NCBI RefSeq assembly: GCF_031583595.1
Contig: NZ_CP134145.1
Coordinates: forward strand, 248,001 to 312,000
Length of the DNA: 64,000 nt
Source: Thalassotalea psychrophila
Lineage (GTDB): Bacteria; Pseudomonadota; Gammaproteobacteria; Enterobacterales; Alteromonadaceae
Direction: 5' to 3'
Shown here: in pieces, positions 1 to 64,000 of the stretch
Layout of the letters: the number at the start of each line of letters is the position of its first letter
How positions within the stretch are numbered: position 1 is the first letter of the stretch
The notes under the pieces: generated by a model
Seen by the model: the letters and a program-made list of their open reading frames with translations, nothing else
Told to the model about the DNA's origin: nothing
Database searches by the model: none
Program-made: the position numbers and the translations under genes

Positions 1-1
1 T

Positions 2-841
2 ATTGGTTTACGTGGGCCAGGTGAAACACAACTAGAAACCGATAGGCGATTACTACGCGATCGAATGCACAATATTCGAGGTCGTTTAGCCAAAGTAGAA
101 AAGCAACGCCATCAAGGCCGCAGAGCTCGCGAAAGAGCTGAAATACCTACCGTATCTTTGGTAGGATACACCAACGCTGGAAAGTCTACCTTATTTAATC
201 GAATTACTAATGCAGATGTTTATGCGGCCGATCAATTATTCGCAACCCTTGATCCGACACTAAGAAAGCTCCATATAGAAGATGTAGGGCGAATTATATT
301 AGCCGATACCGTTGGCTTTATTCGTCATTTACCTCACGATTTAGTTGCTGCCTTTAAGGCTACTCTGACAGAAACCAGAGAAGCGGATTTGCAATTGCAT
401 GTAGTTGACATTGCTGATGAACGCCGCGCCGATAATATGGCGCAGGTAGATGCAGTTCTGGAAGAAATCGAAGCAAATGAAATACCGCAATTATTAGTAT
501 GTAACAAAATTGATAATTTGCATGATATTGCGCCGCGCATTGACCGTGATGATCAAGGTAAGCCGATTAGGGTTTGGCTATCAGCCAGAGCGAATATTGG
601 TTTAGAGTTATTAGATATTGCTTTGTCGGAATTATTAGCGACAGACATTGTCAAACACACACTTAAAATACCAGCAAGTGCTGGAAAATTGCGTGGTACA
701 TTATACGAACTAAACTGTATAAAAGGTGAATCATACGATGAACAAGGAAATTGTTTATTAGATGTGACATTACCATTGCGAGAGTGGAATAAATTGTTGA
801 AAGCAGGTAAAAGCGAAGTACAAGGCTTTATCCTGAATTAA
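2..841 (+). CDS. hflX: GTPase HflX, C-terminal part (5' truncated by window edge)
   Basis: Ribosome-associated GTPase of the HflX family; in E. coli it splits stalled or heat-damaged 70S ribosomes. The open frame runs from the first bases of the window, so the N-terminal domain lies outside. Visible are the family linker GLRGPGETQLETDRR just before the G domain, the G1 P-loop GYTNAGKST, the G3 stretch DTVGF and the G4 motif NKID. It lies just upstream of hflK, the usual gammaproteobacterial order (hfq-hflX-hflK-hflC). The first in-frame ATG (65) is internal, not the start. Assignment is firm. Confidence 0.96.
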   Translation: MGLRGPGETQLETDRRLLRDRMHNIRGRLAKVEKQRHQGRRARERAEIPTVSLVGYTNAGKSTLFNRITNADVYAADQLFATLDPTLRKLHIEDVGRIILADTVGFIRHLPHDLVAAFKATLTETREADLQLHVVDIADERRADNMAQVDAVLEEIEANEIPQLLVCNKIDNLHDIAPRIDRDDQGKPIRVWLSARANIGLELLDIALSELLATDIVKHTLKIPASAGKLRGTLYELNCIKGESYDEQGNCLLDVTLPLREWNKLLKAGKSEVQGFILN

Positions 842-943
842 CCTGCTGTTACTATTGAAGTAACAAAGATAAATGAAGGTAAATATATAAATGGTATATT
901 TACTCGTATAAATTTTTAAACATTGCACCAATTGGAGAGCAGA

Positions 944-2098
944 ATGGCTTGGAATGAACCGGGGAAAAACGATAATGATCCCTGGAAAAATAAAGGCGGT
1001 CGTGATCAAGGACCACCAGATTTAGACGAACTACTGAAAGATCTTGGCAATAAATTTGGCGGGATATTTGGTGGAAATAAACCAGGCAAGTCTGGCGGCT
1101 CAGGTAGCGTTAGTGGCTTTGGCGCTGGCATTGTTATTGCTATTGCCGTTGTCGTTTGGGCCGTAAGTGGTTTCTATACCATTAAAGAAGCAGAGCGTGG
1201 CGTAGTGTTACAGTTTGGTGAATTTAATGGGTTAGTTGATCCAGGTATTCATTGGCAGCCTACCTTTGTACAAAAAGTAATACCAGTTGACGTACAAACA
1301 ACGCGTAACCTTCCTGCCAGCGGTTATATGATGACGGAAGACTTGAATTTGATTCGAGTAGAGATGGCAGTTCAGTACCGTATTATCGATGCACGTAATT
1401 ACCTATTTAGCGTAACGAATGCAGATAACAGTTTAGAGCATGCTTTTGATAGTGCGATTCGTTATGTTGTTGGTCATTCTGAAATGGATGATGTTTTAAC
1501 AACAGGTAAAGAACAAGTCCGTCAATCAGTATGGGCAGAACTTGACAAAGTTATCGAAGCATACAATCTAGGCATTATTGTCTCGGATGTTAACTTTAAA
1601 AATGCCCGTCCTCCGGAGCAAGTTAAAGACGCGTTTGATGATGTAAATGCTGCAAAAGAAGATGAAGAACGTTTTGTTTTAGAAGCAGAAGCTTATGCGT
1701 TATCAGTAGAGCCAGAAGCTCGTGGTCGTTCTAAACGTATGGAACAAGATGCTATTGCTTACAAACAACAAGTTGTATTAGCGTCTGAAGGTGAAGTGGC
1801 AAAATTTGAAAAACTTTTACCTGAATATAAAGCCGCTCCAGAAGTTACTCGCCAGCGTTTATACATATCCACTATGGAAAAAGTATATTCAAATACTTCG
1901 AAAGTTATGGTTGATGTAGATGGCGGTAATAGCATGATGTATTTACCGCTTGATAAAATTATGCAGCAGCAACAACAAACGTCACCATATAAAAGAGAAA
2001 ACAATCCGATGACGCAAGCACCAGCACAACAAGGTAAAAATTCAACAGTGAATTCATTATCTGGTCGCGCTGATCGTTTCAGCCGAGGAGATAACTAA
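944..2098 (+). CDS. hflK: HflK, subunit of the FtsH modulator complex
   Basis: SPFH/prohibitin-family inner-membrane protein that forms the HflKC cage around the FtsH protease. The N-terminus is Gly-rich (KGGRDQGPPDLDELL), followed by one membrane segment at about residues 58-80 and the SPFH domain opening with GFYTIKEAERGVV. The C-terminus is Gln-rich and disordered. I chose the ATG at 944 (MAWNEPGK, the conserved family start) with GGAG at 934-937; the frame also opens with a TTG at 923, seven codons earlier. Only 2 bases separate it from hflC, so the two are co-transcribed. 384 aa. Confidence 0.96.
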   Translation: MAWNEPGKNDNDPWKNKGGRDQGPPDLDELLKDLGNKFGGIFGGNKPGKSGGSGSVSGFGAGIVIAIAVVVWAVSGFYTIKEAERGVVLQFGEFNGLVDPGIHWQPTFVQKVIPVDVQTTRNLPASGYMMTEDLNLIRVEMAVQYRIIDARNYLFSVTNADNSLEHAFDSAIRYVVGHSEMDDVLTTGKEQVRQSVWAELDKVIEAYNLGIIVSDVNFKNARPPEQVKDAFDDVNAAKEDEERFVLEAEAYALSVEPEARGRSKRMEQDAIAYKQQVVLASEGEVAKFEKLLPEYKAAPEVTRQRLYISTMEKVYSNTSKVMVDVDGGNSMMYLPLDKIMQQQQQTSPYKRENNPMTQAPAQQGKNSTVNSLSGRADRFSRGDN

Positions 2099-2100
2099 TC

Positions 2101-2985
2101 ATGAAAAACTTTGCAATTATAATCCTAGTAGCGCTAGGTCTATTAACAGTTTCATCAATATTTGTTATTAATGAAGGCGAGCGCGGTATCGTGTTTCAAT
2201 TCTCAAAAATTAAGCGTGACTCTACTGGTGAGATGAGAATTTTTTCTCCAGGTTTACACTTTAAAATACCATTCATTGAACGGGTGAATAAAATTGATGC
2301 CCGTATTCAAACACTCGATGGTGCTCCAGATCGTTTCGTTACGGCAGAGAAAAAAGATGTATTAGTTGATTCATACGTGAAGTGGAAAATCGTCGATTTT
2401 TCTACCTTCTATGTACGTACAGCTGGCGGTAATATTGACAATGCGAGTGCGTTATTAAAGCAAAAAGTGAACAATGGCTTACGTACTGAGTTTGGTCGTC
2501 GTACTATTGCACAAATTGTTTCTGGCGATCGTGATTCACTTATGGAAGAAGCCATGCTTAGTGCTGAATCAAGTAAAGTTGATTTAGGTATTGAAGTGGT
2601 TGATGTACGTGTTAAGCGTATTAACTTACCTGAAGAAGTAAGTAACTCTATTTACGAACGTATGCGCGCAGAGCGTCAAGCTGTAGCACAAGAGCATCGC
2701 TCACAGGGTAGAGAGAAAGCTGAAGTTTTACGTGCAACAGTAGACGCTAAAGTGACGGTAATGATAGCAAATGCTAAAAAACAAGCGTTCACTTTACGCG
2801 GTGAAGGCGATGCATTAGCAGCTAAAGTCTACTCAGATGCTTATAGCAAAGATGCAGAGTTCTTCTCTTTTGTGAGAAGTTTAGAAGCTTACGAAAACAG
2901 CTTTAGCTCTAAGAGTGATATCTTAGTGGTTAAGCCTGATAGTGAATTTTTCAATTACTTAAAGGCGCCTAAGTCAGGTAAGTAA
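2101..2985 (+). CDS. hflC: HflC, subunit of the FtsH modulator complex
   Basis: Partner of HflK in the periplasm-facing SPFH complex that restrains FtsH proteolysis. It has one N-terminal membrane anchor (residues about 4-22), then the SPFH domain with INEGERGIVFQF and a long charged helical region (ERMRAERQAVAQEHRSQG) typical of prohibitin-type proteins. Length 294 aa is normal for the family. It starts 3 bases after hflK ends and is followed by a terminator hairpin at 3011-3032. Firm assignment. Confidence 0.96.
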   Translation: MKNFAIIILVALGLLTVSSIFVINEGERGIVFQFSKIKRDSTGEMRIFSPGLHFKIPFIERVNKIDARIQTLDGAPDRFVTAEKKDVLVDSYVKWKIVDFSTFYVRTAGGNIDNASALLKQKVNNGLRTEFGRRTIAQIVSGDRDSLMEEAMLSAESSKVDLGIEVVDVRVKRINLPEEVSNSIYERMRAERQAVAQEHRSQGREKAEVLRATVDAKVTVMIANAKKQAFTLRGEGDALAAKVYSDAYSKDAEFFSFVRSLEAYENSFSSKSDILVVKPDSEFFNYLKAPKSGK

Positions 2986-3010
2986 TAGATTATTTACTGC
3001 GTTAAATTTA

Positions 3011-3038
3011 TAGCCCACCTTTAGGTGGGCTATTTGTT
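3011..3038 (+). terminator. Rho-independent terminator after hflC
   Basis: Inverted repeat TAGCCCACCT (3011-3020) and AGGTGGGCTA (3023-3032), followed by a T-rich stretch. It closes the hflX-hflK-hflC unit. Confidence 0.85.
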
Positions 3039-3070
3039 TATGGCATAAAATATAATAAGAAGGTAAATAT

Positions 3071-3259
3071 ATGTCATTAGAATTATTGTTAAGTGCTTTT
3101 GCATTAATGCTTGTTTTTGAAGGAATAGGTCCTTTATTATTTCCAAACCGTTGGCGCAGTTTTATCTTAAAGCTTGCCTCCGAGCAGCCAAATAATATCC
3201 GTCAAATTGGCCTAGTGTTGGTTGTTATTGGATGCATCCTATTGTTTTTGAACAACTAA
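3071..3259 (+). CDS. DUF2065 family small membrane protein (YjeT-like)
   Basis: 62-residue protein made of two hydrophobic segments (about residues 3-20 and 42-59) with a short basic loop between them. Its place between hflC and purA is that of E. coli yjeT, a DUF2065 protein. The function is not established. GAAGG at 3058-3062 is a good ribosome binding site before the ATG at 3071. The family call rests on size, topology and gene order. Confidence 0.82.
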   Translation: MSLELLLSAFALMLVFEGIGPLLFPNRWRSFILKLASEQPNNIRQIGLVLVVIGCILLFLNN

Positions 3260-3395
3260 AATTAAATTTTCAATTGCACTACCTTTCAAACCTTCTCACC
3301 GTTAACAATTTAACTACAAAAAAATCAATAAAATTGATGATCTAGGCATACTTGTTTGTTAAAATCCCCGCCTAATTTTCTTTCGAAATATGTAA

Positions 3396-4703
<1,308 letters not shown>

Positions 4704-4725
4704 CTAACTCAATAGTACTGATAAC

Positions 4726-4754
4726 AAACCTCGCAATTTGCGAGGTTTTTTTTT
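4726..4754 (+). terminator. Rho-independent terminator after purA
   Basis: AAACCTCGCAA (4726-4736) pairs with TTGCGAGGTTT (4738-4748), followed by a run of nine T ending at 4754. Confidence 0.92.
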
Positions 4755-4947
4755 ACTTCAGGGATGATGGAATGCAAACTGCCATGGGCCGTTTCTACAC
4801 ATCCATGCGTTCACTGCATATACAACTTCCATGTTGAAAACGGCTTTAAGTTTGTAACTTCAGGGAAGAGCTATATGCAAAAATGCCAGGGACCGCTTAT
4901 CAACATCCATGTCACAGCGGCATATACAATATCCCTATAGAAAATGG
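4755..4947. repeat. Two diverged tandem copies of an intergenic repeat
   Basis: Two imperfect copies about 102 bases apart begin ACTTCAGGGA (4755 and 4857). They share, in the same order, ATGCAAA, TGCCA-GG, CATCCATG, GCATATACAA and GAAAA. A reversed ATCCCTGA lies at 4987-4994. The block fills most of the gene-free gap between purA and maeB and carries no plausible ORF. It looks like a dispersed non-coding repeat family; function unknown. The rest of the gap (to 5134) should hold the maeB promoter; TATAAT is at 5094-5099. Confidence 0.6.
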
Positions 4948-5134
4948 AGTATTTTTTGCTTTGCCTCATAACCTGAATCTATGTTTATCCCTGAAATTGA
5001 TATGAGTTATAACAAATAAGTTATAATTACCGGTAACTTATATGAAAGTTTTCAGGTAATATTACAAATCCTAAAATTTGTTAACATTGCTCCTATAATT
5101 AGGTCTTAACTCACTTCATCAAAAGGTACTTACC

Positions 5135-6382
5135 ATGGCTGATTTTCGTCAACAAGCTCTTGATTATCATGAACACCCAACTCCAGGTAAAATCAGTCTC
5201 GCACTTACTACGCCAGCAGAAACGGCTGAAGATCTTGCTCTTGCCTACAGCCCAGGTGTTGCTGAACCGGTCCGTGAGATAGCAGCTAACCCAGATGATG
5301 TTTATCGCTATACCAATAAAGGCAATACTGTCGCCGTTATTACTGATGGTACTGCTATTTTAGGGTTAGGTAACTTAGGTCCATTAGCATCAAAACCTGT
5401 TATGGAAGGTAAAGCGTTATTATTTAAGCGCTTTGCGAATATCGACTCGTTTGATATTCAGGTGAAGAACACTACGGTTGAAGATTTTGTAAATACAGTT
5501 GCTAACATTGCTGATAGTTTTGGTGGTATCAATTTAGAAGATATCAAAGCGCCAGAGTGTTTTGCTATTGAGAAAGCTTTGATTGAACGTTGTAAAATCC
5601 CAGTGTTTCATGATGACCAACACGGTACAGCTATTGTTACAGCTGCTGGTATGCTTAACGCCCTTGATGTACAAGGCAAACAATTAAAGCATGCAAAAAT
5701 AGTGTGTATGGGGGCTGGCGCTGCTGCTATTGCTTGTATGGAACTATTAATCAATTGCGGTGCCCAACGTGAAAACATTTATATGCTTGACCGAAAAGGC
5801 ATTATTCATACTCGTCGTGATGACTTAAATGAATATAAAAAATTATTTGCTAATAACACTGATAAGCGCACTTTAGAAGACGCTATCGATGGTGCCGATG
5901 TTTTCGTTGGCGTTTCCGGGCCTGATGTATTTTCAGCAGATCAGTTAAGCCTTATGGCCGCCAAGCCAGTAGTTTTTGCCTGTTCAAACCCTGATCCTGA
6001 AATTAAACCAGAATTAGCTCATGCTACTCGCGATGATTTAATTATGGCAACTGGTCGTTCTGACTATCCTAACCAAGTTAACAACGTACTTTGTTTTCCA
6101 TTCATTTTCCGTGGAGCTTTAGATGTTAGAGCGAGAACTATAAACGCCGAAATGAAAGTTGCAGCTGTAAACGCTATTCGTGCAATTGCCAAAGAGCCAG
6201 TACCTGCAGAGGTATTAAAAGCAAGTGGCAGTGCAAGTTTAGAGTTTGGATCACAATACATTATTCCAAAACCAATGGATCCAAGGCTGCTTGAACGAGT
6301 TGCATACGCAGTGGCTAAAGCAGCGGTTGAAACTGGAGTTGCCGCCGTAGATATGCCTAAAAACTATATGGGCATGGCATAG
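5135..6382 (+). CDS. maeB: Malic enzyme (oxaloacetate-decarboxylating malate dehydrogenase), short form
   Basis: Converts malate to pyruvate and CO2 with reduction of NAD(P). The malic domain shows [25 protein letters not shown] and the metal-binding FHDDQHGTA; the nucleotide fold has [14 protein letters not shown] and CSNPDPEI. At 415 aa it lacks the C-terminal phosphotransacetylase-like domain of long E. coli-type MaeB, so allosteric control by acetyl-CoA through that domain is not expected. NADP versus NAD preference cannot be read from the sequence with certainty. Confidence 0.9.
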
Positions 6383-6444
6383 TAAGCAACTTCTTTATAA
6401 TAGAAACCGCATTTAAACAGAATATTGCTTAATGCAATCTAATT

Positions 6445-6481
6445 AAAGCACTAGATTATTTACATAATCTAGTGCTTTTTT
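6445..6481 (+). terminator. Rho-independent terminator after maeB
   Basis: A perfect 15-base stem (6445-6459 with 6464-6478) around a TTAC loop ends in a T run. Confidence 0.92.
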
Positions 6482-6632
6482 ATATAAAAATTTAACTAGT
6501 GAATTGGGCTATTTAACATTATTATGGCGTTTGAATTTTATAGCTAACTAAGTCAGGCCCATTTCCTCTTGAATATGATCACCAACCCCGCACTAAACAA
6601 TCGATTTTTAAGAACCATGGGCATAGTTAACA

Positions 6633-7463
6633 ATGACTTTTTTTAAATATAAAGCTGACTATGTGCCGGTATTTTTATTATGCAGTATTTTTGTTTTAGA
6701 TCTTGTCGTATTTTTCAATGCTGAGCATCTTTGGCAGGTAGTCACTTGGATGATAATAGGCATAGCACCTAAAAGTGTATTTTGCTCATTCAGTCATCAC
6801 CATCAACACCTTGAAACTTTTAAACAGCCTATACTAAATCGACTTATCGAAGTGCCTTATGCCTGCATCACCGGTATTACCAGTCATCTTTGGTTTTTGC
6901 ATCATGTTGTTGGTCATCATATGAATTTTATGGATCAAACTAAAGATGAATCCCGTTGGAAAAGAGCAAATGGCAAACTAATGTCTGAGTTTGAATATGC
7001 TTTTTCAGTATGGATAACTTCTTATGCTCGTGCAGTTATTGTTGGCAAACGTTTTCCAAAACAAATGAAAATATTTATAATAATGGCGTTAATTCAATTA
7101 GGTTTATTAACTGTTTTATTTATAATTAACTGGCAAAATGCGCTATTTGTATACTTATTACCAATGGCTATTTCGTTATTTTTAACCGCGTGGCTGACTT
7201 ATTATCATCATGCTGGCTTAGATACACAAAACGAATTTGAAGCTTCATTCAATTGCACTAATAGCTTTTACAACCTTGTAACAGGAAATTTAGGTTACCA
7301 TACCGCTCACCACAAACGTTGGCGTCTACACTGGTCTTTATTACCCGAATATCATAAGAGCATTGAGCAAAAGATCCCTGAACACCTAATACATGACCGT
7401 TTCTTTTCAGGTAAAAAGTTACATCAAGCCGCGGTCAAAATTTCAGAAAAAACTGCAGCCTAA
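6633..7463 (+). CDS. Membrane fatty acid desaturase family protein
   Basis: Integral-membrane di-iron enzyme family (FA_desaturase). The three histidine boxes are HHHQH (55-59), HHVVGHH (90-96) and HTAHH (223-227), with four or more hydrophobic segments around them. 276 aa is short for an acyl-lipid desaturase but within the family. The substrate cannot be told; lipid unsaturation for cold adaptation would fit a marine bacterium, but hydroxylase or ketolase activity is also possible. It is monocistronic, with maeB upstream and hpt downstream. Confidence 0.8.
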   Translation: MTFFKYKADYVPVFLLCSIFVLDLVVFFNAEHLWQVVTWMIIGIAPKSVFCSFSHHHQHLETFKQPILNRLIEVPYACITGITSHLWFLHHVVGHHMNFMDQTKDESRWKRANGKLMSEFEYAFSVWITSYARAVIVGKRFPKQMKIFIIMALIQLGLLTVLFIINWQNALFVYLLPMAISLFLTAWLTYYHHAGLDTQNEFEASFNCTNSFYNLVTGNLGYHTAHHKRWRLHWSLLPEYHKSIEQKIPEHLIHDRFFSGKKLHQAAVKISEKTAA

Positions 7464-7587
7464 TTATCTCAACTCGCTTGAAAGGATTAGATTCAGTAAT
7501 AAAAATAATCCCTTTAAATAAAAATCATATCGCCATAATTTACTCGGCAAGCTACAATTACGCTAGTTTATTTAATAAGAGAAAAAC

Positions 7588-8115
7588 ATGAAACATAAAG
7601 TCGAAATCATGATTTCTGAGCAAGAAGTCAGTAACAGAGTGGTCGAATTAGGCCAGCAAATAACCGAATTCTATAAAGATCGAGACAATTTGGTTATGGT
7701 TGGGTTATTGCGTGGCTCATTTGTATTTATGGCCGATTTGGCAAGAGCAATAGATATACATCACACTGTCGACTTTATGACCGCTTCAAGTTATGGCAAT
7801 AATATGGAAAGCTCTCGTGATGTACATATACTCAAAGATTTAGACGATGACATCCAAGGTAAAGATGTATTATTAGTTGAGGATATTATTGATACTGGCA
7901 ATACTTTAAGCAAAGTAATGCAAATTCTGAGCTTACGAGAGCCTAACTCTATTGAAATTTGTACCTTACTTGATAAACCTTCACGTCGAGAAGTACCTGT
8001 AGGAGTGAAGTGGATAGGTTTTGAAATACCAGACGAATTCGTTGTGGGTGTTGGTATTGATTATGCGCAAAAGTATCGAAACTTACCATATATTGGTAAA
8101 GTTATTCCTCTATAA
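7588..8115 (+). CDS. hpt: Hypoxanthine phosphoribosyltransferase
   Basis: Purine salvage: hypoxanthine (or guanine) + PRPP gives IMP (GMP). The PRPP-binding loop [13 protein letters not shown] (about residues 94-106), the [13 protein letters not shown] segment and the C-terminal [26 protein letters not shown] are diagnostic. 175 aa is the normal size. The ATG at 7588 follows AAGAGAAAA. The convergent lipoprotein gene begins its 3' end 55 bases later. Confidence 0.95.
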
Positions 8116-8170
8116 AATAACTAACGGCCAACCTTATTAACCTTCGATAAAATAATGGGGTTATCTCCCT

Positions 8171-8440
8171 TTATTGTTTTTTGCTGTGTTTCTTTAGTGA
8201 TTCATCAAGTTGCTTTTGATTGTCTTCTTCAGTCTTTTTAAGAGAATCACAGTAGTCGCTATTTTCCAACCCTTTGCAATTGCCCATCATTATAACCATA
8301 TCATTATCATTATCTTTGTCTTTATAATTTCCCTCATCCAAACTGTCATCTAACTGTGGCGCCACATTTGCTTCCTTCTTTTCTTGTATTGAAACACAAG
8401 CGGACAACGACAAGGTTAAAAGTAATATAACTAGCTTCAT
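8171..8440 (-). CDS. Small putative lipoprotein, unknown function
   Basis: 89 aa. A lipoprotein signal peptide with lipobox LSAC places the acylated Cys at residue 15. The mature part is very hydrophilic and charged, with an Asp/Lys/Asn-rich stretch (DKDNDNDM) and two further Cys (GNCKG, DYCDS) that could form a disulfide. The start codon overlaps the stop of the upstream gene by one base (TAATG), implying translational coupling. No family recognised. Confidence 0.7.
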   Translation of the reverse strand: MKLVILLLTLSLSACVSIQEKKEANVAPQLDDSLDEGNYKDKDNDNDMVIMMGNCKGLENSDYCDSLKKTEEDNQKQLDESLKKHSKKQ

Positions 8441-8739
8441 TACGACATTCCTAAAAGTTTATGTATAAGCGTTAAAGCTCGACTGTCTATTTGATCTTCT
8501 GGCTCTATCCAACAAGATTCACTATAGCTTTCAAATTGTAGTACTAAATACTCCCCGTTGAAGGTAAAGCGAAAATATTCTCGGTCCGCCCCTTGAATAT
8601 ATTCTTTTAATTGGAAATCGGGTAATAGCTTAAAAACGCACTGTGAAAGTAGGTTAATATCATCTTGATCCCATTTTTGCATAAAAGAAATGAGCAGCAG
8701 GTTATTGTTATCTAATATTGCTGTTTGTATTTGTTGCAT
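8440..8739 (-). CDS. Conserved hypothetical protein, DUF3630-like
   Basis: 99 aa soluble protein without a signal peptide. The core FRFTFNGEYLVLQFESYSESCWIE resembles my memory of the DUF3630 family of Vibrio/Shewanella-type bacteria; the tie is tentative. It sits between selO and the small lipoprotein gene on the same strand, 19 bases after selO, with AAGGA ahead of its ATG, so it belongs to the selO operon. Confidence 0.65.
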   Translation of the reverse strand: MQQIQTAILDNNNLLLISFMQKWDQDDINLLSQCVFKLLPDFQLKEYIQGADREYFRFTFNGEYLVLQFESYSESCWIEPEDQIDSRALTLIHKLLGMS

Positions 8740-8758
8740 TAATTATCCTTCAAATCCA

Positions 8759-10216
8759 TTAAGTGCCACAGAACGTGTGGTAGTTTACATCGCCATCTTT
8801 AGGTAAATCTTGAAACTCATTGGTGTGTGGCAGCTGTTGATAAGGGGATCGTAAAACTTTTAAAAATCTATCTGCACTACTTAAATCGCCGCTGGTTTCA
8901 CATTCTTGTAAAATCGCTTCTACGTGGTGGTTTCTTGGTATTACCACAGGGTTACTAACTTTCATTAATTCTTCTGCTGTATTGTGATCAATATTGGCTT
9001 CTTGTAAAAGAGTAAGCCAATTATTATACCATTTGCCTAAGGCTGCTTTTAACTGTTCGGCTTGTTCGTTGTCATTTAATGATTGAGCTAGCTGTACAAA
9101 AGTTAAGGTGTAATCTAGCTCTTGATTTTGCATTATGTCGAGTATCTCTTTGATAAACGATTTATCTATTAACGCTAAACTATGCACACCAAGCTTGCTA
9201 GCTAACATTCCATAATAAGCATTATTAAAATCTTCAGCGAATTGTAAAATGATAGGTTTAACCAGTTCAACCGCTTTTTCAGCATCTTCATCAATTAACG
9301 GGATTAAGCTCTCGGCAAAGCGCGCCATATTCCATTGGGCAATATTGGGCTGGTTACCGAATGCATAACGGCCATTTTTATCAATAGAGCTATATACAGT
9401 TCCTGGGTGATAAACGCCCAGCATTGCACAAGGGCCAAAATCAATAGTCTCGCCTGATATAGCGCAATTGTCAGTGTTCATTACACCATGAATAAAACCA
9501 ACTCGCATCCACTGTACGATAAGTTCAATTTGCTTCGCTCCTACAGACTTTATCAGTTCTAAAATATAACCATCAGTGTTGATATCAATAGTTGGGTAAT
9601 GGCGGTTAATTGTATATTCGGTTAAAGCTGTTAACGACTCCACATCTCCCCTTGCGGAAAAATGTTGAAAGGTTCCCACACGAATGTGGCTAGCAGCAAT
9701 ACGCGTAACCACTGCACCTGGTTTTTCCGATTCTCGGTATACTGTTTCACCAGTAGACACTACTGCTAAGCAACGAGAGGTTGGAACACCTAGAGCGTAC
9801 ATAGCCTCACTCATTATATATTCACGAATTGCGGGACCAATAGCGCAAAGGCCATCACCTCTTCTTGAATACGGCGTTTGTCCAGAGCCCTTTAGTTGAA
9901 TATCACGTTGAATATTGTCTTTGTCACACACTTCGCCCAATAAATGGGCACGACCATCACCCATGTAAGGATTAAATTGGCCAAATTGATGACCTGAATA
10001 AGCCAGTGCTACAGGTACAGAGCCGGAAATTATTTTATTACCAGAAAAATACAGAGCAAGCTTAGATTTATCTCGACAAAATGCAGTGTCTAATCGTAAA
10101 TCGTTAGCAAGCATGTCGTTCCAAAACAGCAAAGCTGGATTCGATACTTTGTTTGGCATAGCCGTTTGATAAAACTTGTCACCTAATTTGTGGTAGGTAT
10201 TATTAAATTGCAACAT
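8759..10216 (-). CDS. selO: Protein adenylyltransferase SelO (YdiU family)
   Basis: Pseudokinase-fold enzyme that transfers AMP from ATP to protein Ser/Thr/Tyr; in E. coli it is linked to redox stress. Family landmarks: LAYSGHQFGQF, QLKGSGQTPYSRRGDG, IREYIMSEAMYALG, the catalytic-loop-like GVMNTDNCAI and the metal-binding IDFGPCAM. The C-terminus ends CGT, the Cys position occupied by selenocysteine in animal SelO. The frame opens with TTG at 10222; I prefer the ATG at 10216. 485 aa, full length. Confidence 0.92.
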   Translation of the reverse strand: MLQFNNTYHKLGDKFYQTAMPNKVSNPALLFWNDMLANDLRLDTAFCRDKSKLALYFSGNKIISGSVPVALAYSGHQFGQFNPYMGDGRAHLLGEVCDKDNIQRDIQLKGSGQTPYSRRGDGLCAIGPAIREYIMSEAMYALGVPTSRCLAVVSTGETVYRESEKPGAVVTRIAASHIRVGTFQHFSARGDVESLTALTEYTINRHYPTIDINTDGYILELIKSVGAKQIELIVQWMRVGFIHGVMNTDNCAISGETIDFGPCAMLGVYHPGTVYSSIDKNGRYAFGNQPNIAQWNMARFAESLIPLIDEDAEKAVELVKPIILQFAEDFNNAYYGMLASKLGVHSLALIDKSFIKEILDIMQNQELDYTLTFVQLAQSLNDNEQAEQLKAALGKWYNNWLTLLQEANIDHNTAEELMKVSNPVVIPRNHHVEAILQECETSGDLSSADRFLKVLRSPYQQLPHTNEFQDLPKDGDVNYHTFCGT

Positions 10217-10285
10217 TAACAACTTCTTAACGTAAGGATTACTTAGTTCAATTTTATCGGATTGTGCAGCAAATGCACAAATAAT

Positions 10286-10347
10286 TTAACCAAGATCAAG
10301 TTTTTATTAAAAAAATCGCAGACAGAATAGAGTTTTTTCCATATAAT
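10286..10347 (+). promoter_or_regulatory. Candidate FNR-like site and promoter before cytochrome c
   Basis: TTAAC-CAAG-ATCAA at 10286-10299 has a perfect right FNR half-site and a degenerate left one. A perfect TATAAT lies at 10342-10347. The centre of the palindrome would be about 61 bases upstream of the start expected from that -10, a known class I activator position. The half-site degeneracy makes this weak. Confidence 0.35.
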
Positions 10348-10395
10348 CAATGGCAGTTAACATAATGTTTATAAACATAAGAAGAGTATTTATCT

Positions 10396-10695
10396 ATGAA
10401 AAAATTAGCTCTAGCACTAGCTACAACAGTAGCAATGGCTGCTCCAGCAATGGCAGCGGACGCAGAAGCAGGTAAAGGCAAATCAGCAATGTGTGCTGCT
10501 TGTCATGGCGCTACAGGCGTTTCAGCTGTACCAATGTACCCTAATTTAGCTGGCCAAAAAGAAGCTTACCTTGCTAAGCAACTTAAAGATTTCAAATCTG
10601 GCGCTCGTAAAGATCCAGTGATGGGAAGTATGGCTATGCCACTATCTGACGCTGATATAGCCAACTTAGCTGCTTACTACGCAAGCCTTAAGTAA
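10396..10695 (+). CDS. Small periplasmic class I cytochrome c (c4/c553-like)
   Basis: 99 aa precursor with a classic signal peptide cut after AMA (residue 20) and one heme motif CAACH (33-37). The pattern [14 protein letters not shown]...PNLAGQ and the C-terminal ladder around [17 protein letters not shown] match single-domain c4/c553-type electron carriers. Met in MAMPL is the likely sixth heme ligand. It has its own terminator. It is a plausible electron donor to oxidases or to NirS, but the sequence does not fix the partner. Confidence 0.85.
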
Positions 10696-10708
10696 ACGAT
10701 ATTTATTT

Positions 10709-10735
10709 AAAAAGCGCATTTGATGCGCTTTTTTT
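10709..10735 (+). terminator. Rho-independent terminator after cytochrome c
   Basis: AAAAAGCGCAT (10709-10719) pairs with ATGCGCTTTTT (10723-10733), followed by further T. Confidence 0.9.
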
Positions 10736-10808
10736 GTGCTTAAAATTCATACCAGTCTCGACTTTTCATTGGTTAATAAATTATCTAATTTGGTATTAGT
10801 AGCGATAT

Positions 10809-11276
10809 ATGATTAAAATTTTTATCTTAGTAATAGCCTATTCATTCAGTGTGAATTTATGGGCAAACGAAACTGAAAAAAAGACTGAAACAGCGAAAAA
10901 TCTTGAAGTAGCACCTGAAACTATAAGCCCAGATCTAATCACTCTTGCACAACAAGAGCTTGATTTTGACGAACAGCAATTACTTTTAAAGCAAAAGAGA
11001 TTAAAAACACACATTGAATTTTGTGCGCCTTGTCATGGTAAAACCGGTATTTCTGTTGTACCTATTTATCCCAATCTTGCCGGTCAACATCAAGAGTATT
11101 TACTTAAGCAATTATTAGCATTTAAATATCGTCGCCGTAAAGATGCGGTCATGCAAGGCATGGTAAGTCGATTAAATGAAGATGATATGCTTGAATTAGC
11201 GAAATATTATGCCAATATTTCTATTGGTCCCTCGCAACCCAACCCAACTGGAGACGTGAATGAAAATACTAACTAA
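10809..11276 (+). CDS. Periplasmic cytochrome c with N-terminal charged extension
   Basis: 155 aa with a signal peptide (about 1-19, cut after LWA) and one heme motif CAPCH (72-76). The heme domain closely resembles the preceding cytochrome (GKTGISVVPIYPNLAGQ; C-terminal ELAKYYANIS), so the two look like paralogues. About 50 residues between signal and heme domain are acidic/Gln-rich and probably helical. The gene overlaps the next one by 17 bases, implying co-translation. Confidence 0.8.
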   Translation: MIKIFILVIAYSFSVNLWANETEKKTETAKNLEVAPETISPDLITLAQQELDFDEQQLLLKQKRLKTHIEFCAPCHGKTGISVVPIYPNLAGQHQEYLLKQLLAFKYRRRKDAVMQGMVSRLNEDDMLELAKYYANISIGPSQPNPTGDVNENTN

Positions 11277-12576
11277 TGCTCACAATTATATAGTTGTGCT
11301 GCTAACCATTGTATTGTTTTCATGTGGTGGAAACTCAGACTCTGAAAATGAATCAATTAAGGTAGAAGTAGGTATGAATCAACTTGCTGAACGTTATGTT
11401 AAGTTAGCCCTGCATGTAGGAAAACATCAAAGTTATTATATTGATGCCTACTACGGTCCGAAAGAATGGCAAGACGAAGCTGAAAAATTACCTCTAGATA
11501 AACTGCTAAATTTTGCAGAACAGTTAGAAAGTGATTTGAATAATTCAATTGCCATTGCAGGAGAGCAACTTCGCAGAGATATGCTGATAGTTCAGGTACG
11601 TTCGGTTAAAGCATTTATTGAGCAATTAAACGGAAAAAAGTTTAGTTTTGATCAAGAATCAATGGCTCTGTACGATGCACAATCTCCAAATTTAACTGAA
11701 GCTGATTTTGATAAAGCCCTAGCCGAATTAAATGAATTATTGCCAGGTGAAGGTGAATTGAACCCTCGATTAAAGTCGTTTAAAGACCAATTTGTTATTC
11801 CATTAGATAAGCTAGGAAGGGTGTTTATTGCGGCTATTGAAGAATCACAAAAACGTACTAAGGCCTATATCGAATTACCAGAAAATGAGTCGTTTAGCAT
11901 TGAGTATGTTAATGACAAACCTTGGAGTGGTTATAATTGGTATAAAGGTAATAGTTTCAGCTTGATTCAAGTTAATACTGACTTTCCAATTCAAATAGAT
12001 AGAGCAATCGACTTAGCCAGTCATGAAGGTTATCCCGGTCATCACGTATTTAATTCATTAATGGAAAAACATTTAGTTAATGGCAAAGGCTGGTTGGAAT
12101 ATTCAGTTTACCCTTTATATTCCCCTCTATCTTTACTAGCAGAGGGTAGTGCCAACTATGGAATTGAAGTGGCATATAATCACACAGAACGTATGGCTTT
12201 TGAAAAAGCTGTGTTATTCCCACTAGCAGGATTAGACCCTGAAAAAGCCGAAGCCTACTATCAAGTTGAAAGTATTTTAGGCAAATTGTCTTATGCTGGT
12301 AATGTCGCCGCGAAACGTTATTTAGACGGTCAAATTAATAAAGAACAAGCCGCAGCTTTTTTAATGAAATATGAATTAAGCACAGTCGACAAATCGAAAC
12401 AACGTGTTGGGTTTATAGAGCGTTACCGTGCCTATGTGATTAATTATAATTTAGGTAAAGACTTGGTTAAAGACTATGTTGAATTTAGAAGTGGTGATGA
12501 TGCGCAAAAACGCTGGCAAGTATTTGCAGATTTATTATCTAATCCAAAAAGTGCTTCAATGATGGTTGTACGCTAA
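11260..12576 (+). CDS. Lipoprotein of the DUF885-type HExxH-like family
   Basis: 438 aa with a lipoprotein signal (FSCGG, Cys at about residue 22). The motif HEGYPGHHVF (about residues 252-261) is the hallmark of DUF885 proteins, which resemble zinc metallopeptidases; the downstream Glu in LLAEGSANYG fits a third ligand. Peptidase activity is inferred. It starts 17 bases inside the preceding cytochrome gene, so the two form a unit. A membrane-attached periplasmic enzyme is expected. Confidence 0.75.
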   Translation: MKILTNAHNYIVVLLTIVLFSCGGNSDSENESIKVEVGMNQLAERYVKLALHVGKHQSYYIDAYYGPKEWQDEAEKLPLDKLLNFAEQLESDLNNSIAIAGEQLRRDMLIVQVRSVKAFIEQLNGKKFSFDQESMALYDAQSPNLTEADFDKALAELNELLPGEGELNPRLKSFKDQFVIPLDKLGRVFIAAIEESQKRTKAYIELPENESFSIEYVNDKPWSGYNWYKGNSFSLIQVNTDFPIQIDRAIDLASHEGYPGHHVFNSLMEKHLVNGKGWLEYSVYPLYSPLSLLAEGSANYGIEVAYNHTERMAFEKAVLFPLAGLDPEKAEAYYQVESILGKLSYAGNVAAKRYLDGQINKEQAAAFLMKYELSTVDKSKQRVGFIERYRAYVINYNLGKDLVKDYVEFRSGDDAQKRWQVFADLLSNPKSASMMVVR

Positions 12577-12655
12577 CAATTATTTCAGTAAATGAACAGT
12601 GAAAATTGGTTGCCCTAAGTTACTATTGGGTAGCCAAGTCATTATCTTTTTTACC

Positions 12656-12669
12656 TTGATCTGAATCAA
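12656..12669 (+). promoter_or_regulatory. FNR/DNR-type box upstream of norQ
   Basis: Perfect palindrome TTGAT-CTGA-ATCAA, the consensus for FNR/ANR/DNR regulators. It lies 77 bases before the norQ start. I do not see a strong -10 at the expected distance. The context (NO reductase gene) supports a functional site. Confidence 0.8.
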
Positions 12670-12746
12670 CTAAGCTCTGATCTCAATTGCACACTGATTA
12701 ACATGAGAGTAACTTATGCAGTATGTAAGCTACATCTTGAGACTTT

Positions 12747-13565
12747 ATGAGTACTACAAATATAAAACTAACCTCCGCACCTGATGATGTGCCGTATTAT
12801 AAAGAACAACACAATGAAGTGTCTTTGTTTGAGTATGCCCATCAACACCATTTGCCAATTCTGATCAAAGGTCCAACTGGTTGTGGTAAAACTCGCTTTA
12901 TTGAGCATATGGCAAAAAAATTGAATAAACCGCTTTATACAGTTGCTTGTCATGATGACTTAACCGCCGCTGATCTAGTTGGTCGGCATCTAATTGGCGC
13001 AGAAGGCACCTACTGGCAAGATGGGCCATTAACTCGGGCAGTTCGAGAAGGTGGTATTTGTTATCTTGATGAAGTAGTCGAAGCTCGTAAAGATACTACT
13101 GTTGTATTACACCCATTAGCCGATGACCGCCGTGTTTTGCCTTTAGAAAGAACCGGCGAGATATTAGACGCACATCCTGACTTTATGTTGGTCGTTTCGT
13201 ATAATCCTGGTTATCAAAACTTATTAAAGGGTATGAAGCCTAGTACTAAACAACGCTTTGTAGCTTTAAGATTTGACTACCCAGAGAAAGAAGTTGAACA
13301 ACAAATTTTAATGAGTGAAGCAAACGCTGAAGCTCATTTAGCCTTTACTTTAGTAGAGCTTGCGCAAGCATTGCGCCGCCTAGAGCAAAATGACTTAGAT
13401 GAAGTTGTTTCTACTCGCCTATTAATTTATGCGGCCAAAATGATGTCAAGTGGCATGGATCCTTTAGAGGTTTGCAAATCTTGTTTAGCGGAACCATTAT
13501 CTGATGATCCTGACACAATTAAAGCGTTGATGGATATAGCCAGAATTTATTTTGATGAATCGTGA
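12747..13565 (+). CDS. norQ: NorQ, MoxR-type AAA+ ATPase for NO reductase maturation
   Basis: AAA+ chaperone of the CbbQ/NorQ family that acts with the VWA protein NorD to mature the cNOR complex, probably inserting the non-heme iron. Walker A GPTGCGKT is at residues 42-49 and Walker B ICYLDEV near 107-113; the C-terminal CbbQ domain follows. 272 aa is typical. Unlike the common norCBQD order, it stands ahead of norCB and apart from norD. Confidence 0.92.
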   Translation: MSTTNIKLTSAPDDVPYYKEQHNEVSLFEYAHQHHLPILIKGPTGCGKTRFIEHMAKKLNKPLYTVACHDDLTAADLVGRHLIGAEGTYWQDGPLTRAVREGGICYLDEVVEARKDTTVVLHPLADDRRVLPLERTGEILDAHPDFMLVVSYNPGYQNLLKGMKPSTKQRFVALRFDYPEKEVEQQILMSEANAEAHLAFTLVELAQALRRLEQNDLDEVVSTRLLIYAAKMMSSGMDPLEVCKSCLAEPLSDDPDTIKALMDIARIYFDES

Positions 13566-13609
13566 TTTAGGTATATAGTTAAAGCACCAGCTAAGTGTAT
13601 GAGATAATT

Positions 13610-13960
13610 ATGTTAATTAACCCAAAGTCATCTGTACATTTAGCCATAACATGCCAATCATTATTTTTGGCTAATTTATTGTTTTTGCCTGGTCTGTCGT
13701 TTATTGCTTTGATATGGCTACTATTTAAATATAAAAGACAAAGTGCCTGGCTAAGAATACATTTGTACAGAGCTGTGCAACTATCGGTTGCGGTTGGCCT
13801 TGTGGTATTCACCCCCCTAATCTTTATTTTGCTATCAGATAAAGTGCCATTTCAACTGATGGCTATGCTACTTTATTTCATTCTTGTACATACTGGATTT
13901 GTATTAATAGGCATGCTTAACCTTGCTCGCGCCATGGTTAAAAAACTACCTATTTTCTAA
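13610..13960 (+). CDS. Small multi-pass membrane protein between norQ and norC, unknown
   Basis: 116 aa with three to four hydrophobic segments (about residues 9-34, 47-68 and 78-105), a basic loop (KYKRQSAWLR) and a basic tail. The topology faintly recalls DUF4870 proteins; it is not NorE or NorF by size or sequence. I chose the ATG at 13610, preceded by GAGA at 13601-13604; the frame also has a GTG at 13595. It follows norQ by 44 bases on the same strand and so is probably expressed with it. Function unknown. Confidence 0.6.
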   Translation: MLINPKSSVHLAITCQSLFLANLLFLPGLSFIALIWLLFKYKRQSAWLRIHLYRAVQLSVAVGLVVFTPLIFILLSDKVPFQLMAMLLYFILVHTGFVLIGMLNLARAMVKKLPIF

Positions 13961-14037
13961 AATCTATTTCTTAACACTCTTAATATGATTTACGAATAAA
14001 TATATTTTGAAACAATTACGCAACAATATTCATTAGT

Positions 14038-14079
14038 TTGATTTCTATCAAGATTCCTACCACAATTGACCTTTAATAT
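14038..14079 (+). promoter_or_regulatory. FNR/DNR box and -10 element for norCB
   Basis: Perfect palindrome TTGAT-TTCT-ATCAA at 14038-14051. TAATAT at 14074-14079 makes a -10 whose start site would put the palindrome near -41.5, the class II activator geometry. norC starts at 14116 after GGGAG. Confidence 0.85.
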
Positions 14080-14115
14080 GTATTTGTTCAATTTAATACA
14101 TTAAGGGAGCAACCC

Positions 14116-15950
<1,835 letters not shown>

Positions 15951-15975
15951 TCGGAACTCAATAAACAAAAACCTT

Positions 15976-16007
15976 AAAAACCGTGATAGAAATATCACGG
16001 TTTTTTT
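15976..16007 (+). terminator. Rho-independent terminator after norCB
   Basis: AAAAACCGTGATA (15976-15988), GAAA loop, TATCACGGTTTTT (15993-16005), then more T. It separates norCB from norD. Confidence 0.93.
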
Positions 16008-16057
16008 AATTCAGGGGTTAATTAACTTAGAAGTGGCATGGGTAGAACTCACTTTTT

Positions 16058-16098
16058 TTGATTAATATCAGCTTTTATTGTTATAGAGTTGTTATGAT
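16058..16098 (+). promoter_or_regulatory. FNR/DNR box and -10 element for norD
   Basis: TTGAT-TAAT-ATCAG at 16058-16071 matches the FNR consensus at 9 of 10 positions. TATGAT at 16093-16098 is a good -10, placing the palindrome near -41. norD starts at 16132. With the terminator upstream, this shows norD has its own promoter. Confidence 0.8.
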
Positions 16099-16131
16099 GA
16101 GTATATATAAAGGTAAAGCGATTAGGTTGTA

Positions 16132-17964
16132 ATGGAAGAGTGGATTGGTAGTGTTTGGCATCAATTTATCACCCGAAAAGCCAGCACTGAATTTGATCAA
16201 GCGCGAGTAGATTTTACTCAAGTAAGTAAATCTGTTGGTGTAGTTTTTAGAGCCTTAGGTGGTGATGCCGTAAAAAGAGTAGAAGCTGCGAGTAATCGAG
16301 ATTATTTATCTAGACGTAGCTTTTTGCAAAAAATATCTGGCGATAACCAACAAATTAGCCTTGCATGGCAAGATTCCGACAGTTTGAGATTACCAGAGTC
16401 TATTGCCGTTTTTCCTGAACAAGAACTTAATAAAGATCTATATATCTGGTTAGCTGTACTTGCTGCTAATCATAATGGCCGTTTTAAACATTGGGCCATA
16501 GATAATCAACAATTAGTTGTTGATGTGCTTGCAAAATTCCCTTCATTAAAATCTAGATATCAACGTTTAGCCTCGGCTTTTATTAAATTACGTCCCAATG
16601 TTGATTCAATGCCAACAGCCGAGCAAGAAATGGAGCAGGCAATTGTTAAAGCTATTGTTGAACCTGGCTCTGTATCATCGTTTCCAAGGGTTAACTTTGC
16701 ACCCCAGGCGGTATTCTTATGGCTTTATCCCGCAACACAAACAGAAGGTCTAGTTCAAGCCGAGTATGCTGATGAAGATATTGAAGAGCCGACTAATATA
16801 AACAGTAAAAAACAAACTAAAACAGCACGTAAAAAAACTGAACGTGTTAATTCATCTGATGGGCGCGATGGCATGATGATATTTCGCCTGGAAAGTTTAT
16901 TTTCCTGGAGCGAATTTGCCAATATGGATCGTGGTAGTGATGACAGCGAAGATGAAGATGGTGAAAGAGTTGCCGAAGATTTAGATAAAATTACGTTATC
17001 TAAGCAGCAAGACCAAAAGAGTGCCAATATTAAACTGGACTTAGATTTACCGTCTAGCTCAGAGGATGATTTACCGTTAGGTGAAGGAATTAAATTACCT
17101 GAATGGGATTATCGTAAACAGCAATTAATTGATGATCGTTGTTTATTGCAACCTATGTTGCCAAAAGATTCTGTCGCTAAACCACTACCAGTGCACTTAC
17201 AAAAAACAGCAAAAAATATACAAGCTCAGTTTGAGCAATTACAAACTATGCGCTACTGGTTAAAAGGTCAACCACAAGGTGAAGAGCTAGACTTAAATGC
17301 CTGGCTTGATTTTCATGTTGAACGTCAAATTTCACCTACAGCAGAAAAAGGCCTTTATCAAAGTTTTCGTGGCAACAATAGAGACTTGTCATGCTTACTA
17401 CTTGCTGATTTATCAATGTCTACAGACTCATATATTGATAACGATATGCGAGTGATTGATGTAGTGCGTGACAGTATGTTGTTATTTGGTGAAGCACTAA
17501 ATGTTGTTGGTGATAACTTTGCTATGTATGGCTTTTCATCAGTAAAGCGCTCTCATGTACGTTTTAGTTTAATTAAAAATTTTAAAGAGCCATACAACGA
17601 TAATATTCGCGGAAGAATACAGGCCATTCGCCCAGGATTTTATACCCGAATGGGTGCTGCAATTAGGCAAGCAACTAAGGTATTAGTTGAACAAAAATCG
17701 TCACAAAAATTATTATTGATTTTAACTGATGGTAAGCCTAATGATATTGACCATTATGAGGGCCGGTTTGGTATTGAGGATACTAAGCAGGCAATTATCG
17801 AAGCGAAACAAGCGGGTTTAAAACCATTTTGTATTACGGTAGATCAAGAAGCGGAAGAATATTTACCTTATATCTTTGGGCGCTACAGTTATACAGTTAT
17901 GCACAGCCCTGCCGAGCTACCTGTTTGTCTACCACAAATTTATCATCGTTTAACCGCGAACTAG
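16132..17964 (+). CDS. norD: NorD, VWA-domain protein for NO reductase activation
   Basis: 610 aa protein with a C-terminal von Willebrand A domain whose MIDAS motif DLSMS starts at about residue 426; LTDGKPNDIDHYEGRFG, another VWA signature, follows. A long acidic, low-complexity middle (about 230-310) separates it from the N-terminal helical region. NorD partners with the AAA+ protein NorQ in cNOR maturation. It is transcribed from its own FNR-type promoter, and a small zinc-ribbon gene follows 9 bases later. Confidence 0.93.
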   Translation: MEEWIGSVWHQFITRKASTEFDQARVDFTQVSKSVGVVFRALGGDAVKRVEAASNRDYLSRRSFLQKISGDNQQISLAWQDSDSLRLPESIAVFPEQELNKDLYIWLAVLAANHNGRFKHWAIDNQQLVVDVLAKFPSLKSRYQRLASAFIKLRPNVDSMPTAEQEMEQAIVKAIVEPGSVSSFPRVNFAPQAVFLWLYPATQTEGLVQAEYADEDIEEPTNINSKKQTKTARKKTERVNSSDGRDGMMIFRLESLFSWSEFANMDRGSDDSEDEDGERVAEDLDKITLSKQQDQKSANIKLDLDLPSSSEDDLPLGEGIKLPEWDYRKQQLIDDRCLLQPMLPKDSVAKPLPVHLQKTAKNIQAQFEQLQTMRYWLKGQPQGEELDLNAWLDFHVERQISPTAEKGLYQSFRGNNRDLSCLLLADLSMSTDSYIDNDMRVIDVVRDSMLLFGEALNVVGDNFAMYGFSSVKRSHVRFSLIKNFKEPYNDNIRGRIQAIRPGFYTRMGAAIRQATKVLVEQKSSQKLLLILTDGKPNDIDHYEGRFGIEDTKQAIIEAKQAGLKPFCITVDQEAEEYLPYIFGRYSYTVMHSPAELPVCLPQIYHRLTAN

Positions 17965-17973
17965 GAATTGTCT

Positions 17974-18168
17974 ATGAGTAATAATCAAATCCCTTGTTTG
18001 TACTGTCAAACAATGAATCAAGATGATAATGAGAGTTGTAGTAACTGTGGCATGCCAATCGCAGAATTTCACCCTGAAGATAGAAAGCGAGGGGTAAAAT
18101 TTTTTGGTAAAGCTTTTTGGTTAATAGCCATTTTTTGTATCATTATGGTTTTTTACTTGCCTAGATAA
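17974..18168 (+). CDS. Small zinc-ribbon membrane protein, DnrP-like
   Basis: 64 aa: an N-terminal zinc ribbon with two CxxC pairs (CLYC and CSNC) followed by one C-terminal membrane helix (FWLIAIFCIIMVFYL). Small proteins of this build next to nor genes are annotated DnrP in Pseudomonas-type genomes; I make this link from memory and it is tentative. The ATG at 17974 has AGGA at 17963-17966; a TTG at 17968 is the alternative start. It is co-transcribed with norD. Confidence 0.65.
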   Translation: MSNNQIPCLYCQTMNQDDNESCSNCGMPIAEFHPEDRKRGVKFFGKAFWLIAIFCIIMVFYLPR

Positions 18169-18189
18169 TTCGATTCAACTTAACTAAAC

Positions 18190-18227
18190 AAAAGCCCGTA
18201 ACAAGTAATGATTGTTACGGGCTTTTT
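18190..18227 (+). terminator. Rho-independent terminator after norD operon
   Basis: A 15-base perfect stem (18190-18204 with 18212-18226) around a GTAATGA loop, ending in T. Confidence 0.93.
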
Positions 18228-18291
18228 GGTGCGAGGCAGTATTTATCCTCCCGAACCACGATCGCAAGGGAGGGTTATTGCAGCACAATTA

Positions 18292-18870
18292 TTAACTAAT
18301 ACCATTTCTATTTAAATGTTCAGTGTATTGTTTATCAGTACCGTTAATATGGTTAATTAACCAACCACTTAAAAATTCACTCACTTCTTGAAACGCATCA
18401 TGCCCAACGTCTTCATATTTTTTCTCTATTTGTTTAATTTTATCTATCATGATTTGATGCTGCTGTTTGTGTTCAACTAAATCAGGATAATTACTATCAG
18501 CCATCATTTGTTCTTCACGAGTAAAGTGATATTCAGTATATGCGATTAAATCTTTCAAACTTTGGTGCTCAAATGCATGGCCCATATCGTAATCATATGC
18601 GGTATTAAATTGGTTCAGTAACGTGATTAGCTTTTGATGGTCAAGATCTAAAGATTTAACTCCCACAGTATATTCGGCTTTCCATTTTATAATTTTGTTT
18701 TGTTTATTTTTGTTATAAATCCAAGGAATAATTATTAATAAGGCAACTAACAACCAAGATATTTTATTATCAAAGCCAATTAAAAAGCCAAGAAAAATGC
18801 TCACTGTGATCAGCCCTATTAAGGCGGCGTATATTAATGCTTTGTATCGATTAGTCATGTTCATACCCAT
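18292..18870 (-). CDS. Membrane-anchored bacteriohemerythrin
   Basis: 192 aa. Two N-terminal membrane helices (about 11-32 and 38-52) precede a complete hemerythrin domain. All seven di-iron ligands are present: H78, H115, E119, H134, H138, H174 and D179. Hemerythrins bind O2, and some bind NO; placed between nor and nir genes, a role in O2 or NO handling at the inner membrane is a reasonable inference. Three in-frame ATGs (18870, 18864, 18858) compete as start; I kept the first. Confidence 0.85.
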   Translation of the reverse strand: MGMNMTNRYKALIYAALIGLITVSIFLGFLIGFDNKISWLLVALLIIIPWIYNKNKQNKIIKWKAEYTVGVKSLDLDHQKLITLLNQFNTAYDYDMGHAFEHQSLKDLIAYTEYHFTREEQMMADSNYPDLVEHKQQHQIMIDKIKQIEKKYEDVGHDAFQEVSEFLSGWLINHINGTDKQYTEHLNRNGIS

Positions 18871-18976
18871 AAAATAAATAAGGTTAAATTAGGTTTGTGG
18901 TTTCACCCATCTTAAAACAAAAAACACAGGTTTATTAACAAAATAGAGCAAATTAACTCAAAACATTAACAAAGTT

Positions 18977-19018
18977 TGATCTAGGTTAAATAATCTCTTT
19001 CTCTATTGGAGGATAGTT
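18977..19018 (+). promoter_or_regulatory. Degenerate FNR/DNR box and -10 for nirS
   Basis: TTGAT-CTAG-GTTAA at 18977-18990 has a perfect left and a 3/5 right half-site. GATAGT at 19013-19018 could be the -10, placing the box near -41.5 and giving a leader of about 185 bases to nirS. The gap 18871-19210 also must hold the promoter of the divergent hemerythrin gene, which could share this site. I see no gene in the gap. Confidence 0.55.
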
Positions 19019-19210
19019 ATTTGCAGAAGGTGGAAACGTATAAAGTAGTTAAGTTAGCTTCTATATTAAGTTGTTTTTGTGTTCCAAATTATTGGGATTA
19101 TGCAATCTTTTTAAAGTGATTCTCGACTATTTAAAAAGTAAATTTAATCAATATTAATTTTATTCTCTGCCTTAACCATTTTTTTTTAAATAACCTCGGG
19201 AGAGAGATCA

Positions 19211-20839
19211 ATGAAAGCAATAAAATATGGAGTTTCAGTACTCAGTGTTGCTGTTGGACTGGCTGTTAGTGGCCTAAGTTTTGCCGTTTCTGCGGAAGAA
19301 CCTACATTATCAGAAGCTGATTTTGAAAAAGCACAATTACAATATTTCCAGCGTTGTGCTGGTTGTCATGGTGTACTACGTAAAGGCGCTACAGGTAAAA
19401 ATTTAGAACCTGAAAACACCTTAAAAAAAGGTCAAAAGCGCTTAGAGAAAATTATTGCGCTAGGTACTGAAGGCGGAATGAATAACTTTGATGATTTGTT
19501 TTCAAAGCAAGAGATTTCAAACTTAGCAACCTTTATTCAAATGACTCCACCAGTACCACCTGAAATGTCTTTAGAGCAAATGCGCTCTCATACTAAAGAG
19601 TATGTTGCTCCAAAAGATTACCCGGCAAAACCAATGCATGGTCGTAACTGGAAAAACTTCTTTGTTGTTATCGAACGTGATGCAGGTAAAGCGGCAATCA
19701 TTGACGGTGATACTAAAGAAATCGTTACTCACATCGATACTGGTTACGCTGTACATGTAATCAAAGGTACTGAGCACCACGCAATAGATCATGCTGAAGA
19801 TGTGGGTCGTTTCTGGTACACCATTGGTCGTGACGGTAAAGTGAACAAAATCGATTTATGGCAAACACCTGATAAAATGTTAGTTGCAGAAACTAAAATG
19901 GCATATGACGCACGTGATATCGCTGTTTCTGGTGACGGAAAATACGTTATTGCTGGTGGTTACTGGCCTGCACATTTCGTAATCATGGATGCTGTAACAT
20001 TAAACCCTCTAAAAGTTGTGTCAACTCGTGGCTATAACACTAAAGGTGAGTTTATCAACGAAGCTCGCGTAGCAGCTATCTACACTATCCCTACTCAATC
20101 TGCATTTATGGTTGCTGTAAAAGAAACCGGGCAAATGTGGCAAGTTGATTATAAAGACCTAGATAACTTAACGGTTACTATGGTGAGCTCTGCTGAATTC
20201 TTACATGATGGTTTCTTTGACCCGTCAGGTCGTTATTTCCAAATCGCAGCGAACGCGTCAAATAAAATGGTTGTAGTTGATACTAAAGAACGTAAGTTAG
20301 AATCAATGATTGAAGTTGATACGCTACCACATCCTGGTCCAGGTGCTAACTGGATTGACAAAGAGTGTGGTCCAGTAGGCGGTACAACTCACTTAGGTAC
20401 TGGACTTGTATCTGTTTGGGGTAACGATCCAATTGGTCATCCTGACCAAGCCTGGAAACTTTGTTATGAAGTAGAAACTGATGGTGCTGGTGCATTTATC
20501 CGTACTCACGAAACATCACAGTATGTTTGGGCCGATCAATTGAAACACCCAGAGCCAGAAATCCAACAATCTGTACAAGTGTTTGATAAAGACACCCATG
20601 AAATTGTGAAAACTATTCGTGTTACCGAGGAGGAAGGCAAAGCCGCACTTCATATGGAATTTAACGCCGATGGTACAGAAGTTTGGGTATCTGTGTGGAA
20701 CCGTACAGATGCGAAGAACCCTACTGGTGAAATCGTAGTTTATGATGCGAAAACTCTTAAAGAGAAGCACCGCATCAAAGGCTTAACTACGCCAACAGGT
20801 AAGTTCAACGTATTCAACCGTATGAACCACAAAACCTAA
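19211..20839 (+). CDS. nirS: Cytochrome cd1 nitrite reductase NirS
   Basis: Periplasmic enzyme reducing nitrite to NO. A signal peptide (cut near SAVSA, about residue 28) leads to a cytochrome c domain with CAGCH (49-53), then an eight-bladed propeller holding heme d1. The predicted d1 ligand is H182 (GYAVH), and the two active-site His are H332 (FLHDG) and H374 (PHPGPG), spaced 42 apart as in the Pseudomonas enzyme. Between H182 and IGRDGK the loop is about nine residues longer than in P. aeruginosa and His-rich. GGGAGAGA precedes the ATG. No nirM follows it. Confidence 0.96.
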   Translation: MKAIKYGVSVLSVAVGLAVSGLSFAVSAEEPTLSEADFEKAQLQYFQRCAGCHGVLRKGATGKNLEPENTLKKGQKRLEKIIALGTEGGMNNFDDLFSKQEISNLATFIQMTPPVPPEMSLEQMRSHTKEYVAPKDYPAKPMHGRNWKNFFVVIERDAGKAAIIDGDTKEIVTHIDTGYAVHVIKGTEHHAIDHAEDVGRFWYTIGRDGKVNKIDLWQTPDKMLVAETKMAYDARDIAVSGDGKYVIAGGYWPAHFVIMDAVTLNPLKVVSTRGYNTKGEFINEARVAAIYTIPTQSAFMVAVKETGQMWQVDYKDLDNLTVTMVSSAEFLHDGFFDPSGRYFQIAANASNKMVVVDTKERKLESMIEVDTLPHPGPGANWIDKECGPVGGTTHLGTGLVSVWGNDPIGHPDQAWKLCYEVETDGAGAFIRTHETSQYVWADQLKHPEPEIQQSVQVFDKDTHEIVKTIRVTEEEGKAALHMEFNADGTEVWVSVWNRTDAKNPTGEIVVYDAKTLKEKHRIKGLTTPTGKFNVFNRMNHKT

Positions 20840-20866
20840 TCAGTAAAAATTTTTAAATACTGATAA

Positions 20867-20963
20867 TGCGAGTATAACAATCGTTATGCTCGCGCATTTC
20901 CCTTAATGCCAATCAGAGTAAATGATTGTTGAACGACTGATTATTTAGTCTGATTGGTATAAT
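20867..20963 (+). promoter_or_regulatory. nirS-nirT intergenic hairpins and extended -10 promoter
   Basis: A hairpin with GCGAG (20868-20872) and CTCGC (20889-20893), continued by ATAAC/GTTAT, follows nirS. A second inverted repeat CCAATCAGA (20909-20917) / TCTGATTGG (20949-20957) is followed at once by TATAAT (20958-20963) with an upstream TG, an extended -10. This suggests partial termination after nirS and a separate promoter for the next gene. Confidence 0.5.
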
Positions 20964-20979
20964 TTAGTACGAGTTAGTT

Positions 20980-22773
20980 ATGGAAAATCAAACATTAAAC
21001 AAACCTAGTTTTTGGTCTCGTCGCTTGATCTTAGGTACCACCATTTCAGGCGCAGTGATATTTTTCGTTGTCGGCATTGTTTTTTGGGGTGGCTTTAATA
21101 CCGCGATGGAAGCTACTAACACAACCGAATTTTGTATCGGTTGTCATGAAATGGAAGATAATGTTTATCAAGAGTATAAACCTTCAATCCATTACTCCAA
21201 CAGAACTGGCGTAAGAGCTGGCTGTCCAGATTGTCACGTACCAAGACCTTGGATTCATAAGGTAGTACGTAAAATACAAGCATCGAAAGAAGTATTTTCT
21301 TGGTTAACTGGTAAATTGGATACTAAAGAAAAATTCAATGAACATCGCTTTGAACTCGCACAAAGTGTATGGAAAGCGATGAAAGATACAGATTCAAGAG
21401 AATGTCGAAATTGTCATAATTTTGAGTCGATGAATCCAGAGTTTCAAAAACCGAGAGCGCGAAAACAACATTTAAATGCCTTTGAAACTGGGCAAACGTG
21501 TATCGATTGTCATAAAGGCATTGCCCATCACAATGTTCGTGATCAATTAACCGATGAACAATTGGAAGAGCTAGAGGCTCCTGTTGCCGCTTATATTCGT
21601 GAAGTACCACAAGAATATAAAGAAGGTTTAGCGCGTATCGAAGCAAAAGAAGCTGCCATTGCGGCAGAAAAAAAAGCCAACACTCAAGCCGAGAAAGAAA
21701 AAGTACAATTGCAAATTGAACAAGCAGTAGCAACGGCTTTAGAAAGTGCCCAAGCAAGTAGCAGTAAACCAGTAGCTGGAAAAAAATCTGCAAAAGCGAC
21801 TCCCGCAGATAGTTTGAATGTTAACTGGAAAAAAGCTAGCTCAACCGACATTAGTGTGTTTTTTCCTGGTACAGCCTCAATCGAATGGGTTTTAGGTCGT
21901 AAGCATGGCGGTAAACGTGCTTTTACTAAAGGTGATCGTTGTATTGAATGTCATGGTGAAGAAATTGCCGATATTGGACAGAATATTGTTTCTGGTGAAA
22001 GTGAAAAAGACTTAGAGCCAAATGTTATTCCAAATAAACGGGGCAGCATTGACGTTAGTATTGCTGCAACTCATGACAGTGAAAATCTGTTCTTGAAATT
22101 TAGTTGGCCTGATAGCGACCATACACCAGCCCCATTTGTTGAAGGCGGAAAAATGGACCCAGAAAATAAAATGAAACTGGCGTTTATGATCTCAACTGAC
22201 GATGTAGAGTTTGCTGATCGCGCTGGTTGTTGGGGAACGTGTCATGCCGATGCCTCTTCAATGCCATTTGCTCCAGAGAAAGATGCTTTAGCTAGTAGTG
22301 AGTTGGGTAAACGCCTAGACCTAAATTCGGGTGTAACCAAGTACCTTAAAGAAACACGCACTAAGTTAGAACTCAAAGGCCGACGTGGTAAAGCATTAGG
22401 CGGCTGGGATAAGCTGAAAAGTGAAGACGAGATCGCTGAGTTTCAACAAGCCCAACAATTTATGGATATAGTACGTTATAAGTCGGGCAGCAAAAAAATT
22501 GAAGACGGGCAAATTCTTGAACAAAGATTAATGCATGGCGGCCAAGGGGCTCAAGCTGTTGCGAATCTTAAAAACGGTACTTGGACAGTAGAAATCAAAC
22601 GTAAGCTTATTTCTACCAAAGAGGGTGATGTTTCTATCGAAGCCGGTAAAGTTTATAACTTTGGCTTTGCTATTCATGACGATTACTCTAGTGCCAGATA
22701 TCACCATGTATCATTTGGTTACAAGCTTGCTCTAGACAATAGTGAAGCGGAAATTAACGCCACTAAACAGTAA
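20980..22773 (+). CDS. NapC/NirT tetraheme cytochrome fused to ethylbenzene-dehydrogenase-like heme domain
   Basis: 597 aa. An N-terminal membrane helix (about 17-38) leads to a NapC/NirT domain with four heme motifs: CIGCH (52-56), CPDCH (82-86), CRNCH (142-146) and CIDCH (174-178). An Ala/Glu/Lys-rich coiled coil (about 210-262) joins it to a C-terminal domain like EB_dh (heme b subunit of ethylbenzene/DMSO-type dehydrogenases) with CIECH (321-325) and a non-standard CWGTCH (417-422, three residues between Cys). NapC/NirT proteins oxidise quinol, so the likely job is to carry electrons from the membrane to NirS or to a heme d1 maturation step. The EB_dh call is from pattern memory. Confidence 0.8.
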   Translation: MENQTLNKPSFWSRRLILGTTISGAVIFFVVGIVFWGGFNTAMEATNTTEFCIGCHEMEDNVYQEYKPSIHYSNRTGVRAGCPDCHVPRPWIHKVVRKIQASKEVFSWLTGKLDTKEKFNEHRFELAQSVWKAMKDTDSRECRNCHNFESMNPEFQKPRARKQHLNAFETGQTCIDCHKGIAHHNVRDQLTDEQLEELEAPVAAYIREVPQEYKEGLARIEAKEAAIAAEKKANTQAEKEKVQLQIEQAVATALESAQASSSKPVAGKKSAKATPADSLNVNWKKASSTDISVFFPGTASIEWVLGRKHGGKRAFTKGDRCIECHGEEIADIGQNIVSGESEKDLEPNVIPNKRGSIDVSIAATHDSENLFLKFSWPDSDHTPAPFVEGGKMDPENKMKLAFMISTDDVEFADRAGCWGTCHADASSMPFAPEKDALASSELGKRLDLNSGVTKYLKETRTKLELKGRRGKALGGWDKLKSEDEIAEFQQAQQFMDIVRYKSGSKKIEDGQILEQRLMHGGQGAQAVANLKNGTWTVEIKRKLISTKEGDVSIEAGKVYNFGFAIHDDYSSARYHHVSFGYKLALDNSEAEINATKQ

Positions 22774-22838
22774 GCGAGCTTAGTCGTCCTGAGTTATTCG
22801 ACTTAAGTCGTCTTGAATTTATTTCAGGATCTTCTAGT

Positions 22839-22890
22839 AAACCTTACAGAGCTAGAGCCTAATCGTTTTAGTTCTGTGAGGTTTATTTAC
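22839..22890 (+). terminator. Hairpin between nirT-like gene and cupredoxin
   Basis: AAACCTTACAGA (22839-22850) pairs with TCTGTGAGGTTT (22873-22884) with a single G-T wobble; a short T-rich stretch follows. It could be a terminator or an attenuator that sets the level of the downstream nir genes. Confidence 0.55.
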
Positions 22891-22923
22891 TTCTACTATT
22901 TTTAATATTAAGGAGAGTTAATT

Positions 22924-23250
22924 ATGTTGAATGCGCTTATTAAGTTATCTTTGGTGATTTTTCTTGCTGTTTTCAGTGCTAATTTGATGGCTAAAGATAT
23001 AGTCGTTGAAATCTATAAAAAGAAATTTATTCCTGCGTCTGTCACCATCGCCCCAGGTGACAAGGTTATTTGGAAGAATATCGAAAAACGGCAGTATCAT
23101 AATGTTTGGTTTAAGCAGTTTTACCAAGAAGAACCCGATTATCTTTTCCCTGGAGACCGTTTTGAACAGGTGTTTACAGATGCGGGCGAATTTCCTTATG
23201 TGTGTGGACCCCACCCTAAAATGACAGGGATCGTAATCGTTAAAAAATAA
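22924..23250 (+). CDS. Periplasmic cupredoxin (plastocyanin/amicyanin-like)
   Basis: 108 aa precursor with a signal peptide cut after LMA (about residue 23). Type-1 copper ligands are H59 (QYHNVW), C94, H97 and M100 (CGPHPKM). The fold and the early His placement match small blue copper proteins of the plastocyanin/amicyanin type. It occupies the place where nirM (cytochrome c551) stands in Pseudomonas and may be the soluble electron donor to NirS; that is inference. AAGGAGAG precedes the ATG. Confidence 0.85.
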   Translation: MLNALIKLSLVIFLAVFSANLMAKDIVVEIYKKKFIPASVTIAPGDKVIWKNIEKRQYHNVWFKQFYQEEPDYLFPGDRFEQVFTDAGEFPYVCGPHPKMTGIVIVKK

Positions 23251-23393
23251 TTATCAGCCTAATTTAAGGCCGTATGTTTCAATGGCGTTAAAAACAGTAA
23301 CTTTCTGTTGAAAATGTGATCTTAAACAATAAATGCAACGGCTTTTATTGATAAATTTTAGTTATCTTTTTATGGAAGCGCTGAGATTTGCCA

Positions 23394-23774
23394 ATGAAAT
23401 ATATCACTATTTTGATCACTTGCATTTGCCTAAGTGTTAGCTTTAATTTAGCTTCAGCATCTCCCAATGTTCTACATAAATCTAACAATTCTACTGACGC
23501 GAGCAATGAATTAAGCTTGCAACGTCAAAAAGATCTTATTCATATGGTCAAACAGGACTGTGGCTCTTGCCATGGTATGACCTTAAAAGGTGGTCTTGGA
23601 CCTTCTTTACTTCCAGATGATTTAACGAATAAACCTGAATACTTTCTTACCATAACTATTATGGAAGGCCGTCCGGGTACTGCTATGCCGCCTTGGAAAG
23701 ATATCCTCACTGAACAAGAAGCAAAATGGATAGCAGAACAACTAATTAAAGGACTAGACAATGACCAACACTAG
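23394..23774 (+). CDS. nirC: NirC-like periplasmic cytochrome c
   Basis: 126 aa precursor with a signal peptide (cut near ASA) and one heme motif CGSCH (56-60); the GTAMPPW Met is the likely sixth ligand. Its position directly before nirF equals that of nirC in Pseudomonas, where it can pass electrons to NirS and may help in the last d1 step with NirN/NirF. The ATG at 23394 is preferred to the TTG two codons upstream. It overlaps nirF by 14 bases. Confidence 0.8.
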   Translation: MKYITILITCICLSVSFNLASASPNVLHKSNNSTDASNELSLQRQKDLIHMVKQDCGSCHGMTLKGGLGPSLLPDDLTNKPEYFLTITIMEGRPGTAMPPWKDILTEQEAKWIAEQLIKGLDNDQH

Positions 23775-25014
23775 AACGAAGCTTTTTTTGAGCTTACTAT
23801 TACCTTTATTCATAATGAGCTGTCAGCAGCTGCAAGATACTGCTGAAGAAAGTGCCACGTCATCGGCAACAACACAGACAGGATTAAGGGCTACTGGTGA
23901 TTTAGGCTTAGTCATTGAGCGTGCGACAGGGCAAGTTAAAATTGTTAACCACAGTGATAAGGATAGCTTGGCCGAAATTGATGGATTAGGCGATTTATCG
24001 CATGCGTCTATTGTTTATTCTCGTGATCAACGTTTTGGTTATGTATTTGGTCGTGATGGTGGTTTAACCAAAATTGATTTATTGAAAAACAAAATTGATA
24101 AAAGAGTTATACAGTCAGGGAACAGCATTGGCGGCGCGATTAGTCAAAATGGCAAGTTTGTCGCAGTATCTAATTACTCTCCAGGTGGTGTGAAAATCTT
24201 TGCTAGCGATACGCTAGAGCTGGTGGCCGACATACCTGCAACTGAACTGATGAATCATCCAAGAAATAAAGACGGGTCAATTAAACGCTCAAAAGTGGTT
24301 GGTTTAGTTGATGCTCCAGGACAAAAATTTGTATTTAGCTTATTTGATAGCCATGAAATTTGGATTGCAGACCTTTCTAAAGCTGAAATAGAACTAACTA
24401 AATATACTGATATTGGTCTTAACCCTTATGACGCATTGATAAGTCCAGATGGACGTTACTACATTGCTGGCTTGTTTGGTGAAGATGGTATGGCATTACT
24501 TGATTTATGGTCGCCAGAGCAAGGTGTTAAACGTATTCTTGATGGCTATGGTAAAGGCGAAAAAAAATTGCCAGTTTATAAAATGCCACACCTAGAAGGT
24601 TGGGCCATGGCTGGAAATTTTGCCTATGTACCTGCGGTTGGTCTGCATCAAGTTTTGATCATAGATACGCAAACCTGGCAACAGGTTGGTGCTATTGATG
24701 TGCATGGTCAGCCAGTCTTTGTTATGGCCCAACCTGACAATAGACAAGTTTGGATTAATTTTGCCTTCCCTTTAAACGATACTATTCAAATCATCGATAC
24801 TAAAAATCAAAAATTGATCAAAACGTTAACGCCAGGTCCAGGTGTTCTACATATGGAATTTACCCCACGTGGCGAAGATGTATGGATGTCGGTGCGTGAT
24901 AACAATGAAATTCAAATTTATAATAGCCAAAGCTTTGAGTTACTGAAAAAACTACCTGCTAAAAGTCCAAGTGGTATTTTCTTCACTAACAGAGCTCACC
25001 AAATAGGTCTGTAA
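23761..25014 (+). CDS. nirF: NirF, heme d1 biosynthesis lipoprotein
   Basis: 417 aa beta-propeller related to the d1 domain of NirS, acting in the periplasm late in heme d1 assembly. It has a lipoprotein signal (FIMSC, Cys21), unlike NirS and NirN. Landmarks: GRDGGLTKIDL, SPDGRYYIAG and the C-terminal LHMEFTPRGEDVWMSVRD and SPSGIFFTNR shared with NirS/NirN. It lies between nirC (14-base overlap) and nirD (2-base gap). Confidence 0.93.
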   Translation: MTNTRTKLFLSLLLPLFIMSCQQLQDTAEESATSSATTQTGLRATGDLGLVIERATGQVKIVNHSDKDSLAEIDGLGDLSHASIVYSRDQRFGYVFGRDGGLTKIDLLKNKIDKRVIQSGNSIGGAISQNGKFVAVSNYSPGGVKIFASDTLELVADIPATELMNHPRNKDGSIKRSKVVGLVDAPGQKFVFSLFDSHEIWIADLSKAEIELTKYTDIGLNPYDALISPDGRYYIAGLFGEDGMALLDLWSPEQGVKRILDGYGKGEKKLPVYKMPHLEGWAMAGNFAYVPAVGLHQVLIIDTQTWQQVGAIDVHGQPVFVMAQPDNRQVWINFAFPLNDTIQIIDTKNQKLIKTLTPGPGVLHMEFTPRGEDVWMSVRDNNEIQIYNSQSFELLKKLPAKSPSGIFFTNRAHQIGL

Positions 25015-25016
25015 AG

Positions 25017-25505
25017 ATGAATGATTGCAATGTCACTTTAAGCAAATTAAGTCAGAAAATAATTAATGCTTATCAAAAAGGTTTTCCATTATCTCATCGC
25101 CCCTTTTTGGAGTTAGCTAATCGTTTCAATAGTACCGAAGATGAAGTGTTAGAGTGCTTCCAAGAGCTGCAAGAGCTGCAAGTATTGTCTCGTTTAGGGC
25201 CTGTATTCAATCACCAACAAGCCGGCGCCAGCACATTAGCTGCTTTAGCTGTGCCTGAAGATCAAATAGACGAAATTGCCAAGCTGGTAAATCAGTTTAC
25301 TCAGGTAAATCACAACTATGCCCGAGAGCATAGTTACAATCTTTGGTTTGTGGCAACGGCTGCGAATGAGGATGCTTTGAAACAATGTCTAACTCATATT
25401 CACCGAGAAACGGGTTTTAAACCATTAATACTGCCAATGGAGCAGGCATATCATATCGATCTTGGTTTTAATATTGAGTTTACTGAAAGCACAGGAGCAC
25501 GATGA
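25017..25505 (+). CDS. nirD: NirD-type siroheme decarboxylase subunit
   Basis: 162 aa Lrp/AsnC-like protein. With NirL, NirG and NirH it decarboxylates siroheme to 12,18-didecarboxysiroheme in the cytoplasm. It shows the helix-turn-helix-like N-terminus (PFLELANRFNSTEDEV), LSRLGPVFN and the NYAREHSYNLWFV segment typical of the D/G type. Assignment to D rather than G is by gene order. Its stop overlaps the start of nirL. Confidence 0.88.
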   Translation: MNDCNVTLSKLSQKIINAYQKGFPLSHRPFLELANRFNSTEDEVLECFQELQELQVLSRLGPVFNHQQAGASTLAALAVPEDQIDEIAKLVNQFTQVNHNYAREHSYNLWFVATAANEDALKQCLTHIHRETGFKPLILPMEQAYHIDLGFNIEFTESTGAR

Positions 25506-26044
25506 TGCCGGCTCATCACATACAATTTAACCATAAAGAATCCCTTCAGTTACTTCCTGAACAGGAACTGAAATTGTTTGCTGCTATTGAGCAAGGGCTA
25601 CCTTTGGTTGCTCAGCCATATTTAGCTATTGCTGAGCAAATAGATGCCAGCGAAGAGCAAGTTACTTCGACAATTAATCACTGGCAAAAGCAAGGTGTAA
25701 TCCGTCGTTTTGGTTTAGTAATACGGCACCGAAAACTGGGCTATGTAGCTAATGCCATGGTGGTATGGAATGTTGATGATGAATGCGTCGAAGACGTTGC
25801 AGCAATATTGGCAAAACAAAAAGTAGTTACGCTTTGTTATCGCCGTCCGCGAGTGTTGCCTGAATGGAATTACAATTTATTTTGCATGATTCACGGCAAA
25901 GATAGAGCGCAAGTGATCAAGCAGTTAGATGATATGTGTCAGCACGGTGATTTGGCTGGTATTGAGAAAAAGATTTTATTTAGCAATAAAGCCTATAAAC
26001 AAAGAGGTGGCAAATATAGCCAAGCCTCGGCATCAGGAAATTAA
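25505..26044 (+). CDS. nirL: NirL-type siroheme decarboxylase subunit
   Basis: Partner of NirD in the siroheme decarboxylase. It carries the L/H-type signatures IRRFGLVIRHRKLGY and CYRRPRVLPEWNYNLFCMIHG. Two start codons stand in tandem (ATGATG at 25502 and 25505); AGGAG at 25493-25497 gives better spacing to the second, which I used (179 aa). Its start is coupled to the nirD stop (TGATG). Confidence 0.88.
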   Translation: MPAHHIQFNHKESLQLLPEQELKLFAAIEQGLPLVAQPYLAIAEQIDASEEQVTSTINHWQKQGVIRRFGLVIRHRKLGYVANAMVVWNVDDECVEDVAAILAKQKVVTLCYRRPRVLPEWNYNLFCMIHGKDRAQVIKQLDDMCQHGDLAGIEKKILFSNKAYKQRGGKYSQASASGN

Positions 26045-26047
26045 TTT

Positions 26048-26491
26048 ATGGATGCATTAGATAAAAGAATATTGAATCGAACTCAACGAGGCATACCGGT
26101 GAGCGAACAGCCATTTGCCGATATTGCCAGTGAACTAGATTGCTCAGAAGATGAAGTTATTAATAAATTACAGCACATGCTTGACGATGGTTTGTTAAGT
26201 CGTTTTGGCCCTATGTATGACGCCGCGAGCCTAGGCGGTGCATTTACTCTTTCAGCAATGCAAGTACCAGAAGAACGCTTTGATGAAGTAACTGAAATTG
26301 TAAATGCATTTAGCGAAGTTGCCCATAACTATAAGCGCCAACATCGATTAAATATGTGGTTTGTTGTTGCCTGTGAATCTCAACAAGAAATTCAATCAGT
26401 GATCAAAGACATTGAACAACAAAGTTCACTCCCTGTTTATGATTTTCCAAAAGAGGAGGAGTTTTATGTTGGACTCTACTTACCAGTCTAG
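26048..26491 (+). CDS. nirG: NirG-type siroheme decarboxylase subunit
   Basis: 147 aa, same D/G class as nirD: PFADIASELDCSEDEV, LSRFGPMYD and NYKRQHRLNMWFV. It starts 3 bases after nirL. The alternation D-L-G-H with classes D/G and L/H is visible in the four genes. Function as for nirD; which pairs form the active heterodimers cannot be read here. Confidence 0.88.
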   Translation: MDALDKRILNRTQRGIPVSEQPFADIASELDCSEDEVINKLQHMLDDGLLSRFGPMYDAASLGGAFTLSAMQVPEERFDEVTEIVNAFSEVAHNYKRQHRLNMWFVVACESQQEIQSVIKDIEQQSSLPVYDFPKEEEFYVGLYLPV

Positions 26492-27008
26492 AGAACGAAA
26501 AAATGCTCCGTTAACCTCCATAGAACGCGAGTTTATTTTGTTAACACAAAAAGGTTTGCCAATTGTAAGTCGACCTTATGATCACTTGGCTGAAAAATTA
26601 AAGTTAAGTGTGGCTGAAATTTTGGCAATGAGCGAAGACTTATTAGAAAGGGGAGTGATTAGACGAATTGCTGCCGTACCAAATCATTATCGAGCCGGCT
26701 ACACCTTTAATGGTATGACCGTTTGGGATGTTCAAGATGATGTTGTTAAGGAATATGGCGCCTTAATCGGCAGGTTACCTTTTGTTAGTCATTGTTATCA
26801 ACGTCCTAGATGTTTGCCTGAGTGGAATTACAATTTATTTGCCATGATCCACGGTAAAAATGAGCAACAAATTAGCGAATATAGAACGCAGATCAAACAA
26901 TTGTTAAAGGATGTGTTGCAGACTAGTGAACATAAATCAAATGACATGTTAACCAGTAGCAAAATATTGAAAAAAACTGGTTTACGCCTACAAGCAAATA
27001 AGGATTAG
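26466..27008 (+). CDS. nirH: NirH-type siroheme decarboxylase subunit
   Basis: 180 aa, L/H class, with VIRRIAAVPNHYRAGY and CYQRPRCLPEWNYNLFAMIHG closely matching NirL. The frame extends upstream to 26412, but the ATG at 26466 is preferred because of a strong AGGAGGAG Shine-Dalgarno at 26453-26460 inside the end of nirG. The two genes overlap by 26 bases. Confidence 0.88.
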   Translation: MLDSTYQSRERKNAPLTSIEREFILLTQKGLPIVSRPYDHLAEKLKLSVAEILAMSEDLLERGVIRRIAAVPNHYRAGYTFNGMTVWDVQDDVVKEYGALIGRLPFVSHCYQRPRCLPEWNYNLFAMIHGKNEQQISEYRTQIKQLLKDVLQTSEHKSNDMLTSSKILKKTGLRLQANKD

Positions 27009-27011
27009 CAA

Positions 27012-28202
27012 ATGTTCAGAATTTCACAATTATTGAAAACTTTGCATGATGATTTACCAGTTGGTAAAGCAGCAAAAATGCCCGGCCCGGTGGTTATTTG
27101 GAATTTAATTCGCCGTTGTAATTTACAATGTAAGCATTGTTATTCAACGTCGCTTGATATTGATTTTAAAGATGAACTTAATACTGAACAAATTAAAGCA
27201 ACCATCGATGATTTAAAAGTTGCGCAAGTACCAGTGTTAATTTTATCTGGTGGCGAGCCATTGCTACGCCCTGATATTTATGAAATTACTGCTTATGCAA
27301 AAGCAAAAGGTTTTTATGTTGCTTTATCAACTAACGGCACGCTAATTAACGAAGAAAATATTGAGAAAATTAAAGCTGCTGATTATCAGTATGTTGGTAT
27401 TAGTATTGATGGATTAGAAGAGTTCCATGACGATTTTCGTCGTCAAAAGGGCAGTTTCAAAACTTCAATGAAAGCATTAAAACTATGTAAAGAAGCGGGA
27501 ATAAAAGTGGGTATGCGTTTATGCCTAACTCAAGACAATTACAATGATTTGCCGGCTATTCTCGATTTAATGGAACTGCACAAAATTGATAAATTTTACT
27601 TATCACATTTAAATTACTCTGGTCGAGGTAAACGCAGTGCTGAAAATGATGCAATGTTTGCTATGACCAAAGGTGCAATGGAACAGTTGTTTGAACGCGC
27701 ATGGTCACATTTAGAACAAGGCATTGAAAGTGATTTTGTCACTGGCAATAACGATGCAGACGGGCCATTTTTATTAAAATGGGCTGAAAAACAATTTGGT
27801 GAGCAATATCCACAGCGTGTTGCCAATCTAAAGAGCCGATTAATAAATTGGGGCGGTAATGCCAGTGGTGTTAACGTAGCAAATATTGATAATACCGGTG
27901 TTATACACCCTGACACCTACTGGTGGAATCATCCTATTGGCAACGTAAAAACTGAAAAGTTTTCAGATGTTTGGAAAAATACTCAAGACCCGTTAATGCT
28001 TGGTTTTAGACAAAGTCCAAGACCGGTAAAAGGTCGATGTGCAAAATGTGAATATTTAAATATTTGTGGTGGTAATACCCGTACCAGAGCGTTTGCGCAA
28101 TCTGGAGATGCATGGGCTGAAGATCCAGGTTGCTACTTAACCGATGAAGAAATTGGCTTTTCTACAGTTGCAAATGAAGCAATTGCAGTTACCCATATAT
28201 AA
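27012..28202 (+). CDS. nirJ: NirJ, radical SAM heme d1 biosynthesis protein
   Basis: 396 aa radical SAM/SPASM enzyme thought to remove two propionate side chains of didecarboxysiroheme and leave the oxo groups of heme d1. The radical SAM cluster ligands are C36, C40 and C43 (RRCNLQCKHCY); LSGGEPLLRPD binds SAM. A C-terminal SPASM-type Cys set (GRCAKCEYLNICGG...PGCYL) holds a second cluster. AAGGA precedes the ATG, 3 bases after nirH. Confidence 0.94.
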   Translation: MFRISQLLKTLHDDLPVGKAAKMPGPVVIWNLIRRCNLQCKHCYSTSLDIDFKDELNTEQIKATIDDLKVAQVPVLILSGGEPLLRPDIYEITAYAKAKGFYVALSTNGTLINEENIEKIKAADYQYVGISIDGLEEFHDDFRRQKGSFKTSMKALKLCKEAGIKVGMRLCLTQDNYNDLPAILDLMELHKIDKFYLSHLNYSGRGKRSAENDAMFAMTKGAMEQLFERAWSHLEQGIESDFVTGNNDADGPFLLKWAEKQFGEQYPQRVANLKSRLINWGGNASGVNVANIDNTGVIHPDTYWWNHPIGNVKTEKFSDVWKNTQDPLMLGFRQSPRPVKGRCAKCEYLNICGGNTRTRAFAQSGDAWAEDPGCYLTDEEIGFSTVANEAIAVTHI

Positions 28203-28221
28203 AAAATAAAGAGAGTTTATT

Positions 28222-29073
28222 ATGCTAGATTTCCTTCTTAATAAGATCGCTAAACGAACTAACTTTGCCAAAGGTGAAGTTGCATTAGTAGGTGCTGGGC
28301 CAGGCGACCCTGAATTACTAACAGTGAAAGCCGTACGCTTTATTGCTCAAGCCGAAGTGGTTGTTTATGACCGTTTAGTTAGTGATGAAATTATGGCTCT
28401 TTTACCTGTCGATTGTGAACGTTTTTATGTTGGTAAAAAACAGGCAAAGCATTGTGTTCCACAAGGCGATATCAATGAGGTATTAGTGAGTTATGCTCAG
28501 CAGAATAAGCGTGTTTTGCGCCTAAAGGGTGGTGATCCGTTTATTTTTGGACGTGGTAGTGAAGAAGCTGAACACCTTTTAAATCATGGCGTCAATTGCC
28601 ACGTGTTATCTGGTATTACCGCCGCTTCAGCAGCTACAACCTATGCGGGCATACCTTTAACGCACCGTGGCGTTTCTCAGTGCTGTACTTTTGTAACGGG
28701 GCATCTACAAAATGATGGTCAGTTAGTACTGCCTTGGCAAAGTTTGAATAATGACAATCAAACTGTGGTGTTTTATATGGGCATCAGTGCGGTAAAAATG
28801 ATTTCAGCAAAACTGATTGAACATGGTAGAGCTGCAAGTACTCCAGCGGCAATCATCAGACAAGGCACAAGAATTGATCAGCAAGTGTTCAGAGGAACCT
28901 TAGGTTCGCTTGAGCAAATGGTGATTGATAATGATATTAAGCCACCAGCACTTATCGTTGTTGGTCAGGTCATCGACCAACTTGACCCAAGACATGTTGC
29001 TGGCGCTGGCTATTTTCAAGCTGAAACTGAAGTTGAAGCGTTAAGGCAAATACCTGAGTTATCAGTTGGGTAG
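28222..29073 (+). CDS. nirE: NirE-type uroporphyrinogen-III C-methyltransferase
   Basis: SUMT: uroporphyrinogen III + 2 SAM gives precorrin-2, the branch point to siroheme and heme d1. Motifs VGAGPGDPELLT (near residue 24), YDRLVS, RLKGGDPFIFGRG and GIPLTHRG are complete, so the enzyme should be active. 283 aa, single-domain, as for NirE rather than the bifunctional CysG. It stands between nirJ and nirN. Confidence 0.9.
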   Translation: MLDFLLNKIAKRTNFAKGEVALVGAGPGDPELLTVKAVRFIAQAEVVVYDRLVSDEIMALLPVDCERFYVGKKQAKHCVPQGDINEVLVSYAQQNKRVLRLKGGDPFIFGRGSEEAEHLLNHGVNCHVLSGITAASAATTYAGIPLTHRGVSQCCTFVTGHLQNDGQLVLPWQSLNNDNQTVVFYMGISAVKMISAKLIEHGRAASTPAAIIRQGTRIDQQVFRGTLGSLEQMVIDNDIKPPALIVVGQVIDQLDPRHVAGAGYFQAETEVEALRQIPELSVG

Positions 29074-29082
29074 GAAATACTA

Positions 29083-30672
29083 ATGAATAAAATATTCTCT
29101 TTTTTTTACTTGCTAGTAACTACTAGCGGTTTATTGCTAAGTCAAAGTGCTTTTGCTGAAGAAAAACCAACAGCTGAGCAATTGTATCAACAACATTGTC
29201 AAAGCTGTCATGGTTTAAATCGTACAGGCAGCATGGGGCCAGCATTATTCCCTGAAAACCTGTCGCGATTACGTAAAAATAAAGCCAGTACTGTTATTAG
29301 TAAAGGTCGAGTTGCTACTCAAATGCCGGCTTTTGAAAAAACATTAACTAAAGAGAATATTAGCCAGTTAGTTGATTATATTTACACGCCAGCGAAAACT
29401 GTACCAAAATGGAGCTTGGCAGATATTAATGCTTCACATGTACAACATTTTGACCAAAATAAATTACCCAATGAACCGCAGTTTGATGCCGATTTAATGA
29501 ATTTGTTTATTGTGGTGGAGCTTGGCGATCATTCTGCCACCTTGCTTAATGGTGATACCTTTGAACCTATCACCCGTTTCAAAACTCGTTTTGCTTTACA
29601 TGGTGGACCTAAGTATTCACCTGACGGCCGTTTTGTTTATTTTGCCTCTCGCGATGGTTGGATCAGCAAGTACGATATTTATAATATGAAAACAGTTGCT
29701 GAAATTAGGGCTGGTATTAACACTCGAAATTTAGCTGTATCTTCCGATGGCAAATATGCAATTGTTGGTAATTATTTACCACATAATATTGTGATTTTAG
29801 ATACTGAAAACTTAACGCCAATTAAAGTCGTAGCAACAGCTGATAAAGATGGTAAATCTTCTCGTGTTAGCGCCGTTTATAATGCACCACCAAGAACAAG
29901 CTTTATTGTTGCTTTGAAAGACGTGAAAGAAGTATGGGAAATTCCTTATTCTGATGAAGGTGGTGTTGAGGTTTATAAAGGCTGGGCACACGATTACCGA
30001 AAGGATGGTGGAGAAGGCAAAGTTGAAAATTGGAAAAGTGAGGAGCAATTTCCAATTCGCCGCATCACCACTGAAGACTATCTAGATGATTTCTTCTTCG
30101 ATCCAGAATACATCAACTTAATTGGTGCCTCACGTGACAGTCAAAATGGACAAGTAATTAACTTGGATGCAAGAAAGAAGGTCGCCACCATTGAAATGGC
30201 CGGTATGCCGCATTTAGGTTCTGGGATTACTTGGGATTATCAAGGTAAGCAAGTATTTGCTTCACCAAACATCAAAGATGGCCGAGTTACTGTTATCGAT
30301 ATGGATAACTGGCAAGTGATTAAAGAAATTAAAACCGAAGGTCCGGGGTTCTTTATGCGCAGCCACAGTAAATCGCCTTATGCTTGGGTTGATGTGTTTT
30401 TTGGCCCGAACAAAGAAAAAGTTCACATCATTAAAAAAGATACTCTGGAAATAGTTAAAACCTTGGCTCCATCACCCGGAAAAACCGCGGCTCATGTAGA
30501 GTTCACCAAAGATGGGAAATACGTTTTATTGAGCATTTGGGATAACGATGGCGCAGTAATTGTGTATGATGCTAATACCTTAGAAGAAATTAAACGTTTA
30601 CCTATGAAGAAACCTTCTGGAAAATATAACGTTTATAATAAAACGCACTATGAGCGTGGTACTAGCCATTAA
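29083..30672 (+). CDS. nirN: NirN, dihydro-heme d1 dehydrogenase
   Basis: 529 aa NirS paralogue with a signal peptide (cut after AFA), cytochrome c domain CQSCH (about 40-44) and a d1-type propeller. In Pseudomonas NirN oxidises dihydro-heme d1 to heme d1, the last step, and hands it to NirS. FALHGGPKYSPDGR holds the His equivalent to the d1 ligand, and the KPSGKYNVYNKTH end mirrors NirS. GGAAA precedes the ATG. A small ATTACC-GAAA-GGTAAT hairpin (30672-30687) follows the stop codon. Confidence 0.93.
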   Translation: MNKIFSFFYLLVTTSGLLLSQSAFAEEKPTAEQLYQQHCQSCHGLNRTGSMGPALFPENLSRLRKNKASTVISKGRVATQMPAFEKTLTKENISQLVDYIYTPAKTVPKWSLADINASHVQHFDQNKLPNEPQFDADLMNLFIVVELGDHSATLLNGDTFEPITRFKTRFALHGGPKYSPDGRFVYFASRDGWISKYDIYNMKTVAEIRAGINTRNLAVSSDGKYAIVGNYLPHNIVILDTENLTPIKVVATADKDGKSSRVSAVYNAPPRTSFIVALKDVKEVWEIPYSDEGGVEVYKGWAHDYRKDGGEGKVENWKSEEQFPIRRITTEDYLDDFFFDPEYINLIGASRDSQNGQVINLDARKKVATIEMAGMPHLGSGITWDYQGKQVFASPNIKDGRVTVIDMDNWQVIKEIKTEGPGFFMRSHSKSPYAWVDVFFGPNKEKVHIIKKDTLEIVKTLAPSPGKTAAHVEFTKDGKYVLLSIWDNDGAVIVYDANTLEEIKRLPMKKPSGKYNVYNKTHYERGTSH

Positions 30673-30716
30673 TTACCGAAAGGTAATGTTAAGCAAGTAT
30701 TTCCTGTGGAGATAAA

Positions 30717-31664
30717 ATGAATTACTTTCCAATTTTTCTTGATGCTAAAAAGATCAATGTGTTGGTTGTTGGTGGCGGTGAAATTGCCAGTGCAAAAATT
30801 GCTTTATTACTGAAGAGTCCAGCCAAGGTTACCGTAGTGTCACCTAAAGTATCGGCAAACGTTCAAGCATTAATTGATGGTAATAAAATATGCTACATCA
30901 ATGATGTATACGAGAAATCACAACTTGCAGATAAGCAGTTGGTCTTTGTTGCCACTGAGAACCGCAGCTTAAATGAACAAGTAAACAAGGATGCTACGGA
31001 GCAGGGCGTATTGGCCAATGTGGTCGATAATGCTGACTTGTGTCACTTTATTACTCCGGCAATTATTGATCGTTCACCTATGGTATTTGCCATGATCAGC
31101 TCGGGTCAATCTCCGGTTTTACTGCGCTATTGGCGAGAAAAACTTGAAACACTTATTCCACAATCATTAGGTAAGTTAGCAAGTTTTGCAGGACAAAAAC
31201 GACAGGTTGTAAAGGATCACTTTACTAACTTCTCCAATCGTCGTTTATTCTGGGAATCGTTTTTTACTAAAACCGGTATTGAGCAAGGCGAAGATCTTGA
31301 AGTTGCATTTAATACACAACTTGCCAATAGTAAGGATGTTGCTAGTAATCAGGCTGAGTTGTTGATCATTGATACTCCTAGGCACCCGGACTTGCTTACA
31401 TTAGGGGCTGTAAGAAATATGCAAAAAGCAGATAATATTTTGCACGATGCTGAAGTTGATAGCGTAATAATAGATTTATGTCGGCGGGATGCACCTAAAG
31501 CTGTAACTAGCGAAGATAATATTGCGCAAGCAATGTCATTATTAAAACAAGGGAAGCGAGTCTGTTATCTTAATTCGGTCAAAACATCTCAAAGCCACGC
31601 GTTTATTGCACAAGCAAAACAAATGAACTGCCACGTTTTCTTCTTTACATCTGCGCCGACCTAA
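30717..31664 (+). CDS. CysG-N/Met8p-like precorrin-2 dehydrogenase with degenerate SUMT lobe
   Basis: 315 aa. Residues about 1-150 match the NAD-binding precorrin-2 dehydrogenase/ferrochelatase part of CysG (VLVVGGGEIASAKIALLL, HFITPAIIDRSP, SGQSPVLLRYWREKLE), and 150-210 the CysG dimerisation part. Residues about 215-315 resemble the first half of a SUMT domain (HPDLLTLGAVRNMQKADNILHD, LLKQGKRVCYLNS), but GAGPGD is replaced by IDTPRH, GGDPF is gone and the second half is missing. It likely makes siroheme from NirE's precorrin-2 for the nir pathway; the tail is probably non-catalytic. Confidence 0.85.
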   Translation: MNYFPIFLDAKKINVLVVGGGEIASAKIALLLKSPAKVTVVSPKVSANVQALIDGNKICYINDVYEKSQLADKQLVFVATENRSLNEQVNKDATEQGVLANVVDNADLCHFITPAIIDRSPMVFAMISSGQSPVLLRYWREKLETLIPQSLGKLASFAGQKRQVVKDHFTNFSNRRLFWESFFTKTGIEQGEDLEVAFNTQLANSKDVASNQAELLIIDTPRHPDLLTLGAVRNMQKADNILHDAEVDSVIIDLCRRDAPKAVTSEDNIAQAMSLLKQGKRVCYLNSVKTSQSHAFIAQAKQMNCHVFFFTSAPT

Positions 31665-31682
31665 CTCCAGTTTATATTCGAT

Positions 31683-31714
31683 GTTAGCCAAGATAATCAC
31701 TCATCTTGGCTAAC
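31683..31714. terminator. Stem-loop between convergent nir cluster and M14 peptidase gene
   Basis: GTTAGCCAAGAT (31683-31694) pairs perfectly with ATCTTGGCTAAC (31703-31714). Neither side has a clean T run, so it may be a weak bidirectional terminator or a 3'-end stabiliser. Confidence 0.55.
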
Positions 31715-31753
31715 GTCATTGTACTTCATTTAATAAAACTGCCAATTCTATGT

Positions 31754-34627
31754 TTACAGATTTATCGTTTGGTTAGTGCCAAGCCCTGGGCCATAAACGA
31801 TGGCGTTTAGTAACAATCTAGCCGTCCCCTTGGTGGCACCTCTAAAGTTTGGCGAATTGGCAAACATAATCACTTGCCCGTTACCCTTTCTGTCTCGGGT
31901 CAAATAAGCTGAATTACTAATTCGTTGAGCAGCTTCAGGCCAAACCAAACCACTCATTCGTAGGTATAAATCTTTACCCTCTGGAATAGTAGACCAACCA
32001 ATCAAGCGTTCTTTTGCTTTCGGGTTATCTACAAGTACCCCATAACGAACTACAGCACTAGCAGGGCTTTTACTCATTAATTGTGGCGAGTTATCAATTA
32101 ACACCGGTAATACTTCATTCACGCCATAAGTGAGCCAACTTTTTTGGTCTGTGCGTGTACCAACTAGTGCACCTGAAGGCATAAATTGCGACGTCCAAGC
32201 ATCCCAGCGGGTTAATTGCTCTTTATTCATTGGTTTTAATTCTTCAAGGTTTTGCCAAGGGTACCAAATAGTATCTGCTACAGTATGACTAGCCAGTATC
32301 TCTTGGTTAGAGATACTCTTTTGTGTTGCAAGCCATTCTTTGTAGAGTGCAATATTATAATCTTGCATATTTTCGAACGAATCGCCCAGCAATGTTGTAC
32401 TGGTGAAACCTTTAGCTTTCGCGAGTTGCACCGTTGAATTACTAGTCACAATTAGTGTGCCACCAGCTTCAACCCAAGTATCAACGGCACTAATATTTCC
32501 AGCACTTAATTCTCCGTACCAGCGGCCTGGAATTATCAAAACGTTATAAGAGCGTAAATCCATAGAGTCGAACAACTCTTGACTTAAATGAGAGTGACGA
32601 ACGCCTAGCTCTGTATCTAGCATGTGCCAAATATGACCATAATCATAAGGGCTAATTCCATTTTGAGTAAGCATGGCTATTTGTGGGCGCTTTAATAATT
32701 TAAAATGCTCGCCACCAATATCAGGCAAGTCTGCATCACCTAAGCCTTGGTTGATTGCTTGCACTTGTGCGCCGGTATTTTCAGCTGCCTTCTCAATAAT
32801 GCTTAATAGCTGAGCTGTATTTTTATTGTCATGCAGAGTAACTACGATAGAGCCGCGACTGAATTCTATACCATTAAACAAGCCTTTGCGGTCTAATGCT
32901 CTTACTTGTATGCCTCGTTCTAATAAACGTGCGGCGTAACCGACTGAAGCATCATTAGCGCCATCAACGATATAAGCGATGGAATTTTCCATAGTGTTGG
33001 TAGATGAATTGTCATTACGGATTAGCTTAGATAAACCCTTTTGTAAATGTTGATTCACTTCTAAGGCATCTAAACCATATAACATTGTAAGGTTCCAAGC
33101 TGTAGCATCGTACATTACCGAACTACCATCACGCAGAGTTTTCTGTCTTTCCTCAAGTAAAACTTCATCTTTAATCTTTGCGTCAAACTCTAAAATCGCC
33201 GCTATGAGTGGTGCATCGTATTGTCGATTTGGAATGATAACTGAGCCTGCAGGAATGGTGCTGCTATTTAATTTTTGTCCGAGCTGATTGGTGGTATTAC
33301 GCACCTTTATTTCATTGTTGTTGGTGTAGTATTCAATGTCTTGTAAATCCATTAAATCTAAAAATTTATTTAATCGAGATTGATTTTTAGTAGGTAAAAT
33401 CACAAAACTTTTATTAGCATAGATGCTAGATTTTGCTACATGATGCTTTCTGTTTTTAACAAAGTCGGTAAAAATTTTTATCCGGTGATTGCTCAGGGTA
33501 GTTAAATTTGTCATCGAGCTATAAAATTGATGATGTACCGATTTTTTATAACTGCGGATTTGTCCATTTTCAAGCCTTACGCCATCTTCAGCAGTACGTG
33601 CCTGTTCATAGAGAATATGGATTGAGCCCTTATATTCAGAATAATTAGAATAACCAGGGTATAAATTTTCAAACCATTCGCCGGTATAATAAGGCCAAGA
33701 CTTTTTATCAAATGCGCTAGCTTGTTCACTGGCAAAAACTTTACTCCATTGATTAATGCTAGGGGCAATGTGCTCATTTACGGGCTCTCGTGGAGGACCA
33801 AATAAAAAAGTATCTAAAGCGCCCATTTCATGACCATCAATCATCAGTAGAGGATACCACTGATTGATAGCTTTGATTCGCCCTCGCGACTCTGGATTAA
33901 CCGCATAATAAAAGTCACGGTTTAAATCAAAATGATAATGATTGGTTCGACCAAATGGCCATACACCTGAATGCAATAATGATTGAGTATCAAAATTTGG
34001 TGTAGCACTGCGATTTTGTTGCAGTTGTTTGGTAAATCTGGCTCTACCATCTGGGTTCATCATTGGATCAACCAGTACCACAACATTATTTAAAAGTTCA
34101 CTTACATCCTCACCTTCGCTAGCGATTAAATGATAAATTAGCGCTAGGGATGAATCAGCGCCAGAAGATTCATTACCATGGATTGAATATGCCATCCATG
34201 CAGTTGCAGGAGTGTCTTTAATTAGCTCTGTAATCTGTTTCTTTGATAAATCATCAGGTGTGCTTAGTTTATCTATATTGCCTTTAATAGCATCGATATT
34301 TGCAACATTATCTTTGCTAGAAATAATTAAGTAATGTAGGGGACGGCCTTCATAAGTTCTGGCATATTCAATAATATTGGCGCGCTCACTTTCCTTAGCC
34401 CAAATGTTTACTAAGGCATCAATTTGCTCTGCAGTTGCAGTTTTTTGACCAACGTCAAAGCCCAAAAATTGTTGCGGCTTGGTAATTTTATCGTTGTACT
34501 TACCGGTTAAAATATTTGGATACTGTGCCTCTGGAAGTGCTGTTGGAGTCATCAATTCCGTGCTTGTTGCTGCAAAACTCGTGCTGGCTAGTAGTAGCCA
34601 AGCTGTAAGCTGTTTAATGGATATCAT
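31754..34627 (-). CDS. Exported M14 zinc carboxypeptidase family protein with GATase1-like domain
   Basis: 957 aa with a signal peptide (cut near SFA, about residue 19). The zinc site is HGNE (H150, E153) and H266 (DGHEMG); DPMMNPDG is the substrate-binding region typical of bacterial M14 proteins. A class-I glutamine-amidotransferase-like fold follows at about 640-770 (LIIPGRWYGE), usual in this large M14 subfamily. It should act on peptides in the periplasm; specificity is unknown. It is monocistronic and convergent with the nir cluster. Confidence 0.85.
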   Translation of the reverse strand: MISIKQLTAWLLLASTSFAATSTELMTPTALPEAQYPNILTGKYNDKITKPQQFLGFDVGQKTATAEQIDALVNIWAKESERANIIEYARTYEGRPLHYLIISSKDNVANIDAIKGNIDKLSTPDDLSKKQITELIKDTPATAWMAYSIHGNESSGADSSLALIYHLIASEGEDVSELLNNVVVLVDPMMNPDGRARFTKQLQQNRSATPNFDTQSLLHSGVWPFGRTNHYHFDLNRDFYYAVNPESRGRIKAINQWYPLLMIDGHEMGALDTFLFGPPREPVNEHIAPSINQWSKVFASEQASAFDKKSWPYYTGEWFENLYPGYSNYSEYKGSIHILYEQARTAEDGVRLENGQIRSYKKSVHHQFYSSMTNLTTLSNHRIKIFTDFVKNRKHHVAKSSIYANKSFVILPTKNQSRLNKFLDLMDLQDIEYYTNNNEIKVRNTTNQLGQKLNSSTIPAGSVIIPNRQYDAPLIAAILEFDAKIKDEVLLEERQKTLRDGSSVMYDATAWNLTMLYGLDALEVNQHLQKGLSKLIRNDNSSTNTMENSIAYIVDGANDASVGYAARLLERGIQVRALDRKGLFNGIEFSRGSIVVTLHDNKNTAQLLSIIEKAAENTGAQVQAINQGLGDADLPDIGGEHFKLLKRPQIAMLTQNGISPYDYGHIWHMLDTELGVRHSHLSQELFDSMDLRSYNVLIIPGRWYGELSAGNISAVDTWVEAGGTLIVTSNSTVQLAKAKGFTSTTLLGDSFENMQDYNIALYKEWLATQKSISNQEILASHTVADTIWYPWQNLEELKPMNKEQLTRWDAWTSQFMPSGALVGTRTDQKSWLTYGVNEVLPVLIDNSPQLMSKSPASAVVRYGVLVDNPKAKERLIGWSTIPEGKDLYLRMSGLVWPEAAQRISNSAYLTRDRKGNGQVIMFANSPNFRGATKGTARLLLNAIVYGPGLGTNQTINL

Positions 34628-34874
34628 AGAACCCTCTTATTGTTGTTTTTTTAACCTGGTTAACTATAGGTGTCTCAGTGAAAAAGATAAAGATAATGTT
34701 TTTAATTGCTTACAGAATTTATATATTTCTGCAGAGTATATAAAAAATGATTTTTATAATTATTTAACCTAAAAAGATCTTCATCATGCACTATGCTTTA
34801 GCTGATATTTGACCAATGTGCAAAAACCTTTGCAACATCGGTATTTTCCCTTTAAGGGATAAGGAAATAATAAT

Positions 34875-35639
34875 ATGAAACAGTTTAAGACTCTTATGAG
34901 TTTTGCAATATCTCTATTACTACCGTTTGCGGCATTATCTGCCGAACCCAAAGAACCCGAAATGTATAGTTATGCCACTTACTTTATGTGTGAACCAGAT
35001 AAAGAAGATGCGGCTGATGAACTGATCAAAACAGCTTATGCACCGGTTTATGATGCTGCCGTAAAAGATGGCACCATTACTGGATGGGGTTGGCTAGCTC
35101 ACCAAACTGGTGGGGAATGGCGACGAATTCTTTATCATGCAGCGCCAAGCGTTACTGGTTTACTTAGTGCCCAAGAAAAGATGGGCGAAAAGCTTGATAA
35201 AGCGCTAGGAAAAGGTGCCGATGCTATTGCTACAGGTTGCACCAGCCATGTCGATTATATTTGGCAATTTGTTGCAGGCTCAAAACCTGCTACTGACAAT
35301 TCGCCAAGAGGTAAAGCAAGTATGTCGGTTTATATGGAGTGCGATTTTACTACGGAAGACCGAGCCGATGAAATTGTAAAAACTGTATTTGCACCGGTAT
35401 ACAACGAATTTGTTGGCAAAGGTCAGTTAACTTCGTGGGGCTGGCTTGCTCATGTAGTTGGCGGAAAATACCGAAAATTAGCGACAATGAGTGCTGAAAA
35501 TTATGATGATTTATTGAAAGCGCGAGCCGCAATACTTAACAAATTGTTTATGGAAGGCGACAAAAAAATAGGTGAAGAATTCAGTAGTATCTGTGGTTCT
35601 CATGAAGACTATTTGTGGACTATAAAACAAGAAACCTAA
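34875..35639 (+). CDS. Exported protein with internal duplication, unknown function
   Basis: 254 aa with a signal peptide cut near LSA (about residue 23). Two homologous halves (about 29-137 and 148-252) share a Cys near the start (YFMCEP / YMECDF), AYAPVYDAAVKDG / VFAPVYNEFVGKG, GWGWLAH / SWGWLAH and a closing GCTSHVDYIW / ICGSHEDYLW. The paired Cys suggest a disulfide in each half. No family recognised; the halves could be alpha/beta-barrel-like. A terminator follows. Confidence 0.75.
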   Translation: MKQFKTLMSFAISLLLPFAALSAEPKEPEMYSYATYFMCEPDKEDAADELIKTAYAPVYDAAVKDGTITGWGWLAHQTGGEWRRILYHAAPSVTGLLSAQEKMGEKLDKALGKGADAIATGCTSHVDYIWQFVAGSKPATDNSPRGKASMSVYMECDFTTEDRADEIVKTVFAPVYNEFVGKGQLTSWGWLAHVVGGKYRKLATMSAENYDDLLKARAAILNKLFMEGDKKIGEEFSSICGSHEDYLWTIKQET

Positions 35640-35665
35640 TTCTTTAAAATGTGTCATTAGAAATG

Positions 35666-35691
35666 AAAAGGAGCAAATTTGCTCCTTTTTT
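35666..35691 (+). terminator. Rho-independent terminator
   Basis: AAAAGGAGCAAA (35666-35677) pairs with TTTGCTCCTTTT (35678-35689), then T. It ends the duplicated-protein gene. Confidence 0.85.
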
Positions 35692-35905
35692 ACTCAATGG
35701 GAATGAAGGAATATCCCAGAATTAGAATTATTTTAATTGAAGTGTAATTAATGCGTAACGGAAATGTAACGGGGTTGGGGAAATAATAGTGCCCATTAAA
35801 TTTTTGTGATAAAAATTACATGTAGAGTTTAATCTCCGCTAGTATGGCGATGTTGAATGGCTGCAAAAAACAATTTTAAAACGCCATTACAAGATTAAAT
35901 TTATT

Positions 35906-38434
35906 ATGAAAACTAAACTTCAATATCAGTTAGACGTTCTTAAAAAAGAACATACCGACTTAAAAGTTTTACAAAATGCTCTTTATAAATTATCCGAATC
36001 GACTTTTACCAGCGGGAGTATCGAGCATTTTTATCAACAAGTTCACCAAATAGTTAATACTTTTATTGATGCTCGAAATTTTTTTATTGCATTCACCAAC
36101 GACAAAAATCAAACGCTAGATTTTAGTTATCATATTGATGAAAAAGATACTCTAACAAACTATCAAATACCACAGAGTCACTTAACTGACTCTCTTTCTA
36201 GGCTGGTTCTCACAAGAGGCCGGCCTCTTTTAATGCAGGCCAAAAAGTTTGAGCGCTTGCTAGCCAAAGGCATTATTCAAGAGCGCGGCAATATGGCTGT
36301 TGATTGGCTAGGGGTCCCGTTAATTAAAAACAATATTATTGTCGGGCTGATGGTTATTCAAAGTTATAATAATGATGTGAGATATAAAGCCATTGATAAA
36401 GAGATTATGTCTATTACTGGACAGCATATAATTTCTGCACTTTCACGGTTTGAATATAAAGAACAGTTACAGTATGACGTAAATAATCGCACTCGAGAGT
36501 TAGAAGAAAAAATTGTCGAAATTAAAAAAACAGAAGCCGCTAAACAGTCATTGTATAAAATATCAGACTTAAGTCAGGCCAATATAGATTTAGAAACATT
36601 CTATAAAGAAGTTCACAATGTAATTGGAAAATATCTGTTCGCAGACAATTTTTATATTGCTAGGGTATCTGAAAAGAGAGAGAGCTTGAACTTTGTATAT
36701 TATGCTGATTCGGCAAAAAAAGAAAATGAAAATCAGTTTAGTTCCAGACCCTTCGGTAAAGGTTTCACCGAATATTTAATTAATAGTGGCCAACCACAAT
36801 TATTATCAAGGCAAAATATCATTGAATTGACTAGTACTAAGACTGTCGATTTAAAGTCAGGTGAAGCCCAGTCTTGGCTAGGAGTACCGCTTTATAAACA
36901 AGGTGATGTTATCGGCGCTATGGTCGTACAAAGTTATTCTCAAACAATTAGTTATAGCAAAAAAGATGCCGATTTTTTGAATTTTGTTTCTCAACATGTA
37001 TCAATTGCGTTATTTCAACGAGAATTAGCAATATTACAACAACAATCTCGGGACGAATTAGAAGTTAAGGTCAAGCAGCGTACCGAAGAACTTGTTGAAG
37101 AAATCAGCCAAAGACAACTTGCGGAACAACAATTACAGTATTCTGCGAACCATGACAGCCTAACCGAACTACCCAATCGTTCATACTTCAATGAAATCCT
37201 AGAGAAAAAAATTGCCAGTGTGAATGTACAAAAAAATTGCAAATTTGCTTTATTATTTATAGATCTTGACCGCTTTAAAACGGTTAATGATTCTTTAGGT
37301 CATCAAGCGGGCGATAAACTATTAAAGAATGTAGCAAATAAAATAAAAAAATTGATTCGCAGCAATGATATTTTAGCGCGTTTGGGGGGCGATGAGTTTG
37401 TCGTATTTTTAGACGAAATCCCTAACATAAATGTTGCCATTAGAGTGTCTGATGAAATTATTGATACTCTGTCACAGCATATATATATAAATGAAAGCAT
37501 GATTAATATAGGTGCAAGTATTGGTATAGTTGCTAGTAATCAACACTATAACAATGCAGAAGATATGCTACGTGATGCTGATACCGCAATGTATAAGGCA
37601 AAAGAGTTTGGCAAAGGTCGCTATGAATTATTTAATAGTAATATGCACCATGAGCTTTTGGCCTCGATAAAATTAGAATTAGATATTAAATCAGCGATTA
37701 AACGTAAGGAATTTATTCCTTATTTTCAACCAATTTATAATTTAAACCAAAATAAAATAGTTGGCTTTGAAGCATTGGCTCGTTGGCAATCAGATGAACG
37801 AGGATTAACTTATCCTAATGAATTTATAGCCAAAGCTGAAGAGACTGGTTTAATTCATAATATTGATATAGAAATCATAGACCAATCCGCAAAAATTCTC
37901 AGGCATTGGCAGGAAAAGTTTAAAGATGAAAAATTATTTATCACTTGTAACTTATTTAGTGGTCATTTTATCAATAGTGATTTAACTGGCCATATAAGTA
38001 GGATAATTTCAAAATATCAAATTCCGAGAGATTCATTGCGCTTAGAGTTAACCGAAAGAGCATTACTTGAAAATGGTGATCTGGTTAATGAAAACATGAA
38101 TCAACTGAAAAATCTTGGAGTAAAATTGTTACTTGATGATTTTGGCACCGGTTATTCATCATTAAGTTATTTGTATAAATTTCCTTTTGATACATTAAAA
38201 ATAGACAGCTCATTTATCAGTAATATGCGCGAAGATAAAAAACAAGCTGTGATGATAAAAACAATTATTGATATGGCTGAACACTTAGGTATGTCTGTAG
38301 TTGCAGAAGGAATTGAGCATGAAAGTGAAGTTAATGTGTTAACTGAGATGGGCTGCCAGTCAGGACAAGGTTTTTATTACTCTAAACCATTAGCTCAAGT
38401 TGAGATTGAACAGATGATTCAATCTCATACCTAA
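35906..38434 (+). CDS. Dual GAF, GGDEF and EAL cyclic-di-GMP protein
   Basis: 842 aa cytoplasmic protein with no membrane segment. Two GAF sensory domains (about 25-178 and 215-365; both end WLGVPL...GLMVIQSY / GAMVVQSY) are followed by a coiled coil (375-410), a diguanylate cyclase domain with intact GGDEF (494-498) and a phosphodiesterase domain with intact EAL (622-624) and DDFGTGYSSL. Both catalytic motifs are intact, so the net activity cannot be predicted. The GAF ligand is unknown. It is a single gene. Confidence 0.92.
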   Translation: MKTKLQYQLDVLKKEHTDLKVLQNALYKLSESTFTSGSIEHFYQQVHQIVNTFIDARNFFIAFTNDKNQTLDFSYHIDEKDTLTNYQIPQSHLTDSLSRLVLTRGRPLLMQAKKFERLLAKGIIQERGNMAVDWLGVPLIKNNIIVGLMVIQSYNNDVRYKAIDKEIMSITGQHIISALSRFEYKEQLQYDVNNRTRELEEKIVEIKKTEAAKQSLYKISDLSQANIDLETFYKEVHNVIGKYLFADNFYIARVSEKRESLNFVYYADSAKKENENQFSSRPFGKGFTEYLINSGQPQLLSRQNIIELTSTKTVDLKSGEAQSWLGVPLYKQGDVIGAMVVQSYSQTISYSKKDADFLNFVSQHVSIALFQRELAILQQQSRDELEVKVKQRTEELVEEISQRQLAEQQLQYSANHDSLTELPNRSYFNEILEKKIASVNVQKNCKFALLFIDLDRFKTVNDSLGHQAGDKLLKNVANKIKKLIRSNDILARLGGDEFVVFLDEIPNINVAIRVSDEIIDTLSQHIYINESMINIGASIGIVASNQHYNNAEDMLRDADTAMYKAKEFGKGRYELFNSNMHHELLASIKLELDIKSAIKRKEFIPYFQPIYNLNQNKIVGFEALARWQSDERGLTYPNEFIAKAEETGLIHNIDIEIIDQSAKILRHWQEKFKDEKLFITCNLFSGHFINSDLTGHISRIISKYQIPRDSLRLELTERALLENGDLVNENMNQLKNLGVKLLLDDFGTGYSSLSYLYKFPFDTLKIDSSFISNMREDKKQAVMIKTIIDMAEHLGMSVVAEGIEHESEVNVLTEMGCQSGQGFYYSKPLAQVEIEQMIQSHT

Positions 38435-38454
38435 TAAGCCTTCTCTAGATGAGG

Positions 38455-39150
38455 TTAAATAAACGCAAAAGCATCGGCATACATATGTTCTTTAATGCCA
38501 CCGTGCTCTATAAATTCATTCCGTAAAAATCCTACCATATCAAAGCGGCCAGCCATATAAATGTCGTATGGCTCAAGACTAATCACATCATGTAGTAAAG
38601 GCTCATGAACTTTACCAACACGACCTTGCCAAGTATCATCAGGGGTTTCAACCACGGGCATGAATTGACCATGAGCTAACTGATCCACCAATGCTTGTGT
38701 GGCATCTATTTGATAACACGCACTTGGATCTCTTAGCCCCCAATAAACCAACACTGGTTGCTGAGCTTTGCGACTAACTAAGTCACTAAGAATAGATTTT
38801 ATGTATGAAAATCCGGTTCCCCCTGCTAATAGAATAATAGGACGCAAACTTTCTGTGCGTAGTTGTGCATGCCCGCCAGGCATTTCAATAGTTACGTTTT
38901 TGTTGTTCCGTATATGTTCAATAACTTGCATCGCCCAACTGTCGGCAGCAAAAGCACCAATTTGTAATTCTAGTAAATCACTATCAGGGCTCGAAGCAAT
39001 TGAAAATGGACGTTTATCATCATCACTCATTACAAAATTTAGGTATTGACCGGCAGAAAAACTAACGCTTTGTTGTGGTTTTAACAATACTTGAAAAACG
39101 TTGTCAGTTAACGGGGTTAATGATTGCACTTGGCAATTAATGGTTTTCAT
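38455..39150 (-). CDS. fre: NAD(P)H-flavin reductase Fre
   Basis: 231 aa FNR-superfamily reductase giving free reduced flavin. RPFSIASSP binds flavin, LLAGGTGFSYIKSIL binds NAD(P)H, and YMAGRFDMVG is the C-terminal motif. It lies 22 bases downstream of ubiD on the same strand, as in E. coli, where reduced flavin is relevant to the prenyl-FMN cofactor of UbiD and to ferric reduction. Confidence 0.93.
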   Translation of the reverse strand: MKTINCQVQSLTPLTDNVFQVLLKPQQSVSFSAGQYLNFVMSDDDKRPFSIASSPDSDLLELQIGAFAADSWAMQVIEHIRNNKNVTIEMPGGHAQLRTESLRPIILLAGGTGFSYIKSILSDLVSRKAQQPVLVYWGLRDPSACYQIDATQALVDQLAHGQFMPVVETPDDTWQGRVGKVHEPLLHDVISLEPYDIYMAGRFDMVGFLRNEFIEHGGIKEHMYADAFAFI

Positions 39151-39172
39151 TGTGTATATCTTTAATTATCTA

Positions 39173-40672
39173 TTAATTTTGTGGTTCGTTTGTATTTGAC
39201 GGTTGTTCAAAAATATTTAACTCGTCCCAAATATCGTCCACATGCTGTTTAATTTCATCGGTCATGGTAATTGGCTCACCCCATTCTCGGTTAGTTTCAC
39301 CAGGCCACTTGTTCGTAGCATCCATACCCATTTTTGAACCTAGGCCTGATACTGGCGAGGCAAAATCTAGGTAATCTATTGGTGTATTCTCAATTAATAC
39401 AGTATCTCGAGCAGGATCCATTCTTGTGGTCATGGCCCAGATAACATCTTTCCAATCACGAGCATTTACATCGTCATCACAAACAATGACAAATTTAGTG
39501 TACATAAACTGTCGCAAGAATGACCATACACCCATCATTACCCGTTTTGCATGACCAGGATATTGCTTCTTCATAGTCACAACAGCCATACGGTAAGAAC
39601 AACCTTCTGGGGGGAGATAAAAGTCGACTATCTCAGGAAACTGTTTTTGAATAATAGGAACAAATACTTCATTCAAGGCAACGCCTAAAATAGCTGGTTC
39701 ATCAGGTGGACGGCCTGTATAAGTACTGTGATATACAGGGTCTTTTCGATGAGTTATATGAGTAACAGTCATTACCGGGAAGTTATCTACTTCATTGTAA
39801 TAACCAGTATGATCACCATAAGGACCTTCAGGCGCCATTTCATCAGGATCTAAATAACCTTCAAGAATAATTTCAGCTGTTGCAGGTACTTCTAGATCGT
39901 TACTGATACTTCTAACTACTTCTGTTTTGCTACCACGTAACAAACCAGCAAAAGCATATTCAGACAAAGAATCAGGAATAGGGGTTACCGCGCCAAGTGT
40001 TGTTGCTGGATCAGCACCTAAAGCTACCGAAACAGGATATTTTTCACCTGGAAATTTCTTTTTAAAGTCTTGAAAATCAAGTGCGCCACCACGGTGTGAT
40101 AACCAACGCATAATAATTTTGTTAGGGCCAAGTAATTGCTGGCGATAGATGCCTAAATTTTGACGCTCTTTTTCAGGGCCTCGAGTTATGGTTAAGCCCC
40201 AAGTTATAAGTGGCGCAGCATCACCAGGCCAACATGTTTGAATTGGCAATTTAGTCAAATCAACATCTTCACCAGTGATAACAATATCCTGACAAGGCGC
40301 CTTTTTCAGACGCTTTGTCGGCATATTTAACACTTGTTTAAATACCGGCAGCTTATCAAAGGCATCTTTAAAGCCTTTAGGTGGCTCTGGCTCTTTTAGC
40401 ATAGCTAAAAGTTTGCCTACATCGCGAAGCTCGCTAACATCTTTCTGTCCCATTGCTAAAGCAACACGCTCAGGCGTACCAAATAAATTAGTAAGCACTG
40501 GCATGTCGTAACCAATTGGGTTTTCAAATAACAATGCCGGACCTTCAGCGCGTAGTGTGCGATCGCTAATTTCGGTCATTGCTAAATCAGTTGAGATAGG
40601 TTGTTTTATACGTTTTAACTGGCCAATTTTTTCTAATTGAGCAATAAAATCGCGTAGATCCTTATATTTCAT
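39173..40672 (-). CDS. ubiD: 3-octaprenyl-4-hydroxybenzoate decarboxylase UbiD
   Basis: Decarboxylase of ubiquinone synthesis, using prenylated FMN. 499 aa with [14 protein letters not shown] at the N-terminus, [31 protein letters not shown] (catalytic Glu region) and the C-terminal [11 protein letters not shown], all diagnostic of UbiD. First gene of a ubiD-fre unit. The divergent exported-protein gene starts about 110 bases away. Confidence 0.96.
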
Positions 40673-40781
40673 AATCTTATACGAGTATTTGTTTGCCAGT
40701 ATTATACCTGTATGTGTGGCTAATTTGAATTATTTAACAATCAAGCTTAGGCTCAATAATATGAAACTGGAAGGAAACAAT

Positions 40782-41279
40782 ATGAAAACGACAATTATTC
40801 TTTTATTTAGCCTGCTATTTACCAGTGCTAATTTACAAGCGAAAGGGAGTTGTGATGAAGCAGAATATCAGCAATTTGATTTTTGGCTAGGTCAATGGCA
40901 AGTCACAAATCCAGAAAATAATCAGGTAAGTGAAAGTAAAATTACTAAAATATTAGGAGGTTGTGTTCTTCTAGAAGAATATAATGCACCGTCGGGCTTT
41001 CAAGGTAAAAGTTTAAATATTTATGATAAACAGCAGAAAAAGTGGCATCAATCATGGACAGATAATAGTGGTTTATTATTACAACTTAATGGTGAATTTA
41101 TCGATAATTCTATGATATTAAAGGGCTCTATCGTTGATGATAAAGGCAAAGAGTTATTTCAAATGATAACTTGGAGCTTGTTGGAAAATAATAAAGTTAG
41201 ACAACATTGGCAACAAAGTATTGATGCAGGAATTACTTGGGTGACTCTCTTTGATGGTACCTATACTCGTCGTCAGTAA
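40782..41279 (+). CDS. Exported protein, DUF1579-like, unknown function
   Basis: 165 aa with a signal peptide (cut near LQA, about residue 20). The mature part is probably a beta-barrel; EYQQFDFWLGQWQVTNP recalls DUF1579/lipocalin-like proteins of unknown role. The frame opens at 40689, but the ATG at 40782 with AAGGAAA at 40771 begins the signal peptide. Monocistronic. Confidence 0.65.
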   Translation: MKTTIILLFSLLFTSANLQAKGSCDEAEYQQFDFWLGQWQVTNPENNQVSESKITKILGGCVLLEEYNAPSGFQGKSLNIYDKQQKKWHQSWTDNSGLLLQLNGEFIDNSMILKGSIVDDKGKELFQMITWSLLENNKVRQHWQQSIDAGITWVTLFDGTYTRRQ

Positions 41280-41452
41280 AAGTGTTCTAAAATCTGTATC
41301 TTCAATGACTATGTCTATATATTTCTAATAATTAACGATTTTTAGGAATATTGTTAAGCTGGTTAATCAAATATTTACGATAAGTTACCATGACATTAAT
41401 GGCATCCACTGCTAGAGTAAATGCGAGAATTTATAAATAAAAAAGTGAAGCT

Positions 41453-42871
41453 ATGAAAACACTAAATAAAGCCCTGTTAACTGGTTTTAGCTTAGTCGCG
41501 GCTACTGCCTTAATTGGTTGTGGTAGCGAAGATGCGAAAAAAGCTCAGGCACCATTTGTAGAAATTAATAAAGACCCATTCCCAAGTACCTATAAGGCAC
41601 TCCCAAGTGTTCCTACCATGATCACCAATGTAAATATCTATGATGGACTTGGTGGCTTATTAGAAAACACTTCCGTGCTATTAGAAAACGGTAAAATTAA
41701 AGCCATTGGTAATAACATCAAAGCACCTGCGGATGATGCCAATGTTATTGATGGAAAAGGTAAATGGATCACTCCTGGCATTATTGATGTGCACAGTCAT
41801 TTAGGTGTATACGCGACGCCAGATACTGGCTCTCATGCCGATGGCAATGAAATGGTTAAGCCGGTAACTGCTGCGGTTTGGGCTGAACATTCAATTTTAG
41901 TACAAGATCCTGGTTTCCGTCGTGCTTTAGCTGGGGGTGTAACTTCAATGCAAATTCTACCGGGCTCAGGTAATTTAATTGGTGGCCGTGGGGTGACGGT
42001 GAAAAATTTACCTAACCGCGTTATTCAAGATATGAAGTTCCCAGAAGCTCCTTACGGTTTGAAAATGGCGTGTGGTGAGAATCCAAAACGTGTGTATGGC
42101 AAAAAAGGTGGGCCTATGACCCGCATGGGTAATGTTGCTGGCTACCGTCAAGCATGGGCGGATGCGCAAAACTACCAACGTTCATGGGATAAGTACAAGG
42201 CAGATTATGATGCTGGTAAAGATGCTAAAGCACCAAAACGAGATTTAAACTTAGATACTTTAGCAGGCGTGCTACGTGGTGATATTTTAGTTCACATGCA
42301 TTGTTATCGTGCTGATGATATGGGCACCATGATGGATGTAATGAAAGAATTTAATTATCAAATTGCTTCTTTCCAACACGCGGTTGAAGCATACAAAATT
42401 GCTGATAAATTAGCAGAAAATAATATATGTTCTGCTATGTGGGCTGATTGGTGGGGCTTTAAAATGGAAGCCTATGACGGTATTCGTGAAAACATTCCTA
42501 TGGTTGCCAACGCTAAAGCGTGTGCAATAGTACATTCAGACAGTGACCAAGGCATTCAACGTTTAAATCAAGAAGCAGCAAAAGCATTATCAGATGGTCA
42601 ACGTGCAGGTATCAACTTCAGTAAAGCAGAAGCTTGGACTTGGCTAACCGCAAACCCTGCAAAATCATTGGGAATTTTTGAACAAACCGGTTCGATTGAA
42701 ATTGGCAAAAATGCTGATGTAGTTATGTGGAGTGCAGAACCATTCTCAACATATTCACAAGCAGAAATGGTCTTTATTGATGGTGGTGTCGCTTTTGATC
42801 GCAACAAGTCTGAAACATGGGCAGTGAGCGATTATGAGTTAGGACAAGTTGCAGAAGGAGATCACAAATGA
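41453..42871 (+). CDS. Amidohydrolase-family lipoprotein
   Basis: 472 aa with a lipoprotein signal (ALIGCG, Cys23). Metal-dependent hydrolase motifs are intact: IIDVHSHLG (HxH), LVHMHCYRADD, SFQHAVEAYK and IVHSDSDQG, so an active binuclear or mononuclear metal site is likely. C-terminal IEIGKNADVVMWSAEPFS is the usual amidohydrolase end. The substrate is unknown. The stop overlaps the start of the next amidohydrolase by 4 bases (ATGA). Confidence 0.82.
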   Translation: MKTLNKALLTGFSLVAATALIGCGSEDAKKAQAPFVEINKDPFPSTYKALPSVPTMITNVNIYDGLGGLLENTSVLLENGKIKAIGNNIKAPADDANVIDGKGKWITPGIIDVHSHLGVYATPDTGSHADGNEMVKPVTAAVWAEHSILVQDPGFRRALAGGVTSMQILPGSGNLIGGRGVTVKNLPNRVIQDMKFPEAPYGLKMACGENPKRVYGKKGGPMTRMGNVAGYRQAWADAQNYQRSWDKYKADYDAGKDAKAPKRDLNLDTLAGVLRGDILVHMHCYRADDMGTMMDVMKEFNYQIASFQHAVEAYKIADKLAENNICSAMWADWWGFKMEAYDGIRENIPMVANAKACAIVHSDSDQGIQRLNQEAAKALSDGQRAGINFSKAEAWTWLTANPAKSLGIFEQTGSIEIGKNADVVMWSAEPFSTYSQAEMVFIDGGVAFDRNKSETWAVSDYELGQVAEGDHK

Positions 42872-44142
42872 GCAAATTAACTTTAACAGCTATTGCAGCA
42901 CTAACAACTCTTGCTTTTAATGCTCAAGCTGAAAAAATCGCCATTATTGGTGGTACAGTTCACACTATGACAGCGCAAGGTGCCATTGAAAACGCTACGG
43001 TATTAATTGAAGATGGCAAAATTAGTAAAGTGATTCCGCAAGAAGTGTCTACTGATGCAAGTTATCGAGTAATAGATGCTACAGGTAAAGTTGTAACACC
43101 GGGTTTTATTGGCGCGTATACTTCACTTGGTTTAGTGGAAGTGCCTTCATGGGCGGGTACAAATGACTCCAGTGTGGAAAAATCACAGTTGCATGCCGCT
43201 TTAGATGCCACGGTTGCAGTAAACCCTGATACAACATTAAGAAATATTTCTCGCATTGAAGGTATTACTAGCGCAGCAACATCTATAGGTTACAGTGATA
43301 CCATTTATAAAGGTCGTGGAGCTATCATTACTCTAGGTGATGATGTGGATCCAGTGATGAAAAAGCGTGCTTTTATGTCGATAGATCTATCAAATAGTGG
43401 TGCTGATGTAAGTGGTGGCAGTCGTGCCGCTCTTTGGTTAGATATTCGTAATGCGTTAAATGAAGCTATTTATGCACAAAGCATTACTTTTACTCCGCAA
43501 ACTGAATGGCATGGCACGGTAAGCAAAGCCAATGTACAAGCATTGATCCCAGTAATCAAAGGTGAAATGCCTTTATTAGTTAAAGTTCATCGTGCCAGTG
43601 ATATTCGCCGGGTAATAAAACTCACTGAGAACTTTAAACGCTTAAACGTTACTCTGGTTGGCGCGAGCGAAGCTTGGCGAGTTGCCGATGAAATAGCTGC
43701 CGCAGGTATGTCAGTAATACTAAACCCAGAATCAAACTTGCCTTATACATTCGAGCAAAATGGCGCTACGTTAGCGAATGCTGCTCGTTTAAATGATGCT
43801 GGCGTTAATGTTGCTATTGGTATGAGTACTCATAACATTCGTCTTGCCCCTCAACATGCGGGTAATGCGGTAGCCAATGGTTTGCCTTGGCAGGCAGGTC
43901 TTGCTTCTTTAACAACGGCACCGGCAAAAATTTATGGTATTGATAACCGAGTTGGTAGTATAAAAGCAGGTATGCAAGCAGACGTTGTCATTTGGTCTGG
44001 TGACCCATTAGAAGTTATGCACGCACCAACTAACGTTATTATTAATGGTGAAGAAGTACCGTTAGAGTCACGTCAAACTAAACTTCGAGATCGTTATTTA
44101 AATATTGATAACGAGAAACCGCAGCAATACACAAGACCCTAA
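42868..44142 (+). CDS. Amidohydrolase-family protein lacking metal ligands
   Basis: 424 aa with a signal peptide cut after AQA (about residue 21). It has the amidohydrolase fold and end (SIKAGMQADVVIWSGDPLE) but the HxH of its partner is replaced (TPGFIGAYTSLG), and the His of SFQHAVEAYK is replaced by ASEAWR. The product is probably inactive alone and may be a structural partner of the preceding enzyme, with which it is translationally coupled. Both would be exported. Confidence 0.78.
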   Translation: MSKLTLTAIAALTTLAFNAQAEKIAIIGGTVHTMTAQGAIENATVLIEDGKISKVIPQEVSTDASYRVIDATGKVVTPGFIGAYTSLGLVEVPSWAGTNDSSVEKSQLHAALDATVAVNPDTTLRNISRIEGITSAATSIGYSDTIYKGRGAIITLGDDVDPVMKKRAFMSIDLSNSGADVSGGSRAALWLDIRNALNEAIYAQSITFTPQTEWHGTVSKANVQALIPVIKGEMPLLVKVHRASDIRRVIKLTENFKRLNVTLVGASEAWRVADEIAAAGMSVILNPESNLPYTFEQNGATLANAARLNDAGVNVAIGMSTHNIRLAPQHAGNAVANGLPWQAGLASLTTAPAKIYGIDNRVGSIKAGMQADVVIWSGDPLEVMHAPTNVIINGEEVPLESRQTKLRDRYLNIDNEKPQQYTRP

Positions 44143-44165
44143 TATCTTTTAAGTGAAATAAAAGC

Positions 44166-44190
44166 AAAGCCAGCATCAGCTGGCTTTTTT
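44166..44190. terminator. Bidirectional terminator between amidohydrolases and rluF
   Basis: AAAGCCAGC (44166-44174), ATCA loop, GCTGGCTTT (44179-44187), then T. On the other strand a T-rich stretch also follows, so it can serve both convergent units. Confidence 0.85.
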
Positions 44191-44258
44191 GTATATCCAC
44201 GACAGGCATAAATGTCCTTGATAGTGGTTCTGCTTTTAATTGCTAAATTTCTTTTGTA

Positions 44259-45101
44259 TTACTCTTCACTTGGACCTTTAGCATTAAGCTCTGCTTCAAT
44301 TTGTGCCCAAGGATTTACTTTTTCATTAGGATTCACTTTGCGATGATTTTCTGGCGCTGTTTTAGTTGAACCAGCCACAGCATCATTAATTTCTTGCATC
44401 TCTTGCGCATTCAAATCGCGCCACTGACCTGGTTTTAAATTACCTATTGATATCGACATTATGCGAGAACGCGATAATTTAGTAACTTCATAACCTAAAT
44501 ACTCACACATACGGCGAATTTGTCGGTTTAAACCTTGTGTTAAAACAATTTTAAAAACAAATTTGCCAACCATGCTTACCTTACAAGGTTTGGTAATAGT
44601 TCCTAAAATTGGTACACCACGAGCCATGCGTTCAAGGAAACGTTCACTAATTGGTTGATCAACAGTTACCACATATTCTTTATCATGGGCATTTTCAGCG
44701 CGCAAAATTTTATTAACAATATCGCCATCGCTGGTTAAAAATATTAAGCCTTCTGATGGTTTATCTAACCGACCAATGGGGAAAATACGTTCTTTATGGC
44801 CAATAGCATCAATTATATTACCGCGCACATCAAGCTCGGTGGTACAAATAATGCCAACGGGTTTGTTGTAAGCGATATAAATACGATCAGACTTATTTTC
44901 TGGCGCCGCTGAAATTAACTTGCCTTCAACTTTTACTTCGTCGCCAGGCATTACTTTAGTGCCAAGCTCTGGTTGCTTACCGTTTATGGTCACTAGATTT
45001 TGTTCAATTAATTTATCGGCGCCACGACGTGAACAATATCCCGACTCACTAATAAATTTATTTAGGCGCTTTCCGCTTTCTGTATTCAAGGTCAATACCA
45101 T
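44259..45101 (-). CDS. rluF: 23S rRNA pseudouridine synthase RluF family
   Basis: 280 aa RsuA/RluB/RluF-type synthase. The N-terminal S4 RNA-binding domain (RLNKFISESGYCSRRGADKLI) is followed by the catalytic GRLDKPSEGLIFLT (catalytic Asp) and GLNRQIRRMCEYLGY. RluF modifies U2604 of 23S rRNA in E. coli. The C-terminal extension (about 235-280) is charged. The frame opens with TTG at 45122; the ATG at 45101 is preferred, though neither has a clear Shine-Dalgarno. Confidence 0.88.
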   Translation of the reverse strand: MVLTLNTESGKRLNKFISESGYCSRRGADKLIEQNLVTINGKQPELGTKVMPGDEVKVEGKLISAAPENKSDRIYIAYNKPVGIICTTELDVRGNIIDAIGHKERIFPIGRLDKPSEGLIFLTSDGDIVNKILRAENAHDKEYVVTVDQPISERFLERMARGVPILGTITKPCKVSMVGKFVFKIVLTQGLNRQIRRMCEYLGYEVTKLSRSRIMSISIGNLKPGQWRDLNAQEMQEINDAVAGSTKTAPENHRKVNPNEKVNPWAQIEAELNAKGPSEE

Positions 45102-45235
45102 TGGTTCAATTACATAGGTCAAGGGTAATTATCGCTTAAAATGAGCAGATAATCTGCAAAAATCAATTTATTTCTTTACTGAAGATAACGCTGATTAGCA
45201 GAACTTAACTTTTAATGAGGTGAAGTTTAAGATGA

Positions 45236-45258
45236 TAAAAGCCGACCACAACGTCGGC
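45236..45258 (-). terminator. Terminator after small acidic protein gene
   Basis: On the minus strand GCCGAC (45258-45253), GTTGTG loop, GTCGGC (45246-45241) is followed by TTTTATC. Confidence 0.8.
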
Positions 45259-45296
45259 ATTGCAAGGGGAGTAGTTAGTTACAACGTTGAAACATG

Positions 45297-45533
45297 TTAT
45301 TCAGCGGGTAAAAAATGGCGATCCAAGTTATTATCAATCATCATTTGTTTTGTTTCTTCAGATAAACCGTTCACAGAAACTATGGAAAATGCTTTTAGAA
45401 TTAAAGCAATCTCATATGGTGATATATCTTCTTTTGGTTCAAAGCGTTCTGCCATAATATTGGTTATGGTGGCTTTCATTTCAACTTGTTCTGCAAGTTC
45501 ATCGCGTTCTCGTAACATATCAAAAAAGCTCAT
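45297..45533 (-). CDS. Small conserved-looking cytoplasmic protein, unknown function
   Basis: 78 aa, acidic, without signal or membrane segment, probably all helical (MSFFDMLRERDELAEQVEMK; ISPYEIALILKAFSIV). AGAGGGT lies just ahead of the ATG and a terminator follows, so the unit is self-contained. I do not recognise the family. The overlapping frame on the other strand (45220-45675) lacks these signals. Confidence 0.6.
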   Translation of the reverse strand: MSFFDMLRERDELAEQVEMKATITNIMAERFEPKEDISPYEIALILKAFSIVSVNGLSEETKQMMIDNNLDRHFLPAE

Positions 45534-45673
45534 ATCTACCCTCTACTGTATCAAGTGGTTAAATGCCGAATCATTTTTCACGACCTTTGTTCAGTATAAA
45601 ACATTTATTACGAATGTTTATTTTAATAGCAAACTAATACTACATTCGAGAGTTAGTAAAGGCTTAAAAATAT

Positions 45674-45695
45674 AAAACCCGGCTATTGCCGGGTT
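45674..45695 (-). terminator. Rho-independent terminator after rho
   Basis: On the minus strand AACCCGGC (45695-45688), AATA loop, GCCGGGTT (45683-45676), then TTTATA. Confidence 0.85.
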
Positions 45696-45753
45696 AGTAT
45701 AATTTCTTAATGGCTCCCAAAATAAATTTGGGATAATTCCTCATTCTTCGGAA

Positions 45754-47013
45754 TTATTTACGCATCATTGAGCTGAAGAATTCTTTATTGGTTTTCGACA
45801 TAGCTAACTTATCGATCATGAATTCCATCGCATCAATTTCGCCCATTTCATGAACAATCTTGCGTAAAATCCACATTTTTTGCAGCTCGTCTTGTTTAGT
45901 AAGTAACTCTTCACGACGAGTACCAGAGCGGTTAAAGTGGATAGCAGGGAATACACGCTTTTCAGCAATTTTACGAGAAAGGTGTAATTCCATATTACCA
46001 GTACCTTTAAATTCTTCGTAAATAACTTCGTCCATTTTAGAACCTGTATCAACAAGAGCAGTAGCGATAATTGTTAAACTACCACCTTCTTCAATATTAC
46101 GTGCAGCACCAAAAAAACGCTTCGGACGGTGTAAGGCATTTGCATCAACACCACCAGTTAAAATTTTACCAGATGATGGAATTACCGTGTTGTAAGCACG
46201 TGCTAAACGAGTAATTGAATCAAGTAAGATAACTACATCTTTCTTATGCTCAGTTAAGCGTTTTGCTTTTTCAATAACCATTTCTGCTACTTGCACATGA
46301 CGGCTGGCAGGCTCATCAAATGTAGATGCAATAACTTCGCCTTTAACTAAGCGTTGCATTTCGGTAACTTCTTCTGGACGCTCATCGATAAGTAATACCA
46401 TTAACTCACAGTCTGGGTGGTTATGGGCAATACTTTGCGCAATATTTTGTAGTAATAATGTTTTACCGGCTTTTGGCGGAGCAACAATCAGACCACGCTG
46501 ACCTTTCCCTATAGGAGACGCCAAATCTAGTACGCGGGCAGTAATATCTTCTGTACTACCATTACCACGTTCCATGGTTAAGCGTTCATTTGGGTGGATT
46601 GGAGTAAGGTTTTCAAAAAGGATTTTATTGCGAGAATTTTCAGGTCTATCAAAGTTAACTTCATTAACTTTTAATAAGGCAAAATAACGTTCGCCATCTT
46701 TTGGAGGTCTAATTTTACCAAAAACTGTATCACCGGTGCGTAGGCTAAATCGTCTAATTTGGCTTGGCGATACGTAAATATCGTCTGGACCGGCTAAGAA
46801 AGATGAATCTGCCGATCGTAAGAAGCCAAAACCATCTTGTAAAATTTCTAAAACACCACCACCAAAAATGTCTTCACCGCTTTTTGCGTGGGATTTTAAT
46901 ATTGCGAAAATTACGTCTTGTTTACGAGTGCGGGCTAAATGTTCTAGCTTCATAGATTCAGCGAGTTTGATTAATTCGCCAATGGATTTATCTTTGAGTT
47001 CGATTAGATTCAT
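45754..47013 (-). CDS. rho: Transcription termination factor Rho
   Basis: Hexameric RNA-dependent helicase. [19 protein letters not shown] (N-terminal helix bundle), GFGFLRS (RNA-binding CSD), the P-loop [11 protein letters not shown] and [13 protein letters not shown] are characteristic; the C-terminus ends with [18 protein letters not shown] residues. 419 aa matches the E. coli size. trxA lies upstream on the same strand, the usual order. Confidence 0.98.
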
Positions 47014-47224
47014 ATTTGATGGGTCTTTGTGATGTTATTAAGTTTGTTTGCTTAAGTTTATTTTGCTATTGCTCTCGTTTAAAACAGGCTAAAGAACTTG
47101 CCTAAGTGAGAGAGTTAAGAAATTGGATTAGTATGATTAATACCAGTTTGTATAAATTAGCACTAAATCTAGAATAGGTAAAGTAACTGCTTAATAATGA
47201 CTCAATTTTTATTAATAAAAACGA

Positions 47225-47252
47225 AAAAAGGTCAACAATCGTCGACCTTTTT
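47225..47252 (-). terminator. Rho-independent terminator after trxA
   Basis: On the minus strand AAAAAGGTCGAC pairs with GTTGACCTTTTT (one mismatch), followed by T. It separates trxA from rho. Confidence 0.8.
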
Positions 47253-47268
47253 AGTATTTAAGTCGCAA

Positions 47269-47595
47269 TTATAGGTTTGCGTCTAAAAATTCTTTTAATT
47301 GATTTTTAGAAAGTGCACCAACTTTAGTATCGGCAATAGCACCATCTTTAAATAATAATAATGTTGGGATACCACGGATACCGTATTTTGGTGGGGTACC
47401 AGAATTTTGATCGATATTTAATTTAGCAACAGTAACTTTGCCATCATATTCTTCAGCAATCTCTGAAAGGATCGGTGCGATCATTTTACATGGACCACAC
47501 CATTCAGCCCAAAAGTCTACTAAAACTGGGGCCGAAGCATTAATTACGTCAGCATCAAAGCTGTCATCTGTTAGCTGAACAATCTTATCGCTCAT
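47269..47595 (-). CDS. trxA: Thioredoxin 1
   Basis: 108 aa dithiol oxidoreductase with the active site WCGPCK (32-37) and the cis-Pro loop GIPTLLLF. The size and the N-terminus [14 protein letters not shown] match E. coli TrxA. Gene order trxA-rho, opposite rhlB, is standard in gammaproteobacteria. Confidence 0.97.
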
Positions 47596-47823
47596 TTTAC
47601 TCTCCGTTAAATTGGCATGTTGCCATAATAAGTGGTTTAGGTATTTGCCCTTTACTGTATTGGGCTATGTTTATCGATATTGGGATTATTTGCAAGAAAT
47701 ACAAGTCTATTTTATATAATACTAATTGTATTGCTGATACTTATTAATATAAGTAATTAAATTTAAACAAATATCAAACAGATATTAGTTAATAGATAAG
47801 GTAATTGTGTTATTCTAGCCGCT

Positions 47824-49107
47824 ATGAAAAAAACACACTTAACTGAAACAAAGTTTTCAAGTCTTGGCCTTGCCCCGCAAGTAGTAACAGGATTGGAAAC
47901 CATGGGTTTTCACTATTGTACTGAAATCCAGGAAAAATCATTACCAATTTTATTAACAGGTAAAGATATTGCTGGTCAGGCACAAACAGGTGAAGGCAAA
48001 ACAATCGCTTTTCTTGCAGCGGTATTCCATCATTTACTTAAAAATGACAAACCTGCACACAATCAGCCTAGAGCTATTATTATGGCGCCTACTCGTGAGT
48101 TGGCGATTCAAATCCATAATGACGCCAAAGAGATGGCAAAAAGCTGTGGTTTACGTCTTGGCGTAGTTTATGGCGGCGAAGGCTACGAAAGTCAACGTCA
48201 ACAATTAGAGCAAGGTGTTGATGTTGTTATCGGCACTTGTGGACGCTTAATTGATTATTTAAAACAAGGTATTTACCAGCTTAACAATATAGAAGCTGTC
48301 GTTCTTGATGAAGCAGATAGAATGTTTGATCTTGGCTTTATCAAAGATATTCGTTTTATGTTTAATCGTATGCCAGGTCCAAAAGAACGTTTAAATATGA
48401 TGTTTTCAGCAACACTATCATTCAGAGTTAAAGAATTAGCCTTTGAACATATGAATGATCCTGAAAGCGTTGAAGTAGCGCCAGAACAAATAACTAATTT
48501 GCGTATCAGTGAAGAGTTATTCTATCCGTCAAATGACGAAAAAATGGCACTGTTACAAACTATAATCGAAGAAGAATGGCCTGATAAAGCAATAGTTTTT
48601 GCCAATACCAAGCATGTTTGTGAAAGAGTTTGGGCGCATTTACAAGCCGATAAACACCGGGTTGGCCTATTAACCGGCGATGTTGCACAAAACAAACGTA
48701 TTAAAATTCTTGAGCAATTTACTAAAGGTCAATTAGATATCCTAGTGGCAACAGATGTTGCTGCGCGTGGCTTACATATTCCAAGTGTTACTCATGTATT
48801 TAATTATGACTTACCTGACGACTTCGAAGATTATGTACATCGTATCGGTCGTACTGGCCGAGCAGGCGCTAGTGGACATGCAATAAGTTTTGCTTGTGAA
48901 GATTCAGTATTCAATTTACCGGCTATAGAAGATTATATTGGACATAATTTACCAGTAAGTAAATATGATTCAGATGCACTATTAACCGAACTGCCTAAGC
49001 CTGCACCTAGACCTCGTCGTCATCAATCAAATGCCAATCGCGGCAAAGGTGGTCGCCAAGGTAATTCTAATAATCGTGGCCATCGTCGCCCTCATAACCC
49101 GAGATAG
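47824..49107 (+). CDS. rhlB: ATP-dependent RNA helicase RhlB
   Basis: DEAD-box helicase of the RNA degradosome. [17 protein letters not shown]-terminus, AQTGEGKT (Walker A), [19 protein letters not shown] (DEAD), FSATLS and [10 protein letters not shown] are complete. 427 aa with a short basic Arg/Asn-rich tail ([14 protein letters not shown]) typical of RhlB. Followed 7 bases later by gppA, as in E. coli. Confidence 0.95.
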
Positions 49108-49114
49108 ATAACTG

Positions 49115-50612
49115 GTGACTGCAAGCAAACCTTCTTGCTCGCAGCCGCTTTATGCGGTTATTGATTTGGGCTCAAACTCATTTCATATGCTAATTACTCG
49201 CCTGGTCGCTGATAGCGTCCAGGTGGTTGATAAAGTGAAACGTAAAGTACGTTTGGCTTCAGGCCTAGATGCAAATAATACTCTCAGTGATAAAGCCATG
49301 GCTCGTGGTTGGGAGTGTTTAAGTTTTTTTGCTGAGCGCCTACAAGACATTCCTAATCAAAATATTAAAATTGTTGCCACAGCTACCCTTCGTTTAGCTA
49401 CAAACTCTGGCGCTTTTATTGCCAAAGCTGAAAGCATTCTCGGTCATAAAATTAACCTTATTTCTGGTATTGAAGAAGCTCATAGCATCTATTTAGGTGT
49501 TGCTCACACAACAAGTAGTGGCGACAAACGGTTAGTCATTGATATTGGTGGCGCAAGTACCGAACTCATCGTTGGCAGTGCTTTTGAAGTTAAACAAGCC
49601 TGCTCTCTAGATATGGGCTGCGTTACTTTTAATAGTGAGTTTTTTGCTGATGGAGCACTTAGTGAGCATGCCTTTGCCCAAGCCGTTAATAAAGCTAGAA
49701 GAATTTTGGCTGAAAAGTCTAGACAATATAAAAGTATTGGGTGGGACACTGCTTTAGGGAACTCTGGTACTTTGCAAGCTGTTGCTGAAGTATTAATTGC
49801 ACAGGGTAAAGTGCAAAAAATAACTTTGGAAAATTTACAGGATATAAAGCAGCAAGTCATTGCATGTAAAAATATCAACAAGCTCAATATTCAGGGCTTA
49901 GAAGTAGAGCGTAAACCCGTATTTGTATCAGGACTTGCAATATTGCACGCTATTTTTACTGAGTTTGATATAGCAGAGGTTTACCTTGCTGGCGGTGCTA
50001 TTCGAGAAGGGGTGCTGTACGAGTTATTACCGAACATGCGAAATGTAAATATAAGGCAGCGTACATTATTAGGTTTGATTGAGCGTTTTAGTATAGATGA
50101 ACTCCATGCTTATCGAGTGGCCGATATTGCTAATAACGCATTTGAGCAACTGCAAACACAATGGCAATTGACTAATGAGTTAGCTACCATTTTACAATCC
50201 GCCTCCGTTCTTCATGAAATAGGTTTATTACTTGAATATAAAGGTAATAAAAAGCATGCGAAATACATTTTAGAAAATACCGATTTAGCTGGATTTTCAA
50301 ATTCTGAACGGAAATTATTAATTGCGCTTGTGACTAATTACAAAACAGATATTGATAATACAGTCATTGAAAAACAATATTTTACCAGTAATCAGCAAGC
50401 AATATTTCTTATTATGATTTTAAGAATTGCAGTGATCTTATCTAAACGCAGAACCGATGATGTAATGCCTAGTTTCAACATAACGGCTGAACATATGAAT
50501 GTAAGCTTGAGCCTACCAGACGTTTTTCTGAGTAAACACCCATTAATTTCTGCAGAGCTAAAACAAGAATGCATCGACATATTAAGTTTAGGTTTGACTC
50601 TATCTGTAAAAT

Positions 50613-50620
<8 letters not shown>
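49115..50620 (+). CDS. gppA: Exopolyphosphatase / guanosine pentaphosphatase GppA
   Basis: 501 aa Ppx/GppA-family phosphatase acting on pppGpp and/or polyphosphate. The ASKHA-type fold is shown by VIDLGSNSFHMLI, IVATATLRLA, VIDIGGASTELIVG and LAGGAIREGVLYELL; a C-terminal HD-like helical domain follows. The start is a GTG at 49115. Gene order rhlB-gppA argues for GppA rather than Ppx. It overlaps the convergent DMT gene by 8 bases. Confidence 0.9.
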
Positions 50621-53280
<2,660 letters not shown>

Positions 53281-53291
53281 CAAAAGATAGA

Positions 53292-53861
53292 CTACTTAAT
53301 TCGCTTAACTTTAACTGAGCGATTAGAGTCTGCAATTTTTAACATAAATGAATTGAATATTCCGCGGCGGATAATAACTTCTTGCTCAGCTTTAAATCTC
53401 ATTTTCTCGGAAGATATAGTCACCCATTTTTGTTCATTAGTGAAGGTTAAAGTCCACTTGCCGTGCACAGATTTTTTGGCTTTTTTTATGGTAAAAGTCA
53501 GCGATTCTGTAGCTTCTTCTTCTGTTGTTTTTTTATGTTCTAAGCCAAAGTTTTGCTTAACTTGTTGCTCTTCTTGTTGCTGTATTTGATCTTTCTTGTG
53601 TTTAACGTCTGTAGTTGGTGGCACTGCAGCACTGATTAATGCTTTACCTTCTGGTGCAGAAGTTAAAACTAAAGGTTGAGGTATTTCTGTTTTTGCTTTG
53701 TTTTCCGTTTTACTCTGCTTTGCCATAAAATTATCGAAGCATTGTAAGCGCAATTCTTTATTGTCAATATCAGTACAGGCAGCCAATTCATTTGGAATAT
53801 TGGCAAAACTAGCCGCGCTGAATATGCTAAAAATTACTACTGAAATTATCTTGTTATGCAT
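53292..53861 (-). CDS. Exported protein of unknown function between tatC and tatD
   Basis: 189 aa with a signal peptide ([20 protein letters not shown]). The mature part opens with a Cys motif ([20 protein letters not shown]) seen in several secreted proteins, has a Gln/Glu/Lys-rich helical middle ([18 protein letters not shown]) and ends in a beta-rich domain ([18 protein letters not shown]). The start ATG (53861, or 53864 in tandem) lies within the end of tatC. Function unknown. Confidence 0.7.
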
Positions 53862-54621
53862 CATTAGCTTGCTCATTCTGCTCTTCGTCTTCATCGCTGT
53901 TTTTGGTGTAAAAAGAAGCAAAAATAACACCAAGTTCAAATAGTAGCCACATTGGAATTGCTAACAGCGTTTGTGAAATAATATCCGGAGGGGTTAATAG
54001 CATGCCGACAACAAATACCCCTACGACAACATATGGACGCTTTTCTCTAAGCTTTTCTGGTGTAGTGAAACCGGTCCAACACATTAAAATAATAGCTATA
54101 GGGATCTCAAATGCTGCACCAAAGGCAAAAAATAATTTTAAAACAAAATCTAGGTAGCTTGAAATATCTGTCGCAATTGTTACCCCTTCAGGAGCTACAC
54201 TACTAAAAAAAGAAAATGCTAGTGGAAATACGACAAAATAGGCAAACGAAATTCCGCCATAAAACAGTAAACTAGAGCCAAATAGCAATGGTGCGACTAA
54301 ACGTTTTTCATTTTGATACAAGCCCGGAGCAATAAAACTCCATATTTGATACAAAATATAAGGCATAGCTGCAAAAATAGAAACTACTAAGGTTAATTTG
54401 AACGGGGCAAAAAATGGCGAGGCAACATCTGTTGCAATCATATTGCTACCGTCGGGCATTACGTCTAATAGTGGCTGAGCTAAGTATTGATAAATATCTT
54501 GGGCAAAATAGGCGAGTGAAACGAATATCAGTAAAATACTAAGTACTATGGCGAGTAAACGACTACGTAATTCCAATAAATGGTCAAATAAAGAGGCGCC
54601 TGTACTAGCATTACTTGTCAT
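53854..54621 (-). CDS. tatC: Sec-independent translocase subunit TatC
   Basis: 255 aa, six membrane helices, signal-peptide receptor of the twin-arginine system. [20 protein letters not shown] and [14 protein letters not shown] are conserved TatC regions. The frame extends upstream to 54663, but the ATG at 54621 (MTSNASTG) overlapping the end of tatB is the likely start. Acidic C-terminus. Confidence 0.94.
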
Positions 54622-54970
54622 TTTTAGCATCGCTTTCTGGTAAATTGGCAGATGTACTTTCATCTACTTCTATTTTTTTAGCATAAGGGCGAACAGCTTC
54701 TTCAGCCGCTGCTTTTAAGCTATCTACAGACTCTTGCAATTCAGGATCTAAATCTTTCAAACCTTGTTGCTCGGCTTTTTTTAAATTTTCATGTAACTCG
54801 TGAATGCGTAGCTCTTCTTTCAGTTCTGTTTGTACACTGCTGCTAAACTGTTTTATGTTCCGCATCCAGCCTCTAATAGTACGGATAGCCGTTGGTAAAC
54901 GTTCAGGACCAAGAACAATCAGGCCCATAACGCCTATGACAGTCAGCTCCCAAAAACCAATATCAAACAT
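54611..54970 (-). CDS. tatB: Sec-independent translocase subunit TatB
   Basis: 119 aa: short N-terminal membrane helix ([18 protein letters not shown]), hinge ERLP and an amphipathic helix, then an acidic tail. This is the TatB form (the FDIG start and the longer tail distinguish it from TatA). It overlaps tatC by 11 bases. Confidence 0.93.
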
Positions 54971-54972
54971 AT

Positions 54973-55212
54973 TTACGCCTGATCTTTTTCTTTAGTTTCA
55001 GCTTTAGTTGCAGGAGCTTCTTCATTTTTTTGTGCGGTTTCGCTCAACTTTTCAGGTTCTTTCGACTCTTCTTTTTCATCGCTAACCGCTTTTTTGAAGC
55101 CTTTAACTGCAGAGCCAAGATCACCGCCGATATTACGCAACTTTTTGGTACCAAATAATAAAATGATAATTGCAAAAACGATCAATAATTGCCAAATGCT
55201 AATGCCGCCCAT
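54973..55212 (-). CDS. tatA: Sec-independent translocase subunit TatA
   Basis: 79 aa: [21 protein letters not shown] membrane helix, then the [22 protein letters not shown] amphipathic helix and an acidic/Lys tail. TatA forms the pore. First gene of tatA-tatB-tatC. Confidence 0.95.
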
Positions 55213-55432
55213 GATGTATTCCTCAAATGTTTAAAGTTCTATCTTACCAATAGAGTTGGTGTTATTCATATCATAGCAAGATACTATGATTGATGCTTGT
55301 TTTCAGTAATTATTTTCACTATAAATTTGACAATTGTTATTGATTTTCATGTTATTTATTGTGATTGTTATACTTAGACTAAGTTGATTAATTAGTACGG
55401 GCTTATTTACTAATATTTTACATGTGTAGGTA

Positions 55433-55446
55433 TTGATATTAATCAA
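55433..55446. promoter_or_regulatory. Perfect FNR-type palindrome near outer-membrane-like gene
   Basis: TTGAT-ATTA-ATCAA matches the FNR consensus at all ten positions. It lies 26 bases before the TTG start at 55473, too close for classical activation of that gene, so it may repress it or regulate the divergent tatA unit. A chance match in AT-rich DNA is possible. Confidence 0.5.
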
Positions 55447-55472
55447 CTTCGGGTTTAGTTAAGGAAAATTAT

Positions 55473-56444
55473 TTGCTGAAAAAAATGTTGATATTAAGTT
55501 TATTGTTAAGTACGAATTGTTTCGCTGGTGAAGACGAGCAAACTCTTGCGCCAATAGACGAAACCATGATTATACATCCTGATCCTGAGGATGACTGGTT
55601 ATTTGGTTTTCATAATAGTATTAGTGATTCAGTTTTTGGCTCTGCCAAATGGTTTGACAGTTTTTTTGCCATTGATGAAGAAGAAGAAACAACACCAAAA
55701 ACTTTAGCGCGGATCCGCCTAGGCTATGAGCCTAGAGCCAGAGATTTGCAAGTGTTTACCCAGAAGTTCCGATTGCGATTACAATTACCCAACCTAGAAA
55801 ATAAAGTCGATATTATACTTTCTGATGAAGATGATGATGATAACTCTGCCAACCAGAATAATTCTGGAAGATCGTTAACCGGTGATCAAAATGATGACTC
55901 TTTCACTGCGGCTATCCGTCTAATTAATATTGATACGATTAGTGATTTTGTCGATTCTCGAATTGGGATATCGGGCGGTGATTTATTTGCTAAAGTTCGC
56001 GCTAAAATACAAACTGATTATTCAGAAGTACATCTATTTAAATTTCAACCTTCCATATTTTATTATTTAGACGATGGTTTTGGCAGCCGACTATTCTTTG
56101 AGTATGATTTTAACTTTGCCGAAAAAAAACAATTTCGCGCCAATTACAGTGTTAAAACTTCAGAAGCGTTTAAAGGAACACGTTGGCGAAATGGCTATTA
56201 TTACCTTCATCGACTCGACCGTTTTCGGGCATCTGCCTTAGGAGTGACAATTGCCGGGGAAAATAATGCTGGCAGAGGCTTTGTTGTTGATAATTACACC
56301 TTAAGTTGGCGCTATCGGATGAATGCTTACCGGCGTTGGCTTTATTTTGAAGTTGAACCTTTTATTGAGTGGCCAGAAGATGTTAATTATAAAACAACTC
56401 CTGGCATAGCGTTACGCGTTGAGGGGTATTTCGAAGCTAATTGA
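55473..56444 (+). CDS. Putative outer-membrane/periplasmic beta-rich protein, unknown
   Basis: 323 aa with a signal peptide (cut near FAG, about residue 18). The mature protein has an acidic DDEDDDDN loop, alternating aromatic strands (FQPSIFYYLDDGFGSRLFFEYDF; NYTLSWRYRMNAYRRWLYFEVEPF) and an ending with aromatic residues, suggesting a beta-barrel. I chose the TTG start because AAGGAAAA is at 55461-55468; the ATG at 55485 is too far from it. It sits between the ubi and tat genes. No family recognised. Confidence 0.68.
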   Translation: MLKKMLILSLLLSTNCFAGEDEQTLAPIDETMIIHPDPEDDWLFGFHNSISDSVFGSAKWFDSFFAIDEEEETTPKTLARIRLGYEPRARDLQVFTQKFRLRLQLPNLENKVDIILSDEDDDDNSANQNNSGRSLTGDQNDDSFTAAIRLINIDTISDFVDSRIGISGGDLFAKVRAKIQTDYSEVHLFKFQPSIFYYLDDGFGSRLFFEYDFNFAEKKQFRANYSVKTSEAFKGTRWRNGYYYLHRLDRFRASALGVTIAGENNAGRGFVVDNYTLSWRYRMNAYRRWLYFEVEPFIEWPEDVNYKTTPGIALRVEGYFEAN

Positions 56445-56493
56445 TCATGCCATATATTGAGGATACCTAAACCCTTTTCCTTCAGCTTAACAT

Positions 56494-58125
56494 CTATCTT
56501 TTAAATGATAATAAGGCAAAAATTGTAGTTGGAAGCAATACTAAACCTGCGATTAGGTTTTGCTGATCAATAAAAAGGACCGTTGCAGTAATAAGCAAGG
56601 TACTAGCCAATATTGCTGATCGCAAACGCTTATGCTGCCGTTGTTGTTGTAGCTTCAACTCTTGCAATAAGGACTGTTGTGCTAATGCGCTTTCTTTTCC
56701 TGTTTTCAAATAGTCATAGACTAAATTTGGTAACTCAGGCATTTTTTCAGCCCAAAAAGGAAAACTGCTCTTGATAGCATTAAATAGGGTTTTTGGGCTC
56801 ATTTGCTCTTTTACCCAGTCCTCTAAAAATGGTTTAGCTGTTTTCCATAAGTCTAACTGTGGGTATAATTGTCGTCCTAAACCTTCTATATAAAGCAAAG
56901 TCTTTTGCAGTAGTACTAGCTGCGGTTGCACTTCCATATTAAAGCGACGAGCGGTATTAAATAAGTTTACTAATACCTGGCCAAAAGATATTTCAGCTAA
57001 AGGCTTTTCAAAAATAGGCTCACACACCGTACGAATGGCAAATTCAAATTCATCAACACTCGTATTTGCAGGAACCCAGCCAGAGTCCACATGTAATTGT
57101 GCAACTTGACGATAATCACGATTAAAGAAGGCGACAAAGTTTTCCGCTAAATAACGCTTGTCATCTTTGTTCAACGTTCCTACGATGCCACAATCTATTG
57201 CTATCCAGGTAGGATCGTCAGGGTTGGTTGCATTAACAAATACATTGCCTGGGTGCATGTCGGCATGAAAAAAACTATCACGAAACACTTGTGTGAAAAA
57301 CACTTCAACACCACGTTCAGCGAGCAGCTGTAGATTTACATTGTTTGCCTTTAACTGCTCAATTTCACCAACGCCAATACCGTAAATGCGTTCCATAACC
57401 ATAACGTTTTTAAAGCAATACTCGCTGTGTACTTCAGGAACATATAACACTTTGTCGTTAGTAAAGTTGCGTTTGAGTTGAATCGCATTTGCTGTTTCGC
57501 GTAATAAGTCTAATTCGTCAAGAATAGTTTTCTTATACTCATTCACTACTTCTACTGGGCGAAGTCGTTTGCCTTCGCTATAAAAACGAGTAACCAACCG
57601 GGCGAACGTTTGCATGACTTCAAGGTCGGCATTAATTATTTTATCAATACCCGGTCGCAGGACTTTAATAACTACGTCTTGATGCTCTTGCGTTTTTGTA
57701 TCTAAAAAGGTGGCGGTATGAACTTGAGCAATTGAAGCCGAAGCTAATGGAGTTGTATCGAAATCGCTAAAATGCTGTTGGAAATCTTGTTCACCTATCG
57801 CATCAATAATGATAGCTTTAGCTTGCTCACCATCAAAGGCAATTACCTTGTCTTGCAATAAGGCTAGTTCATTAGCTAATTCAATTGATAACAAATCACG
57901 GCGGGTAGAAAGCATTTGTCCAAATTTAATAAATACTGGCCCAAGTGTTTCAATAGCCAAGCGAAAACGACGCTCAATAGGTTCATTTTTATGCTTGTTA
58001 CGTAACCAAAATAAGCTATGGCGAGCTACTTTAGCAATAAAAGGCGTTTTATCAGCAGGCAGTAATTCATCTAAACCATAGTTTAGAAATGTTTTTACTA
58101 TTTTATAAAGTCGTTTACTGCGCAC
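56494..58125 (-). CDS. ubiB: UbiB, atypical kinase for ubiquinone biosynthesis
   Basis: 543 aa ABC1/ADCK-family membrane-anchored protein. [15 protein letters not shown] (KxGQ), [22 protein letters not shown] and IDCGIVG are the family landmarks; two hydrophobic segments form the C-terminal anchor. GTG start at 58125. It follows ubiJ on the same strand with a 26-base gap; the product is needed for ubiquinone assembly. Confidence 0.94.
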
Positions 58126-58151
58126 TCGTATTCCCTAATGTGATGAATTTA

Positions 58152-58772
58152 TTATGAAACATTGGTTAGTATTGTTAATCTTTTGGCTAAATTATCAACT
58201 GCTTGATCAACATCTGCAACCTGTTGATTAAAATGATTTATTTCAGTTTCAGTAACCAATATTCGTTGCTCAAACAATAAGTATTCACTTGCATCTTGAC
58301 TGATTTGCTCGTTCGCAAAACTTAACTTTTCCAATAGTGCTTTATTTAATTGTCCTAATTTAAACGCGGGAATATCACCAATTCTCTCTGCTATTTGCTG
58401 TTCCCAGTCAATATTTAGCAGCTCAAAGATACTGGCAAACTGTTGAGCAAGCTTAGGATCACCAATAATATCAAGTTCACCAGTTTTTATAAGTGATGTT
58501 AATAATTCTGCTTGAGTTAATTTCGGCAAGGTTTTCAGGCTAGTTTGGATTACACAGTCAGTTGATAATTTACTGGCTATAACGGTAATTTCATCCTGAT
58601 GAACTTGTAAGGTGATTGGAAAACCAAGTTCAGACAATATCAAGGTTAAGCTTTTATTATTCACCTTAGCTAAGGTGCTATTTATATTGGGATCTAAGCT
58701 AAGCGCTTTGTTAATTATTATTTCTAACAAAGCGGTTAATATTTGCTTGGGTAGCAATTGCTCAATATTCAT
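58152..58772 (-). CDS. ubiJ: UbiJ, SCP2-domain ubiquinone biosynthesis accessory factor
   Basis: 206 aa with an SCP2-like lipid-binding domain (about 15-130) and a C-terminal coiled coil (about 150-205, QQVADVDQAVDNLAKRL). UbiJ holds the Ubi metabolon together with UbiK. Placed between ubiE and ubiB as in E. coli; assignment rests on order plus domain pattern. Confidence 0.88.
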   Translation of the reverse strand: MNIEQLLPKQILTALLEIIINKALSLDPNINSTLAKVNNKSLTLILSELGFPITLQVHQDEITVIASKLSTDCVIQTSLKTLPKLTQAELLTSLIKTGELDIIGDPKLAQQFASIFELLNIDWEQQIAERIGDIPAFKLGQLNKALLEKLSFANEQISQDASEYLLFEQRILVTETEINHFNQQVADVDQAVDNLAKRLTILTNVS

Positions 58773-58777
58773 TGTTA

Positions 58778-59554
58778 CTAAAACTTGTAGCCTTTATGCA
58801 AGGCCACAATACCACCGGTTAAGTTGTGATACGTTGTTTGCTCAAACCCTGCATCATCCATCATCGACTTCAATGTTTCTTGATCAGGGTGCATACGAAT
58901 TGATTCGGCTAGGTATTGGTAACTCTCACCATCTTTTGCGACTAACTCACCCATTTTCGGTAGAATGTTAAACGAGTAGAAATCGTAGGCTTTATTTAAT
59001 AAATCATGCTCAGGTTTAGAAAATTCTAACACCAATAAACGTCCGCCAGGCTTTAGGACTCGGTAAATTGAGCGTAGTGCTTTATCTTTATCGGTTACAT
59101 TACGAAGGCCAAAAGCAATAGTGACAATATCAAAACTGTTATCATCAAAAGGTAGTGCTTCAGCATTTGCTTGTACGTAATCTACATTACCGACAATGCC
59201 AAGATCTCGTAATTTGTCACGACCAACATTCAGCATTGAAGAGTTGATATCAGCTAATATAACTTTGCCTTGTGGGCCGGTAAGTTTTGAGAACTTAGCC
59301 GTTAAATCGCCCGTGCCTCCGGCTAAATCTAAAATACTATTACCCGGGCGAACACCTGACGCATCAATGGTAAATCTTTTCCATAAACGATGAACACCAA
59401 ACGACATCACATCATTCATTATATCGTATTGCTTAGCAACAGAATGAAATACACTGGCAACCATGGTTTCTTTATCATCGGTTTTTACGGTTTTATAACC
59501 AAAGTGAGTTGTATCTTTATCTGTTTTACTCACATCTTTATGTTCAGTGCTCAT
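58778..59554 (-). CDS. ubiE: UbiE, ubiquinone/menaquinone C-methyltransferase
   Basis: SAM-dependent methyltransferase of quinone synthesis. [30 protein letters not shown] (SAM motif I), [14 protein letters not shown] and [14 protein letters not shown] are diagnostic. The frame opens 10 codons earlier; I took the ATG at 59554 (MSTEHKD). 258 aa. First gene of ubiE-ubiJ-ubiB. Confidence 0.94.
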
Positions 59555-59610
59555 TGATTTTTGCTCGTTGGAAGTGAATCGCAATTAATAGCTTTAGTTT
59601 ACTTAATAAT

Positions 59611-59713
59611 TTGGGTCAGGTCTAAATTAAATCTGTATAAAACTAGGGTCAGAGTCTAAATATTAGGGTCAGAGTCAAGTTTATTGCGTAAAGTTGACTC
59701 TGACCCTAGTTTT
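59611..59713. repeat. REP-like palindromic repeat between ubiE and recG
   Basis: Two copies of TAGGGTCAGAGT (59644 and 59664), plus a partial TTGGGTCAGG (59611), precede an inverted copy. TAGGGTCAGAGTCAA (59664-59678) pairs perfectly with TTGACTCTGACCCTA (59694-59708), and the outer copy can pair too. A T run follows. The form recalls REP/RAYT-associated elements and may double as a terminator for recG/ubiE. Confidence 0.7.
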
Positions 59714-61816
59714 TTATGCGTTAGAATACTTTTCTTTGTTGGCAAGCCAGCGCTTTATCAGAGCTTCCGCTTTTTCCGGAAATTGTCGCCATAGAAGATA
59801 AGCTTGTTGTTGTACTTCTGGGATTAGTTCGCCATCGCGAATCAGGTCGGCAATTTTTAAATCGGCTAAACCCGTTTGCTTGGTACCGAGCAATTCTCCT
59901 GGGCCGCGTATCTCTAGATCTCGTTCGGCAATTAAAAAACCATCGTTTGATTCTCGTAAAACACCAAGGCGTTTTGTTGCGGTTTTAGATAATGGATTTT
60001 TGTACATCAACACACAGTGTGAGGCGACTGACCCACGACCAACTCGGCCACGTAATTGGTGTAATTGTGCTAGCCCTAAACGCTCTGGATTTTCGATAAT
60101 CATCAAGCTAGCATTAGGAACGTCGACACCAACTTCAATTACTGTTGTTGCTACCAATAAATCTATATTACCAGCTTTAAATTCGTCCATAATCGATTGT
60201 TTTTCATCGGCCTTCATGCGGCCATGAACTAAGCCGACTTTTAATCCACCAAGCTGCTCTTGTAAATAGGCAGCTGTGTCTTCTGCTGCTTGGCATTCTA
60301 GTACTTCAGATTCTTCAATTAGTGTACATACCCAATAAGCTTGGCGGTTTTCATTTAAACAATTGATTTTCACCCGTTCAATAACATCATCACGGCGAAT
60401 ATCGGCGACAGCAACGGTTTTTATTGGCGTTCTACCAGGTGGTAGCTCATCAATTACCGAGGTGTCTAAATCGGCATAGGCGGTCATTGCCAGTGTTCTT
60501 GGAATCGGTGTTGCAGTCATGATCAGTTGATGTGGGTAACAGTCGCCTATTTTACCTTTTTCACGTAATGATAAGCGTTGATGCACGCCAAATTTATGTT
60601 GTTCATCAATGATCAACAAGGTCATATTGTTGAATACTACCTGCTCTTGAAAAAGCGCATGCGTCCCTATAACCATTTGCATGCTGCCGTCGCTAATTGC
60701 TGCAAGGGCATGTTGTTTTATTTTCGCTTTGCTTTTACTTGCTAGCCAACCCACTTGAATTCCTAGGGGAGTAAACCAGTTGGCAAAATTTATGGCGTGT
60801 TGCTCCGCTAAAATTTCAGTAGGTGCCATTAAGGCAACTTGATAGCCTTGACCAATTGCAGTTAATGCTGCAAGCCCCGCTACTAAGGTTTTTCCTGAGC
60901 CTACATCACCTTGCACAAGACGCATCATAGGTAACTCTTTAGCCAGATCTTCTCTTAATTCTTTTACTACCCGTTGTTGAGCATTGGTTGGAGTGAACGG
61001 TAAGCTCTGTAAAAATTTTTGCTCTAAGCCTTCATCTATTACCAGAGGAATAGAAGGATGCTTATCACTAGATTGACGTAGTTTAAGCATACTCAAATTG
61101 TGCGCTAATAGTTCTTCTTTTATCAGGCGTAATTGCGCCGGATGTCTACCTTGTTCAATAAGAGTGATTGAAACATCAGGTGTTGGTCGGTGGATAAGTT
61201 TTATAGCGTCGCTAAGGCTTATAGGCTCAGCAAAAAAATTATCAGGAAGCAATTCTTCTACCTTGCCTCGCTGTAATCGTAGCAAAGCTTGATCGCATAT
61301 ATTACGCAGGCTGATTTGTCTTAAGCCATCGGTAGTTGGATAAACAGGCGTTAAGGTTTCTTCTACTTGTGGGATGTTAACGTTACTATCTACTGGCTTA
61401 TATTCGGGATGAATAATTTCAAAACCGCGACCGCCGCGCTGAATTTCTCCAAAACAACGTACTTGTGTGCCTTTACTCAGGTTGTTTTTTTGTGCGGCAG
61501 AAAAATGAAAAAAACGTAAGGTAAGTTCGCCGCTGCCATCATTAATTTTAACTAACAATATGCGTCTTCGACCCATAGACACTTGGCTATCGACTACTTC
61601 ACCGATAACACTGGTATGTAATCCTGGCATTAAGTCGCGTATACGATATACCCGAGTTCTATCTTCATACCGTAGAGGTAAGTGGAAAAGCACATCTTGT
61701 AAGGAATACAATCCAAGCTTTTCTAATTTTGTGGCGACACTTGGACCTACACCTTTAAGTACAGTCACTGGGGTGCTTGCTAGGTTATGCAATCCTTCGC
61801 GTAACGCTATGGTCAT
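59714..61816 (-). CDS. recG: ATP-dependent DNA helicase RecG
   Basis: 700 aa fork-reversal helicase. The wedge/OB domain is N-terminal; helicase motifs include VQGDVGSGKTLVAG (Walker A), IDEQHKFGVHQR (DEQH box), TATPIPRTLA and VGRGSVASHC. The full family length is present. Its ATG overlaps the trmH stop by one base (TAATG). Confidence 0.97.
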   Translation of the reverse strand: MTIALREGLHNLASTPVTVLKGVGPSVATKLEKLGLYSLQDVLFHLPLRYEDRTRVYRIRDLMPGLHTSVIGEVVDSQVSMGRRRILLVKINDGSGELTLRFFHFSAAQKNNLSKGTQVRCFGEIQRGGRGFEIIHPEYKPVDSNVNIPQVEETLTPVYPTTDGLRQISLRNICDQALLRLQRGKVEELLPDNFFAEPISLSDAIKLIHRPTPDVSITLIEQGRHPAQLRLIKEELLAHNLSMLKLRQSSDKHPSIPLVIDEGLEQKFLQSLPFTPTNAQQRVVKELREDLAKELPMMRLVQGDVGSGKTLVAGLAALTAIGQGYQVALMAPTEILAEQHAINFANWFTPLGIQVGWLASKSKAKIKQHALAAISDGSMQMVIGTHALFQEQVVFNNMTLLIIDEQHKFGVHQRLSLREKGKIGDCYPHQLIMTATPIPRTLAMTAYADLDTSVIDELPPGRTPIKTVAVADIRRDDVIERVKINCLNENRQAYWVCTLIEESEVLECQAAEDTAAYLQEQLGGLKVGLVHGRMKADEKQSIMDEFKAGNIDLLVATTVIEVGVDVPNASLMIIENPERLGLAQLHQLRGRVGRGSVASHCVLMYKNPLSKTATKRLGVLRESNDGFLIAERDLEIRGPGELLGTKQTGLADLKIADLIRDGELIPEVQQQAYLLWRQFPEKAEALIKRWLANKEKYSNA

Positions 61817-62526
61817 TACTGATCAAGATCCTGCCAGGCATCTTTGGTCATTTGCATCTTAGTCCACCAAGCATCATCGGCAACAATTTGACCATCATCA
61901 TCAATCTCTGGGTATGGCAAGCCTTTGCGCTTACAAGCTTCTGCAAAAATAGGATGACCACCTTCAAATAGTACTTTGTTGCGTTGCTCATGAGTCAAGT
62001 CAGAGGGGGAGTCGTACATGCCCGCTGATTGACGTTGGCGTTGTGCCTCATAGAGTGTTACTGCACATGCAACTGATACATTCAACGACTGCACCATACC
62101 TACCATTGGAATAACAATATCTTGATCTGCTAAGGCGAGTGCTTCATCAGAAGCTCCGAATTTTTCTTGGCCGAGAATAATAGCCGTCGGTTTGGTGTAA
62201 TCTATTTCTCTAAAGTCTACTGCGGTGTCTGATAAGTTGGTTACCAGTACCTGCATACCTTGCTCTTTTAAACGAGTTATCGCTTCTTTTGTTGATTCGT
62301 GGCTATGAATATTAACCCAGTTTTGTGAGCCCACAGAAGTACCACCACCAACACGCATTACATCGTTTTTCCAAATGGCGTGTACATCATTAACACCTAT
62401 CGCGTCACAAGTTCTAACCACAGCAGCTAAGTTATGCGGTTTATGCACACCTTCCATACAAACTGTTAAGTCTACTTGGCGTTTATTTAACATTTCAAGA
62501 ATGCGTTGGTGTCTTTCAGGAGTCAT
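61816..62526 (-). CDS. trmH: tRNA (guanosine-18-2'-O)-methyltransferase TrmH
   Basis: 236 aa SPOUT methyltransferase making Gm18 in tRNA. Knot motifs ILGQEKFGASDEAL and MVGMVQSLNVSVACAVTLYEAQRQR are clear, preceded by KPHNLAAVVRTCDAIG. Gene order spoT-(ridA)-trmH-recG matches the E. coli operon with an inserted ridA. Confidence 0.94.
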   Translation of the reverse strand: MTPERHQRILEMLNKRQVDLTVCMEGVHKPHNLAAVVRTCDAIGVNDVHAIWKNDVMRVGGGTSVGSQNWVNIHSHESTKEAITRLKEQGMQVLVTNLSDTAVDFREIDYTKPTAIILGQEKFGASDEALALADQDIVIPMVGMVQSLNVSVACAVTLYEAQRQRQSAGMYDSPSDLTHEQRNKVLFEGGHPIFAEACKRKGLPYPEIDDDGQIVADDAWWTKMQMTKDAWQDLDQ

Positions 62527-62578
62527 AATTATCCTTATGATTCAATATGAGCATTTTCTGTATTTATATGAGTGTAGA

Positions 62579-62968
62579 TTAATTTGTATTTGGAAGTTCT
62601 ACTATGCCGTCAATTTCTATATCAACACCTTTAGGTAACTGACTAACACCAATTGCGGCGCGTGCAGGGTAAGGTTGAGTGAAATACTTACTCATAATCT
62701 CATTAACTGTGGCAAAGTTAGCTAGGTCAGTCATAAAAATATTTACTTTCACCATATTATTGATGTCACCGCCAGCGGCTTCACAAACAGCACATAAGTT
62801 TTTGAATACTTGCTCAGCTTGTTCAGCAAAGTCTTGGCTAACAACTTCCATTGTTTTTGGGTCTAGTGGTATTTGACCTGATAAATATACGGTATTACTA
62901 ACTTTAACTGCTTGGCTGTATGTACCGATTGCGCTTGGTGCATTGTCGGTAGAAATAATTGTTTTCAT
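62579..62968 (-). CDS. ridA: Enamine/imine deaminase RidA family
   Basis: 129 aa YjgF/RidA trimer protein that removes reactive 2-aminoacrylate and similar imines. [21 protein letters not shown], the catalytic-site Arg in [15 protein letters not shown] and the Glu in DIEIDGI are present. It is in the spoT-trmH-recG run. Confidence 0.93.
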
Positions 62969-62979
62969 AAAAGTCTCTT

Positions 62980-64000
62980 CTATTTTCTTGGTCTGAACAC
63001 ACGTTGAACATCCGGCATAATTTTTATTTGGCGGATAATGTTGGCAATATGAATGCGATCACGACAGGTTACTTCTAAACTGATTAAGTATAAATTTGAA
63101 TCTTTTTCTTCAGTTGTTAAGGTGCGAATATTTGATTCATTTTTTGTGATGACAGAGGTTAACTTAGATAATGCGCCTTGATGATTAATTATCTCAACTC
63201 TTAAGGCCGCGATAAACTCTTTATCAATATCTTTGTCCCATTTTACCGGAAAGAATTTTCCGAGCTCTTTTTCACGGCCACCAATGTTTCGACAACCATG
63301 TTGGTGCACCATTAAACCTTTACCAGAACTTATGTAAGCCGTTATCTCGTCCCCAGGAATTGGGTGACAACATTTTCCATAAGTAACCAGCATACCCTCA
63401 GAGCCTTTTATCGGCATTTTTGCTTTACCGTAGTTCGGTTCTTCTGAGTCGCTAGTGAATTCACCGGTTAAGCGGCGAGCAATACCTATGCTAAGTGCAT
63501 TACCTAAACCAATATTAATCATTAATTCATCTAATGTTTCATAACCAGTTTCAACAACTACTTGTTGAATTCTGTCTGAGTCAATGTCTTCTAGTTTGGT
63601 TTGACCTAAGGCATGATTTAATAAACGATTACCTAAATTAAGCGATTCGTTTTGCTCCATTGAACGCAAATAATTGCGTATTTGCAGTCGAGCTTTGGCG
63701 GTAACAACAAAGTTTAACCATGTTGCGTTTGGACGAGCACCGGTTGAAGTAATAACTTCAATGGTTTGTCCTGACAATAACGGTTTTCTGAGAGGGTAAG
63801 GTTTGCGTTCAACTTTAGCGCCAACACAACTATTGCCAACATCTGTATGAACCGCATAAGCGAAATCTACAGCCGTTGCGCCCATTGGCAATTCGATGAT
63901 TTTTCCATCAGGAGTAAATACATAGATTTCTTCAGGAAAAAGATCCGTTTTAACGTTTTCAATAAATTCAAATGAGCTACCTGCGCTTTGCTGCAGCTCC
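62980..64000 (-). CDS. spoT: SpoT, (p)ppGpp synthetase/hydrolase, C-terminal part (truncated by window edge)
   Basis: The frame runs to the right edge of the window; the N-terminal HD hydrolase and synthetase domains are outside. Visible are the TGS domain ([27 protein letters not shown]), the helical and zinc-finger-like Cys/His region ([13 protein letters not shown]) and the C-terminal ACT domain ([14 protein letters not shown]). The order spoT-ridA-trmH-recG points to SpoT rather than RelA. The first in-frame ATG seen (63891) is internal, not the start. Confidence 0.93.

Follow-up and report, generated by a model that had tools for sequence, protein, structure and literature searches.

A NirT–NirB fusion protein downstream of nirS in Thalassotalea psychrophila and its probable role in electron delivery for nitrite respiration

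The closest described system is the nirSTB operon of P. stutzeri. According to the part of PMC8954225 available, nirS, nirT and nirB share one mRNA in this organism; NirB is described as a diheme cytochrome, with the implication that electrons flow from NirT to NirB to NirS. The accessible text of PMC13086519 adds that nitrite reduction in strain ZoBell needs NirT, and that nirTB accompanies one NirS clade in Stutzerimonas. NirS clades are also partly told apart by the presence of nirB, nirT and other genes (excerpts of PMC10999283), and strain RCH2 has, two tags past nirS, a gene whose annotation reads 'Ethylbenzene dehydrogenase' (Psest_0815, Psest_0817; PMC5554334, in excerpt). NirT and NirB fused into one protein, NirTB, are likewise already in print, at least in the accessible text of PMC13086519, which cites the fusion in Halomonas sp. 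2A; among the literature searched, 'nirTB' was found in that paper only.

Here, we analysed a window of T. psychrophila DNA (the whole stretch of 64,000 nucleotides) that encodes, at 20980..22773 on the plus strand, a single intact open reading frame of 597 residues. Its translation, Pfam matches and homologues identify it as a nirT-nirB fusion gene. A NapC/NirT tetraheme domain (residues 25-186; 21052..21537, +; PF03264 E 3.7e-74) with CXXCH motifs at residues 52, 82, 142 and 174 (motif scan) is followed by a long helical linker (residues 211-260; 21610..21759, +), which is a helix with a pLDDT of 72-89 by block in the AF2 model, and then by a domain of the EB_dh fold (residues 282-578; 21823..22713, +). 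The PF03264 score above cut-off, the four CXXCH motifs and a putative N-terminal membrane helix (11-45 in the AF2 model, where the tetraheme half is of low confidence in parts) place the first domain in the NapC/NirT family; against the NCBIfam napC_nirT model (TIGR02161), the protein falls below the cut-off (266.8 vs 310.6 bits). Its PHROGs match was to an unnamed family only. The EB_dh-fold domain carries a CXXCH, the fifth heme site (C321, C324, H325; 21940..21954, +), and a CX3CH of the CWxxCH type, the probable sixth (C417, C421, H422; 22228..22245, +). All six residues are invariant in the 86 rows of alignment A2, as are Met428 (22261..22263, +), a possible axial ligand, and His566 and His575 (within 22675..22704, +), both probable axial ligands. 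We left out the Cys/His conservation figures from a larger set of 458 modules, which would be circular because both motifs were required when the modules were cut. The initial annotation had proposed this layout of two domains, two additional heme motifs and a helical linker, and the Pfam matches, motifs and AF2 model bear it out.

By type, the EB_dh half belongs with NirB, the diheme cytochrome c-552: it pairs one CXXCH with one CX3CH in an EB_dh domain, and it is fused directly behind NirT, downstream of nirS. The protein thus unites NirT and NirB in one chain and keeps the known gene order nirS-nirT-nirB. A separate-gene parallel is found at locus L124, where nirS, nirT and nirB are three genes within a nir cluster; a protein search with the L124 NirB leads to stand-alone relatives, known from sequences alone, that are named Pseudomonas, Thauera, Bordetella petrii and Aromatoleum and carry the same CXXCH and CX3CH pair. 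By description, the P. stutzeri operon (PMC8954225, partial text) resembles the window in its gene order and in its tetraheme and diheme partners, but there NirT and NirB are separate genes, whereas here they form one chain. The Halomonas sp. 2A protein appears to be the same fusion, a likeness drawn from the citing description alone (PMC13086519, partial text). The gene is thus the union of two already known, neighbouring nitrite-respiration genes, and is mostly ordinary, because such fusions are common and already in print. This identity is what the initial annotation missed; its domains and neighbours stand, as does the electron conduit as the likely role, but it recognised neither the NirB type of the EB_dh half nor the known nirT/nirB pair. 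It had also named many near-identical, well-studied fusions as grounds against its reading, and while similar fusions are indeed many, they are not well studied.

Two other identities were considered and rejected. Like the window protein, TorC cytochromes (pentaheme in the NCBIfam description) and longer CymA homologues with a fifth heme motif (PMC6295460, excerpt) have another heme motif behind their NapC-type domain; both were overlooked in the statement that the tetraheme domain is normally the last part of a NapC/NirT protein. A TorC-like fusion is nevertheless unsupported: the TorC model TIGR02162 scores 248.2 against a cut-off of 478.2 bits, aligns over profile positions 21-215 of 387 only and covers only residues 26-223, whereas the C-terminal domain is EB_dh with two motifs. 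When modelled, this half matches a fold common to the ethylbenzene dehydrogenase gamma subunit (2ivf_C) and nitrite oxidoreductase C (7b04_C). It is not a gamma subunit despite this fold, since the heme b model of the type II DMSO-reductase family (TIGR03477) scores 22.2 against 169.85 bits. The heme b of the gamma subunit is bound non-covalently (PMC10654088, as excerpted), whereas the window protein has two covalent heme motifs.

The CX3CH motif is no peculiarity of this protein: it was present in 360/360 of the best-scoring homologues listed in three protein searches, always as CWxxCH (468 motifs). A CXXCH accompanied it in 359 of these, the remaining one being a fragment. All 120 listed relatives of the stand-alone NirB contain exactly one motif of each kind; farther away, locus L125 reads CYITCH, and one EB_dh-type protein (L150) has neither motif. 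Judging from these sequences, CX3CH is a family trait, stand-alone NirB included. Could the motif nonetheless be empty, making the protein a pentaheme cytochrome? It is non-canonical, and no dedicated heme lyase is evident, as the genome gives only one CcmF match; a dedicated CX3CH lyase is thus unsupported. We consider an empty site very improbable, given the constancy of the motif in the 360 homologues and in the 120 relatives of stand-alone NirB, whose only other motif is a single CXXCH even though NirB is described as diheme (partial text of PMC8954225). Moreover, in MmcA a heme c on CXXXCH has been shown by mass spectrometry (PMC11024163, in part), and ImcH homologues carry atypical CX3CH motifs (PMC6295460, in part). 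From its motifs and from this description of NirB, the module would hold two covalent hemes.

Upstream of the fusion, at 19211..20839 (+), lies a Cytochrom_D1 protein (PF02239, 395.6 bits) that also has a cytochrome c domain; from family knowledge and gene order, we take it to be nirS, the cytochrome cd1 nitrite reductase and probable electron acceptor. A cupredoxin of the plastocyanin/azurin family, a possible but non-universal partner, follows at 22924..23250 (+; PF00127 37.9 bits, cut-off 21.2). Both neighbours agree with the initial annotation. Beyond the cupredoxin are two more Cytochrom_D1 proteins, a small cytochrome c and a tetrapyrrole methylase, and the cluster also includes a NirJ-type radical SAM protein (626.9 vs a cut-off of 515.45). 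The labels NirS, NirC, NirF, NirD, NirE, NirN and Nor are our assumptions from gene order and family knowledge, and nir names in relatives were assigned by best match to the window proteins.

The gaps flanking the fusion gene contain hairpins of 12 and 20 pairs (window 20867-20894 and 22839-22884), and 9 terminator-like sites occur in 18800-23500 against 3.2 expected; a promoter scan gave no excess over shuffles (11 vs 12.3). Exact copies of TTGAT-N4-ATCAA, presumably FNR/DNR sites, precede the NorQ-like and NorC-like genes (window 12656-12669 and 14038-14051). With up to one mismatch, this pattern occurs 14 times in the window against 5.4 expected, and the largest shuffle also reached 14.

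To see how widespread this arrangement is, we searched proteins, finding 2965 relatives at E <= 1e-3 (the best 120 are listed), and scanned DNA from one genome per species, which gave 511 stretches encoding a relative; 80 loci were kept. A NirS homologue lies upstream in 73/80 (70 by an adjacency filter, plus L064, L076 and L082, where NirS is near the contig start). Six of the other seven loci start at a contig end. The true exception, L080, has the fusion, a cupredoxin and NirN-like genes, with nirS absent upstream. Some gene models in this group are broken: the public 416-residue model from Colwellia sp. RSH04 (L013) begins past the tetraheme domain, while the DNA frame has 606 codons and five CXXCH (entries P0116, P0126), and further short models with similar starts are found among P0122-P0146. 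NirT is in a separate frame from NirB in L035, where NirN-like pieces are split too, so a sequencing error is possible, and it is split over two frames in L079.

The cupredoxin, next to the fusion in the window, bears on whether the fusion mainly reduces an intermediate carrier (this cupredoxin or a small cytochrome) rather than NirS itself. In 43/80 loci, a cupredoxin match lies within about 1.4 kb downstream; another 6 have one at a greater distance downstream, on the same strand. The gene also adjoins the fusion on plasmids of Ruegeria sp. THAF33 and Azospirillum brasilense Sp 7, which encode a cytochrome D1 protein, a NapC/NirT cytochrome and a plastocyanin-like protein. However, 36/80 loci lack a match within about 1.4 kb downstream (these include the six with a more distant copy and L066, with a match elsewhere on the other strand; one further locus ends too early), and we therefore rejected the cupredoxin as an obligatory partner. 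No match at all was obtained in 30/80 loci, mostly Colwellia relatives, using one query that divergent copies may escape and stretches of which some end early. The cupredoxin also follows NirS less closely than other cluster genes do (r 0.52, see below). On balance, we regard reduction chiefly of a carrier as rather unlikely, and prefer delivery to NirS, directly or by a small carrier.

Within the best 120 of the 2965 relatives, the NirB module occurs twice in 106 and once in 14. The two modules of a doubled protein (n=106) share a mean of 78% identity, more than the same module compared across doubled proteins (67-68%; 5510 pairs, after dropping those with first modules >95% identical), and two sites separate first from second copies at 91-97%. 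In sequence terms, this suggests either an old duplication whose copies were later kept alike, or repeated duplications.

We also asked how the fusion is distributed relative to NirS across a single draw of 369 Gammaproteobacterial genomes, among them the own genome. The NirB alignment is matched in 41 of these at 1e-5, and the window NirS in 74 at 1e-20. Besides the own copy, the listed NirS matches fall either at 67-78% identity (26 other genomes, 3 by fragments only) or at 52% and below; 27 genomes, own included, therefore have a match of >= 67% among those listed, although further fragments of this group could lie beyond them. The NirB module scores >= 334 bits in 27/369 genomes, the next best being 265, and 26 genomes belong to both sets (grouping and counts made by hand from tables). 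Each set has one exception, G319 with NirS and G147 with NirTB cut by a contig end, which is consistent with broken assembly. Among the 27 high-scoring modules, 23 share an ORF with NirT, and the other 4 are truncated at contig ends.

Distances correlate with those of NirS at 0.79 for NirB and 0.80 for NirT, compared with 0.77 for NirF-like, 0.68 for NirN-like, 0.56 for NirJ and 0.52 for cupredoxin genes. In the 13 loci with all genes, the values are 0.80 for NirB and NirT, 0.81 for NirF-like and 0.83 for NirN-like. The correlation is thus not special to NirTB, as neighbours are expected to be inherited jointly and other cluster genes score about equally, and we rejected it as proof of contact between NirS and NirTB. 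What these data show is joint inheritance of NirTB with one NirS group, as distinct from contact.

NapC-family domains oxidise quinol at the periplasmic face of the inner membrane. Taken together with the fold, motifs and gene order, this makes it probable that the protein is a hexaheme quinol dehydrogenase anchored in the membrane, whose NirB module hands electrons on to NirS either directly or via a small carrier, much as the initial annotation supposed in proposing a quinol-to-periplasm conduit with an extra relay. The N-terminal domain would take electrons from quinol at that face and pass them along its four hemes, across the helical linker and into the CXXCH and CX3CH hemes of the NirB module. 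From there they would reach cytochrome cd1, where nitrite would be reduced to NO; the cupredoxin may help delivery. Fusion would make the hand-over from NirT to NirB intramolecular, and may speed this step. As the genome gives a cytochrome c1 match too, there may be a bc1 route, to which NirTB would add. Two observations count against delivery to NirS: Rhodocyclus species are described as having NirB without a nitrite reductase (PMC8954225, partial text), and the accessible text of PMC13086519 leaves unresolved what share NirTB has in the nitrate inhibition of NirS.

The same paper relays, in its accessible part, a view that NirT may catalytically activate cytochrome cd1. Perhaps, then, the fusion does not supply electrons steadily but helps to activate or assemble NirS, by reducing its d1 or c heme or by acting in heme d1 maturation. 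We find this improbable, as the two further Cytochrom_D1 proteins and the NirJ-type protein are separate genes of the same cluster, and NirB-type modules lie beside NapC-type genes on stretches read where nirS was not found; the maturation role offered by the initial annotation is left unsupported. Steady delivery to NirS remains our preferred reading.

NirB-type modules were followed further at 16 loci: those of 14 lower-scoring NirB-match genomes, a second place in G014 and a second locus of the own genome (L143, C1:4164000-4183000). At L143, two proteins of the OmcA/MtrC family (362.9 and 520.4 bits vs a cut-off of 209.3) are encoded together with one of the MtrB/PioB family (323.3 vs 240.05) and a decaheme protein of the DmsE family (272.1 vs 192.2). 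This locus also has a NapC-type gene and encodes a protein of 531 residues in which eight CXXCH precede an EB_dh-type end; that end contains a further CXXCH and a CX3CH and is barely above the Pfam cut-off (36.1 vs 33.3 bits). Both motifs are present in 15/16 loci, a NirT/NapC-type gene on the stretch read in at least 10/16, and MtrA- and MtrB-like genes in at least 4/16 (L123, L125, L127, L143); the neighbour counts are lower bounds because some stretches are short (3.1 kb in L147). NirB-type genes adjoin MtrA-/MtrB-like genes at L123 4381-9371, L125 8162-13461 and L127 8135-12691; L123 and L125 also have a NapC/NirT-type gene, and the MtrA/MtrB-type pair of L123 is above NCBIfam cut-offs. 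In L120, L121 and L122, NirT-NirB pairs are followed by a protein of roughly 400 residues with one CXXCH and a similar N-terminus, the L120 copy having a weak porin match under cut-off (22 vs 27 bits). In a literature search for such a combination of Mtr- and NirB-type genes, 'ethylbenzene dehydrogenase' appeared in one paper among the matches listed, on archaeal FoxC.

That NirB-type modules lie next to genes of the NapC and MtrA/MtrB types suggests that they serve NapC-type dehydrogenases generally as a relay. We tentatively propose that these diheme modules are plug-in parts, fused once or twice to NirT in one branch of nirS denitrifiers and reused in clusters for extracellular electron transfer, L143 with its eight-CXXCH fusion among them. 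If this is true, a protein with two modules in a row would amount to an octaheme NirT-NirB-NirB wire. Three features deserve more attention: the constancy of CX3CH, the doubling of the NirB module and its presence beside Mtr-type clusters.

For annotation, proteins labelled 'ethylbenzene dehydrogenase-related protein', 'cytochrome C552' and 'NapC/NirT family cytochrome c' can be read as one probable electron-delivery protein of nitrite respiration, with CX3CH flagged as the second, constant heme motif of NirB-type proteins. Since NirTB and a single NirS group pair almost one-to-one (26/27 each way), a direct test also becomes possible: does NirTB feed electrons from quinol to NirS without bc1? 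The answer would bear on nitrite accumulation in denitrifiers.
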